Notes: generated by a model not told the origin, from the sequence alone. Shown: positions 1 to 64,000, counted from the stretch's first letter. The stretch is DNA of 64,000 nt from Deltaproteobacteria bacterium (GCA_009929215.1 SAAX01000003.1:1-64000); one strand, 5' to 3'. Translations and numbers: made by a program.

Positions 1-37
1 ACAGCAAAACGCGGGTTAACCCGGAAAGGATAGAGCC

Positions 38-514
38 ATGTTTTTTGAAGCCAAGGAAGTGACGCCGCAAACGCTGCTTTCAGAAGTGCAGCAGCTGGCT
101 AACGCCAAATACCGTTTTGTGACCATGTCGCAGACTGTCATGGACGAGCACACGCTGCGGCTTTTTTACCACTTTGATGTAAACCTCACCATGTCTGACC
201 TGCGTCACAACGCCGAACTGTGCGTGTGGGAGCCCACAGACGCAAAAGGTATGGTGCACCTGCGCATGGATGTGAACAAGAAAGAGCGCATCCCCAGCAT
301 CACGCCCGTATACTTCTGCGCCGTGCTCGTCGAAAACGAAACGCAGGATCAGTTTGGCGTGCGTTTTTCGGGTCTGCCCCTCGATTACGAAGGAGCCATG
401 TACCTGGAAGGCGAGGTTACCCATGCGCCGTACTTTACCATGACCACGGTTCGGCGGCCTGCCGCCAAGGCCGAGGCCGCCAAGGATGACACGGCCAAAG
501 GAGAGAAGGCATGA
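38..514 (+). CDS. echD: Ech hydrogenase subunit D-like (NADH dehydrogenase 30 kDa/NuoC-like)
   Basis: 158 aa ORF directly upstream of and overlapping a group 4 hydrogenase large subunit ORF; position and size fit EchD. Confidence 0.75.
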   Translation: MFFEAKEVTPQTLLSEVQQLANAKYRFVTMSQTVMDEHTLRLFYHFDVNLTMSDLRHNAELCVWEPTDAKGMVHLRMDVNKKERIPSITPVYFCAVLVENETQDQFGVRFSGLPLDYEGAMYLEGEVTHAPYFTMTTVRRPAAKAEAAKDDTAKGEKA

Positions 515-1593
515 GCAACCGCACAACCGTGATTCCTTTCGGGCCGCAGCACCCGGTGTTGCCCGAGCCACTGCACATCAAGTTTGTGGTGGAAGATGAA
601 ACCGTGGTGGGCGCTGTGCCGCAGCTGGGTTTTGTGCACCGTGGGCTTGAAAGCCTGGTGCGCCTTAAGGACTACAACCAGATGGTTTTTGTGGTCGAGC
701 GTATCTGTGGCATCTGCTCATGCATCCATGCCAACTGCTACTGCAACGCCATCGAAGACATGATGGGCATTACGGCCCCGCCGCGTGCCCAGTTTTTGCG
801 GGTAATCTGGTCTGAGCTGCACCGTATCCATTCGCATATGCTGTGGCTTGGGCTTTTTGCCGATGCCTTTGGCTTTGAAAGTGTGTTTCAGCAGTTCTGG
901 CGTATTCGCGAGCATGTCATGGACATCTGCGAAGCCACGGCGGGTAACCGCGTTATTCTGTCGGTCAATGTGGTTGGCGGCGTGCGCCGCGATCTCAGCC
1001 CCGACCAGATTCGCTGGATGCATGGCCGTCTGGACGAGCTTGAAAAGGGCATGCGCGAGCTTACCCGCACCATGCTTGACGACTACACCGTGCAGGAACG
1101 CACGCGCGGCATCGGTATTCTGAGCAAGGACGATGCCCGCCTGCTCGGCGCAGCCGGCCCGACCCTGCGTGGCAGCGGCTGGGAAATTGACGAACGCATG
1201 CACGGCTACGCAGCCTACAAAGACCTCAACTTCATTCCCGTTGTTGAGCACGATGGCGACTGTTACGCCCGCTCAAAGGTGCGTTTTTATGAAGTGCTGC
1301 ACTCCATAGAACTTATCCGCGAAGCCCTGAACCGCCTGCCAGAAAGCGAGTTGACCGTAAAGGTTCCTGGCAATCCCGAAGGCGAATCGGTGTTCCGTGT
1401 AGAACAGCCGCGCGGCGAACTGTTCTACTACATACGGGCCAACGGTACCAAGCATTTGGAACGCATGCGCGTGCGCACGCCAACCTTTGCCAACGTGCCG
1501 CCCCTGCTGCACATGCTGCCGGGCTGCAAACTGCCCGATGTGCCGGTTATCGTGCTGAGTATCGACCCGTGCATCTCATGCACAGAGAGGTAG
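511..1593 (+). CDS. echE: Ech hydrogenase large subunit (NiFe, group 4)
   Basis: N-terminal RICGICSCIHA and C-terminal DPCISCTER Ni-binding CxxC motifs; ATG overlaps the preceding stop. Confidence 0.9.
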   Translation: MSNRTTVIPFGPQHPVLPEPLHIKFVVEDETVVGAVPQLGFVHRGLESLVRLKDYNQMVFVVERICGICSCIHANCYCNAIEDMMGITAPPRAQFLRVIWSELHRIHSHMLWLGLFADAFGFESVFQQFWRIREHVMDICEATAGNRVILSVNVVGGVRRDLSPDQIRWMHGRLDELEKGMRELTRTMLDDYTVQERTRGIGILSKDDARLLGAAGPTLRGSGWEIDERMHGYAAYKDLNFIPVVEHDGDCYARSKVRFYEVLHSIELIREALNRLPESELTVKVPGNPEGESVFRVEQPRGELFYYIRANGTKHLERMRVRTPTFANVPPLLHMLPGCKLPDVPVIVLSIDPCISCTER

Positions 1594-1596
1594 CCC

Positions 1597-1980
1597 ATGT
1601 ATATGCTTCCTAACGTGCTGCGCAACCTTTCGGGCAAGCCCGCTACGCGGCTGTATCCCCTGGAAGAGCGCGAACCATTCCCCGCCTACCGTGGCGTGAT
1701 CACCAACGATGTTGCAACGTGCATATTCTGTAACTCCTGCGCCAGAGTATGCCCCACAGATGCCATTACCGTGGATGCAAAGGCCGGAAAGTGGAATTAT
1801 GATCCCTTTTTGTGCGTGTACTGCTCTGCGTGTGTGGAAAAATGTCCCACCAAGTGCTTGCAGCAGGAGCCTGTGCACCGCAAACCATCTGTCAGCAAGT
1901 TTGTGGTGCAGCGCACAGGAACCCCCCGCGTTAAAAAAGCCAAGGCCGAGGCCAAGGGCGGGGAAGAAACCGAAAAGTAA
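1597..1980 (+). CDS. echF: Ech hydrogenase 4Fe-4S ferredoxin subunit
   Basis: Two 4Fe-4S motifs (CIFCNSCARVCP, CVYCSACVEKCP); immediately follows echE. Confidence 0.88.
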   Translation: MYMLPNVLRNLSGKPATRLYPLEEREPFPAYRGVITNDVATCIFCNSCARVCPTDAITVDAKAGKWNYDPFLCVYCSACVEKCPTKCLQQEPVHRKPSVSKFVVQRTGTPRVKKAKAEAKGGEETEK

Positions 1981-1989
1981 GTGAGAGAT

Positions 1990-2021
1990 AAAACAAAGGG
2001 CCTTTTCAGGCCCTTTGTTTT
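1990..2021. terminator. Bidirectional intrinsic terminator between echF and zur
   Basis: AAAACAAAGGGCCTTTTCAGGCCCTTTGTTTT hairpin with A/T flanks between convergent genes. Confidence 0.85.
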
Positions 2022-2122
2022 GGAGTGCTGACCGCGAACGGACTTTTTACTGCTCACACCGCCTATTTGCCGGGCGGGTATGGCGGCGCGTGTTCCCGAG
2101 GGGGAACATGTACCGCCATTTT

Positions 2123-2626
2123 TCATAGGGAACAGTTCTGCTCCTGCTGTTGTGCACAGCCGGGGCAGGTGCCGGTAAGCTCCACCGTGTCGCCCTGCAA
2201 CTGAAAACCCTGTCGCTGCATGGTTGCAACGATAGTCTGGTACAGCTTGGGGTCGCTTATTTCCCTACTCTTGCGGCAACGTGGGCATACCAGCATGAAA
2301 ACTGGCGGGTGGCGTACATAGCATGTTTCCGGGCAGGTATCCGTACAGGCCACATACGCGTTGAGTGTGCCAACCTTATGTACCAACCCCTCTTGCTGCA
2401 GGTAGTCGAGCGCCCGGTAAATGCTGGCAGGGGGCAGAGTCTTTGGGGTGGTAAGGCGCAAGGCGTCCTGAATGTCATAGGCTTTGACAGGCATTTGCGC
2501 ATTGAGCAAATACTCAAGCACCAAGCGGCGCACCCGCGTAAGGCGTAAGCCCCTTTGGGTGCAAAGCGTGTCTGCCGTGCTGGCTGACTTTGGCTGCTCA
2601 GTATTGTTCGGTTTGGTCTGTTGCAT
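2123..2626 (-). CDS. zur: Fur-family regulator, Zur-like
   Basis: Fur fold signature SIYRALDYLQQEGLVHKVGTLNAYVAC, two CxxC pairs (CPRC, CPGC); last gene of a putative zinc operon. Start chosen at MQQTKPNN. Confidence 0.75.
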   Translation of the reverse strand: MQQTKPNNTEQPKSASTADTLCTQRGLRLTRVRRLVLEYLLNAQMPVKAYDIQDALRLTTPKTLPPASIYRALDYLQQEGLVHKVGTLNAYVACTDTCPETCYVRHPPVFMLVCPRCRKSREISDPKLYQTIVATMQRQGFQLQGDTVELTGTCPGCAQQQEQNCSL

Positions 2627-3260
2627 AGGGTTCCACCGCCACCGCCTTGATGCGGTAGCCCGCATCGCCGATGTCGCTTTCTGATTTTTCTATTTCAAGC
2701 TTGCCGTACACCATCACGGTGTCCATCATCTGAATCCCTGTGGGCTTTTCAAGAATAACGTAGACAATCTGGTTGGCTGGCGGTGGTGGCACGTGGATGC
2801 ACGCGCCGAAGTATGGCACAAGCAAAAATTCCGAAAGCTGGTCACCGCCAAGAAAGTCAAGTGGAGCCACAAAGCCGGCAATGCTCACCAGCTTGCCGCC
2901 AAGTTCCTTGTTGGCGGGTGCGTTGCTCCACATGGCCTGAAATTCCTTAAGTGCTTTGTCTGCCCGTGGGTCGTCGTCGTTGAACTGGTCAAAATTGAAT
3001 TTGTCAAAGACCTTGGCAGGGTCCCACGAGGCTGGAATAAGGTTTTCCCATGTAATTTCAGTGTATTTTCCGCTCTTTTTGGCATCTGCAGCCTTGGCCA
3101 GATCTTCGCGCGTGGGTTGCCACTGCTCAGACTGTTGCCGCGTAAAATCGTCAGTAAGGGCCAGGGCCGTGGCGCTGTGCCAGCAGCACAGCAGCACCGC
3201 CAATAGGCAGATGATGCGCCTTGAAGCCGTGGTAGGTATCATGCTGGTTCCTTTGATCAT
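2598..3260 (-). CDS. DUF3299-type periplasmic protein
   Basis: Signal peptide; SIAGFVAPLDF...LLVPYFGACIHVPPPPANQIVYV typical of DUF3299; overlaps neighbours. Confidence 0.75.
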   Translation of the reverse strand: MIKGTSMIPTTASRRIICLLAVLLCCWHSATALALTDDFTRQQSEQWQPTREDLAKAADAKKSGKYTEITWENLIPASWDPAKVFDKFNFDQFNDDDPRADKALKEFQAMWSNAPANKELGGKLVSIAGFVAPLDFLGGDQLSEFLLVPYFGACIHVPPPPANQIVYVILEKPTGIQMMDTVMVYGKLEIEKSESDIGDAGYRIKAVAVEPYATDQTEQY

Positions 3261-4528
3261 GCCGAAGCATTGAGGCCATCAGCCAAACTTATGCGGTAGG
3301 CCCGCCATGCGGGGATCAAGCCAGCCAGAAAGCCTGCGGCATTGATTGCGCCCAGTAGTTGCCATTCGGTCGTTGTGGGCCAAGAGAGGGAAAGGGACAG
3401 GCCAAAGCCTTGCGCCAGCACAGGGCTGAAAATTGCCAGCAGGGTGCCCGTGAGGGCGGTTCCTGCCAACGTGCCCGCCAGCACCAGCAGCAGACTTTCC
3501 AGCGAAAGCAGTGCCACAATGTCCTGTGGGCTGGCGCCAGCGGCCCGCAAAACAGCCAGTTCGCGTCTGCGCTCGCCAAGTCCCGCAAGTATTGTTGCCA
3601 CAAGGCCCGCCAGTCCGGCCACAGTTACCAGCCACGAAAGAATACGCAAGGCGCTTTCGCCCGTGCGCAGCAAGCTCCACAACTGGTCAAGGGCCACTCC
3701 GGGCATCACGGCCATCAGGGCTTCCTGCTTGTCTGCGTTGATTTCGCGTTGGGCGGCAAACACTCGGGCGCGGTTTTTCAGCCCAACCAGTACAGCTGTT
3801 ACGCTTTTGGGCGTCAGGTTGAATTTGTTTACCTGGTCTGGGCGCACATGAAACCCTGGTGTTGGCGCGCCGCCCTGCCAGTCAATATGAATGGCCTCCA
3901 TGGCGGCAAGGCTTATGAACAGACCTCGATCTACAGGTGTGCCCGTGGGGGCCAGTATGCCACACACTGAAAAGGGTTTGTCGGCATGCAGGGTGAGGTG
4001 CGAATCGCCCGTGCCGTGGCTCAGCAGCACCCTGTCGCCCAGCTTGTAGTGTTCCTTTGCTGCCACTTCTGCCCCAAGAACAACATCAAAGATACCTTCA
4101 AACTGCTGGCCCTGCGCAAACTGCAAGGCAACATGGCGGCGATACTGATATCGGGTAAATATGTCTGGTGTTGTGCCCACCACCGCAAAGCCCTTGTGCG
4201 AATCACCAAGCGACACGGGGATGGTCCAGGCTACGTCATTGCGCTGGGCTATGCGCTGCGCGCTGTCCCAACCCATGTTGCTGGAAGCCTTGCCCATGTG
4301 GAATACGGCATAGAGCAGCAGTTGCAGCTCGCTACCGCGCGCGCCTACCACCAGATCAGTGCCTGAGACAGCCTGCACAAAGTTTTCGCGCACCTGGGTG
4401 CGCACGCGTTCCATGCCCAGAAGAAGGGTAGTGGAAAGCGCAATGGAAAAGACCACAAGGCTCAACGTGCCCCTGCGGTTCCATGCGCTGGACAGGGCCA
4501 GCGCCAGCAAAAATTTGTAACGCGTCAT
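3257..4528 (-). CDS. ABC transporter permease (FtsX/MacB-like)
   Basis: N-terminal TM followed by MacB-like periplasmic domain and C-terminal FtsX TM block; 4-nt overlap with ATPase gene. Confidence 0.85.
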   Translation of the reverse strand: MTRYKFLLALALSSAWNRRGTLSLVVFSIALSTTLLLGMERVRTQVRENFVQAVSGTDLVVGARGSELQLLLYAVFHMGKASSNMGWDSAQRIAQRNDVAWTIPVSLGDSHKGFAVVGTTPDIFTRYQYRRHVALQFAQGQQFEGIFDVVLGAEVAAKEHYKLGDRVLLSHGTGDSHLTLHADKPFSVCGILAPTGTPVDRGLFISLAAMEAIHIDWQGGAPTPGFHVRPDQVNKFNLTPKSVTAVLVGLKNRARVFAAQREINADKQEALMAVMPGVALDQLWSLLRTGESALRILSWLVTVAGLAGLVATILAGLGERRRELAVLRAAGASPQDIVALLSLESLLLVLAGTLAGTALTGTLLAIFSPVLAQGFGLSLSLSWPTTTEWQLLGAINAAGFLAGLIPAWRAYRISLADGLNASA

Positions 4529-5322
4529 GCCTTTTCACCCTCACACAGCCTGTTTATGTGGGCAAGGCTGACGTGCCGGGCAAACGCACCCGCTAGTGCG
4601 GCATCGTGGCTTACAAAAAGTAGGCTCGACCCGGCTTCAGCGCACTGGCGCAGCAAGATATGTAGAAAGCCTGCGCGGCGGTCGCTATCCAGCGCAGAGG
4701 TTGGCTCATCGGCCATGATCAGCGGGGGAGAACCCACCAGTGCGCGGGCGGCGGCAACCCGCTGCTGCTGCCCCACAGAAAGACGGGCCACATTCTGGTC
4801 CCACAACTCACGGCCAAGGCCCAGACTTTCAAGCAGGCGCTGGGCTGACTGTTCCGGGCTTCCGTCTATTTCAGTGGCTCGCAGTGCCCGTCCAGCAGAA
4901 AATCGACATGGCAGCAACACGTTGTTGAGCATGGAAAGGTGCGGAATAAGATTAAACTGCTGAAAAATAAGGCCGATGGAATCTCCACGCAGGGCATCAC
5001 GGGCAGAGAGTGGCAAGGTGTCCATGCGCGTACCGTTGATACATACGCTGCCGGTAGCTGGTTGCAGAATACCGGCAATCAGGCTGAGCAGGGTGCTCTT
5101 GCCGCCGCCGCTAGGGCCGGAAAGAAAGAGCGTTTCCCCTTTCGCCAGGCAAAACGATGGTATGCACAGGGTTGGTTGAATCTGACCTGGCCAGAAAAAT
5201 GTAATATCCTCAAGTGCTACCGCCTGCCCGGCTGATGCAGATCCGGTTGCTGCTATTGGAACTGCATCATTTGAAGCGGGTGGCAGAGGAAATTGCACCA
5301 CAGATTGTACGGGGGCTACCAT
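4525..5322 (-). CDS. ABC transporter ATP-binding protein (LolD-like)
   Basis: Walker A SGPSGGGKST, signature LSVGQQQRVAAARAL, Walker B LIMADEPTSALD. Confidence 0.92.
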   Translation of the reverse strand: MVAPVQSVVQFPLPPASNDAVPIAATGSASAGQAVALEDITFFWPGQIQPTLCIPSFCLAKGETLFLSGPSGGGKSTLLSLIAGILQPATGSVCINGTRMDTLPLSARDALRGDSIGLIFQQFNLIPHLSMLNNVLLPCRFSAGRALRATEIDGSPEQSAQRLLESLGLGRELWDQNVARLSVGQQQRVAAARALVGSPPLIMADEPTSALDSDRRAGFLHILLRQCAEAGSSLLFVSHDAALAGAFARHVSLAHINRLCEGEKA

Positions 5323-5888
5323 TTGAGTGTGTGCGCCTTTGCGTTCAGTTCGGCAGCATGCTGGCCTGTGGGGCTCAAAATCTGAACACGCAGCTCATGC
5401 AGGGCTGGCCAAGAGGAAAATAGGGCCACATCCATGCCATTCAGTGCATCGGGCTTGGCGCATTCAAAGATAAAGGAAGCGTCCAAATCCGCGTGTGCGT
5501 CCTCGGCAGCGTGGCCCGCATGGTCTGCATATTCTAACTTTGCGGGCTGCTGTGAAGTACCGACGGAAAGCAGGTCTGCGGGTAGGGCTGCTGATTGGAG
5601 CGTTACCTTTTTCAGACGGCACTGAGCAGCAACAGAAAGGATAAAAATTTTGTCTGCCCGGTGCAGGGTGGCGGCCATGTTTTGCACTGCCTCACGCTGG
5701 GCAGGGGTGGAGGGGGTGTGTTCAAAGGGCAGAGCATTGGCCAGCGGGCTTTCAAGGTCGATGCTGACAGTTGTGCCGTCCACGGCCACATTAAGTCGTG
5801 CCGCTCCGTGCTCGTGCGGGCCGTGGGCCAGGGCAGGGCTGGTAGCCAGCAGTGCGGCGCAGGCCGCCAGAAGTATCGTGTTTTTCAT
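5316..5888 (-). CDS. DUF2796-type periplasmic protein (ZrgA-like)
   Basis: Signal peptide; HGPHEHGAARLNVAVDG N-terminus, histidine/acidic-rich middle; start of zinc-type ABC operon. Confidence 0.75.
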   Translation of the reverse strand: MKNTILLAACAALLATSPALAHGPHEHGAARLNVAVDGTTVSIDLESPLANALPFEHTPSTPAQREAVQNMAATLHRADKIFILSVAAQCRLKKVTLQSAALPADLLSVGTSQQPAKLEYADHAGHAAEDAHADLDASFIFECAKPDALNGMDVALFSSWPALHELRVQILSPTGQHAAELNAKAHTLKW

Positions 5889-5942
5889 TATATCTCCTGA
5901 GTAAAAAAAGTACTGTTTTCAGCTAGGTTGGCGCTAATAAAT

Positions 5943-5965
5943 GAAATGATATATTGTTGCATTTA
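5943..5965. promoter_or_regulatory. Candidate Zur box upstream of zinc operon
   Basis: GAAATGATATATTGTTGCATTTA: GAAATG-N11-CATTT inverted repeat matching recalled Zur consensus GAAATGTTATANTATAACATTTC, about 55 nt upstream of the DUF2796 start. Confidence 0.7.
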
Positions 5966-6068
5966 TGTCAACAGGCAGAAAAATGGCCTGCCAGTGCACA
6001 GAGTAAAATGTGCGTAGCAGGCCACTGATAAATATAATCAGCTAATAAGACTGAATAATATTGGCGGA

Positions 6069-7328
6069 TTACGGCAGTTGGCGGCCCTGGCGCTTCCAGT
6101 GGGCAAGGCGCAGCCTGTCAGCAAGCATGGAGAGCCCGCACAGGGCTATGGAAACGGCGGTGGCAACAAAAACTCCACGATAGCCGAATCCTTCGTACAT
6201 AACGAGCCCCCCAATGATGGGGGCAAACATGCCGCTGGAATCAAAGGTGGCCATCATCACATTGGAATTGATGGAGCGCGTGATGGGTGTTGAGCGGTCG
6301 TAGACCATGGCTGCCAGCAGGGGGTAGAGCAGCCCCAGCCCCAGTCCGTAAAGAAGCGTCAGGGGAATAAAGGCCCACAGCGGCCCCCAGGCAAGCCCCA
6401 GCATGCAAAATGCCAGCAGCGCGCTGCACAATATGGTAATTTTATGGCGGGGTAGGGTATCAAGCCTGTTGCTGCCCACCAGCCGCACCAAAATGATGGT
6501 GAGCGTGTAGGTGGTAAAAAACCATGCCGGGTGCGCACCGGTAACAGAGCACAAGCCCTTCATAAAAAAGATGGCCAAAACGGTCATGATGCTGAAGGTC
6601 AGGCAGCTCATGTACACAAAGAACAGGCCCGAATGGCTCACCGCATGCCACAACTCGCGGCCAGACATGCCGCCCTCTGCCTCCTGGGCCATCTCGGGCG
6701 TGTGCAAACGTGGCGCCAGCGGGATGAGCATGAGCAGCGAGGGAATGGTCAGCAGAGCAGTAACGGCAAAAAGGTGGGTTTCGCCGCCCAAGAGGGGCAG
6801 TATCTGTTCGCCCACAGCGGGAATAATGGAGTAGGGCAAGAGCAGGGTGAGCGAAAAAATGGCAAAACCACGGGCGCTCTGTCCAGCGGGAATGCAGCTG
6901 ACCAGCACAGAAACCGTGCAGCACGAGAACACGGCCAGCGAAATGCCCTGCACCACGCGCAACAACAGAACCAAGCCAATGGTGTGCGCTCCGCCCACAT
7001 AGGGGTAGGCCAGCATTACGCCGCCCGAAACAAGTATGGAGGCAGCCATGGGCAACAGCTTGCCGCGACGCAGCAAAACCACGCTTGCCACCTGCCTGAA
7101 AATCAGCACCATGACAAACATGGAAGAGAGCAGTATTCCGCGCCAGTTGGGGCTGACAGAAAGTGCCTCTAGCCATTGCTCAAAACAGTAAAAAACGGCC
7201 ACAAAGCTGTTGCAGAACATGGTCATGCAAAACAGCAGAACAAAATCACGGCTTAAAAGCGTCTGCGGCGGCTCAGAAAAGGCAGGGCCTTTTGGGGCGT
7301 GGGCAGACGACGCAACTAGCGACGGCAT
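6069..7328 (-). CDS. MFS transporter
   Basis: 419 aa, about 12 hydrophobic segments, MFS-like loops. Confidence 0.85.
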   Translation of the reverse strand: MPSLVASSAHAPKGPAFSEPPQTLLSRDFVLLFCMTMFCNSFVAVFYCFEQWLEALSVSPNWRGILLSSMFVMVLIFRQVASVVLLRRGKLLPMAASILVSGGVMLAYPYVGGAHTIGLVLLLRVVQGISLAVFSCCTVSVLVSCIPAGQSARGFAIFSLTLLLPYSIIPAVGEQILPLLGGETHLFAVTALLTIPSLLMLIPLAPRLHTPEMAQEAEGGMSGRELWHAVSHSGLFFVYMSCLTFSIMTVLAIFFMKGLCSVTGAHPAWFFTTYTLTIILVRLVGSNRLDTLPRHKITILCSALLAFCMLGLAWGPLWAFIPLTLLYGLGLGLLYPLLAAMVYDRSTPITRSINSNVMMATFDSSGMFAPIIGGLVMYEGFGYRGVFVATAVSIALCGLSMLADRLRLAHWKRQGRQLP

Positions 7329-7405
7329 GGGGCCTCAATCGTGTTATGCCGCGATGGCCCAGGCCGCCGTGCGGGGCCGGGCTCACCCCCGCAAAGGGCG
7401 TGCGG

Positions 7406-9970
7406 CTAATGATATTCGCCATTGATAAACTTGGTGGCATAGGCCTGAACAGCCGCGTCATCCACCATGAGCATATCCATCTGGCGGGTCATTATCAGGA
7501 GTCGTCCCAATTGGTCCAGGCGCGCGCACAGCTCATGCCTGGGGTATTTTTGGTAACGTGCGCGCAGTCTATCACCCGTTATCTCCACGGTAAAGCCCAG
7601 CTCTTTGAGGATAAGTCCAATGCAGTTAACGCGGCGCACGCGCTGAGTGTTGGCGGCTGCGCCGCCTGCAAATTCAAAGCGTATGTAGTTTTTGCTCAGG
7701 GTTTCACCGCACCAGCAGTCAAGAATGGCGTAGTGATAGCCCACGCGTGAAGAAAAGTTGAGGTAGCGGTCTGAAATAATGGCATAGCTGCGTTGCCCAA
7801 AGCGCGAGCAGCTCTCCTGATTGCCGCCAATGGCCGTTTGCCCCATGACAGAAAGAAAACCGCGCATGTTTACCGGCCTTGGACCGCTGGCCTGAACCGC
7901 TGGGTTGAGCATGCCCTCAATCACGCACCTGAGCGGCGTGCTCAGCACGTCGTTGGGCGTAACCTGCCGCGATTCGGGGTTACGCAGGCCGCCACCAAGG
8001 TCAATAATGTGCAGGTCTAGCGGTACAGTGCAGGTCAGCTTGCTGGCAACACCGGCGCAGTTTTCGGTAACGCGGTCTGAAATCTGGAACATCTGTGTAT
8101 AGCTTAGCTCATGCACATAGCGCATTATGTCGTGCAGCGAGGTGCAGTGGCGGGGCGTAAAGGTATCTGCGCGCGGGTCCACGAGGTGCAGGGGCAGAAT
8201 ATAGGGGGCAATGCGGCGCAAAAGCACCAGCGCCGGGCTGCTGGGCTTGGCCTGAGGGCGCACCAGCCGCAAGGTCAGTAGTTCCTGTACCTCGCCATCA
8301 AAAACTCTGCCCGACAGGGCGTCCACGGTTACCACCTGGTCTTCGGCAAGAATGCTGTTTGCTCCGGGCAGATTCATGATTGTGGGTACGCCAAATTCGC
8401 GGCAGATGGAGGCCATATGCCCAGTGAGGCTGCCTGTTTCAGCTATGATGGCCGAGGCGCGGCGCATGGCCGCCATGGCATTGGGGGATGAATGGGCCAG
8501 CAGCATAACCGCACCTTCGGGAAAGTGCGTCATGTCTTCGCCTTCGCCCACATGCACAATGGGGCCGCAGCCAACACCCCGCGCGGCCACATCTCCGCCA
8601 GAGAGCAGGGGGCGCAAGTGGCGCAGGGCCGGTGCAGAGTGCTCTTCAGATGCGTTGTCTAGCCCCATAGGGCGGGTTTGCAGCAGCACAATCTGGTCGT
8701 CTTCGTCAACGGCCCATTCCATGTCCTGCGGGTATTGGTAGTGTCGCTCCAGTTCCATGACCATTTCGGCCAGCCTGCGCACCTGATCATCGCTGAGGCA
8801 GGGCACATCTCGCAGAGCGTCGGGCACGGGCTCAAGCACATTATCCACAAGCCCGCTCTTGCTGCGGGTAAGGCGCAGCCGCACGGTTTTGCGGGCAATG
8901 GTGGCCATGGTGATCTTTTTTGTGGCGCGCGACACAAGCCACTGGTCGGGGGTTCCCGATCCGTCCACAACCATTTCGCCAAGCCCCCACAGGCCGTTGA
9001 TGACCGTAGCGTTAGAACGCAGATCTACCGGATGGCGCGAAAAAGCCACGCCAGCGGCCTTGGCCCGCACCATTTCAACGCAACACAGGCCCATGCCCGT
9101 CGCATCCAGGTCGTAGCCGTGTTCCGCGCGGTAGGTCAAAGCTCGGGGCGAAAACAGGCTGGCAACCACCCTTTTAAAGGCAGACAAAAAATCCTGGTGG
9201 GTCACGCCCAAGATGCTGCGGTACTGGCCCGCAAAAGACTGTACGCCGTCTTCAGCAATGGCGCTTGAGCGCAGGGCCACCACCACGTCCGCATCCTTGC
9301 CAAAGGCTGCGTTCCATTCGGTGTTCAGGGCCCTCACAACCTCTTTGGGAATGGGAGCTTCCAAAACAAGCTTCTCAACCTGCTGCGATATTTCCGCAAT
9401 GAGTGCGGGTTTGTCGGGGTCGATAGATTTGAGCAATTTGAAAAGATTTTTGAACAGCCCCGGCGTGCGCAGCAAAAAATAGCTGCCCGCGCGTATGGTA
9501 ATGGCAAAGCCGCGCGGCACCGGCATGGCCAGCATGTTGCGCAATTCGCCCAGATTGGCGGTTTTACCGCCCACGCTGTAGGCCATGCTTGAATCCACCT
9601 CTGAAAGAGGCAGGGTAAACTGCGGTACATCGCCAGTGGCAAGCTGGTCGAGCTCGTGCTCGATGCGCGTGGCAATGGCGTTAACGGCTGTGCCCAGCGA
9701 AAGATCGCACTGGCCAGACATTTCGCTTAGGGTCGAAGCCATGCGCTCGCAGTGAAAAATGGCACGGCGGGCCTGTTTGCGTACCTCGCTGGTTTCCATG
9801 TGCTTGTCACCGCGCAGGGTTGCGTCCAGCCCGGCCATTACACCTGCAAGATCAGCATTGGCCTGTAGCAAATCCTTAAATGAGGCATAGCGCTTGTTAA
9901 AGGCCTCCATTGCGCACTCGCGGCTCACTCGCGGGGCAATGCCAAACAGTTTTTTCAGCAGAGAGGCCAT
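7406..9970 (-). CDS. PEP synthase/pyruvate phosphate dikinase-like protein with non-canonical C-terminus
   Basis: PPDK_N-like VGGKTANLGELRNMLAMPVPRGFAIT and phosphohistidine swivel TGSLTGHMASICREFGVPTIMN; the usual C-terminal PEP-utiliser TIM barrel is not apparent. Confidence 0.75.
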   Translation of the reverse strand: MASLLKKLFGIAPRVSRECAMEAFNKRYASFKDLLQANADLAGVMAGLDATLRGDKHMETSEVRKQARRAIFHCERMASTLSEMSGQCDLSLGTAVNAIATRIEHELDQLATGDVPQFTLPLSEVDSSMAYSVGGKTANLGELRNMLAMPVPRGFAITIRAGSYFLLRTPGLFKNLFKLLKSIDPDKPALIAEISQQVEKLVLEAPIPKEVVRALNTEWNAAFGKDADVVVALRSSAIAEDGVQSFAGQYRSILGVTHQDFLSAFKRVVASLFSPRALTYRAEHGYDLDATGMGLCCVEMVRAKAAGVAFSRHPVDLRSNATVINGLWGLGEMVVDGSGTPDQWLVSRATKKITMATIARKTVRLRLTRSKSGLVDNVLEPVPDALRDVPCLSDDQVRRLAEMVMELERHYQYPQDMEWAVDEDDQIVLLQTRPMGLDNASEEHSAPALRHLRPLLSGGDVAARGVGCGPIVHVGEGEDMTHFPEGAVMLLAHSSPNAMAAMRRASAIIAETGSLTGHMASICREFGVPTIMNLPGANSILAEDQVVTVDALSGRVFDGEVQELLTLRLVRPQAKPSSPALVLLRRIAPYILPLHLVDPRADTFTPRHCTSLHDIMRYVHELSYTQMFQISDRVTENCAGVASKLTCTVPLDLHIIDLGGGLRNPESRQVTPNDVLSTPLRCVIEGMLNPAVQASGPRPVNMRGFLSVMGQTAIGGNQESCSRFGQRSYAIISDRYLNFSSRVGYHYAILDCWCGETLSKNYIRFEFAGGAAANTQRVRRVNCIGLILKELGFTVEITGDRLRARYQKYPRHELCARLDQLGRLLIMTRQMDMLMVDDAAVQAYATKFINGEYH

Positions 9971-10067
9971 GCGTTCATCCTTGGTTGCAGTTTGCCATCA
10001 TAACCCTGAATCGGTGATGCCAAACGCCAGCGCACTGCCGCCAAGTAGCCTGTTGGTTGTGCTGGCG

Positions 10068-12767
10068 TTACCTGCCAATGACCACATACCGCTGCGCCGG
10101 GCCTCGCCCTTCCTTACGAACCAGCCCTTGCTGAACCAGCAATTGCAGATCGTATTGGGCGGTGCGCATGGAAATATCCTTGCCTGCCAGGGTTTGATAT
10201 TCCTGTCGGCTGATACTGCCTGCGGCGGCAATGGTCGGCCACGCGTCGATGATGCGGCGATTGAGTTTTTCTGCCGCGCTGAGCCCATGCAGCATGTCGC
10301 CTTGCTGGATGGCGGGGGCAGGCTGTTGCCCGGGCGCTGCAAATTCGCTCAACTCCTGCAAGCCCGCTGTTTCAGCGGGCTGATCTGGCTGCCTGTCTGC
10401 CCACTTGTCTGGTAGACCATTTGCCCTTGCGCCGGAATCTGCCGGAGGGGTAGAACAGTTGCCCGGATCGCAGGGGGTAGCCTGCGGATTGCGCGAATCC
10501 AGCACTGGGGTTGCGATATTTTCACCCTGTATTGCTTCGCCCGCCCCCTGAATTGCGTGACCTAGCTGAATATCTTCTGCAAGAAGAATGCCGCCTTCGC
10601 AAAAAGTGAGCGCCCTTGTGAGGGTGTTTTTGAGCTCGCGAACATTCCCGGGCCAGTCGTAGTCCATCAGCTTTGCCATGGCTCCCTTGCTGATCTGTGG
10701 CATGACCGAGGGCAGGGCAGCGGCAGAGACGCCAGCCTCGGCCTTGAGCCGGGCCTTGGCCTTGAGTGCCTCTGAGAGAAAATACACCGTGAGCGAAGGA
10801 ATGTCAGACTTGCGGTCGCGCAAGGGCGGCGTGTTGATGGTGATGACCGCCAGGCGATAGTACAGATCTTCGCGGAACGAGCCCCTTTGGGCGTCGTCGA
10901 TCAACGAGGCGTTGGTGGCCGCGATAATACGCGTGTCAAAGGGCACATCTTCGTCACTGCCAAGCGGGCGCATGCGGCGGGTAGAGAGCGCCCGCAGCAA
11001 AGCCTGCTGCACCTTGGGAGCAGCGTTGCCCACCTCGTCAAGCATGAGCGTTCCGCCTTGTGCCGTTAAAAAAGCCCCCTTGCGCGGGGCCCGCGCCTCG
11101 GTAAAAGCCCCTTTCACATGGCCAAAAAGGGTATCCATAAGCAAATTCTCGTCCAGCGCTCCACAATTGATGGTGATAAACGGCCCCGCGCTTCTGGCGC
11201 TGAGCCTGTGGATTGCCTCGGACACCAGTTCCTTGCCCGTACCCGTTTCACCCACCACCAGCACATCAGCCATTACCTGCGAAGCTTTGCGCACATTGTC
11301 GCACAGGGTAAGCATGGTGGATGACGTGCCAATAAGGCCGTTGACGGGCAGGTCTTCGGGATGGGGCAGGTCTGGCACTGGTTCGCGCAGTGCCAGGGCG
11401 TCGTCTTCTGCTGCCCGCTGGCGGCGGGCCTCTGCGGCATGACGTAAGCGGTCCAGCAGGGTGTTTATGCCGCCCCTGAGCCGTTCAAGTTCGCGCGGCA
11501 TCTGTGGCAATTCAAGGTTGCCGTCTTCGCCTGCTGTGTTGCGGAGTTCAAGTTCGTCCGTGATGGCATTGAGCGAACGGCTTGTCTGGCGTGCCAGCCA
11601 CCACAGGCTCAGGCCCAGCAGCAGTGTGCCGCCAACAAACGCACCTATATATATGCCCATGAGCTGCACGCCTGTGCGGGTGGTGGTAAAACTGGTGTCC
11701 AGCACTGCCAGCCCGCCCAGAACAACAGAGTCCTCCTGCGAAATTGGACTAAAGAAAACAGGTACATAGCTCACCCTCTCAACGCGCATCTGGCTGTTGC
11801 TCCACAGCGTGGTGTTTTCTGCAAGGGCAATCTGTCCATTTTTGCCATCCTGAACGTCGGATACCATGTTCCAGTAATTGAGGTGTTCCGGGCCAGGCCG
11901 AAATGCCGTGTTGAACCCCGGCCTGCCAAAATCGCCGGAAAAACCGGCCCGCACCGCGTCTGTTGCCAGGCTGCGCTGGGGCAAACCAGCGTCTGGAACT
12001 TCAGACTGAAAAAGCATCCAGCCGTCGCGGTCAAAAAAAAGCGTGCGCACGCGTACGTCTGTGCCAGCGGCGGCAATGGGGGCATTGGGGGCAGAGTAGG
12101 CCGAAACTATGTCGCGAAGTTCCCGCAAATCCAGCGAGAGCATCAGGTAGCCCACAAAAGAGCCATCCGCGTCTTGCACCGGGGTAGAAAAGCGCAGCAC
12201 ATGCAGGGAGATATTTTGAGTGCCGCCCTTAACAGGAACCATAGAGTAGGTGACTTCTACTGGCTGCGCAACGCTCACATGCCCAATACGGTGCTCACCG
12301 GCAATGCCGTGGAAGGGGCCAGTAGGGCTGGCCAGAGCTTGGCGCATGGGCACATTGACGATTTCACCATCAGAATTGACCAGCAGGTAGCGCTTGTCGG
12401 GGGTAAGACCTTCAAAGGCAAGCTCCCTATAGCGTAAGCCCCCGGCCTTGGCGCGAAATTTGAGCCGGTTGGTCATTTCGCTCTGTTCCATGGAGCCAGC
12501 CGCGAGGATAAGCAGCTGATTGCGCGTTTCTTCAAGCGCCTGCTCCAGTGCAAGGCGCATGGCCTGTGACTGGAGCTGTGCATTGCGCGCAATTGCGCGA
12601 TCGAGAATGCCCTCAATGCTGCTGCCGGTAGCCGTAAAAATAATCAGCAATACCAGGGCTAAAACCGGTAGCCCAAGCATGAGCATGCGGCTTGCCAGGC
12701 TGCGATTCATGAAGAAGGTAGCGAACTCGATGGAGTTGCCCTGGGGAAGTGTTCTGTGTAAGCGCAT
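10068..12767 (-). CDS. Membrane-bound sigma-54-dependent transcriptional activator (periplasmic sensor-HAMP-AAA+)
   Basis: Two TM segments flank a Cache-like periplasmic region; Walker A VGETGTGKE, GTLMLDEVGNA, YDWPGNVRELKN. Start chosen at MRLHRTLPQG. Confidence 0.88.
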   Translation of the reverse strand: MRLHRTLPQGNSIEFATFFMNRSLASRMLMLGLPVLALVLLIIFTATGSSIEGILDRAIARNAQLQSQAMRLALEQALEETRNQLLILAAGSMEQSEMTNRLKFRAKAGGLRYRELAFEGLTPDKRYLLVNSDGEIVNVPMRQALASPTGPFHGIAGEHRIGHVSVAQPVEVTYSMVPVKGGTQNISLHVLRFSTPVQDADGSFVGYLMLSLDLRELRDIVSAYSAPNAPIAAAGTDVRVRTLFFDRDGWMLFQSEVPDAGLPQRSLATDAVRAGFSGDFGRPGFNTAFRPGPEHLNYWNMVSDVQDGKNGQIALAENTTLWSNSQMRVERVSYVPVFFSPISQEDSVVLGGLAVLDTSFTTTRTGVQLMGIYIGAFVGGTLLLGLSLWWLARQTSRSLNAITDELELRNTAGEDGNLELPQMPRELERLRGGINTLLDRLRHAAEARRQRAAEDDALALREPVPDLPHPEDLPVNGLIGTSSTMLTLCDNVRKASQVMADVLVVGETGTGKELVSEAIHRLSARSAGPFITINCGALDENLLMDTLFGHVKGAFTEARAPRKGAFLTAQGGTLMLDEVGNAAPKVQQALLRALSTRRMRPLGSDEDVPFDTRIIAATNASLIDDAQRGSFREDLYYRLAVITINTPPLRDRKSDIPSLTVYFLSEALKAKARLKAEAGVSAAALPSVMPQISKGAMAKLMDYDWPGNVRELKNTLTRALTFCEGGILLAEDIQLGHAIQGAGEAIQGENIATPVLDSRNPQATPCDPGNCSTPPADSGARANGLPDKWADRQPDQPAETAGLQELSEFAAPGQQPAPAIQQGDMLHGLSAAEKLNRRIIDAWPTIAAAGSISRQEYQTLAGKDISMRTAQYDLQLLVQQGLVRKEGRGPAQRYVVIGR

Positions 12768-12894
12768 GGTGATCCCCTGATTTGTGCAAAAAAGCGCAAT
12801 CCTGGAGATGATTGTAAAAAACATTCCCGTCCGTGACAAGATTTTTCGCGCAAAAAATGGAAAAAAGGCGCAATTACAGGCAAAAATCATGCAA

Positions 12895-12910
12895 TGGCAC
12901 AGGCTTTGCT
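12895..12910 (+). promoter_or_regulatory. Sigma-54 (-24/-12) promoter
   Basis: TGGCACAGGCTTTGCT matches TGGCAC-N5-TTGCW exactly, between the divergent sigma-54 activator and the 13027 operon. Confidence 0.85.
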
Positions 12911-13026
12911 ATAGCTTTCACATTCGAGGCAACAAGGCGAGCCATCCTTGGTTCTGGGAGAGCTCGCATAGTGGATGACTGGCACTGTGGATGAGTGGAG
13001 ATGTCAACATTGACGAGGAGGAAGTT

Positions 13027-13332
13027 ATGAAAAAGATGCAAAGGCTCTGGACATGGCTTGCGGGCTGCGCGCTGATGGTAGCGGCATTACCGGGTATGGC
13101 CCTGGCCGCTGGCGGCGGCAAGGTTGCTAACGTGGTTGTGGTAGCCGACACGCGCAAGCTTGACGGTATACTGTATTGGTGGGCTGAAATGTACAACGAA
13201 AGCCACTTCTTTTTTGCAATTCTGACCATGGCCATCATCCCTGTAGTGGGTTGCATACTTGGCTGGCTGGCAGACATTGTCATGACCCACATGGGCATCG
13301 ACCTCAGGCACCGCGAACTTTCCGAGAAGTAG
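13027..13332 (+). CDS. Small membrane protein of sigma-54 operon
   Basis: Signal/TM peptide (MKKMQRLWTWLAGCALMVAALPGMALA) plus TM segment; SD GAGGAGGAAG upstream. Confidence 0.7.
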   Translation: MKKMQRLWTWLAGCALMVAALPGMALAAGGGKVANVVVVADTRKLDGILYWWAEMYNESHFFFAILTMAIIPVVGCILGWLADIVMTHMGIDLRHRELSEK

Positions 13333-13348
13333 AAGGAAGGAGGCAAAT

Positions 13349-14413
13349 ATGGACTGGTTGTATATTTTGATGCCCATTTCCGGCGTGTTCATTTTCTGGC
13401 CGGGCCTCGTTATTCTTGGGTTGGGCGTGGGTATTATCGGCGGCTTTTTCGGCATGGGCGGCGCGTGGATGGTTACCCCCGGCCTGAACATTCTCGGTTT
13501 CCCCATGGCCTTTGCCATTGGTACAGACGTTGCGCAGATGGCGGGTAAATCGCTTATCTCCACCATGCGTCACGGCAAGTTTGGTAATGTTGACTACGGC
13601 TTGGGTCTGACCATGCTGGTTGGTACCATCGTGGGCGTCGAAGTCGGCGCGCAGATGGTCATGTGGCTGGAACGCCTGGGCTCTGTTGATAAGGTCGTGC
13701 GCTGGCTGTATGTGGTGCTGCTTGTGTTGCTGGCTTGGCTTGTATTTCATGATATCGCCGCCCGTCGCAAGAAGGAACGCGAAGCCAAGGCCCAGAACAA
13801 GGAACTTGACCAGACTGTCACCGGCGTTGACTGGGCCTCGCGCCTGCACGCCATCAAGATTCCGCCCATGTTCCACTTCAAGCAGGCCAACATCACCTGC
13901 TCTGCATGGCTGCCCATCTTCGTCAGCTTCTTCACCGGCTGGCTGGCTGGTATCCTCGGCATCGGCGGCGGTCTTATCCGCATGCCCGCCCTGGTGTATC
14001 TTGTGGGCTGCCCCACCCATCTGGCGGTGGGTACGGACCTCTTTGAAGTCGCCATCTCCGGCCTCTACGGCACGGCTTCGTACGCATACAAGGGCCGCGT
14101 GGAACTGCTTGCCGCCCTCGTTATGCTGTGCGGCGCTGCCATCGGCGCGCAGATCGGCGTTGTCGCCACCAAGTATGTGAAGGGTTACGGCATCCGCTTT
14201 GTGTTCGGCCTGGCCGTTCTGGGCTGCCTGGTTTCGGTTCTTTGCAAGCTGATTGAAGCTGAATTCCCGGCTTGGGGCTGGCTGCTTGGTCCGGCTGCTA
14301 CCATCGACGTGCTTGGCTTCGTGACCGCTATCTCCCTTTACATCACCGTCAAGATGGTTCAGGGCGCCAAGGCGGAAATTGCCGCCAAGAAGAATCAGCC
14401 CGCAACCAACTAA
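13349..14413 (+). CDS. TauE/SafE-family anion exporter
   Basis: Duplicated glycine-rich GIIGGFFGMGGAWMVTPGLNILGFP / GILGIGGGLIRMPALVYLVGCPTHLAVGTDL motifs typical of TauE/SafE (DUF81). Confidence 0.9.
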   Translation: MDWLYILMPISGVFIFWPGLVILGLGVGIIGGFFGMGGAWMVTPGLNILGFPMAFAIGTDVAQMAGKSLISTMRHGKFGNVDYGLGLTMLVGTIVGVEVGAQMVMWLERLGSVDKVVRWLYVVLLVLLAWLVFHDIAARRKKEREAKAQNKELDQTVTGVDWASRLHAIKIPPMFHFKQANITCSAWLPIFVSFFTGWLAGILGIGGGLIRMPALVYLVGCPTHLAVGTDLFEVAISGLYGTASYAYKGRVELLAALVMLCGAAIGAQIGVVATKYVKGYGIRFVFGLAVLGCLVSVLCKLIEAEFPAWGWLLGPAATIDVLGFVTAISLYITVKMVQGAKAEIAAKKNQPATN

Positions 14414-14426
14414 GAGGAGACACGCC

Positions 14427-15023
14427 ATGAAGATTCGTAATCTGGTACTGATGCTGGCGATGGCCTTCTCGGTCGCACTGCTTACGGGCTGCAACTTTGA
14501 CGGAGGCGTTGAGCAGGGACGTTGCGTGGCCTTTGATGCCAACGCCAAAACCCTCACCATAGTGGTGGACGTAACCCATGACCAGTTTAATCCGCACTAC
14601 AGTGGCGGCACGCATACCTTCAAGTTGCCCGTTGACCAGCAGGATATGGGCCCAGTGCCCACCCCGGGCGGCCGCCTGATGATCGATACTGCCAAGAACA
14701 TGGTGCTCGTGTACGACCAAAAGTCCAACAGTGTGCGCGAAATCCCTGTGCAGTTCACCGATGTGGAAAAGAACGTTGGCCCCAACCATCCCAAGGTCAA
14801 GGGCAAGACCTTCCCCATGATCGACAAGGAACAGCAGACCGTGACCGTGTATTCTGGCCGCCAGAAGGCATTGATCACCTTTAAGGTTCCTGCTGAAGCT
14901 CAGGACTTCCCGCCCTACATGTGGACTGCTGGCGACGAAATGCGCATCGCCTTCCGCAATGCCGACAAGGCACAGGCCATGCGTATCATGAACGTGAGCA
15001 AGACCAATATCTTCAAGAAGTAA
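14427..15023 (+). CDS. Lipoprotein, DUF4881-like
   Basis: Lipobox LLTGC after signal peptide; SD GAGGAG; within operon. Confidence 0.7.
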   Translation: MKIRNLVLMLAMAFSVALLTGCNFDGGVEQGRCVAFDANAKTLTIVVDVTHDQFNPHYSGGTHTFKLPVDQQDMGPVPTPGGRLMIDTAKNMVLVYDQKSNSVREIPVQFTDVEKNVGPNHPKVKGKTFPMIDKEQQTVTVYSGRQKALITFKVPAEAQDFPPYMWTAGDEMRIAFRNADKAQAMRIMNVSKTNIFKK

Positions 15024-15051
15024 ACCCAAAGGGTGACTACCCCCACCCTGC

Positions 15052-15083
15052 GCGCTGGAGCGGTATCTGCGCCGCTCCAGCGC
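15052..15083 (+). other. Strong intercistronic stem-loop
   Basis: GCGCTGGAGCGG-TATCTGCG-CCGCTCCAGCGC, 12-bp perfect stem, no downstream T tract. Confidence 0.8.
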
Positions 15084-15121
15084 ACCTCCCCGGAGTGGGG
15101 CAAAAACTTGGGAGAGCACAG

Positions 15122-15433
15122 ATGAACAGCTACCGTCAGACCCTTTATTCAAGCATTATCAGAGTGGCAGCCAACATTATAATGGTGGCAGCCGTTTTTG
15201 TGGGCATGTATCAGTCGGCCCACAGTGCAGGGGACTCGGAACTGGTATTTTGCGCATGGTTCTTTGGCATCACCGTGCCCGTGTGGGCGGGAGCCTTTTG
15301 GCTGACCAGAAGGGTACGGCAGAAGTATCCTGCGGAGTTCCAGAGCCTTATTGAACTGCCTCGGCTTGGGCAGCGGCTGGTAACCTGGAATGTGGCCGAA
15401 GAATCCGTGTGTCCTGTGCTTGTGCGCAGATAG
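15122..15433 (+). CDS. Small inner-membrane protein, unknown function
   Basis: Two TM helices; SD GGGAG; operon context. Confidence 0.65.
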   Translation: MNSYRQTLYSSIIRVAANIIMVAAVFVGMYQSAHSAGDSELVFCAWFFGITVPVWAGAFWLTRRVRQKYPAEFQSLIELPRLGQRLVTWNVAEESVCPVLVRR

Positions 15434-15487
15434 GCTAAAAATATGTCGTGCGTGATGACCACCCCACAGGCAAGCAGGAAGGAACCC

Positions 15488-16390
15488 ATGGGTGATTTTG
15501 TTAACTCCAGGGGATGGCAAAACTGCCTTCAAACCCGCATGCGGCAACGCTTTTGGGGAGCGCTCTGCGCATTGCTGATGGTTTTTGTCATGCTGGGTAT
15601 GTTTGACGGACTGCAAGGTCTGGCTCGGTCTGGCGCCGATGTTATTGAAGTGCTGCCCGGCGGGAGCGCGGCAATCTCTGGCCCGCTGACCATCAAAAAT
15701 CCTGTAAACAGCGACCTCAAGGCGCAGTTTACCCCCGAAAGTTCCGCCCTTGTTTATGATCTGGAAGGCTTTTTTTCTGGTTACTGGTTTGGCAACGGCA
15801 TGTGGCGCGCTGCCGTGCGCGCCGATGCGTATGCCCAGCCCGGGGAATACAGCCTTAAAGTTGTTTTCAGGGGTGCACCCGCCAGCACCACGCAAAATTA
15901 CAAGATTACAGTGCATGCCAACGATACTGCCATGCGCGCCGCCTCTACCTCATACTTGCGGCGCATTACTGGCTACAACCCCTTTGTACTTGCTGCTGGC
16001 TGCTGCGGCTTGGCCCTGCTGGTTGGTGTGGTAGTGTACCGTCTGGGTTGCAGCTACATTCGCCAGCTCACAACTCTCGGCTGCGGCGAGATCGTGCGTG
16101 TGCAGCCTCAATCGGGCAACGGTGCGCAAGCCCAGCCCGGTCACATCTGGTGTACGCTTTACGGTCTGCGCGCGCCTGCGGCTGGTACGCTGTGCGCAGT
16201 GTACGATGACCAGGGGGCACAGATTGGTTTGGCCCGTGCGGCCGAGGCCAACAAGGGTACGCTTGAACTGAATTTCGACTCGTTGTCCAGCCCGGCGGCA
16301 GAAGCCGGTGCAGCTTCTAACGCCGTTCGCCCCGGCTGCCTTGTCCAATTGCGGCCCCCCAAACCGCTCTCCTCCGGATTAGCCAGATAG
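15488..16390 (+). CDS. Membrane-anchored protein of unknown function
   Basis: TM segment, periplasmic region, second TM, cytoplasmic region; same operon. Confidence 0.65.
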   Translation: MGDFVNSRGWQNCLQTRMRQRFWGALCALLMVFVMLGMFDGLQGLARSGADVIEVLPGGSAAISGPLTIKNPVNSDLKAQFTPESSALVYDLEGFFSGYWFGNGMWRAAVRADAYAQPGEYSLKVVFRGAPASTTQNYKITVHANDTAMRAASTSYLRRITGYNPFVLAAGCCGLALLVGVVVYRLGCSYIRQLTTLGCGEIVRVQPQSGNGAQAQPGHIWCTLYGLRAPAAGTLCAVYDDQGAQIGLARAAEANKGTLELNFDSLSSPAAEAGAASNAVRPGCLVQLRPPKPLSSGLAR

Positions 16391-16407
16391 GCCGAACGGT
16401 CACCCAA

Positions 16408-16453
16408 GCGGCATGCACTTGGCGCGTCACCTGTGCATGCCGCATTTTTTTTT
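16408..16453 (+). terminator. Intrinsic terminator of the sigma-54 operon
   Basis: GCGGCATGCAC...GTGCATGCCGC 11-bp stem followed by T9. Confidence 0.9.
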
Positions 16454-16562
16454 GCCCGCCGCATTCATCCCGCCTTGCCGCTCTTGCCGCCTGCTTTGGC
16501 ATAAGCTATGCTTATTCCGTTGCATATGCCCCTGAAGGGCTCAAACCAAGGCGGAATTTTTC

Positions 16563-17075
16563 ATGTCTCAACTTTGCCCCTGTGGCAGCGGTCTGAATCT
16601 GGACCAGTGCTGTGGCCCCCATATCGAAGGCGCTTCCTGGCCCCAGACCGCAGAAAGCCTCATGCGTTCGCGCTACACTGCCTATGTGCTTGGCCGCCAC
16701 CAGTGGCTGGTGGAAACCACTCACCCCGACTACAGGGAAGGCGTGGACGCTGGCAAACTGGCGGAACAGACCAAGGATCTCACCTGGCTGCGGCTTGATA
16801 TTGCCGCTACTGAAGACAACGTGCCCGCCGGTAAAAACGGTGAGCTGTTTGATGTTGTAGAATTTTATGCCTACTACGATCTGGAAGGCTCGCCCCGTCA
16901 GATCGGCGAGCGCAGCTTTTTTCAGCGGCAGGACGACAAGATATATTATGTGGACGGCGTGGCCCTCAGACCAGATGCCTACCGCAGACAGGAACCCAAG
17001 GTGGGACGCAATGATCCCTGCCCTTGCGGCAGCGGCAAAAAATACAAAAAATGCTGCGGAGCTGCCAAATCCTGA
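16563..17075 (+). CDS. YchJ-family SEC-C motif protein
   Basis: N-terminal [15 protein letters not shown] and C-terminal [17 protein letters not shown]. Confidence 0.9.
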
Positions 17076-17458
17076 TGCCGGACGCTGAACGTGCAAAAAA
17101 TTCGGGCCGGGGTAAAAACGGCCCCCTGACGGTTATCCGGCAGTTTTGTCTGGAGTGTCAGGGATCGTCTGCCAAGGCTGTGCGCGCTTGCGGTGACGAA
17201 GACTGCCCGCTGTGGGCCTGGCGGCTGGCTGTGCTGGCCGGTGAGTCGTGCCCCGCACCCGCAGAAGAGGCCGCGCGTCAGGCTTTGCGCGCCATACGCA
17301 GGCAATGCATGGGCTGCGCGGGCGACAGGGCAGAGGTGCGCGCTTGCGCGGCTCGCGAGTCATGCGCTTTGTGGCACTGTCGGTTTGGTGTTCGTCCGCA
17401 AACCTACAAGGCTGTGCGGCGGCGTTTTTTTGCTCCCAAGCTCTTACGACTTTTATAA
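17075..17458 (+). CDS. Small cysteine-rich protein with duplicated CxxC motif
   Basis: CLECQGSSAKAVRACGDEDCPLWAWR and CMGCAGDRAEVRACAARESCALWHCR internal repeats; ATG overlaps preceding TGA. Confidence 0.6.
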   Translation: MPDAERAKNSGRGKNGPLTVIRQFCLECQGSSAKAVRACGDEDCPLWAWRLAVLAGESCPAPAEEAARQALRAIRRQCMGCAGDRAEVRACAARESCALWHCRFGVRPQTYKAVRRRFFAPKLLRLL

Positions 17459-17499
17459 TGTGCCGCCGCATGAGCGGCGCAACCCCACAGGAGGTACCC

Positions 17500-18840
17500 A
17501 TGCCTCATATGCTCGAATGGTCCAGGGCCTATGCGCATCGGCTCACGGCAGATGCTGCGGCCCCACTCAAGGCGCGCGCTCCTGAAATAGCCCAGAGGCT
17601 CAAACGCGAGTTGGCAGCTGGCGAGTTGCCCTTTCTTTCCCTGCCATTCCGATCCAAGCTGGAAGTGGAAATGGCCCCGCTCATCCCGCGTATCAAGGCG
17701 TATCGGCATATGCTGGTGCTTGGCATTGGCGGTTCTGCTCTTGGAGCCCGCGCCATGCAGCAGGCCTTTGCGCCGGGGCAGGATGGCCCCAACCATCGTG
17801 GCCCCTGCCTGTGGATTGCCGACAATGTTTGCGCAGAGCGCTTTGAGGCCTTGCTTGGCAAGTTGGCCCCTGCCGAAACCGTGGTTGTGTGCATCAGTAA
17901 ATCTGGCGGCACCATTGAAACCATTTCGCAGTATTTTCTGGTTCGCGACTGGCTCAAGGCCAGTGTTGGCGAGGGCTGGCAGGATCAGATGATAGTGGTT
18001 ACCGACGAGCGCAAGGGCTACCTGCGCGAAGAGGCCAACCGCTATGGTCTCACAGCTCTTGAAGTGCCGGACTATCTTGGCGGGCGCTATTCAGCCCTTT
18101 CGGCTGTGGGGCTTTTGCCTGCGGCCTTTTTGGGCATTGACTGGCAGGCTCTGCTCGATGGTGCGGCCAGCGTGGCCAAACCACTGGTGCAGACGCCAGA
18201 GCTTGTGGCCGAGCACCCTTCGTTTGCGCTGGCCTGTTGGGCCAAAGCGCTGGAAGACCACGACTACAGTCAGCTGATTTTCTTCAGCTACATTCCCCAG
18301 TGGGCGGCCTACGGCGACTGGTTTGCCCAGCTTTGGGCCGAAAGTCTGGGCAAGGACGGACAGGGCAGTCAGCCCGTGCCAGCCACGGGTGTGACCGATC
18401 AGCACTCCATCAACCAGATGTTTTTGAGCGGCCCGCGCAACAAGGGGTGTATATTTTTGACCAGCCGCGATCAGGCGCAGGGGCCCAATTTTGGCATGGA
18501 TGTGCCCGATGTGTGGGCCTGGCTGCGGGCCAAGCCTTTTGGCAGCCTGCTGGAGGCCGAAGCCCTGGGAACGCGCATGGCCCTGTGCCAGAGCGGCGTG
18601 CCTCTGCTGCATGTTGAAATGCACAACAGCGGCCCCCGCGCTGCTGGTTCACTCATGCTGCTGCTTGAGGCTGCAACGCTGTTTACGGGCTGGCTCATGG
18701 GTATTAATCCTCTTGACCAACCATCTGTTGAGCTTGGTAAACGCCTGGCCAACGCACGGCTTGGCGCGGGCGGTTATGTGCAGGAAGAAGCCGATCTGGC
18801 AGAATACCTTGCCGTACCCCGCGAGGAGCAGTGCTTCTAG
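17500..18840 (+). CDS. pgi: Glucose-6-phosphate isomerase
   Basis: LVLGIGGSALGARAMQQAF, ISKSGGTIET, DQHSINQMF signatures; SD AGGAGGT before ATG at 17500. Confidence 0.9.
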   Translation: MPHMLEWSRAYAHRLTADAAAPLKARAPEIAQRLKRELAAGELPFLSLPFRSKLEVEMAPLIPRIKAYRHMLVLGIGGSALGARAMQQAFAPGQDGPNHRGPCLWIADNVCAERFEALLGKLAPAETVVVCISKSGGTIETISQYFLVRDWLKASVGEGWQDQMIVVTDERKGYLREEANRYGLTALEVPDYLGGRYSALSAVGLLPAAFLGIDWQALLDGAASVAKPLVQTPELVAEHPSFALACWAKALEDHDYSQLIFFSYIPQWAAYGDWFAQLWAESLGKDGQGSQPVPATGVTDQHSINQMFLSGPRNKGCIFLTSRDQAQGPNFGMDVPDVWAWLRAKPFGSLLEAEALGTRMALCQSGVPLLHVEMHNSGPRAAGSLMLLLEAATLFTGWLMGINPLDQPSVELGKRLANARLGAGGYVQEEADLAEYLAVPREEQCF

Positions 18841-19087
18841 GGGGGGGCGCCCCTGCCGCTTTGGCCGTGGGGTTGACGTACTTCTGCCGTTTATCTGTTG
18901 ATCAGAATTGTGCTTCAGGAAGGTCCGGGCCGCCTGTGAGGCGGCCTTGGGGCTTGCCTGGGTTTTTGTAACCTGTCGCGTGGCGGCGGCTTTGCGGCGG
19001 AGCGTAGCGGCCGTTTATCCTACACTCCGATGGCGAGAGCCAACGTGCTGTGCCACCCATAGCCGCCGCGCGCGCAAAGGCTTTGAA

Positions 19088-20578
19088 ATGTTTGGAAAAA
19101 AACAGCGCAATGCTGCCTGTGTGCGCCAGTGCGAGGATGTTTGCGCGCAAACGGTAGAGGGCGAGAGCGCTCTGCCCAGTTATGCCCGCACGCTTTCGTG
19201 GCTCTCGCTGGTGGTTATATTGCTAACCAGCCTTGGGCTTTCTTTTTTTATTTCCAATTCTGCCCGCGAAACCCTGCTCACCCGGCAAGAAAATTTTGCC
19301 CAGCAGTTGGTGGAAAACCTCAATAGTCAGATTTTTCGCCGATTCGCCCTGCCTACGCTCTTGGGCTACGGACGCATTGCCCTGCGCCAGCCCGAGCAGT
19401 ACGAACGGCTTGATCAGGTTGTGAAGTCTGTAATCCACGGTTTGCCCGTGGAAAGGCTGCGTATTTACGATTTTTCGCGTCTGGTGGCCTATTCTACCAA
19501 GAGGGAAGACCTGGGCCGTGCGGGGCTTTCACCGCCGTATATTGACGATATTTTGCAAGGCGGCGCGCCCCGGTCAGAGATCATTTCGTCCATGCCCGGG
19601 TGGCAGGCTCCTTTTCGCGTGCCTTTGCAGGAGGGGTCGTTTGTGTTGCGCGTGCTTTATCCCTTGCGCGGCGAGGCGTTGCGCCCGGGTGAGGACGCCC
19701 CGATCATGGGCGCGCTGGAGCTGACACAGGACATTACCGGCGACTACGAGCAGGTGCTGACCTTTCAAGGCATTATTGTTGTCATGTGTCTTCTTTCCTC
19801 GGTGGTAATGTTTGGCCTGTTGCTTATGCTTATCCACAGGTCTGAGCGTGTGCTGGCCGCCCGCATGTACAAAAACCGCATTCTCGAAAACCAGCTGCAC
19901 AGCAACGAGCGGCTGGTGAGCATGGGCCGGGTGGTGGCCAGTATTGCCCATGAAATTCGCAATCCTTTGGGCATTATACGATCGAGCGCAGAGCTCTTGC
20001 AGCGCCGCACCGACAAGGCCGATGCCAGCACACGCCGCATTCTTGGTGCTATTTATGACGAGGCTGTTCGGCTTTCGCAAACTGTAACCGATTTTTTGGA
20101 TTACGCCCGCCCTCGCCAGCCCAAGCAGGATGTGGTAGACCTTAATCTGGTACTTGATCAGGTACTGGCCTTTTTGGAAGGCGAGATGGGCCGATGCGGT
20201 GTGACGCTTGAGCGGCAGTGTGAAGACGCACTGTTTACTGCTGGTGACAAGGATTTGCTGTATCGGGCGTTTTACAATATTCTTGTGAACGGTCAGCAGG
20301 CCATGGAAGGGCCGGGCGTTGTGCGCATTTCTGGCCGCAACGACGAGAATGGCCGAGTATGCATTGAATTTCTTGATTCCGGCCCCGGCTTTGATCCTAC
20401 CACACTGCCCAACCTGCTGGATCCCTTCTTTACCACCAAGGACGGCGGCACAGGGCTTGGTTTGCCCATTGTGCAGTCTATTATCTCAAGCCACGGCGGC
20501 ACTATTCAGCTTGAAAACGGCCCCAATGGCGGGGCGTTGGTGCGGGTTCTGTTACCCAAAGCCCCCTCTGGCGTATAG
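19088..20578 (+). CDS. Sensor histidine kinase
   Basis: H-box SIAHEIRNPLGIIRSSAEL, HATPase motifs DPFFTTKDGGTGLGLPIVQSI; N-terminal TM-periplasm-TM. Confidence 0.88.
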   Translation: MFGKKQRNAACVRQCEDVCAQTVEGESALPSYARTLSWLSLVVILLTSLGLSFFISNSARETLLTRQENFAQQLVENLNSQIFRRFALPTLLGYGRIALRQPEQYERLDQVVKSVIHGLPVERLRIYDFSRLVAYSTKREDLGRAGLSPPYIDDILQGGAPRSEIISSMPGWQAPFRVPLQEGSFVLRVLYPLRGEALRPGEDAPIMGALELTQDITGDYEQVLTFQGIIVVMCLLSSVVMFGLLLMLIHRSERVLAARMYKNRILENQLHSNERLVSMGRVVASIAHEIRNPLGIIRSSAELLQRRTDKADASTRRILGAIYDEAVRLSQTVTDFLDYARPRQPKQDVVDLNLVLDQVLAFLEGEMGRCGVTLERQCEDALFTAGDKDLLYRAFYNILVNGQQAMEGPGVVRISGRNDENGRVCIEFLDSGPGFDPTTLPNLLDPFFTTKDGGTGLGLPIVQSIISSHGGTIQLENGPNGGALVRVLLPKAPSGV

Positions 20579-20587
20579 GAATACATA

Positions 20588-21967
20588 ATGAGTGAAAAAG
20601 CGCATCTTCTGATTATCGACGACGAAAAAAACTATCTGCTGGTATTGCAAACCCTGCTTGAAGACGAGGGCTACGCTGTTACGGCCATCAGCGATCCTGA
20701 AACCGCGCTGGCATTTCTGGACGAAAGTGAAGTGGACGTGGTTGTGACCGACATGAAAATGCCCAAGGTCACGGGGCGCGAGGTTCTTGAGCGGGTCAAA
20801 AAAAACTGGCCGTATATTCCCGTGCTTATCATGACTGCCTTTGGCTCCATCGAAAGCGCCGTGGAAGTCATGAAATACGGGGCCTTTGACTACATCACAA
20901 AGCCTTTTTCCAACGACGAGCTGTTGCTCTCCATCCACAATGCCGTTGAGCTTTCACGCGCCCACAGGCAGTATCGCTTGCTACAAGAGGTTATGGAAGA
21001 CCGCTACGGCGTGCACAAGATTGTGGGCCGCAGCAAGGCTATACGCGATGTGCTGGTGATGGTTGAGCGCGCCGCCCCCAGCCGCTCTACGGTGCTGATT
21101 ACCGGTGAATCTGGTACGGGCAAGGAGCTGGTAGCCCGGGCCATCCACTACACAAGCCCGCGTAAAGACAAGCCCTTTGTGTCTGTCAACTGTATGGCCT
21201 TGAATCCCGGCGTGCTTGAGAGCGAGCTTTTTGGTCACGAAAAGGGTTCGTTTACCGGCGCTGTGGCCATGCGTCGCGGCCGGTTTGAGCAGGCCGATGG
21301 CGGTACGCTGTTTTTGGATGAAATTGCCGAGCTCACGCCCGATTTGCAGGTCAAACTGCTACGCGTGTTGCAGGAGAGGCGTTTTGAACGGGTAGGGGGC
21401 GGCGAGGAAATTGAGGTGGATATTCGCGTTGTGGCGGCCACCAACAAAGACCTTACCTCTCTGGTGGAGAAGGGAGCCTTTCGCGACGATCTGTACTACC
21501 GCCTTAATGTGGTGCAAATTCCTCTGCCACCCCTGCGTGAGCGGCGCGAGGATATTCCCCCGTTGGTTGCCCATTTTGTGGAAAAGGTATGCGCAGACAA
21601 CGCCATGCCGTCCAAAACATTCAGCACCGAGGCCCTCAACTACCTTACGGGGTACGAATGGCCGGGCAATATTCGCCAGCTTGAAAACGTGGTGGAAAGC
21701 TGCCTTGTGCTTGTACCTGGGGCAATCATTGATGTGGATAATCTGCCAGCCGAAATTCGCGACGAAGAATCGCAGTTTAAAAGCGCAGTAGACCTTTTGC
21801 CCGTGCAGCTTGATCTGGCCGACACGCTAGAAAAAATTGAGGCCGCGCTTATACGTCGCGCCCTTGTGCGGGCAGAGCTTGTGCAGGTTAAAGCAGCAGA
21901 ATATTTGGGGATTTCAAAGAGCTTGTTGCAGTACAAGCTTAAAAAATACGGCATAACGGGGCATTGA
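20588..21967 (+). CDS. NtrC/ZraR-family sigma-54 response regulator
   Basis: REC domain, [32 protein letters not shown], Fis-type HTH C-terminus. Confidence 0.93.
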
Positions 21968-21985
21968 TCCCCCGCAAAAAATTGC

Positions 21986-22024
21986 AAAAGACGCCCTGGC
22001 TTTGGTCATGGGCGTCTTTTTTTG
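21986..22024 (+). terminator. Intrinsic terminator downstream of response regulator
   Basis: GACGCCC...GGGCGTC stem followed by T7. Confidence 0.85.
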
Positions 22025-22517
22025 TAATAATTTTTGGTCCACCCAAAGAAAAAATATATTGTAATACCAGATTACTGGGTAATTGGTGAGTGGCATAAGC
22101 ACGGCAATCAAGTTGCAAATTCGCGCCAATGGTATTTACAGAAAGTGTATTTTCTTATAGGTTGAACGAACAGTCAGTTGTCTGAACGGTGGACGGTTGC
22201 ACTGGCGGAAGCAGCAGATTGCCCACAACTGTTTTGCGTGGTATCACTTCTTAAAATGTTAAGGTATCGACAGAACGAGTGATCAAACAGGCTGCAGTAT
22301 CGGCAGGTTGTCCCAGCCAGGGAAGGGTGAATTACTGTGCTGCCCTTACAGATCGCACAACTGTGCGGAAGCAATACAAGGCAATGCCAGCCAGTTGGGG
22401 TATACCGCATCCAATGGCCAGTAGCTTTGCTTGCACTTTGATTGAGCAGCTTGTGTTGTGGCAGGGCAACATAGCTAGGCAGAACCTGGCAGAATATGGG
22501 CACACCTGCACAAGCGC

Positions 22518-22549
22518 AAAAAAAGGGGCCGCGCTCACTGCACGGCCCG
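22518..22549 (-). terminator. Intrinsic terminator downstream of malic enzyme
   Basis: On the minus strand GGGCCGTGCAGTGAGCGCGGCCCC then T7. Confidence 0.8.
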
Positions 22550-22605
22550 GGAAGACAGAGGCTTTTGGCTCAACCCAAGGGCTTGCCTAAGCCGGATTAA
22601 CAGGC

Positions 22606-23862
22606 TTAGCCTTTGCGGTTGGCAAGGCGCTTTCTGAGGTTTTCTGCAACCTGGTTGGGGTCCATGTGCACGCGGGCAATGCCGCTTTCCATGGCCGCCT
22701 TGGCCGTAGCTGCTGCAACCAGCGGGGCCACATCGGGGTTCAGGGTAGAGGGAATGATCATGCTGGGGCTGAGTTCTTCGGGCTTGACGAGGTCAGCCAG
22801 AGCCTTGGCAGCGGCAATCTTCATGGCATCGTTGATGTCGGTTGCGCGCACGTCGATGGCCCCACGGAAGATACCGGGGAAGGCCAGCACGTTGTTGATC
22901 TGGTTGGGGCAGTCAGAGCGGCCAGTGGCAACCACCTTGGCACCGCCGTCAAAGGCGCGTTGCAGGGGCCAGATTTCGGGAATGGGATTGGCCTGGGCAA
23001 AGACAATGGGGTCTTTGGCCATGCTGCGAATCATGTCTTCGTTAAGGGAGTTGGGCGCGGAAACGCCGATGAAAACATCAGCGCCCTTGATGGCCTCGGC
23101 CAGACCGCCCTTGACCTTGTTGGGATTGGTATGCTTGGCGATTTCGTCCTTGTAGGGATTCATGCCTTCGGGGCGGCCTTCCCATATGGCCCCCTTGGAA
23201 TCGCACATGATGACGTTTTTGAGGCCCACAGCCATGAGCAGCTTGATGATGGCAATACCAGCAGCGCCCGCGCCGCTGGTAACAACTGTGATTTCATCCA
23301 GTTTTTTGCCAACAATTTTCAGCGCGTTCATGAGTCCAGCCAGGGTAACAACGGCGGTTCCGTGCTGGTCATCGTGAAAAATGGGGCCCTTGAAGATGCC
23401 GTTCTTTTTCAGGGTGTCTTCAATAACAAAGCATTCTGGAGCCTTGATGTCTTCAAGGTTCACGCCGCCAAAGGTCGGAGCCATGAGTTCCACAAGCTCA
23501 ACGATCTTGCCGGTGTCCTTGGTGTCCACGCAGATGGGAAAGGCATCCACATCACCAAAGGTTTTGAAAAGCAGTGATTTGCCTTCCATAACAGGCATAC
23601 CGGCGGCAGCGCCGATGCTGCCAAGGCCCAGCACGGCAGTGCCGTTGGATACAACGCAGACAAAGTTGGAGTGATTGGTATAGACATCAAGCATTGCGGG
23701 ATCTTTATGGATTTCCATGCAAGGTTCGGCAACGCCGGGAGAATACGCCAGGGTGAGGTCGTCGTTATCGCGCACAGGGGCTTTGACCCGAACCTCAATT
23801 TTGCCCTGATATTCCTTGTGCATTGCAAGGGCTTCTTCCCGCAGGTTCTTGATCCGTGACAT
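22606..23862 (-). CDS. NAD(P)-dependent malic enzyme
   Basis: AYSPGVAEPC, FHDDQHGTAVVTLAGLMNAL, SGAGAAGIAIIKLL motifs. Confidence 0.92.
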   Translation of the reverse strand: MSRIKNLREEALAMHKEYQGKIEVRVKAPVRDNDDLTLAYSPGVAEPCMEIHKDPAMLDVYTNHSNFVCVVSNGTAVLGLGSIGAAAGMPVMEGKSLLFKTFGDVDAFPICVDTKDTGKIVELVELMAPTFGGVNLEDIKAPECFVIEDTLKKNGIFKGPIFHDDQHGTAVVTLAGLMNALKIVGKKLDEITVVTSGAGAAGIAIIKLLMAVGLKNVIMCDSKGAIWEGRPEGMNPYKDEIAKHTNPNKVKGGLAEAIKGADVFIGVSAPNSLNEDMIRSMAKDPIVFAQANPIPEIWPLQRAFDGGAKVVATGRSDCPNQINNVLAFPGIFRGAIDVRATDINDAMKIAAAKALADLVKPEELSPSMIIPSTLNPDVAPLVAAATAKAAMESGIARVHMDPNQVAENLRKRLANRKG

Positions 23863-24177
23863 CACTTGCTCCTTGGTCTGTTTGTCTCTGCCTTGGCAGT
23901 AAAAATTGCGCATAGATGTGGCGCTGGGCAGCCTCAGTAAGTAGACGCTAGCGTATGAATCTGTGCATCTGGAACGGGTGACCGCGATTTCTCCCCAAAT
24001 GCTGAAAGCTTTACGCTTGCGGCCTTTTAATGGGTATATCGAAATTTGCGGGGTAAGGAAATATCTTATGAAAGTTATGTAAACGTTTTTGTGGTATTAT
24101 TGCCTTTTAACTGCATAAAGCTTTTTTTCAAAATGATGCGGAATGACCGCAGAGCCTAAGGAGAAGCGAGTTTCGCC

Positions 24178-24972
24178 ATGAATACCGAAAATACCAAAAA
24201 TACGGATGCCGAGGTACAGGCTGCGAGAAAGCGCAGCATTCAGCGCCCGCGCGTGCATACAGAGGTGCTCAGCTGTCTGCTCGATGATATTCAGAGCGGC
24301 GTTTATCAGGTGGGGCAAAAACTGCCCTCTGAGCGTGAGCTGATGGACGAATTTGGCGTGGGCCGCCCTGCGGTGCGCGAGGCCCTCTCCGGGCTGGCGC
24401 GTATGGGCCTGATTGAAGTATCGCCAGGAATGCGTGCCCGTGTTTGCAGGCTGACCCTCAAACCCCTGCTGCGTGAAATGCGCGCAACGCTGGAAATATA
24501 TTCCAGCTCGGCAGATGGCTGGCGGCAACTGCACGACCTGCGTCTGTTTTTTGAAACCGCCGTTGTGCGCCGTATGGCCCTGGAGGTCACCGACGATCAG
24601 TTGGCCCACATTGACGAACTGCTGCAAAACCAGCGCCGTCTGTTGGATGCCTCTGAAATCCGCGCTTTTGCCGAGGCAGACATTGATTTTCACCGTTACC
24701 TGGTGGAGTGCATGGACAACAATTTTCTTGGGCTGCTGGCCGAGGGCTTTGCAGGCTGGCTGATTACGCCCCTGTATGCCTCGTTGCAGGTGCGCAAGCA
24801 GAGCGAACGCTCGTACCGTGCCCACGTTGGCGTGTACGAAGCCCTGAAAAAGCGCGATCCCGATCTGGCTGAAAAGGCCATGCGCGCACATCTGGATGAA
24901 ATGCGCAGCATTTATCAGGTGGATGTGATGGTGGATGAAAAGGCAGATCAGGGCGAAGCGCAGCAGAGTTAG
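24178..24972 (+). CDS. FadR-subfamily GntR transcriptional regulator
   Basis: wHTH QKLPSERELMDEFGVGRPAVREALSGLARMGLIEV plus FCD-type helical domain. Confidence 0.9.
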   Translation: MNTENTKNTDAEVQAARKRSIQRPRVHTEVLSCLLDDIQSGVYQVGQKLPSERELMDEFGVGRPAVREALSGLARMGLIEVSPGMRARVCRLTLKPLLREMRATLEIYSSSADGWRQLHDLRLFFETAVVRRMALEVTDDQLAHIDELLQNQRRLLDASEIRAFAEADIDFHRYLVECMDNNFLGLLAEGFAGWLITPLYASLQVRKQSERSYRAHVGVYEALKKRDPDLAEKAMRAHLDEMRSIYQVDVMVDEKADQGEAQQS

Positions 24973-25003
24973 CAGATCGGCTGATCTGTAGGACTGAGAA
25001 CGC

Positions 25004-25037
25004 AAAAAACCGCAACGGTGAACCGTTGCGGTTTTTT
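25004..25037. terminator. Bidirectional intrinsic terminator (SRP RNA / FadR-type gene)
   Basis: AAAAAACCGCAACGGTGAACCGTTGCGGTTTTTT perfect hairpin. Confidence 0.9.
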
Positions 25038-25040
25038 GTG

Positions 25041-25120
25041 GGCCGGACACCCGGCAACGTCTGTTGCCGCTGCTTCCTTTCGGACCTGACGGGGTTGGCA
25101 GTGCTGCCGCCGTCCGGCTT
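25041..25120 (-). ncRNA. ffs: Small bacterial SRP RNA (4.5S)
   Basis: Minus strand contains conserved GTCAGGTCCGAAAGGAAGCAGC apical motif, closing arms GCCGGAC/GTCCGGC, downstream terminator and upstream TTGACA element. Confidence 0.88.
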
Positions 25121-25127
25121 GGCAAAA

Positions 25128-25157
25128 GACTTACCCGCAAAGGGGGTAAACTGTCAA
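25128..25157 (-). promoter_or_regulatory. Candidate sigma-70 promoter for SRP RNA
   Basis: Minus strand TTGACA-N18-TAAGTC, placing the TSS near the inferred RNA 5' end. Confidence 0.5.
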
Positions 25158-25173
25158 TGGTCGCGCTGGCATT

Positions 25174-25986
25174 TCAGTGGCGGGGTTGTGGAGCCAGCAG
25201 GGCAGAGGCGTTGCTCATGATCACTTCCATCTCGCTATCGCTCAGCCCGCCAAGGCTTTGCAACCGTTGCCGCTCCTCAACCGGGTCGTAGAGGGGCCAG
25301 TCTGTACCAAAAAGTATACGCTCTCGCGGAAATGTGCTCAAAAGCTTGTGGGCCAGCTCTGGGCTGGCAAAGGGCGTGGTGCTTGAAGTATCGAACCACA
25401 GGTTCTCAAACTCGTTGCCAGCAAAAACTTCAAGCGCGTGGTTCCACATACGGTAGCCGCCAAAATGTGCCGCAATGACCCTGATATCGGGGAACTGGCG
25501 CAGTATGCTGGCCAGTTTGTAGGGGCACGAGGGGTTTTTGTCGGGCGTGGTCTTGTCGCCAATGTGGATTTCAAAAACAAAGTCTTTTTGCGCTGCTTCA
25601 AATATGGGCAAAAGACGGGGGTCATCAAGCCAGAAACTTTGAAAATCTGGGTGCAGCTTGATGCCCCGAATGCCCGCAGCCTTGAGACGCGCCAGTTCCT
25701 TTTCCCAGTTTTCGTAGGCCGGGTGCACCGTACCAAAGGCAATAACCTGCTCGGGGTGCTCCCTTTGCAGGCTGATTGCATAGTTGTTGGCCGGTATAAC
25801 CTGAGCTGGGGCCGTGGCCGCGCACAGAACCACGCATTTTTCCAGTCCGGCTTGCTGTTCACGCTCAAGCAGATTGGCAATGGTGCCGTCGCCCGAGCAG
25901 GTAATGCTATAAAAATTATTCAGGTGATCCACTGCCTTGTGCGCGATTTTGGGGTGAAAGGCGTGGGTGTGTATGTCTATGTACAT
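25174..25986 (-). CDS. Amidohydrolase (metal-dependent TIM-barrel)
   Basis: MYIDIHTHAF, IKLHPDFQ, AAHFGG, FGTDWP motifs. Confidence 0.88.
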   Translation of the reverse strand: MYIDIHTHAFHPKIAHKAVDHLNNFYSITCSGDGTIANLLEREQQAGLEKCVVLCAATAPAQVIPANNYAISLQREHPEQVIAFGTVHPAYENWEKELARLKAAGIRGIKLHPDFQSFWLDDPRLLPIFEAAQKDFVFEIHIGDKTTPDKNPSCPYKLASILRQFPDIRVIAAHFGGYRMWNHALEVFAGNEFENLWFDTSSTTPFASPELAHKLLSTFPRERILFGTDWPLYDPVEERQRLQSLGGLSDSEMEVIMSNASALLAPQPRH

Positions 25987-25995
25987 GATGGAAGC

Positions 25996-26964
25996 TTATT
26001 TGACTCCATTCACCACATTGACCGGTGTGCCCGCGTGCCAGCGGCGGATATTTTCTGCCATAAGGTCAATGATGTTCTGCCGGGCGCGCGTGGTGGCCCA
26101 GGCAATGTGGGGCGTAATAATGGTATTGGGCGTGGTAAACAGGGGGTTGTCGTCCTGCGGTGGCTCCTGCGAAAGCACGTCTGTGCCCAGGCCGCGCAAA
26201 TGGCCGGATTTAAGAGCCTCTGCCACGGCGGCTTCGTCCACCAGCGGCCCTCGTGAAGTATTGAGCAAAATCGCTCCTTTGCGCATGGACGAAAGCGTTT
26301 TGGCGTTGATGATGTGGCGTGTTTCCTTGGTGAGCGGGCAGTGCAGCGAAACAACGTCCGATGCACAAAGCAGGTGCTCAAGGGTGGCAAAGGCAAAGGG
26401 GCTGTATGACGGCGGATCCTTGGGCGTGCGGCAGTGTGCCAGCACGCTCATGCCAAAGGCGTGGGCCAGCTCGCCCATGCGGCGGCCAATGGAGCCAAAG
26501 CCAATGAGCCCCATGGTCAGGCCCTCCAGGCACAGAGGCGGAACCTTCCAGTAGCACCAGCTTTTGCACTTGAGCCAATCGCCATTTTTTACGCTCTGCG
26601 AGTGCATGCTGGTGTGGCGGCACAGTTCAAGCAGCAAGGCCATAGCGTGCTGGGCCACATCGCTCACGCCATAGGCAACCACATTGCAAACGGGAATACC
26701 CCGGGCGGCCAGAGTATCTGTATCCACTATGTTGTAGCCAGTGGCCAGTACACCAACCATGCGCACACTGCTGTCCATCTGCTCCAGGTTGGGGCCGGTA
26801 AGGGGCGTCTTGTTGACAAGCACCACATCCATGCCGCGTGTTCGCTCTGCCACAGCTTCGGTGGGAGTGGTATCGTAGATGGATACATCGCCAAGTGATG
26901 TAACGGGGCTCCAATCCACATCGCCGGGGTTGAGCACGGCGCCGTCAAGAATGGCTATTTTCAT
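25996..26964 (-). CDS. D-2-hydroxyacid dehydrogenase (hydroxypyruvate/glycerate reductase-like)
   Basis: GLIGFGSIGRRMGELAHAFGM NAD-binding motif, HCPLTKETRHIIN; start chosen at MKIAILDGAVLN. Confidence 0.88.
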   Translation of the reverse strand: MKIAILDGAVLNPGDVDWSPVTSLGDVSIYDTTPTEAVAERTRGMDVVLVNKTPLTGPNLEQMDSSVRMVGVLATGYNIVDTDTLAARGIPVCNVVAYGVSDVAQHAMALLLELCRHTSMHSQSVKNGDWLKCKSWCYWKVPPLCLEGLTMGLIGFGSIGRRMGELAHAFGMSVLAHCRTPKDPPSYSPFAFATLEHLLCASDVVSLHCPLTKETRHIINAKTLSSMRKGAILLNTSRGPLVDEAAVAEALKSGHLRGLGTDVLSQEPPQDDNPLFTTPNTIITPHIAWATTRARQNIIDLMAENIRRWHAGTPVNVVNGVK

Positions 26965-27237
26965 GCACGTAACCTCTGTTGGCAGCACTGTATCCTTTGA
27001 TGAGGGGGCTAGCAAGGTTCAGGCATGGGCTCAGGATGCCTTTTTTGCGCTATTAATTGCGGCTTTTATTGGTGTTGGCAGGCAGAAAAAGCGCGGTAAA
27101 TACTGTGCGCAATTGCACGCGCATTGCTCCATATTCTATCGTAGGGGCGTTTGCATGATAGTGCTGGCCGAGCATGCACACTGTTGGCAACAGTTGATGT
27201 GCGTTGTATTCTCGTCATTTCCTGTGTGCGGCAGAGC

Positions 27238-27272
27238 AAAAAAAAGAGCCGCCCGTAAAGGCGGCTCTTTAA
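27238..27272 (-). terminator. Intrinsic terminator downstream of pal
   Basis: AGAGCCGCC-CGTAA-AGGCGGCTCT hairpin with T tract on the minus strand. Confidence 0.85.
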
Positions 27273-27290
27273 ACACTGGTCTAGTTAAGA

Positions 27291-27758
27291 CTAGTGGGCG
27301 ACCACGCGGAAGTCGTCGCGGCGGTTCTTGGACCACGCGGCTTCGTTGTTACCCTGCACAGCGGGGTTTTCCTTGCCGTAGCTGATCATTTCCAGCTGGC
27401 TGGGGTTCACGCCGAGCGTAACCAGATATTCGTAGGAAGCGCGGGCGCGGCGTTCGCCGAGGGCGAGGTTGTATTCCTGGGTGCCGCGTTCGTCGCAGTT
27501 GCCTTCGATGCGCACGCGGATAGAGGAGTACTTCTTCAGCAGATCGGCCTTGGTCTTCAGCATTTCTTTGTATTCGGGCTTGATGTCGAATTTGTCGAAA
27601 GCGAAGTAGACGCGGGCGTCAGTGATCTGCTGGATGGCCGCACGCATTTCGGGGGTCAGGCCATCGTCATAGCCGGGTTCGCTGGTGGTTTTCTTAGCGC
27701 AGCCAAAGCCGGCGGCCAGAGCCATAACCAGAGCGAGAATAAGAGCATAACGTTTCAT
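27291..27758 (-). CDS. pal: Peptidoglycan-associated lipoprotein
   Basis: Lipobox AAGFGC, OmpA-like domain IEGNCDERGTQEYNLALGERRARASYEYL; start at MKRYALIL. Confidence 0.93.
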   Translation of the reverse strand: MKRYALILALVMALAAGFGCAKKTTSEPGYDDGLTPEMRAAIQQITDARVYFAFDKFDIKPEYKEMLKTKADLLKKYSSIRVRIEGNCDERGTQEYNLALGERRARASYEYLVTLGVNPSQLEMISYGKENPAVQGNNEAAWSKNRRDDFRVVAH

Positions 27759-27990
27759 TGTGTGTGTCCTCCTGAACAGCTCATTCTCCAAAAAAATTGA
27801 TACCTTTCCTTTCTGCACACGCGAGGCCGTTTCGTCCTCGCATAACAGATGGTATCTGGCCCGCAATTTTTGTCAAGGCGTGGAAGGGGGTTTCGACGCA
27901 CTTTCGTAAAATATTTTTTACCCAGCACTTTCCGTAGGGGCGGAAAAAACGAGTAAAAACGCGGTCAAGATGCCAGTCTGTTATTTTCAG

Positions 27991-29304
27991 CTATTTCTGC
28001 TGACCGGGCATACCCCAGCGCGGGAAGTAAACAGCACCCCCGCCTGTAGGAACCTGCTTGGCGTCGCCGCCATGACGTGTGGTCAGGTAGATACTATGAC
28101 CACTGCGCGTCGAGGAGAACGCTATGAAGTAGCTGTCGGCACAGAAAGCGGGCTGTTCATCGCTGCCGGGGCCGAAAGTGATCTGGCGTTCCATACCGGT
28201 AAGCATATCCTGAACAAAAATACGATGACCGTAATCGGTCATGCGGCTGTACACCACGAGGGTTCCGTCGGGCGACAGGTTGGCCTCGGTGTTGTATGTG
28301 CCGTTTTTGCTCACGCGTGTAACGGAACCGCTGCTCAGATCTTTAAGGAAAATCTGCGGGCCGCCCATGCGTGAAGAGGTAAATGCCATCTTGGTGCCAG
28401 TGCTGTCAAATGTTGGCGAAACATTAATGGAATCGCCCTGTTCGAGCACACGTTCTTTCTGGAAAACATGGTTCAGCTGAAATATAACAGGGTACTTGCC
28501 GTTGGAAAGAGCCACGGCCACTTTGTTGTCTGGCATAAAGGCAGGGCCGATGACAACGTTGCCAGGGAAGCGGATGCGCTGCACCTTGCCACTGGAGCGG
28601 TCCCATACGCCAAGGGCGTGCGACTTCTCGTCAATGTGGGAAAAGACCACAAAACGGCCATCGGGCGACCATGCCGGAGACATGGACTCGCCGGGAATGT
28701 TGGTGATCTGGCGCAGGTCGCGGCCCGTGGGCTTGACCAGCCACACGTTGGCGCTCATTTTGCCGGTCTTTTTGACAAAGGCAAGAGTAGAGCGGAAGAA
28801 AGATCCGTTGCCCGTGAGGGCCTCAAGCAGGTCAGCGCAGAATCTGTCTGCTACTTCCGGCAAATCTTTGGACGTAACCTTGGGGTATTCCTTGCCAAAC
28901 AGGCGTCCGCCTGTGTTGGTTTCAAAGGCGCGGATCTGCACGGGGCGGGTACCGCTGTCGCCTTCGGGCCAGTAGGTGGTCACCACAATGTCCGACCCGG
29001 CAAGCTGAAAGCGCTTGAAGTCGAGGGACGGCGGTTCGTAACCGGCCAGCACAACGCCCCCCAGTACTGCCTTGGGATCAGTAAGGCGCATAAAGGGCAA
29101 AAAGCTCAGGTTTTGCTGCACAATCTTTTGCAGGTCAGAGCCCATGCCGCTTGCCTCGGCCTGGGGGCCTTTGAGCGGGGCCGCCAGGGCAAGGTTAACA
29201 ATGTTTTGCCCCGGACCGTAAATGTCCACGCGCATGGCGGCCTGCGCCCCGCTTCCGAGAGCCAGCCAGAACCCCAGGGTCAGGAGAAGAAGCTGTTTTT
29301 TCAT
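27991..29304 (-). CDS. tolB: Tol-Pal system beta-propeller protein TolB
   Basis: Signal peptide, repeated SPDGRFVVF/SPDGTLVVYS propeller motifs, tol cluster context. Confidence 0.92.
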   Translation of the reverse strand: MKKQLLLLTLGFWLALGSGAQAAMRVDIYGPGQNIVNLALAAPLKGPQAEASGMGSDLQKIVQQNLSFLPFMRLTDPKAVLGGVVLAGYEPPSLDFKRFQLAGSDIVVTTYWPEGDSGTRPVQIRAFETNTGGRLFGKEYPKVTSKDLPEVADRFCADLLEALTGNGSFFRSTLAFVKKTGKMSANVWLVKPTGRDLRQITNIPGESMSPAWSPDGRFVVFSHIDEKSHALGVWDRSSGKVQRIRFPGNVVIGPAFMPDNKVAVALSNGKYPVIFQLNHVFQKERVLEQGDSINVSPTFDSTGTKMAFTSSRMGGPQIFLKDLSSGSVTRVSKNGTYNTEANLSPDGTLVVYSRMTDYGHRIFVQDMLTGMERQITFGPGSDEQPAFCADSYFIAFSSTRSGHSIYLTTRHGGDAKQVPTGGGAVYFPRWGMPGQQK

Positions 29305-29336
29305 GGCGTCAGTATTCCTCGTTCAAGCAGCGCGCC

Positions 29337-30596
29337 TCAGCGGCGCACCAGTGTAAGGGTGATGTCCAGCGTTCCCCCCACTTCGGCGGGTGGAGGGGGC
29401 AAGCTGCCTGCACGGCGTATGCCCCGCTGTACATATTTGTCAAGAAGCTTGTCACCAGTGGGCGTAATTACCTTAAAATCTGATATTTCTCCTTGAGGAG
29501 AAATCGTGAGCCGCAGTTTGGTCTGGTATTCGCCGGGTTCTGTTTCTGCCGGGATAATCACGTTATCGCGCAGTTGGTGTATAACATCACGCCGATACTT
29601 TGCGCGGTCAGCTGCGGCATCGGCTGTGGCCGGGGCAGCCGCGTGAGCTGCGGGCTTTGTACGTGCTTCGGCCTGTACAGCTTCGGCTTTGGGAGAGGCC
29701 TGCGCTGCCGCCTGCGGTGCCGGGCTTGCTGCCTGCTGCCGCACGGGTGCGGCCTGTTGTGTTGCGCCCGCTTCGCCATTTTCTTCCTGAGCACCAAAGG
29801 CGGGATCGCCATAGGTGGGCAGTTTGTCTGCGGGCTTGCGGCTTTGGCTGGTTGCTTGCGCTTGCTTGGGGCTTGTGGTTTTGGGTTCCGCTGGCTGCCC
29901 CACGCTGCCGATAAGCTGTGTTGCACGGCCGCTGTCGTTGTTCATTCCAGCTGCCTGCCGTTGCTTATTGGTAGCAGTTTTTTTGTTCTTGTCATCTGCT
30001 TTTTGAGCGCCTAACGGGGCAACTGGGGCAGGGCGCACCGCAGGTACTTCGTTGCCTCCAGCCTTGGCCACAGCTTCAGCCCTTTCGCGGGCCCGCTCTT
30101 CTGCCGCTTCGGCCCGTGTATCGCCCATTGCGGCCTCGGCCTTGCTTCTTGCTTTAACTTCTGCCCGCAATGCTTCTTCGCTACTCAGCGCTTCCGGCTT
30201 GGTTTTGCCCTTGGGCGTGCCGTTCCAGAACGTCAGATGTATGTCTGTGGGCGCACCATAAGGGGGCGTGCCAAATGAGCCAATCTGTCGTACTGCACCG
30301 CAAACCGAGCTGTCGAAAGCCTCAAGCCCCGAAGGTTTGACGGGCTTGCAGGCTTCAACCTGCCCGTGGCTGTTGATGCTGACCTTGATCCTTACCCTGA
30401 AGTCGCTTTTGAGGGCCGGTGGCGGCGCCCATATTTCAATCAGTTTGTCCAGCATGTTGCCCGCATAGGTGCTTTGGTCGGCACTGGCGGCAGAAGCGGC
30501 AAATGCCCCGACAACCGTGGCGCTGTAAAGCGCCACGGCAACGAGGCAAGAAAGAATGCGTGTTTTGTAAGGGGTCGTGCGCGGTTGGGAAGGCAT
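29337..30596 (-). CDS. TonB/TolA C-terminal domain protein (possibly two such domains)
   Basis: C-terminal YQTKLRLTISPQGEISDFKVITPTGDKLLDKYVQRGIRRAGSLPPPP; similar region near N-terminus; Ala/Pro/Gln-rich linker. Confidence 0.7.
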   Translation of the reverse strand: MPSQPRTTPYKTRILSCLVAVALYSATVVGAFAASAASADQSTYAGNMLDKLIEIWAPPPALKSDFRVRIKVSINSHGQVEACKPVKPSGLEAFDSSVCGAVRQIGSFGTPPYGAPTDIHLTFWNGTPKGKTKPEALSSEEALRAEVKARSKAEAAMGDTRAEAAEERARERAEAVAKAGGNEVPAVRPAPVAPLGAQKADDKNKKTATNKQRQAAGMNNDSGRATQLIGSVGQPAEPKTTSPKQAQATSQSRKPADKLPTYGDPAFGAQEENGEAGATQQAAPVRQQAASPAPQAAAQASPKAEAVQAEARTKPAAHAAAPATADAAADRAKYRRDVIHQLRDNVIIPAETEPGEYQTKLRLTISPQGEISDFKVITPTGDKLLDKYVQRGIRRAGSLPPPPAEVGGTLDITLTLVRR

Positions 30597-30781
30597 GTAT
30601 CCTCCTTGAGTGCGCGCGTTACCGAATGCGCGTTTCTGTGGGGCCGCGGACGGCCCAGTTTGATAACCTGTTCACCGGGCAAAGAGGCGTGATTAGCCAT
30701 GAGCGTACCGGACTGGGGGGTCCCAGTAAACCGGGCTGCCGATGGGCTACCTCTGCCCTTGCGCCTGTTTGTGCCTGGAGC

Positions 30782-31768
30782 CTAGCGGCCCATCAGTTCA
30801 TCAAGTGTAAACACAAGATCAAGATCGCCGTAGTCTGCCGAAGGCGGCGGTGGGAACTGCCCGCTCTGGGCCGTGCGCACAATGGCGTTCACCGCCGAAG
30901 AGTCAAACTGTGAATTGCCAGAGCTGTGCGTTACAGTTGGATTCTGCATCAGCTTGCCCTGTCCGTCTACCCTAACATTGATGATGCAGCGCAGGTTTAC
31001 CCGGCCAGCCGAGGCAAAGCCCCAGTTGGGCCGCACGGCAAGCATGACCTGTCCCATGTACACATCGCCAAGGCCGCCTCCACCGGGGCCAGTGCCTTCT
31101 CCGCCGCCACCGCCACGGTTGCCGCCAGCACGGCGCTGTGCCTGTGCCAGGGCCTGCTCAACAGCGCTGCCACGGTCACCCGATTCTGCGCGTGAGGTAG
31201 CCTTGCGCGCTTGCTGCAATGCCGCAGCAACTGGATCAACATTGGACTTGGCGTCCTTGGATTCCTTGGCATCCTTCTTGGCATCGGCCTTGGGCGGTTC
31301 GGGCTTTTTCTGATCCTTGGGCTTCTCTTTGGGCTGTTCCTTGGGTGGCTCTTCCTTGGGTTTGGGCTTTTCTTCCTTTTTCTGCGCGATGGGTTTGGCT
31401 TCTTCCTTGGGTTCCGGCTTGGGCTGCGGCTTTGGTTCCGGCTTTGGTTCCGGTTTTTTCACCTCTGCGGCTGCGTCCTGCTTGGGCTGCGGCGGAACAG
31501 GCTTGGGCTCTTTAACTTCGGCGCGCTCGGGGGCGGCAACCTCTGCCTTTGGGGCGGGAGGTGTGGGCGCCATAGGGCCATCGCCGGGTTGCCCCATGTG
31601 CCCAAGAATGGGCGAGGGCGTGCGGTTACCGCCTGTAGCGCCATCCACAAGACTGATCATGACCGGGGGCGTGTCCAGCTTGATGGGCGGTCTATTGGGC
31701 CAGAACCATATCAGCAAAAATATGGTTGCGTGCAGGCAGAATGAAAGAACGTATGAGGCCAGGCGCAT
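30782..31768 (-). CDS. tolA: TolA/TonB-like energy transducer
   Basis: N-terminal TM with SxxLH, Pro/Lys-rich linker, TonB_C-type C-terminus; follows tolQ-tolR. Confidence 0.8.
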   Translation of the reverse strand: MRLASYVLSFCLHATIFLLIWFWPNRPPIKLDTPPVMISLVDGATGGNRTPSPILGHMGQPGDGPMAPTPPAPKAEVAAPERAEVKEPKPVPPQPKQDAAAEVKKPEPKPEPKPQPKPEPKEEAKPIAQKKEEKPKPKEEPPKEQPKEKPKDQKKPEPPKADAKKDAKESKDAKSNVDPVAAALQQARKATSRAESGDRGSAVEQALAQAQRRAGGNRGGGGGEGTGPGGGGLGDVYMGQVMLAVRPNWGFASAGRVNLRCIINVRVDGQGKLMQNPTVTHSSGNSQFDSSAVNAIVRTAQSGQFPPPPSADYGDLDLVFTLDELMGR

Positions 31769-31777
31769 AGAGCAATC

Positions 31778-32230
31778 CTACTTTCGGGCGCGGGCGGGCT
31801 GACCGCCCTTGGACGCGGCATCGTCGGGCTGTTCGGCGATAACGCCTAGTTTCTCAATGCCTACGGCCTTGATATGACCCATGACTTCCACAACCGTGCC
31901 GTAAGGAACAGACTTGTCGGCCTGAAGAAAGAGCGTCTTGTTTTTTTCCTTCACCAGACGCTGTAAGTAGCCTTCAAGGTCTTCCATTGTTTCGACAGGG
32001 TATTCGTCAAGGTACATTTTGCCGTCATTGCGCACGGTCAATACCATGTGGTCGGCTTCTGTAGAGAGCACTTCCACCTGCTTTGTCTGCGGCAAATCAA
32101 CTTCAAGGCCCTGGCTCATCATGGGGGTTGCCACCATAAAGATGATCAGCAACACCAGCATAACGTCCACAAAGGGTGTTACGTTGATATCCGAAACAAA
32201 CTTGCCGCCGCCGCCAACATTAGCGCCCAT
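31778..32230 (-). CDS. tolR: ExbD/TolR biopolymer transport protein
   Basis: SDINVTPFVDVMLVLLIIFMVATPMM signature. Confidence 0.92.
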   Translation of the reverse strand: MGANVGGGGKFVSDINVTPFVDVMLVLLIIFMVATPMMSQGLEVDLPQTKQVEVLSTEADHMVLTVRNDGKMYLDEYPVETMEDLEGYLQRLVKEKNKTLFLQADKSVPYGTVVEVMGHIKAVGIEKLGVIAEQPDDAASKGGQPARARK

Positions 32231-32231
32231 G

Positions 32232-32927
32232 CTACATCTCCGTTGCGCCCGTGCGCTGCACGGGACGATGGGCGTTGATTTCGCGCTGTACGCGGTTGAG
32301 GAACACGCCTGCAAAGTTTACCAGCAGCGTATCAACCTGCGAAAGCTTGCCCATAAAGATGTTGAAGCCGATGGTGGCAGGCACGGCCACAGCAAGGCCA
32401 ATGGCCGTTGCCACAAGGGCTTCGGAAATGCCGGGGGCAACCGTGGCCAGAGAGGCCGACTTGAGCATGCCAATGGAGTGGAAGGAGCTCATGATGCCCC
32501 AAACCGTACCAAACAGGCCTATAAAGGGGGCCGTGTTGGCGCAGGTGGCCAGCACCGAAAGCGAGCTTTGCAGACGGGCCAGTTCTGTGCCCACGCCCTG
32601 GCGCAGTGCGCGGCGAACATTGTCGACCACCACATCGCTGCTGTTGCCAAGCTCCTTGGAGCGGTTGAACTCAAGCACGCCCTGATGGGCAATGTAGTAG
32701 AGCGGCGAGGTTGGGTCAGAGCCCAGCGACTGCACGGCATCGCGCAGGTTGGCCGCCTTTTCAAACCCTGCTGTGCCGCTGAGGGCTTTTTTGTTGGCAG
32801 CGCTCAGACCGATGAACTTCTGGATCATCAGCCCCCAGCTCCCGATGGACATAATGACCAGAAACGCCAGCACCGCCTTGGCCACCAGACTTGCCTGGGC
32901 GATCATTGAAAAAAAACTGAATTCCAT
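32232..32927 (-). CDS. tolQ: MotA/TolQ/ExbB proton channel
   Basis: APFIGLFGTVWGIMSSF and SEALVATAIGLAVAVPATIGFN signatures; start at MEFSFFSMIAQ. Confidence 0.92.
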   Translation of the reverse strand: MEFSFFSMIAQASLVAKAVLAFLVIMSIGSWGLMIQKFIGLSAANKKALSGTAGFEKAANLRDAVQSLGSDPTSPLYYIAHQGVLEFNRSKELGNSSDVVVDNVRRALRQGVGTELARLQSSLSVLATCANTAPFIGLFGTVWGIMSSFHSIGMLKSASLATVAPGISEALVATAIGLAVAVPATIGFNIFMGKLSQVDTLLVNFAGVFLNRVQREINAHRPVQRTGATEM

Positions 32928-33478
32928 GTGGTTCTCCATATCTGCGCAACAACTGTGGTCGTTTTCAGTGCGCCGCAAAAAATGCCAGCACGGCAGACGC
33001 GAAGACGCGCCAACCGTCACGGCGGAGCTGCGGAATCCCGCAAGGACTCTGCTGCGCAGCATGCTACGGTTGTGGTAAACTTTCAAGAAATTTTTTAGAA
33101 TCGTCGCGCTGCCCGGCTTTTTCGTGAAATTTGGGCGTTTACTGTATGCGCGGAAGGCATGATTTGAAACAGGTACGCGGATACATGAGATTTTATTTTT
33201 TATTTATACTTACAGGTATGAGTCCTGGCAGCTTTTAGTGGGCCTTGTCTGGGCGGCATAATTGCATATGGTTGCCTTCTATACCACAGCAAATAAATGC
33301 GTAAGCATTTTTTGTTCCGCATATTTTGCCAGCAATATTTTTTTGTTGAATGACAAATAAAGCGAATTGCGATAAAATATCGTCCGTTGGTATATGTTGC
33401 CAATGACGCATGCTGCGGTGTATGAATGCTGAGTGAGAATAATTTTTAAAGGATTGCGGAAATTTTCGCAGTAAATAT

Positions 33479-34915
33479 ATGAAGCGCATTCCCGAACTGA
33501 GCCTGTTTTTTCTTGTGGTAGGCGCGCTTGCAGGCCCCTTGGGCTGTGGTGATGCCTTGGCCGCGTCATCCACGCCGTCTATCAGTACCGCTGGCAGTGC
33601 AGCTGTGCCTGTTTTTAGAGGCAGAAGCCTCTCGTCCGGAAAAGGCAACTCCGTGCCCGCAGGCGATGTAACAATGCCTGATGCCGTTGACATGGCTTTG
33701 CGGCATAACCCCAGCCTTGGTTCGCAAGAGGCGCAGGGGCAGTCTTCTGAAGAAGCGCGCAAGTCTGCGCGAGGGGCTTTTGGCCCCAAACTTGGCACAA
33801 CGTATTCTGTTTCAAAGCAGGAAAGAAAGACAGAGCCTGCTACCCCAAGCACTACCAGGCCAGCCGCAAATGGCACATACACCTGGGCGGTAGAAATTTC
33901 ACAGCCTGTATTTCAAGGTTTTCAGCTGCTGGCAACGTACCAAAAGGCCGCCCTCCAGGCCGACAGCGACAAGGCCAGCGTGCGCAATGCCGAACTGACC
34001 ATGACAGAAAATGTTCAGACCCAGTTTCTGAACTACCTGCGCTACGACGAGAGCGCACGCAGCCAGCGCAAAGCTCTGGATCGTCTGCAAGACCAACTGC
34101 GCATTACAACTGCCTTTTACAATGTGGGGTTGCGCCCCCGGCTTGATGTGCTTCAGGCCGAGGTTGACGTGCGCCAGGCCGAAAATACGCTTATTCAGAT
34201 TGAAAACAGCCGTGACACAAGCCTTGCCAAGCTGAATACCCTGCTGGGCATGCCCGCAACGGCCAAGATCAAGTTTAAGGGAACACTTGCCCATGTGCCC
34301 TTTACCCGTTCGCTAGAGCAGTGCCTTGAGGCGGCCTATCGGCAGCGGCCCGATCTGTACATGGCTGCCCGTTCGGTGGAAATTGCCGGCAAATCGCAGC
34401 AGCAGGTGCAGAGCGCCTATTACCCGCAGGTTGAGGCCTATTACAATATAACGCAGAACGGCAATTCGCTTGATCTGCAAAACCGGGGCGACCGGGGTTC
34501 GCGCAGCGCAGTATGGGAAGTGGGCGCGCGCGCTACCTGGGATGCTTTTCAGTGGGGCACCACCTACTATGCCGACAAAGAGGCTGGCTGGCTGGTTACC
34601 AAGATGCGCTATGCCGAAGAAGATCTGAAGCTCAGCGTTGGCTATGACATCAAATCGAGGTTGTTGGCCGTACAGGAAGCCGAAAAACGGATTGCTGTTG
34701 CGGAAAAGGGCGTGGAGCAGTCTACCGAAGCCTACAATGTGGCCCTGGCCCGTTATCAGGAACAGGTGGGCACCAACTTTGACGTGCTGGACGCTTCGTC
34801 CAAGCTCACCCTCGCCCAGGCGACTTTAACAGGAGCCAAGGCCGACTATTTGACTGCTCTGGCGCAAATTTATGTGGCCATGGGCGAATTTCACCCTGAT
34901 CTTATGCGGCGTTGA
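33479..34915 (+). CDS. TolC-family outer membrane protein
   Basis: Signal peptide, OEP-type coiled-coil repeats (RPRLDVLQAEVDVRQAENTLIQ; EQVGTNFDVLDASSKLTLAQ). Confidence 0.88.
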   Translation: MKRIPELSLFFLVVGALAGPLGCGDALAASSTPSISTAGSAAVPVFRGRSLSSGKGNSVPAGDVTMPDAVDMALRHNPSLGSQEAQGQSSEEARKSARGAFGPKLGTTYSVSKQERKTEPATPSTTRPAANGTYTWAVEISQPVFQGFQLLATYQKAALQADSDKASVRNAELTMTENVQTQFLNYLRYDESARSQRKALDRLQDQLRITTAFYNVGLRPRLDVLQAEVDVRQAENTLIQIENSRDTSLAKLNTLLGMPATAKIKFKGTLAHVPFTRSLEQCLEAAYRQRPDLYMAARSVEIAGKSQQQVQSAYYPQVEAYYNITQNGNSLDLQNRGDRGSRSAVWEVGARATWDAFQWGTTYYADKEAGWLVTKMRYAEEDLKLSVGYDIKSRLLAVQEAEKRIAVAEKGVEQSTEAYNVALARYQEQVGTNFDVLDASSKLTLAQATLTGAKADYLTALAQIYVAMGEFHPDLMRR

Positions 34916-34959
34916 GCACGGGCACAGCCTTTGCCGAGCCGCACCAAAAGCGATGAAGA

Positions 34960-36618
34960 ATGAATGAACCTTACCTGAACATAACCCCTCTCGGCGGGTT
35001 AGGAGAAATCGGCCTCAACTGCCAGCTGTGGGAAACTGCGGGCGGCGTGGTGATGGTCGACTGTGGCCTCATGTTTCCTGACGATGCCCATCTGGGCGTG
35101 GACGTTGTTATTCCGCACTTTGGTGCGGTCAGCGGCATCAAGGACAAACTGCTCGGTATCGTGCTGACCCACGGGCACGAAGACCACATTGGCGCACTTC
35201 CCTGGCTTGTGCCCGAATTAAAGGGAACGCGCATCTACGGTTCGCGTTTTACCCTTGCCCTTGTCGAGCACAAGCTGCGTGAACGCGAGATTCTCGACTG
35301 GGTTGAACTGTGTCCCGTTGATCTCAATACGGTGCTGCCGCTGGGCGACCTGACCTTCCATTTTTTCCCCGTCTGCCATTCCATACCCGAAGGTTTTGGC
35401 CTGGGCGTAGAAACGCCTGTGGGCCGCGTGGTGCACAGCGGCGACTTCAAGATCGACCCGCACCCCCTTGATACCACCGGCACGGATCTGAATCTGTTTC
35501 GCAATTTTGCCGGGCCCGAAGGCGCGCGGCTGCTGCTCTCGGATTCCACCAACGTGGTGCGCGATGGCCGCTCTCTCACCGAGCGTGAAGTCAAGGATTC
35601 GCTGGACAAAATATTTGCCAAGGCAGAAGGGCGCATTGTCATTACGCTTTTTTCAAGCCACATCCAGCGTATTCAGGAGGTTTTTGACCTTGCGCGCGAA
35701 CACGGGCGCACGGTTGTTATCAGCGGCAAGTCGCTGGCCAACAACATCGAGATGGCGCGCGATCTTGGCATTGCCAAGCTGCCGCCGTCATTTTTCAATG
35801 CCCACAACGGCGTGCCCGACCTGCCCGACAACCAGCTGGTGCTGGTGGTAACAGGGGCCCAGGGCGAACCGCTGTCGGCGCTTTCGCGCATGGTGCTTGG
35901 CGGCCACAGGCAGCTCGAGATCCGCAAGGGCGATACCGTGGTCATGAGCTCGCGCATGATCCCCGGCAATGCCAAGGCCATATCAAAGCTCATTAACGAA
36001 ATGTACCGCATTGGCGCAGAGGTGTTGTACGAAAGCGTGCACGCCATCCACGCCTCTGGTCACGCCCAGCGCGAAGAACTGCGCGACATGCTCGAGGCCG
36101 TGCGCCCCACGCTGTTTGTTCCCATCCACGGCGAATACCAGCACCTCGTCAAGCATGGCCGCCTTGCCGTTGAATGCGGCGTAAAGCAGGACAACGTGAT
36201 TCTGCTTGAGGACGGCCTGCCCTTGGCCCTGATGGAGGATTCCTTCAAAATTGAGCCGCGCGTGCCTGTGGAGTGCACACTGGTGGACGGCAAGGGCGTG
36301 GGCGATGTTGGCTACGCTGTGCTCAAGGAGCGTCGCATTCTCGGCGACGAGGGCATGGTAATTGTGGTGCTGGTGGTGGATTCTGAAACCGGCAGCGTGC
36401 TGCACGGGCCGGAAATGATCTCTAAGGGATTTGTGTTTGAGCAGCACTACAGCCACCTGCTGGAAGACGCCAAGTGCCTGGTGCTGGACGAAATAGAAGC
36501 AGCCCGCCCCGGCCAGCTTGGCCGCATGCAGGAAGGCATCCGCTCGTCGTTACGGCGGTTTTTCCGCCGGGTGCTTGAGCGCGACCCCGTGGTTGTGCCG
36601 ATTATCAGTGAGGTTTAG
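34960..36618 (+). CDS. rnj: Ribonuclease J
   Basis: Metallo-beta-lactamase HGHEDHIGALP, beta-CASP domain, HASGHAQREELRDML, PIHGEYQHL. Confidence 0.93.
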   Translation: MNEPYLNITPLGGLGEIGLNCQLWETAGGVVMVDCGLMFPDDAHLGVDVVIPHFGAVSGIKDKLLGIVLTHGHEDHIGALPWLVPELKGTRIYGSRFTLALVEHKLREREILDWVELCPVDLNTVLPLGDLTFHFFPVCHSIPEGFGLGVETPVGRVVHSGDFKIDPHPLDTTGTDLNLFRNFAGPEGARLLLSDSTNVVRDGRSLTEREVKDSLDKIFAKAEGRIVITLFSSHIQRIQEVFDLAREHGRTVVISGKSLANNIEMARDLGIAKLPPSFFNAHNGVPDLPDNQLVLVVTGAQGEPLSALSRMVLGGHRQLEIRKGDTVVMSSRMIPGNAKAISKLINEMYRIGAEVLYESVHAIHASGHAQREELRDMLEAVRPTLFVPIHGEYQHLVKHGRLAVECGVKQDNVILLEDGLPLALMEDSFKIEPRVPVECTLVDGKGVGDVGYAVLKERRILGDEGMVIVVLVVDSETGSVLHGPEMISKGFVFEQHYSHLLEDAKCLVLDEIEAARPGQLGRMQEGIRSSLRRFFRRVLERDPVVVPIISEV

Positions 36619-36646
36619 GCCTCGCTGCCGCCTTGGTCTTTATTCA

Positions 36647-36692
36647 TAAAAGTAAAAGCCGCTGCCTGAATTATCGGGCAGCGGCTTTTTAA
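36647..36692. terminator. Bidirectional intrinsic terminator between rnj and livF
   Basis: AAAAGCCGCTGCCTGAATTATCGGGCAGCGGCTTTTT hairpin. Confidence 0.88.
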
Positions 36693-36772
36693 TGCAAGCG
36701 GCGCTTTTTCGGGCAAGCAGGTATCTGCCTTTGCCAAAAAAGCGCCGTGGATAGTTGATTGCAAAGCGGATG

Positions 36773-37477
36773 CTACATGCCTAGATAGGCAGTGCGCACT
36801 TCTTCGCTGGAAAGCAGGTTGGCGGCAGTGTCACGCATGACTATGCGGCCATTTTCCATAACGTAGCCGTGGTTGGCGATGCGCAGCGCCTGGTTGGCGT
36901 TTTGCTCCACCAGAAAGACCGTGGTTCCGTTTTCGTTAACTTTTTGGATAATGGAAAAAATCTGCTGGATGATGATGGGCGCAAGACCCAGCGACGGTTC
37001 GTCCAGCAGCAGCAGTTTGGGGCGGGCCATGAGGGCACGGCTGATGGCAAGCATCTGCTGCTCGCCGCCCGAAAGCGTACCGCCAGCCTGCTTGCGGCGC
37101 TCGGAAAGAATGGGGAAGAGGCTGAACACATAGTCCAGGTCGTCCTTTACTCCCGCCGGGTCACGCCGCAAAAAAGCTCCGAGGTCGAGGTTTTCGCTTA
37201 CGCTCAGGTCGGGAAAAATCAGGCGGCCTTCGGGAACCTGCGAGATGCCCAGGGTCACGATTTCGTGCGGGGGCAGCTGGTGGATGGGCTTGCCATACCA
37301 CAAAATTTCGCCGTTTCTGGGGCGGTTGATGCCGCAGATGGTCATGAGCGTGGTGGACTTGCCAGCGCCGTTGGCCCCGATCAGGGTGACAATTTCGCCT
37401 TCTTCGATCTTGAGCGAAATATCGCGCAGGGCCTGAATATTGCCGTAATAGGTATCTACGTTACGCAGCTCAAGCAT
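36773..37477 (-). CDS. livF: Branched-chain amino acid ABC transporter ATPase
   Basis: GANGAGKST, LSGGEQQMLAISRAL, LLLDEPSLGLAP; LivF length. Confidence 0.92.
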   Translation of the reverse strand: MLELRNVDTYYGNIQALRDISLKIEEGEIVTLIGANGAGKSTTLMTICGINRPRNGEILWYGKPIHQLPPHEIVTLGISQVPEGRLIFPDLSVSENLDLGAFLRRDPAGVKDDLDYVFSLFPILSERRKQAGGTLSGGEQQMLAISRALMARPKLLLLDEPSLGLAPIIIQQIFSIIQKVNENGTTVFLVEQNANQALRIANHGYVMENGRIVMRDTAANLLSSEEVRTAYLGM

Positions 37478-38255
37478 CGCTTTCTCCCAGATATGCCTTG
37501 ATAACGCGGGGGTTGGTGCGGATTTCGGCAGGTATGCCGGTGGCGATGCAGGAACCGTATTCCATGACGTAGATGCGGTCTGAAAGCGACATTACCATGC
37601 CCATATCGTGCTCGATAAGCAGGATGGAGAGCTGCTGGTTGTCGCGTATGGAGCACACAAGCTCTTTGAGCTCGTTGGTTTCCTGTGGGTTCATGCCTGC
37701 AGCCGGTTCATCCAGCAGCAGCATACGCGGTTCCGTGGCCATGGCGCGGGCGATTTCGAGGCGTCGCTGCGCACCGTAGGGCAGGTTCTTGGCGGTTTCG
37801 TTCCAGAAATCCTGAAGCTTCACCAATTCGAGCAGTTCGTAGCTGCGGTCAATGCTGTTCTGCTCTTCGCGGCGGGTGCGCCCGTCGCGCACAATGGCAC
37901 CAAAGATGCCCGCCTTGGTGCGGCAATGGCGGCCAATCATCACGTTTTCAAGCACGGTCATTTCGCTGAACAGGCGAATGTTCTGGAACGTGCGCGCCAT
38001 ACCAAGGGACGTGATGAGGTGGGGTTTTTTGCCGTTGAGCAACTGCTTGTCGCCCTCGGCGCTGTGCAGGTACATCTGCCCCTCGGTGGGAGTATAGATG
38101 CCCGTTACGCAGTTGAAAAAAGTGGTCTTGCCAGCGCCGTTCGGGCCAATGAGAGCCACGATCTCACCACTGTTTACAGTGAGCGAAAGTTCGTTCAGCG
38201 CGCGCAAACCGCCAAAATCTTGCGAAAGGTCTTTAACCTCTAACACCGGTTTCAT
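37470..38255 (-). CDS. livG: Branched-chain amino acid ABC transporter ATPase
   Basis: GPNGAGKTTFFNCVTG, LEIARAMATEPRMLLLDEPAAGMNP. Confidence 0.92.
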   Translation of the reverse strand: MKPVLEVKDLSQDFGGLRALNELSLTVNSGEIVALIGPNGAGKTTFFNCVTGIYTPTEGQMYLHSAEGDKQLLNGKKPHLITSLGMARTFQNIRLFSEMTVLENVMIGRHCRTKAGIFGAIVRDGRTRREEQNSIDRSYELLELVKLQDFWNETAKNLPYGAQRRLEIARAMATEPRMLLLDEPAAGMNPQETNELKELVCSIRDNQQLSILLIEHDMGMVMSLSDRIYVMEYGSCIATGIPAEIRTNPRVIKAYLGESDA

Positions 38256-39475
38256 GAGCGACCCCCTTCAGCACCGTGCAGGTTGCTGATGCGGTAGCGC
38301 CTGCGCTCGCCGCTGATGAGGCCCTGTGGCCGGAAGAGCATCATAATCACCATGATGGCTCCGAAAAGCAGCATACGATAGTCAGAGAATGCCCGCAGAT
38401 ATTCCGGGGCAAGAATAAGAATCAGCGCGGCAATCACCACACCGGCAATGGAACCCATGCCACCCAACACCACCATGGAAAGAATCATGGCCGATTCCAT
38501 GAAGGTGAAGCTTGATGGGTTGATGTAAGTGGTTTTGGCGGCAAAAATTACACCAGCAAAACCAGCCCAGCACGAACCGAGGGCAAAGGCCGAAAGCTTC
38601 ACGCGAGTGATGTCCACGCCCATGGCCTCGCAGGCAATCTCGTCTTCACGCAGAGCTTGCAGGGCAAGGCCCACCCGCGAATTCTTGAGCCGTGTAATGA
38701 CAACAATGGTCACAACCACAGCCGCCAGCACCAGATAGTAAATGTAGGTGGTGGAAGCGGTAATATCCATGCTCATGCCAAAAAAGCCGGGGCGCGGAAT
38801 ATCGCTGACGCCACGCGGGCCGCCGGTAACCGTGTTCCAGTTTTGCAGTGTGAGGCGCACAATCTCGCCAAACCCAAGGGTCACGATGGCAAGATAGTCG
38901 CCGCGCAGGCGCAGCACGGGAAAGCCCAACCCAAGCCCAAACAGTACGGTAAGAAAACCGCCAATGGGCAGGCAGGTCCAGAAACCAAGGCCAAAGTACT
39001 GGTTCAACAGGCCGTAGGTGTAGGCGCCAATGGCGTAAAAAGCCACATAGCCAAGCACCAGCTGGCCCGCAAGACCCACAACGATATTCAGACCCAGGGC
39101 CAGCATGACATACAGCAGGGCCGAGATCATGATGTTGGTCTGGTAGAACGAGCTCACGAGCGGCATGACCACCAGTACAACGGCCAGCACGGCAAGGCCG
39201 CCCAGCCTGAGGCCAGCGCGGTTTTTAAAAGCTTCAACCATTTCGCCCAGATTGAACCATTGGGGCAGGCTGATAATCTTGGTTCCTGCGGCCTTGCGGC
39301 TAAAGCACCAGTCCCAGATAAGGGCAAGAACAAATATGCCCGCGCCAAGGGCAAGCAGGCGGTCAAAACGCCAAACTACTGATTTTGCCGCGACGTTCAG
39401 TTTGATGCCCAGCACCGGAAGGGTGAGCAGCATGAACCACAGGGCGGCGATGGCGGCTTTAATAATGCGCTGCAT
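38252..39475 (-). CDS. livM: Branched-chain amino acid ABC transporter permease
   Basis: LivM signature VVGLAGQLVLGYVAFYAIGAYTYGLL; operon context. Confidence 0.92.
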   Translation of the reverse strand: MQRIIKAAIAALWFMLLTLPVLGIKLNVAAKSVVWRFDRLLALGAGIFVLALIWDWCFSRKAAGTKIISLPQWFNLGEMVEAFKNRAGLRLGGLAVLAVVLVVMPLVSSFYQTNIMISALLYVMLALGLNIVVGLAGQLVLGYVAFYAIGAYTYGLLNQYFGLGFWTCLPIGGFLTVLFGLGLGFPVLRLRGDYLAIVTLGFGEIVRLTLQNWNTVTGGPRGVSDIPRPGFFGMSMDITASTTYIYYLVLAAVVVTIVVITRLKNSRVGLALQALREDEIACEAMGVDITRVKLSAFALGSCWAGFAGVIFAAKTTYINPSSFTFMESAMILSMVVLGGMGSIAGVVIAALILILAPEYLRAFSDYRMLLFGAIMVIMMLFRPQGLISGERRRYRISNLHGAEGGRS

Positions 39476-39477
39476 GG

Positions 39478-40386
39478 CTACACCTTTTGCACTGTGGCTT
39501 TGCCCAAAATGCCGTCGGGCCTGAAAATAAGAATGAGAATAAGAAGGCCAAAGGCCAGCATGTCTTCGTAGTTGCCAGAAAAGTAACCGGTGGTGAAGCT
39601 TTCGGCCAGGCCAAGCACAAGGCCGCCCACCATGGCACCGGGGATGGAACCGATGCCGCCGAGCACGGCGGCGGTAAAGGCCTTAAGACCCGCCAAAAAG
39701 CCGATGCCAAAGTTGACCTGCCCCATGTGCGAGGCAATAAGCACGCCGCCAAGGGCCGCCAAGGCAGAGCCGATGATGAACGTGAGCGAGATGATGCGGT
39801 CGGCATTGATACCGAGCAGTAGGGCCATTTTGCGGTTCTGGGCCGTGGCGCGCATGGCTTTGCCCATGCGGGTGTAGCGAATGAAGATCGAGAGCAATAT
39901 CATGGCGATGGTGCTGACCAGCAGAATCAGAAAGTCGCTGGCGCCCATGACGTAGTCGATGTGTTCAAGAAAGGCCATTGCCGGCAGCAGGTTGGGAAAA
40001 GGCACGAAGTCAGACGTCTGCGCGAGCAGCACATAGTTTTGCAAAAAGATGGACATACCGATGGCAGAAATAAGCGGCGACAGGCGCGGCGCACCGCGCA
40101 ACGGCTTGTAGGCTACCTTTTCAAGCGTGTAGCCATAGGCCGAGCACCAGACAATGGCCGCCAGCGCAGCGACAATAAGTATGCCACCAGCCGGAAAGCC
40201 ATAGACGCCAAGCGCGCCAGCTATGAGCAGGGCTGTGAACGAGCCCAGCATATATACTTCGCCGTGGGCAAAGTTGATGAGCCCGATGATGCCATAAACC
40301 AGTGTGTAGCCTAGAGCGATGAGCGCATAAATGCTGCCTCTGGTCAGGCCACCACAAAAGAGCTCTATAAAAAATTGAATGTCCAT
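39478..40386 (-). CDS. livH: Branched-chain amino acid ABC transporter permease
   Basis: LivH-type GLTRGSIYALIALGYTLVYGIIGLINFAHGEVYMLG. Confidence 0.93.
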   Translation of the reverse strand: MDIQFFIELFCGGLTRGSIYALIALGYTLVYGIIGLINFAHGEVYMLGSFTALLIAGALGVYGFPAGGILIVAALAAIVWCSAYGYTLEKVAYKPLRGAPRLSPLISAIGMSIFLQNYVLLAQTSDFVPFPNLLPAMAFLEHIDYVMGASDFLILLVSTIAMILLSIFIRYTRMGKAMRATAQNRKMALLLGINADRIISLTFIIGSALAALGGVLIASHMGQVNFGIGFLAGLKAFTAAVLGGIGSIPGAMVGGLVLGLAESFTTGYFSGNYEDMLAFGLLILILIFRPDGILGKATVQKV

Positions 40387-40472
40387 GCAAACTCGCGTGC
40401 GGTACGGGCATTATGCCCGTTCGTTCCGCCTGTCCCGTTAATGCCGTCTGCGACCGGCAGATGCGTGAAAAG

Positions 40473-40500
40473 CCGGGGCGCGGCCATGGCCGCGCCCCGG
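40473..40500 (-). other. 28-nt perfect palindrome/stem-loop between livK and livH
   Basis: CCGGGGCGCGGCCATGGCCGCGCCCCGG is exactly self-complementary. Confidence 0.85.
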
Positions 40501-40507
40501 TAAACTT

Positions 40508-41638
40508 TTAGTCCAGGGTAATGCTGTGGTTCAGTTCCACAAACTTGCCGTCTTTGATCTGGTAAATGGAAAGGCCCATACCTGCGGCGTCGCCGGTCTT
40601 GCTGAAGGTCAGCTTGCCCAGCGGGGTTTCCACGGGGTTGTTGTGCAGGGCTTCCACAACCTTGGCTGCGTCGGTGGAGCCAGCCTTGGCAATGGCGTTC
40701 ACCAGAGCCTGGGTGGCGGCGTAGCCGTTGTAGTAGAAGGAACCGGGATCGCTGCCAAACATCTTCACATGGCCTTCAAGGGCGTGCTTGTAAGCGGGCA
40801 GGTTACTGGTGTCCTTGGGGTAGGAGGCGTACACGCCTTCGGCGTCCTTGCCAGCCATCTTGATAAAGGCTTCGTCCTTAAGACCATCGGGGCCGATCAT
40901 GGCGGTGGTCACGTGGTCGCGGCGCATCTGCTGGAGCAGCTTGGAGGCGGTGGGCTGGTAGCCGCCGAACACGAGAATGTCGGGCTTGGCGCGGCGCAGT
41001 TTGCGCACAACGGCAGAGAAGTCCACTGCGTCGGGCGTAACGGCTTCGTACAGAACGGTTTCAACACCGGCCTTTTCAAGCACTTCGCGGTTGTTGTCCA
41101 CAAAGCCCTTGCCGTAGTCGCCATTGTCGTGCAGATAGGCGACCTTTTTGGCCTTGATGCCGTTCAGCACAAAGTTGCTGGTCAACTTGGCCTGAGCCTT
41201 GTCGTTGGCGATGGTGCGGAAGAAGTAGGGGTTGGTGCCACCCTCGGTAAGGCTGGGGGTGGTGGCCGAAGGCGACATGGAAACGATCTTGGCTTCGGTG
41301 TAGAGCGGCAGGGTAGCCTTGGTAGCGCCGGAGCAGATGTGGCCCATGACCACGCTAACCTTGTCGGAAATCAGCTTGGTGGCCGCGTTGGTGGCCAGTT
41401 CGGGCTTGCACTGGTCATCCTGGGCGACCAGTTCAAGCTGACGGCCAAGCACGCCGCCGTTGGCGTTAACTTCGGCGATAACAACCTTGGCGGCATTCAA
41501 GCTGGGAACGCCGTAGGAAGCCAGATCGCCAGAGTGCGCGCCGGCAACGCCGATTTTAATGGGATCCGCAGCCATTGCGGGCGCGGCAATCGCCACGCAG
41601 AATGCCATTGCAGCAAGCCATGTCATACCTTTTTTCAT
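40508..41638 (-). CDS. livK: Branched-chain amino acid ABC transporter substrate-binding protein
   Basis: Signal peptide; PIKIGVAGAHSGDLASYG periplasmic-binding fold; heads liv operon. Confidence 0.9.
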   Translation of the reverse strand: MKKGMTWLAAMAFCVAIAAPAMAADPIKIGVAGAHSGDLASYGVPSLNAAKVVIAEVNANGGVLGRQLELVAQDDQCKPELATNAATKLISDKVSVVMGHICSGATKATLPLYTEAKIVSMSPSATTPSLTEGGTNPYFFRTIANDKAQAKLTSNFVLNGIKAKKVAYLHDNGDYGKGFVDNNREVLEKAGVETVLYEAVTPDAVDFSAVVRKLRRAKPDILVFGGYQPTASKLLQQMRRDHVTTAMIGPDGLKDEAFIKMAGKDAEGVYASYPKDTSNLPAYKHALEGHVKMFGSDPGSFYYNGYAATQALVNAIAKAGSTDAAKVVEALHNNPVETPLGKLTFSKTGDAAGMGLSIYQIKDGKFVELNHSITLD

Positions 41639-41814
41639 CTCCGCCCTCCGCGAGAAAAGATGTGCGCACAAATCATGCGCCGCTTGTGGATGAAGGCTTT
41701 TCTATTGCCTCATTGCGGGCATCCTGTCAATGCACGCCTGCCGCTGGGATGGAAAGTATGCGGCCCACAAGCCGCCGTATGCACAGAAAAAACAGGTATT
41801 CACCTGTGCCTGAG

Positions 41815-43275
41815 TCAGCGGGGCAGGGTGGGGGGCTGGGACGTATTCAGTACCGTGCTTAGTGCTGCGTGTAATGCGGCAACGCCCCTTTCAATGGCCT
41901 GCTCCGAAAGGTGGGCATAGCCCATGATCAGCTGGTGCGCGTGTGCGCCAGTGCGGCGCAGCGCGTGGTGCTCTACAGGCACTGCACGAACGCCGTGGGC
42001 CTGCATGGTTGCCAGCACCGTATCAGTAAACTGTATTGCCGGAAATTCTGAAATCATGTGCAGCCCTGCGGCCTGGCCGCTGGCGGAAAAGCTGCTGCCA
42101 AACCGCTCTCGTAGGCATTGCAACAAATACAGCCGTCTGCGCTTGTAAAGTTTGCACATCTTCCAGATGTGCCGTTCAAGCGCACCGCTGGTTATGAAAC
42201 TTGCAAGAGCGCGCTGCGTAAGGGCGTCTGTGTGCACGTCTGTAAACTGCTTTTCTTCTATCCAGCGGGGAACCAGCCTGGCTGGAACTACGGCAAAGCC
42301 GATGCGCAGGGCCGGAGCCAGAATCTTGCTGAATGATCCAATATAGATGACTCGCTCTGGCGCAAGCTCGCGCAAGGCGCTGATGGGCGTGCCTTCAAAC
42401 CGAAATTCACCGTCGTAGTCGTCTTCTACCAGCATGCAGTTGCGGGTGTGGGCAAAGCTCACAAGCTCTTGTCGGCGAGGGGCAGATAGAATGCCCCCCG
42501 TTGGGTACTGGTGAGAGGGCGTTACATACACAAAGGCGCAGCGGGCTGCGCGGGCATCGGGCAGGCAGTGCAGCTGACCTGTGTCCATACCCTGGGAGTC
42601 TGCGGCAATGCCTTCAACATCGTATCCAGCGCGGGCGATAACTTCCACAAGGCCCCGATGCACGGGATCTTCTACCAGGGCCAGCGCATCGGGGCGGCTG
42701 AGCAGACGGGCCACCAGCCTGAGCCCCTGTGTGGCCCCGGTGGTGATCATGATCTGGCCGGGATCAACCCGCAGACCGCGCATGCGCAGCAACCAACCAG
42801 CTATGGCCTCGCGCAGTTCGTCCACGCCTGCCGGGCTGTTGTAGCGCAGGGCAGAGGCTGGCAAACTTTCGCAGCACTGGCGGTACAATTTACCCCATTC
42901 CACGGCGGGAAAGTGGTCGAGCGCAGGAACGCCAGACTGAAAATTGACCAGCCCCGGCGGGTCGTGGCGTTCAACAATTGGGGCAAGGGGCAGCCCGCTG
43001 GCGGCAGGTTCTGCCTGCAATGGAGGCTGTGGGCGTATGCCAAGAGCCACGGTTGTGCCTGAGCCGCCGCGCGATTCAAGATAACCTTCGGCCAGTAGCT
43101 GGTCGTAGGCTTCCATAACGGTGCTGCGCGCCACGCCCAGTTCTTTACCCAACTGGCGGGTGGAGGGCAGCCGCTGGCCCGCTGGCAGGTCACCGCACAA
43201 AATGAGTGCCCTGATCTGGCTGCAAATTTGTCGGTTCAGCGACAAAGGGCTTTGGTCATCGAGTGTCAGCCACAT
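41815..43275 (-). CDS. MocR/PdxR-type GntR-aminotransferase fusion regulator
   Basis: N-terminal wHTH QRLPSTRQLGKELGVARSTVMEAYDQL; aminotransferase-like EDDYDGEFRF and IYIGSFSKILAPALRIGF. Confidence 0.9.
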   Translation of the reverse strand: MWLTLDDQSPLSLNRQICSQIRALILCGDLPAGQRLPSTRQLGKELGVARSTVMEAYDQLLAEGYLESRGGSGTTVALGIRPQPPLQAEPAASGLPLAPIVERHDPPGLVNFQSGVPALDHFPAVEWGKLYRQCCESLPASALRYNSPAGVDELREAIAGWLLRMRGLRVDPGQIMITTGATQGLRLVARLLSRPDALALVEDPVHRGLVEVIARAGYDVEGIAADSQGMDTGQLHCLPDARAARCAFVYVTPSHQYPTGGILSAPRRQELVSFAHTRNCMLVEDDYDGEFRFEGTPISALRELAPERVIYIGSFSKILAPALRIGFAVVPARLVPRWIEEKQFTDVHTDALTQRALASFITSGALERHIWKMCKLYKRRRLYLLQCLRERFGSSFSASGQAAGLHMISEFPAIQFTDTVLATMQAHGVRAVPVEHHALRRTGAHAHQLIMGYAHLSEQAIERGVAALHAALSTVLNTSQPPTLPR

Positions 43276-43417
43276 GGCGCACCTGAATTGGTATGGTTGT
43301 TCTTGCTAGAAATTGGCTCTTATCCAAACCACTTTTCCCACGCTACCTTCTCTTCAGTCATATGGCAATGCGCGCCACGCGTGCACGTTAAAGAGCCTGT
43401 TATTGAGGAGACTGGTA

Positions 43418-44473
43418 ATGAAAGAATGCGAAAATCGCGCGAGTGCTGTGGCGGTTGCCGTGCCTTCCGTGTTTGCGGCGCGTGCGGCGCAAAATGAGGC
43501 AACTGGCAGGGCTGGGGCTGAGCATGACGCTGCCCGCCGTAAGCAGTGGCTGGCCTGGATGTATCTGGCGCTTGCCATGAGCATTGCGGGCAGTGCTGTG
43601 GTGGCGGGCAAGCTGCTGGTGGGCAGCCTGCCGGTTTTTTTGGCGGCAGAGCTGGGTTTGGGGGCTGGCTTGCTGATAATGCTGCCCATGTTGTGGCTGC
43701 GCAAGGAGGGCGGCGCGCTTGACCGCCGTACCCACGCCACATTGGCTCTGCAAGCCCTGTGCGGCATTGCCCTGTACCGCGTGTTTACCTTTGAAGGGCT
43801 GCGCTTTACCAGTGCTGCCTCGGCAGGGCTTATGAGCAGTGCTGCCCCGGCGGTTATTGGCCTGCTTGCCTGGGGGCTGTTGCGCGAGCGGCCACCGCTG
43901 CGGCGCATTGGGGGCATTGCCTGCGTGAGTTTGGGCCTGGTGGCCATCAATGTTTCGCCCTTTTTGGCCGAGCAGGGGGGTGCGGGGCACGCTGTAACGG
44001 GGCAGGGCGCAGACGCTGTGTGGCGCAGCTTGCTGGGCAACGGCCTTGTGCTGGCGGCGGTGCTGGGTGAGGCGGCATTTTCTGTGTTGAGCAAGGCGCG
44101 CTGCTGTGCCATGTCGCCCCTGCGGCGTACAACCCTTGTTTCTCTGTACGCCTTTGCCATGCTGCTGCCCGTGGCGCTGTTTGACGCACAGCACTACGAT
44201 TTCTCGAGTATTTCCGGCATGGCTCTGTGGTGCATAGCCTATTACGGTGTGGCGGTGTCGTATCTTTCGTATGTGTTCTGGTTCAAGGGCATTGCCCTTG
44301 TTCCGGCCAGCGCGGCAGCGGCCTTTACCGGGCTTGTGCCGCTCAGCGGCGTGGCACTGTCGTGGCTGATACTGGGGGAGCAGATACTGTGGACACATCT
44401 GGCGGGGCTGGCATGTGTAAGTGCGGGAATTTGGCTTTCGTGCGGGGCAAAGGCTGCATCTGCCAAGAAGTGA
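43418..44473 (+). CDS. EamA/DMT-family transporter
   Basis: About 10 TM segments with two EamA repeats; divergent from MocR gene. Confidence 0.85.
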   Translation: MKECENRASAVAVAVPSVFAARAAQNEATGRAGAEHDAARRKQWLAWMYLALAMSIAGSAVVAGKLLVGSLPVFLAAELGLGAGLLIMLPMLWLRKEGGALDRRTHATLALQALCGIALYRVFTFEGLRFTSAASAGLMSSAAPAVIGLLAWGLLRERPPLRRIGGIACVSLGLVAINVSPFLAEQGGAGHAVTGQGADAVWRSLLGNGLVLAAVLGEAAFSVLSKARCCAMSPLRRTTLVSLYAFAMLLPVALFDAQHYDFSSISGMALWCIAYYGVAVSYLSYVFWFKGIALVPASAAAAFTGLVPLSGVALSWLILGEQILWTHLAGLACVSAGIWLSCGAKAASAKK

Positions 44474-44561
44474 TGGTGCGCCAGTGGTGGGGGATGTTTC
44501 GGCGCGTGCAAGCCGCGACCTGCTCCTGATTTCTGATCGCGCTGCCACAATGGCAGTGCTC

Positions 44562-44603
44562 ATAAATACAAAAAGGGGGCTTGCGCCCCCCTTTTTGTAT
44601 TTA
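44562..44603. terminator. Long bidirectional intrinsic terminator
   Basis: ATAAATACAAAAAGGGGGC-TTGC-GCCCCCCTTTTTGTATTTAT. Confidence 0.92.
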
Positions 44604-44619
44604 TCCCACGGTCAGGAAA

Positions 44620-46215
44620 CTATTCTTCTTCGCCTTCAAACTTGATGAACCCGGGGTTCACGTTGACCATAGCGTTGACGATCAGTTCCACCAGACCGCC
44701 ATAAGCGAAGTTGTTCTTGGTGTACAGGTCGTTGTGTTCAAGAACTTCGCGGATCTGGCCCTTGCAGTTGGAGCAGGGAGCGCAGATGTACTTGCGGGTT
44801 TCCGGTCCAAGGCAATCCTTGAAGGCTTCGGCGATCTGCCACATCTTTTTGCGGCCAGAGATGTTGCCGCGCCATTGTTCGATGTTGTTACGGGTCATAA
44901 TGGCGAAGCCAGAGCCGCCGCCGCAGCAGTAGTTGTCTACACCGTGGCAGGGCATTTCGCGGAACATGGGCGCAATTTTGCGCACGATTTCGCGCTGGGG
45001 TTCAACAATGCCCATGAGGCGCACAATGTTGCAGGGGTCGTGCAGGGTCACGGGGAAGTTGTTGCGCGAGGGGTCAAGCTTGAGGCGGCCCGACATGACG
45101 ATGTCGTGCAGGGTCACGTAGCAGCTTTCGCGCGGAACCTGATATTCAAAGGGAATAACGCGGTCGGCGATAACTGTCAGGGCCTTGTGGGCGTGGCCGC
45201 ATTCACCGATAACGATCTTCTTTACGCCAAGTTCTTTGGCGGCAACCATGTGTTGCAGGGCGATACGGGCGAACTGGGCATCGTCGTAAAACACGCCGTA
45301 GTTCACGCCATCGTACGCCAGGGCCTTGCTCGAGAGGGTCCAGGAAAGACCGGCTTCCTGGAAGATCAGCGAGAAGGCGGCGATGTTTTCAGGCCAGGCC
45401 ATGACTTCGCCTGCGTTGTGCAGCAGCATGATATCCGCACCCTGCACGTCGAAAGGCGTGTGGATGCCGACGCCGGTGATTTCGGTGTAGTCCTCGTCGA
45501 TGAACTCCACGTTTTCCTTCACCACTTCAGGAGTCATGCCAGTGGAAGAACCGCACTTCATCTGGTTGATGGTGCCCTTTTCGTGCAGTTCGCGAGGGTA
45601 GATGCCCAGTTCCTGGCTGAAAAGCTTGCGGATTTCGCGGGCCAGCAGGCCGTTATCCACACCGATGGGGCAGGTCTGCGCGCAACGACGGCAAAGGTTG
45701 CAGCGGTAGGCCAGTTCGCCCAGGCGAGCCACGGTCTTCCAGTTCAGGCCCATGTCGCCGTAGCGCCATTTGGCAAAGGGTTCTTTCTTCACATACTGCT
45801 TGTAGATGCGGCGGAAGATTTCGGACCGGAAGTTGGGACGGTACATTTCGTTTTTGCCAGACATCTCGTACAGATGGCAGGCTTCGGAGCAGGAGTTGCA
45901 CTGGGCGCAGTAGTCCATGCTGGTTTCAAGCATGGGCAGGAAGGTCCAGTTGTTTTCCTTGGTGAACAGCTTGCGCATGCCGGTAAGGAACTTGTTGACC
46001 AGCTCCTCTTCTTCTTCCTTGTTCTTGGGCGTGGGAATGTTCAGCACGCACACATCGTCAAGGATACAGGCCGTGTTCGCCTTCTGCTCGTCGGTAAAGG
46101 GCTTCCAGGGCATGGTGTGCATGTCCACGGGAAGTTCAGGAATATTTTTGAGGTCAATGCTGACCATCTGCCCTTCGGCAGTGGAAACATCTTTCAATTG
46201 CAGATTATCTTTCAT
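44620..46215 (-). CDS. DsrK/HdrD-like iron-sulfur protein (CCG domain)
   Basis: Two 4Fe-4S motifs (CAQCNSCSEACH, CNLCRRCAQTCP) and CCG site (DPCNIVRL...CCGGGSG...CAPCSNC); start at MKDNLQLKD. Confidence 0.82.
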   Translation of the reverse strand: MKDNLQLKDVSTAEGQMVSIDLKNIPELPVDMHTMPWKPFTDEQKANTACILDDVCVLNIPTPKNKEEEEELVNKFLTGMRKLFTKENNWTFLPMLETSMDYCAQCNSCSEACHLYEMSGKNEMYRPNFRSEIFRRIYKQYVKKEPFAKWRYGDMGLNWKTVARLGELAYRCNLCRRCAQTCPIGVDNGLLAREIRKLFSQELGIYPRELHEKGTINQMKCGSSTGMTPEVVKENVEFIDEDYTEITGVGIHTPFDVQGADIMLLHNAGEVMAWPENIAAFSLIFQEAGLSWTLSSKALAYDGVNYGVFYDDAQFARIALQHMVAAKELGVKKIVIGECGHAHKALTVIADRVIPFEYQVPRESCYVTLHDIVMSGRLKLDPSRNNFPVTLHDPCNIVRLMGIVEPQREIVRKIAPMFREMPCHGVDNYCCGGGSGFAIMTRNNIEQWRGNISGRKKMWQIAEAFKDCLGPETRKYICAPCSNCKGQIREVLEHNDLYTKNNFAYGGLVELIVNAMVNVNPGFIKFEGEEE

Positions 46216-46226
46216 GATGGAACTCC

Positions 46227-47165
46227 CTAGTCTTCCTTCTTGGGGGCTGCGGGATTGGTGGTGGCCACGTCCACCCAGGTCTTGGGCTGGCCGTCGCCCG
46301 CGATGTGCTCGGCAGACCACGTAACATTGTACTTCAGGGCGTCCATGATCTTCTGCTGGTTCTTGGCATTGAAGCTGGTGGGATCGTCGCCCCAGCGGAT
46401 GTCATGGTAGGTGAAGTACTTCATGAAAACATGGCCCATATGGGTCATGGGGATCCAGATCAGCAGGAAAAAGCCCACCAGCAGGTGCAGAGCAAACAGC
46501 ACGTTGGTCTGGGGAGCAAAGTTAAACGTGATCAGGTTGTACATGAAGGTGCGGGCCAGCTCGAAATAGGAAGGGGCGGAAGCCCAGGCAGCCAGGCCCA
46601 GCACGCCGAAGAGCACGAAGACAAGCAGGTTGAAGTAGTGTTCGGGGGTGCTGTAGCGGCGCAGGCCTTCATCGGCGCGGCGGCGCAGAACAAGGCTGAT
46701 GCCGCCAACGATGATGCAAACCGTACCGGCAAGGGCACAGGCGCTGATCACGTTACCCACAAAGGTCATCAGGCCGCCCTGGGGGTTCATGCCCAAAAGC
46801 TGCGCAATGGCAGAGCACAGCACAACAATGGTGCCGCCCATGAGCATGTACATGCCCACGTGGAAGGGGTAGGTGCGCACCCAAAGCTTGAGGTTGTGCT
46901 CAAAGGTGGCGTGCAGAAAAAGCACTTCGGTCAACAGAGCCTTAACATCGCCCATGTGTTCGACGTGGCGGGGCTTGGTCCACCAGTCTTTTTCTTCCAT
47001 GAAGCTGCCGCCGTACACTGTCTTAGAGCCTTCGTGAGGCACAGGGTACAGTTCCCACCGAACATGCAGCGGGCTGGATGCAAGGTAAGATTTGATTTTG
47101 AGGTAGGCCATGCAGAAAAAGCCGGCTACCGCCAAATAGCCAAGAATGTAAAAAAGTGTGCTCAT
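46227..47165 (-). CDS. DsrM/NarI-like cytochrome b membrane subunit
   Basis: Multiple TM segments with His residues, nitrate-reductase-gamma-like; directly upstream of DsrK-like gene. Confidence 0.8.
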   Translation of the reverse strand: MSTLFYILGYLAVAGFFCMAYLKIKSYLASSPLHVRWELYPVPHEGSKTVYGGSFMEEKDWWTKPRHVEHMGDVKALLTEVLFLHATFEHNLKLWVRTYPFHVGMYMLMGGTIVVLCSAIAQLLGMNPQGGLMTFVGNVISACALAGTVCIIVGGISLVLRRRADEGLRRYSTPEHYFNLLVFVLFGVLGLAAWASAPSYFELARTFMYNLITFNFAPQTNVLFALHLLVGFFLLIWIPMTHMGHVFMKYFTYHDIRWGDDPTSFNAKNQQKIMDALKYNVTWSAEHIAGDGQPKTWVDVATTNPAAPKKED

Positions 47166-47418
47166 GCGTTTACTCCCGTGGGGTCAAGATGCCGCTAGTT
47201 CGTGGGTTAGTTGCGGCCGGCACGGCCGACACGCTTTCAAGCCCGGCATGCGTCTGCCTGCCTGCAACCTCTCCTTTGATTGGGCCGACGCCTGATTAAA
47301 TCCTACCTGCATAATCAGGAATTGATCACGCTAAGCAGAATAGTCAAGGTGTACGGTGACCCCCCTGATACTCAAAAATATGAAAAATGCAAAGATGTCA
47401 GTAGGAAACAATACAGTA

Positions 47419-47438
47419 AACTTAATCCAGATTAAGTT
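47419..47438. promoter_or_regulatory. Palindromic operator candidate upstream of dsrMK-like operon
   Basis: AACTTAATC-CA-GATTAAGTT, 9-bp perfect arms in an AT-rich promoter region. Confidence 0.5.
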
Positions 47439-47576
47439 AATTTTATTTAAATAAATCAGCTAGATTACGCTGTTTAAATTTTTTTTTCAAGGCGAACAAA
47501 AAAATTTTTTAACAAGCTGAAAATTTTTTTAACACTAAATTGGTAGGATAAAATTTGCTTGTAATCCTAAGATAAT

Positions 47577-47608
47577 AAAAAAAGGCCGACGAGAGTCGGC
47601 CTTTTAGG
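47577..47608. terminator. Intrinsic terminator downstream of Rrf2-family gene
   Basis: AAAAGGCCGACGAGAGTCGGCCTTTT hairpin. Confidence 0.85.
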
Positions 47609-47656
47609 GACGTAAAAAAGAAAATTTAGTTCTACTTGTGTTGTTGAATTGATTCC

Positions 47657-48073
47657 CTACATAAGTATACGATTGTCATGCATTAGGTCGCGCAATGTTA
47701 TCGAGTCGAAAACTCCGTCAAGGGTAGCCTGCAGGTTTTGCCATGCCTTCCTAACTTCGCATTCATCAAAGCGTGCGCATTCCCCAGGTTTTTCCATGCA
47801 GTTTGTAAGCTCTATCCCGCCTTCCATGAGCTTAACGATGCAGCCAAATGTTAATTCTTCTGGCTTGCGCAAAAGCACATGTCCGCCCTTTGCCCCGCGA
47901 ATGCTGCCCGTTATGCCAGCAAGGCGCAGCTGACGCAGAATCTGCTCGCTGAATTGTGAGCTGATGCCAGTTCGTGCGGCCAGCTGGCTTGAAGAAACCG
48001 GTTTTTCAATGCCGTTCTGAGCCAGATAAAGAAGAATTCTGGCTGCATAGCGAGTTTTGGCCGAGAGCTTCAT
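47657..48073 (-). CDS. Rrf2-family transcriptional regulator
   Basis: KLSAKTRYAARILLYLAQNG...GISSQFSEQILRQLRLAGITGSIRGAKGGHVL; start at MKLSAK. Confidence 0.9.
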   Translation of the reverse strand: MKLSAKTRYAARILLYLAQNGIEKPVSSSQLAARTGISSQFSEQILRQLRLAGITGSIRGAKGGHVLLRKPEELTFGCIVKLMEGGIELTNCMEKPGECARFDECEVRKAWQNLQATLDGVFDSITLRDLMHDNRILM

Positions 48074-48338
48074 TGCGTATCCCTCTTGAGCAGATTGAAT
48101 TTTTATCTGCATTTCTGCCGGCGGGTCAGCGCCGCGATGCTGCTATTCACTTTTATTCGACGCACAAGCGTAGCACATAAAAATCGTTGTGGGCAGTAAT
48201 TTTTTTTTGCCGCGCATGGGTTGCGAAACTATTCACATTCTTGAAATCTTGCGAAATTTGGAAGCACTCAGCTATTTTTTGACGCAACAGGCCTGCTTGA
48301 CGGTACGGATTTGGTGCGCTAAATACTTGAGCGGAACA

Positions 48339-48351
48339 GTCTAAATTAGAC
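48339..48351. promoter_or_regulatory. Palindromic operator candidate upstream of second Rrf2 gene
   Basis: GTCTAA-A-TTAGAC inverted repeat about 45-55 nt upstream of ATG. Confidence 0.4.
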
Positions 48352-48394
48352 AGATATGGTTTCGAGCTAGTTATTGTCTCCTGCAAAATAAGGA

Positions 48395-48949
48395 ATGAAT
48401 ATGCGTATTTCGACAATGGCCTGCCATGCTTTGCACCTGCTGTTGTGCCTTTCTGAACAAGAGGACGATATTCCCGCCTCTGCATCCGAGCTTTCGGTCA
48501 GCACTGGGATCTCTGAAAAGTTTGTTCAAAAGATCATGCGCATGCTTCAGGCCGAAGGCATTGTGAAAAGCGTGCGTGGTATTGCCGGTGGCCATATGCT
48601 GGCCCGTACCCCGGACGACATAACCCTGGCAGACATTATTTTTGCAGTTGAGGGCGGTATTTCATTGCCCGGTGTGAGCCAGGCCGCCCCAGTGGGCAAA
48701 ACGGCCTTTGACGCCTGGGACAAGGTTGCCCGCTCCCTGCACAATTCGCTTGAAGCCGTTACTCTTGGCTCTGTTCGTCAAAACAGCGCTTCGTCGCAGC
48801 GTCTTGCCACCCGCCGCAGGGTGGCGCAACCTTCTTCCCCTCTCTTGCCGGAGACCGACTTCGGAGGCACCAATGCAAAAGCATATTCTCTTGGTAGACA
48901 GCGATGCCGAAAGCCAAAGCAGGCTGTCCCAATCTCTTCAGCAGTGTAA
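48395..48949 (+). CDS. rrf2: Rrf2-family transcriptional regulator (second copy)
   Basis: MRISTMACHALHLLLCL...GISEKFVQKIMRMLQAEGIVKSVRGIAGGHMLA; followed by stand-alone receiver protein as in recalled hmc rrf1/rrf2 loci. Confidence 0.82.
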   Translation: MNMRISTMACHALHLLLCLSEQEDDIPASASELSVSTGISEKFVQKIMRMLQAEGIVKSVRGIAGGHMLARTPDDITLADIIFAVEGGISLPGVSQAAPVGKTAFDAWDKVARSLHNSLEAVTLGSVRQNSASSQRLATRRRVAQPSSPLLPETDFGGTNAKAYSLGRQRCRKPKQAVPISSAV

Positions 48950-49226
48950 TTACCGGGTAAGCACGGCCAGCACATGCGCTGAAAGCCTGGCCAAGGTAGA
49001 GAGCGACAGGCCTGACTGTATCGTTTTTGATGTGGAACTGGAGGGAACCTCTGGTACCATCATGTACAGTCGTTTGCGCCGCAATGCCAGTACCAGGTCG
49101 TTGCCTGCCGTGGTGTGCACCGCTGTTGGGCCCAGGCCGGTATGCTTTGGTACAGGCATACCCGTGCTTTCAAAAAACTGTTCGAGCGAAGCGCTGCTTT
49201 CTACTGTCAGCGCCGCCATGGCCTAA
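48873..49226 (+). CDS. rrf1: Stand-alone response-regulator receiver protein (Rrf1-like)
   Basis: REC domain with LVDSDAE, CIVFDVELEG, VVCTAV and LSKNCS catalytic positions; SD CGGAGG before ATG. Confidence 0.75.
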   Translation: MQKHILLVDSDAESQSRLSQSLQQCNYRVSTASTCAESLAKVESDRPDCIVFDVELEGTSGTIMYSRLRRNASTRSLPAVVCTAVGPRPVCFGTGIPVLSKNCSSEALLSTVSAAMA

Positions 49227-49409
49227 TGGTCTTGATTTGTTACTCGCCTGACGGTCGGGCGTGGGATAATGCCCGACCGTCAGGGCTGCGGTTTGCCTCG
49301 TTACCGTTCCAGGCAAAAGGACAAATGCTGGTTCGGTAAGCGGCGAGTTTTTATTTCGGTTGTAAGCCGTTTTGATCATTGGGTCGCCTGCCAGGCAGAC
49401 GGCCTTTTT

Positions 49410-50795
49410 TTATACTTCGTTGTGGTTGATGTGGTCAGGAATGATCATCATATCAACCAGCAGCGGTTTGAGGAACGACCACTTGATGTTGTGTTCTTCG
49501 TACACTTCCATCATGTCGCGTATGGCGTCCCAGCAGTTGTGGCAGGGGCTAATGACCAGTTCTGCGCCAGTTGCCTTGATCTGGTCGAGCTTGTTTTTAA
49601 GGCCCACGTTACGTTCTTTGCGGTACAGGCCGATGCCGTTGAGGCCACCGCCGCCACCGCAGCAGAAGTTGTGGTCGCCCTTGGGGTCCATTTCGCGAAA
49701 ATCTTCAGCAATGTAGCTCATGATTTCGCGGGTAGCTTTGCCAAGCCCGTGACTGCGCACATAGTTGCACGAATCCTGAAGGGTGCAGGGCATTTTGAGC
49801 TTTTTGGCCGGGTCAATCTTGATCTTGCCCGTGCGCAGCATCTCTGCCACCCATTCCACATAGTGCATGAAACGCACCGGCGGATCGCCGCTTTCGCGTC
49901 CGGCCCAGTAGGGGCCTTCTACCACCGTACCACGGTGGGCGTGTCCGCATTCCGTACCCACAACCACCTTGGGCTTGATGCGCTCAATGGCGGCATAGAT
50001 GCGCTTTACGTTCTGCGCGCAGCCTTCCCAGTCGCCCGCAAACATGGTGAGCGAGGTGTTTTCCCAGCCTTCACGCGGTACCGTCCAGTTGGTGTCGGTA
50101 ACGTGGAAGAGAATGGCAGCCTGGGCGATGTCTTCGGGATAGTGCTTCACTTCGCGGGCGTTAAGAATATACATGACGTCCGCGTGTTCTTTTTCAACAG
50201 GAATTTCAATATCAGGCCATTCTTCCTGCTGTTCTTCGACCATCCATTCGCAGGTTTCAACCCAGTCTTCTTCGGTCACGTCCATCTGCGCCCCATACAC
50301 GCGGTGCATGCCAGAGCCGATTTTCATTTCCCACGGGATAAAGCCGTGCTTGAACAGAATGCCGCGCAGATAGCTGAACATGACACCCGTATCAATGCCG
50401 TGCGGGCAGTAAACGGAGCAGCGGTTGCAGCAGGTGCACTTGCCCCAGGCGGCGTCCATGCACTTGATCATAAACTCGGCGTCTACCTTGCCCTTGCGGC
50501 GCAGCATTTCGCCCAGCGTTGCCTGAATCTTGTACGAAGGAATCTGCGTGGGATCATTGTTGTTGGTGCGATAAAAAAAACAGCTGTCTGCACACATGGC
50601 GCAGTGCGCGCATATGCTAAGCCAAGTGCGCGTGCGCGATTTACAGGTTTGTTCAAGGTCGCGGGCCAGGGCTTCCTGGTCGACCTTCATTTCCTTCATC
50701 TGGCTGTAATATTGCGCCCCGCCCTTGTCTTTGAGCAGATCAAGGATGCCTTCTTTGGTAGTTACAGGGGTTGGGGTGCACAACAATTCGGACAT
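49410..50795 (-). CDS. HmcF/TmcB-like (HdrD-type) iron-sulfur protein
   Basis: 461 aa; [26 protein letters not shown] site [10 protein letters not shown]...CCGGGGG...CHNC. Confidence 0.82.
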
Positions 50796-50837
50796 GGTTC
50801 GCTCCTTTCAGGCGAAAAGATAATTCGTTTGCCCCGC

Positions 50838-51518
50838 TTACCAGGGAAAGGCTCCGCCGCGCGTTGCGCCGCCTCTTTTGATGGCATAGTCCATGCCAAT
50901 CTGGGCACGCGACATAAAGAAGAGCACAATATGTGAAAGCTTGGTAAAGGGAGCCAGAATAAGAAACAGTTCGCCGCTGATCACATGGGCGATCATCCAC
51001 GTCTGGTAAGCACTGCCGTCAAAACGGGCCATAAGGCCTGTGGCAAAGGGCAGAAAGGTCAAAAGCAGTATGAGCCAGTCCTGGCCGCTGTTGAGTTGCC
51101 TGAGCGCCGGCGATGAAAGGCGACGAAGGGCAAACAAAACAATAGCCGAAAGGGCCATGATGGAAAGCACATCGGCAACACCGCCGGGCAATGACGGCAG
51201 GCTTATGCCTACATAGGTTTCAAGTAATACGGTGTGCCCAAGAAGAAAAAGCGGTATCAGCACTGCGCCGAAATGCAAAAGAAAGAAAAGAAACGTGGCC
51301 ACAGGTTGGGCCCGCCAGCCGCTGGTGCCGCCGGGAATAAGCCACTTGAAGATGGATGCAAGCGCGCCGGGAATGGAACGCTCGGTATGATAACTGTACG
51401 CTACCCGTTCAAGGCGGGCATCAAGACCGCGCACGTAGAGGATCGCACGCGCCAACAGGCCGACTACAAATACGGCTATGGAAATAATAAACAGTGGTCC
51501 GGTAATGAAATCCAGCAT
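50838..51518 (-). CDS. HmcE/TmcC-like cytochrome b membrane subunit
   Basis: 226 aa, about 5 TM segments with conserved His; upstream of HmcF-like gene. Confidence 0.8.
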   Translation of the reverse strand: MLDFITGPLFIISIAVFVVGLLARAILYVRGLDARLERVAYSYHTERSIPGALASIFKWLIPGGTSGWRAQPVATFLFFLLHFGAVLIPLFLLGHTVLLETYVGISLPSLPGGVADVLSIMALSAIVLFALRRLSSPALRQLNSGQDWLILLLTFLPFATGLMARFDGSAYQTWMIAHVISGELFLILAPFTKLSHIVLFFMSRAQIGMDYAIKRGGATRGGAFPW

Positions 51519-51566
51519 CTGATTCTGCCTCCTAACGTATTCTTCGGTGTTCCTTGAGCCTACGGG

Positions 51567-51974
51567 CTATTTCTTTTTGCCGGCAAACTCAGATGCGGTA
51601 CGCTCGTTGTGGCAGACTCGGCAGTCCACAAGGCGCGGCCCCTTGCCAGCCTTTACGTGGCAGTCGGTACACGCAGCATGCATGTATTTGACCTGCTTGT
51701 TTGCCGCAACCGAGGTTACGTCTTTGAGGGTTTCAGACATGCCTGCATCCGTCATGTTGTGGCAGGTGGAGCAATCTCCATTCTTGGCCTCAACAGCGTC
51801 CACATGCTTGTCATGGGGAAAAATGACCTTGGGCATTTCAGGCTTGCTGATCTTTGGCGTGGTGACGGGGAAGAGTTCGCCTCCAGTAGCCGCAGCGGGC
51901 ATCAATGCCAGGCCGCAAAACAATAATAACAGGCAAGGGAGAGTTGTACTGAATCTGATAATTTTTTCCCGCAT
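51567..51974 (-). CDS. Tri-haem class III (c7/c3-like) cytochrome c
   Basis: Signal peptide; FPHDKH and three CXXCH motifs (CSTCH, CTDCH, CRVCH). Confidence 0.88.
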   Translation of the reverse strand: MREKIIRFSTTLPCLLLLFCGLALMPAAATGGELFPVTTPKISKPEMPKVIFPHDKHVDAVEAKNGDCSTCHNMTDAGMSETLKDVTSVAANKQVKYMHAACTDCHVKAGKGPRLVDCRVCHNERTASEFAGKKK

Positions 51975-52090
51975 GATGGATCCTTGCTTCCTGACAAAAT
52001 CCAGATGGTGTTACCCCGGCCTAGAACAAACCGGGCACAATTGGGGAAATCCCCTGCGCATGCAAGGGATTTCCCAATGCATGCATTTGC

Positions 52091-52375
52091 CTAGTCCTGG
52101 GGCTGATTAAGGGCCTCAGCCGCGCTGCGCATAAATACGGCGCACTTGTAGGGTTCGCCCTTCATGCAACGCATGGCAAAAGCAGCAGCCATGTACATGA
52201 AAAGCCGCGATTCATAGTCGAGTCTGGTGGTGTGCAGCCAGTGATCGTGAGGGTTGCCCCCCTCGGCCAGCTTGCGCGCACGCGCCATATCTTCGGCATT
52301 CGCATCGCCAGTGAGCTTGGTGAACAGTTCGCAAATTTCATCGGCCAAATAATCGCGTTCTGACAAAGCTGACAT
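52091..52375 (-). CDS. Small soluble protein of unknown function heading the cytochrome operon
   Basis: 94 aa ORF on same strand, next to cytochrome gene, downstream of AT-rich promoter-like region. Confidence 0.6.
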   Translation of the reverse strand: MSALSERDYLADEICELFTKLTGDANAEDMARARKLAEGGNPHDHWLHTTRLDYESRLFMYMAAAFAMRCMKGEPYKCAVFMRSAAEALNQPQD

Positions 52376-52476
52376 GGTAACCCCCTGCGTCTTCCGCAGT
52401 CGCGCCCCAGTTTATATGAGGCGGTTAAAAAGAGCAATTAATTAATAAAAAACTTGATGTATTTAATCCGTACAAA

Positions 52477-52506
52477 ACTATTCTCATATTAAATATACTG
52501 TGTCAA
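52477..52506 (-). promoter_or_regulatory. Candidate sigma-70 promoter for cytochrome/HmcEF-like operon
   Basis: Minus strand TTGACA-N18-AATAGT about 100 nt upstream of the 94 aa gene. Confidence 0.4.
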
Positions 52507-53326
52507 CCAGGTATGGATTTTTTTATGCGAAAAACCAAAAGTTAAGCTCCAGGCTTGAAAGGGTTAACAATTTACCTTGAATGGGAAAATTTGCACAATC
52601 GGATGTAAAGCTGATGTACTGATATTGCAATAAAGAACGCTATTGCATAGCAAAATGATGTTATTAATGTTTAAAAAATAATTTGCAGATCAAATTGCAT
52701 AAAATTTATGAATAAACATAGCTAAACCATTGCTTATTGTTTTCATAAGTAATTGTGATTGAGCACTCAAGCATGCGTGATGTGCAGCAGGTAAGCTTAG
52801 TTAGCATTGATAGCTGCCAAAGAACCTGTTTGTGCGTAGCGTGAGTATGGTGAATTGTGGCGTCAGAATGCCTCGTACTTGACTTTTTTATTGTCAGCTA
52901 TCTGCCAAAGTAAAAAAATGCTTTTTGAGGCTAGGTGGCTCGTTTTGGAGGCTTTTGTAGGTCAGGCCGGGGGGCAGGTGCTGGACCTATTCTTAAGGCC
53001 GTGGCCTGTCGAAAGCCGGTGTTGTCCTATTGGCTCATGCTTGAGTTGTTGGAGGATTTGCAGGAGTAGCGAGAGCACTTGAGGGAGCAATGGGCTTGCG
53101 TGCTTTAGCCTTGCGGTGGAGCTGATGAGTGGAAATGAGGGGAGGTTGCCGGTGTATCAGGCGGGTGGGGGGGCGTGCGCAGGCTGTGATGCGCCGCAGA
53201 GAGGGGCTTGTGGTAAGTGCTGGTGGGGTAGTGACGCGTGGTGGGCTGAGATGGTCTGCTTTTGAGGTGTTTGTTTGCGGTGGGCTGGCAGGTTATGGCT
53301 CCATGTACAAGTGCGTGGTGCAGATG

Positions 53327-53360
53327 TAGACGCCATAGACGCCATAGACGCCATAGACGC
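53327..53360. repeat. 9-bp tandem repeat, about 3.8 copies of TAGACGCCA
   Basis: TAGACGCCATAGACGCCATAGACGCCATAGACGC read directly. Confidence 0.9.
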
Positions 53361-53368
53361 GCAAAAGG

Positions 53369-53404
53369 AGAGCCCCCTCGGAACATCCATTCCAAGGGGG
53401 CTCT
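53369..53404. terminator. Terminator-like hairpin downstream of rpoC
   Basis: AGAGCCCCCT...AGGGGGCTCT stem-loop just beyond rpoC stop. Confidence 0.75.
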
Positions 53405-53435
53405 TTGTATTAATCTTAGCCCGTGGGCGGCTGTA

Positions 53436-57605
<4,170 letters not shown>

Positions 57606-57720
57606 AGTATACCTTGCTTTGTAAAAAGCTCGTTGAAATCGTTAGCCATGCTGTCGTTACCTGCTGCGGTGTTGCCGCAGCAGGTAACGCAACGCGTGTC
57701 CTTGTCCGCTAAAAGGGGCT

Positions 57721-61857
<4,137 letters not shown>

Positions 61858-62003
61858 GGGTACCTCAAGATAGGTAGCGGTTGCGCCCCGGCTGCGCGAC
61901 AAATCAGCATGCCTAAGCCGGCGGGCAAAAAACTTGCTGTCACTGCACCCTGAAAGCGTAAGCTGGTGGAGAGGCTAAAAAAAACCTACTGCGGGCAAGG
62001 CGT

Positions 62004-62040
62004 AAAAAACCCATCCCTGTCTGGGTAAACAGGGCTGGGG
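62004..62040 (-). terminator. Intrinsic terminator/attenuator candidate in rpoB leader
   Basis: Minus strand CCCAGCCCTGTTTACCCAGACAGGGATGGGTTTTTT. Confidence 0.7.
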
Positions 62041-62126
62041 TTAGGGCTTTACCTTAAGATATATGCTTGGTCAGTAAGTTATTGAAAAACAGAAAGGAGC
62101 CTCCCGCACCAATCGTTGAAAGAGGA

Positions 62127-62155
62127 TGCATACTAGGAATCCGTGTGCTTGGCAA
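62127..62155 (-). promoter_or_regulatory. Candidate sigma-70 promoter for rpoBC
   Basis: Minus strand TTGCCA-N17-TATGCA upstream of the leader hairpin. Confidence 0.4.
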
Positions 62156-62336
62156 GCAAAAATGCGGGAGAAGAAAATAAAAAAATTTTCTGTCGATCAA
62201 TTTACCCCAGTGAGAAGTTCATGACAAGACAAAAAAAGAGGTGTGTGTAGTGGTGTTTGTAGGTTGAGCACACAAACTATAGCAAATTGGTCGGGCATGC
62301 GCCTTGCTACCGCCCACAAGTGGCCAAAAATGTGAA

Positions 62337-63677
62337 CTAGCCGATTTCAAACAGGGCCTGCCCGTCTTCTGCCCGACGGCTCCAGGCGGTGATGTGCCCG
62401 TCGTTGGAAACTTTTATGCCGATGCCGTGCTCGGCCAGGGTAAGGGCTGCCGCCTTGCGCCCGCCGCTGCTGCTGCCGCCCGGTACTTTCAGTATGGCCC
62501 CCACGGCAAAAACGCTGCCGTCGTCAAACACCAGGGTTGCACCATCTATAGAAAGAAGCTCGGCCCGCAGCTTGCGCGGAATGCGCGCAAAGTTTGTGCT
62601 TGGCAGGGCAGCGCGCAAAAGGGCTGTTTTGCTGCTGCCCTCGTGGCCCAGCATGTCGTCCTTGCTCACTATTTCTTCCAGGTGATTGTGCAGCCGGGTT
62701 TGCGAAAGGCGCACCAGTTCTTCCTGCGAAAGGTTTTGGCCAATGCGCTGATTTCTGCGCTCGTTGATCATCCAGGGGGTAACGGAATCTTTGCGGAAAA
62801 AACCGATACAGGCTCCCTTGCGCCTGAAAGATACGTCGAGCATGCTGAGGTACAGGGCCTCAATGGTGCTGCGGCTGTTGCCCTGCGCCTGAAAGCCAAG
62901 CTCGGCAAGGTAGGCCTGGTGCGAAAAATGCAGCCACCTGCCCCGGCGCTTGGCAAAAAAAAGCTGTCTGTTCTTGAAGATAAGTATGTCGCCGTTTCTG
63001 CTCAGGCAAAAGGTGCAGCGGTGTTGCGATGACCAGTAGGCCACTGGCAAAAAGGGCAGTGGAGCATACACCTGCGCTGCATCGGCCTCGTCGGGCATGG
63101 CCGCCTCGCAGTAGCTGATTATGCCGCCCTCTGCATTGCACACAAACAGGGTGTCACAGCCAGAGGTGAGAACCTTGGCGTAGTCCTCCGTACAGATATC
63201 AAAAAAATTCACTTGAGCGGGGCGGTGGTCGTCTTCGTCAATGGCCACAGAAAAGGAAATTCTGTCGCCCTCATAGGTTTCGCTCGACCAGAACGACAGC
63301 AGGTTGAGAATGCCCAGCACCGTGGCATGACGGTGCGGCGAAAGAATTTTGGCAATGCCGATAAGCTGGGCCTGCCGTATGCACACGGCGGTGTAATCGT
63401 CTATGTGGGGGGTAGTGAATATTTTTTGCCATTCATCAAGAATGTTGCGCGCTATGTGCTGCTCTGTTTCTGTAAACGGAATGGCCCGGAACATGTACAC
63501 TTCATCTTCGGCACGGCCTGTAAGGGCAATGCGCAGCATAAAGCGCCTGCCGTTCATCTCGGCAATGTCGTCAAAATTTTCCCTGGTGTAGTCATCGTCC
63601 AGAATCTCGGTGGCGGGGCCAAAGAGCGGGGCAAGGAACTCTGTCACTGCCTGAATGATGGCCTTCTTGGTGCTCAT
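62337..63677 (-). CDS. Protein with divergent DisA_N/diadenylate-cyclase-like C-terminal domain
   Basis: C-terminal ELLSIDGATLVFDDGSVFAVGAIL...GGRKAAALTLAEHGIGIKVSNDGHITAW resembles DAC DGA...G(T)RHRAA...VSEETG..S pattern. Confidence 0.5.
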   Translation of the reverse strand: MSTKKAIIQAVTEFLAPLFGPATEILDDDYTRENFDDIAEMNGRRFMLRIALTGRAEDEVYMFRAIPFTETEQHIARNILDEWQKIFTTPHIDDYTAVCIRQAQLIGIAKILSPHRHATVLGILNLLSFWSSETYEGDRISFSVAIDEDDHRPAQVNFFDICTEDYAKVLTSGCDTLFVCNAEGGIISYCEAAMPDEADAAQVYAPLPFLPVAYWSSQHRCTFCLSRNGDILIFKNRQLFFAKRRGRWLHFSHQAYLAELGFQAQGNSRSTIEALYLSMLDVSFRRKGACIGFFRKDSVTPWMINERRNQRIGQNLSQEELVRLSQTRLHNHLEEIVSKDDMLGHEGSSKTALLRAALPSTNFARIPRKLRAELLSIDGATLVFDDGSVFAVGAILKVPGGSSSGGRKAAALTLAEHGIGIKVSNDGHITAWSRRAEDGQALFEIG

Positions 63678-63764
63678 GGCCTGTGCTCCTTGCCCTCATA
63701 GGGGCGAAATTTTGGCATATTGCTGCGGGCGGCCGATAAGGCTCTGGTGGCCAGGCTCTGAAGG

Positions 63765-64000
63765 TCAGGCCTCGTGCTGCTTCCACAGGGTAAGGATGTT
63801 TTTTCCATCCGCAGTGCGCGTATATTCCATGCGGGTCATGATTCTGCGCACCATGGCAATGCCAAGGCCGCCTTCATCGCGCTTTGCAACGGGCAGGGTT
63901 ATATCTGGCCCGGGCTTGTGCAGGGGGTTGAAGGGGCGGCCACTGTCCTGAAACTGCAACACTACCTGAAAGGGGGTGGGCCGCACGCGGCAGCGCAGCA
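63765..64000 (-). CDS. RsbW-like HATPase anti-sigma factor/serine kinase (truncated by window end)
   Basis: FQDSGRPFNPL...EGGLGIAMVRRIMTRMEYTRTADGKNILTLWK typical of RsbW/SpoIIAB-type ATPases. Confidence 0.75.
   Translation of the reverse strand, partial: LRCRVRPTPFQVVLQFQDSGRPFNPLHKPGPDITLPVAKRDEGGLGIAMVRRIMTRMEYTRTADGKNILTLWKQHEA

Follow-up and report, generated by a model that had tools for sequence, protein, structure and literature searches.

In Desulfovibrio vulgaris Hildenborough, a regulon consisting of the genes DVU0150-DVU0146 was predicted for the regulator DVU0151 by Kazakov et al. (2015) and named 'transmembrane transport' (PMC4641369). DVU0151 has a GAFSEA loop, which is listed as compatible with function, and no Fis helix; a winged helix is matched in its orthologues, and a long N-terminal region may hold a sensing domain not yet described (PMC4641369). 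For the D. vulgaris and D. alaskensis orthologues, only this 2015 paper was found under their locus tags, and literature searches returned no papers on DUF4881 and no experiment on this operon. A further described system is the 'nitrate cluster' DVU0251-DVU0245 / Dde_0597-0605, which contains TauE, kinase, receiver, and PPDK gene kinds. Loss of its TauE, receiver, or PPDK-like genes leads to nitrate resistance, for which a leaky thiosulfate transporter, i.e. uptake, has been suggested by the authors (PMC4001038).

The locus described here lies in a window of 64,000 nucleotides, by which the whole analysed stretch of DNA is meant. Five genes on the (+) strand follow each other from 13027 to 16390 with gaps of 16, 13, 98, and 54 bp and are followed by a strong intrinsic terminator (16408-16443, extended to 16452 in Table 1) with an outer stem of 11 bp (z -3.6). 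Gene calls, profile matches, and fold energy agree with a preliminary description of this DNA, in which a run of genes for a small TM protein, a TauE/SafE protein, a DUF4881 lipoprotein, and two membrane proteins was said to end at such a terminator. Sequence features and comparison with related loci also support its claim of a single operon, and indicate that this operon is conserved across sulfate-reducing bacteria. An Rfam search across the operon yielded nothing real. The nearest named TauE protein, from a D. desulfuricans assembly, is 92% identical, and the window belongs to Desulfovibrio.

The product of the first gene matches the NCBIfam family DVU0150_fam (NF040783) with 138.5 bits at a cut-off of 70. 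Because of this family name and the divergent activator, the locus appears to be an orthologue of DVU0151 together with DVU0150-DVU0146. As judged from the family profile and the published description, both systems have a divergent one-component activator with a GAF[TS]EA loop and a non-Fis winged helix, a sigma-54 promoter, a DVU0150-family first gene, and five target genes, while they differ in species and in the loop, which is GAFTEA here and GAFSEA there. The operon and its control are thus not new, since the regulon was predicted in D. vulgaris in 2015. The earlier remark that similar clusters lack an assigned role has to be qualified by the published 'transmembrane transport' regulon (PMC4641369). 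The system is ordinary in kind, and its interest lies in its phylum-wide conservation.

Table 1. Features of the operon, its divergent activator gene, and the adjoining PPDK-like gene (positions counted from the first nucleotide of the window)
Feature	Position	Strand	Basis or remark
PPDK-like phosphotransferase, downstream of activator	7406..9970	-	PF01326 and PF00391 only
DVU0151-type one-component sigma-54 activator: TM - periplasmic dCache (predicted) - TM - AAA+ (GAFTEA) - C-terminal winged helix	10068..12767	-	
Putative activator site TTGTGC-AAAAAA-GCGCAA, inverted repeat	12782..12799	.	~130 bp before the predicted transcription start
Putative activator half-site GCGCAA	12848..12853	.	half-site enrichment
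Putative activator half-site GCGCAA	12868..12873	.	half-site enrichment
-24/-12 promoter TGGCACAGGCTTTGCT	12895..12910	+	motif match and conservation
DVU0150-family small protein with signal peptide and a single TM helix	13027..13332	+	features read from sequence
TSUP (TauE/SafE) permease, 354 aa	13349..14413	+	PF01925, 151.5 bits, cut-off 32.6
DUF4881 lipoprotein, lipobox LLTGC	14427..15023	+	PF16222, 261 bits
Intercistronic hairpin, 13-bp stem, no U tract	15052..15083	+	-29.2 kcal/mol, z -5.8
103-aa membrane protein	15122..15433	+	kept within genus
300-aa membrane protein	15488..16390	+	periplasmic and cytosolic portions predicted from sequence
Intrinsic terminator, strong	16408..16452	+	-23.9 kcal/mol, then T9

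The exact TGGCAC-N5-TTGC element TGGCACAGGCTTTGC at 12895-12909 occurs once in the 64-kb window. It lies divergent from the activator gene, as noted before, and the first gene begins 132 bp past it. In shuffled sequence, the -24/-12 motif is expected 0.56 times across the whole window, and chance as the source of the element was rejected on the basis of this count and of its conservation among loci. The element is kept across the Desulfobacterota (~130 related loci), mostly 58-310 bp upstream and, where a UspA gene intervenes, usually upstream of this gene. It is located at most 330 bp from the first gene in 62 of the 65 distinct loci that have the activator and no UspA. The proposed sigma-54 control is supported by sequence and comparison alike, and transcription would start near 12921.

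The divergent activator gene most likely starts at 12767 with AGGGGA as ribosome site. The AAA+ domain of its product (PF00158, 194.6 bits) carries a GAFTEA loop, which is a variant of the GAFTGA-type loop, and a GAF[TS]EA loop and a winged-helix motif are common to the orthologues. With a winged-helix-like C-terminus and without the Fis-type helix-turn-helix typical of its class, the protein is an atypical member of the sigma-54 activators. It shares the AAA+ domain and lid with NtrC-type activators, but differs from these in its membrane-anchored dCache sensor, the GAFTEA loop, the winged helix in place of the Fis helix, and the absence of a receiver domain. The view of the protein as a one-component envelope sensor agrees with sequence and comparison. 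From the sensor-HAMP-AAA+ architecture that had been proposed, the periplasmic sensor and the AAA+ domain can be retained; HAMP matches 5 of 48 orthologues and not this protein.

The putative inverted-repeat site upstream of the promoter also adjoins the activator's own start, and its 18-bp pattern TTGTGC-N6-GCGCAA has three occurrences in the genome. Three TTGCGC/GCGCAA half-sites are located within 128 bp in the window (Poisson p 0.0014). Across related loci, 69 upstream regions with activator contain 142 half-sites versus 41 +/- 7 expected (3.4-fold), and 50 regions without activator contain 20 versus 13.6 +/- 3.4 expected, figures that are indicative because related sequences are not independent. 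The half-sites are likely to be recognized by the activator.

In five Desulfovibrio assemblies (L099, L100, L101, L103, L104) there is no detectable trace of the activator and the TGGCAC motif is lost. The core TTGC[TC]AT...TTTCACAT remains recognisable in these loci, and TATAAG follows 17 bp after TTGC[TC]A, which corresponds to a sigma-70 promoter arrangement. Here, the changed promoter is found ~170-200 bp before DVU0150 with the -12 TTGC now within a -35, and a distance of 429-474 bp separates the PPDK-like gene from DVU0150. Three further loci (L102, L105, L150) have neither activator nor element, and one (L134) is without activator, yet keeps a weaker element. There is thus an apparent switch from a sigma-54 to a sigma-70-like promoter where the activator gene has been lost. 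This change supports the pairing of activator and promoter better than any evidence from a single genome and amounts to a naturally occurring test of how the two are linked.

The AF2 model of the sensor region, built with 48 orthologues, has a periplasmic two-module fold (pLDDT 84) with dCache chemoreceptor domains as best Foldseek matches (E down to 5e-9). The profile dCache_1 (PF02743) matches 38 of the 48 orthologous sensors; in the sensor of the window it reaches 18.8 bits, which is under the Pfam cut-off of 45. As modelled, the sensor is a dCache domain. The ligands of the matched domains vary and include amines, amino acids, indole, and lactate, and the ligand cannot be named from the fold because the best matches disagree. 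Three arginines of the aligned segment (R177, R258, R275) are invariant in all 48 sensors, which would suit an anionic ligand.

DUF4881 is encoded in 54 of 395 genomes of the phylum with one copy each, two of these being weak matches, and the gene order DVU0150-TauE-DUF4881 is kept in nearly every one of them. Related loci show the module in other Desulfovibrio as well, as stated in the preliminary description. Conservation is highest in the permease, which shares 69-94% identity with 16 relatives from across the phylum and has a mean column identity of 82% compared to 55% for DUF4881. In many other families, the neighbouring genes encode UspA, histidine kinases, receivers, and NtrC-type regulators. 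A dsrA gene above cut-off is present in 49 of 52 module carriers versus 139 of 343 non-carriers (Fisher p 2e-14), an association that is confounded by shared descent. One module carrier with a genome rated complete (G297, locus L053) has no convincing dsrA. In locus L089 (5828-10630), which lacks a recognisable TauE, DUF4881 and a possible outer-membrane barrel protein lie opposite the activator, and a TGGTAT-N5-TTGCT element is located in between.

For the DUF4881 lipoprotein, a confident all-beta AF2 model was obtained (pLDDT 89), for which a fold search found no significant solved structure, the best matches being CusF-like small barrels (E 0.08). Sequence searches with TauE, DUF4881, and the sensor found no convincing relatives of solved structure. 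In profile searches, no family exceeded its own cut-off for the 103-aa membrane protein and none was assigned to the 300-aa membrane protein, which has same-place relatives with 23-87% identity in most loci.

Within 80 nt after DUF4881, 91% of 120 distinct loci have a stem with 9 or more bp (median 13), compared to 3% after TauE and 7% after DVU0150. These 3' hairpins occur phylum-wide and mostly without a T run. Their stem sequences differ among loci while the structure is kept, and within the genus a T-A pair of the window was seen by eye to be C-G in relatives. It is likely that the hairpin protects or ends the message upstream of it, which would lead to an excess of the first three gene products, and it could also have another role.

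The PPDK-like gene is separated from the activator gene by a gap of 97 bp, is possibly co-transcribed with it, and is followed by an MFS gene on the same strand. Its product resembles PEP synthases and PPDK in having an ATP-grasp and a phospho-histidine domain, the histidine being conserved, whereas a profile search found no PEP-utilizers_C (PEP/pyruvate) domain. Matches to solved PEP synthases stop near residue 566, and the C-terminal ~290 aa are without family. By its domain content the protein is not a normal PEP synthase and should not be called a pyruvate dikinase. The link of the system to a dikinase, which had been put forward earlier, is retained as synteny, with the gene near the operon in most relatives, but not as a link to an ordinary dikinase.

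We lean slightly towards an explanation in five steps, according to which the locus encodes a DVU0151-type, sigma-54-switched TSUP system for a small anion, with a sulfur oxyanion as the most likely cargo. At first, the periplasmic dCache domain of the membrane-anchored one-component activator would probably bind a small ligand. In the second step, the active activator would bind to the upstream TTGCGC-type sites and its AAA+ domain with the GAFTEA loop would open the sigma-54 promoter at 12895, leading to transcription of the five genes as one unit. These two steps are strongly supported by sequence and comparison, and the following three are inferred. In the third step, the TSUP permease may move a small anion across the inner membrane together with the small TM protein and the DUF4881 lipoprotein, the cargo most likely being a sulfur oxyanion in either direction. 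The hairpin after the lipoprotein gene would probably raise the first three products over the last two in step four and, finally, the PPDK-like phosphotransferase may modulate the system or act on the compound that is transported. The sulfur oxyanion is suggested by TSUP membership, the dsrA association, and the nitrate cluster, none of which is decisive. That dCache domains bind many unrelated ligands counts against this reading, and no sulfur-metabolism enzyme was recognised beside the operon.

The likeness to the nitrate cluster, which can be drawn by gene kind only, consists in a TauE-family permease and a PPDK-like protein and extends to the histidine kinase and receiver genes adjoining the present module in other families. 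In this window, however, the operon has no kinase or receiver gene next to it, and no DVU0150 or DUF4881 gene is listed for the nitrate cluster, which has a PtxB-like protein and a phosphatase. A second conserved TauE subfamily of ~420 aa (L185, 6233-7546, in the same genome as the window), which is present in 75 of 119 genomes of the family, was considered as the nitrate-cluster permease and set aside as a separate subfamily; relatives of this protein are encoded close to the present module in L047, L063, L065, L071, and L074.

Organic acids are favoured over a sulfur oxyanion by the co-regulation of two other TSUP/PSE-type transporters with lactate genes in D. vulgaris (PMC4641369). In the corresponding alternative, which is possible though doubtful, the dCache domain would sense lactate, pyruvate, or another carboxylate, the permease would carry the carboxylate, and the adjacent PPDK-like gene would provide a link to C3 metabolism. 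A lactate-binding dCache-based biosensor among the fold matches fits this alternative, whereas it is weakened by the missing PEP-utilizers_C domain, by the concentration of the module in dsrA carriers, and by the conserved neighbourhood, in which no lactate or pyruvate genes were recognised.

In sulfate reducers, predicting the TSUP proteins responsible for the transport of sulfate, sulfite, or thiosulfate has been called not feasible (PMC5840216). The phylum-wide identity of the permease, its lipoprotein partner in nearly every locus, and its own sensor could make a substrate assignable here. A bolder form of the sulfur-oxyanion reading, which we regard as rather unlikely, would be a TSUP-DUF4881 permease complex for a sulfur oxyanion, deeply conserved and specific to sulfate reducers, with its activity set by the phosphotransfer protein without PEP/pyruvate domain and its stoichiometry by the conserved hairpin. 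If true, this complex would add a previously undescribed transport machine to dissimilatory sulfur metabolism.

It is improbable that the permease is a strict TauE/SafE exporter of sulfite or sulfonates that shields the cell from sulfite. Although PF01925 membership and the association with dissimilatory sulfite reductase agree with such a function, the family name is weak evidence because the genome has 11 PF01925 genes, and the TauE cluster with a described phenotype points to uptake (PMC4001038). Genes for sulfonate catabolism are absent from the annotated neighbours (PPDK-like, MFS, YchJ, Pgi), and the protein shares the PF01925 domain with the TauE/SafE sulfite exporters but differs in its 354 aa with a long central loop and in its DUF4881 and DVU0150 partners. 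For the export function given in the preliminary description, the family name is the sole support. Least probable is an envelope sensory or homeostasis complex with no transporter, in which TauE-like, lipoprotein, and TM proteins would relay the envelope state, as conservation is by far highest in the permease, even if the module lies beside UspA, histidine kinases, and single receiver domains in many relatives and L089 combines activator and DUF4881 without a recognisable TauE.

Elsewhere in the same genome, a TauE-family gene is located beside a possible sensor protein and molybdate-ABC-transporter-like genes (L186, 6662-11919). On contig C205 of this genome, the genes for a PPDK-like protein, a receiver, a histidine kinase, and a second PPDK-like protein stand in a row (L189, C205:1-14000, 1-6754), which adjoins what look like flagellar genes.
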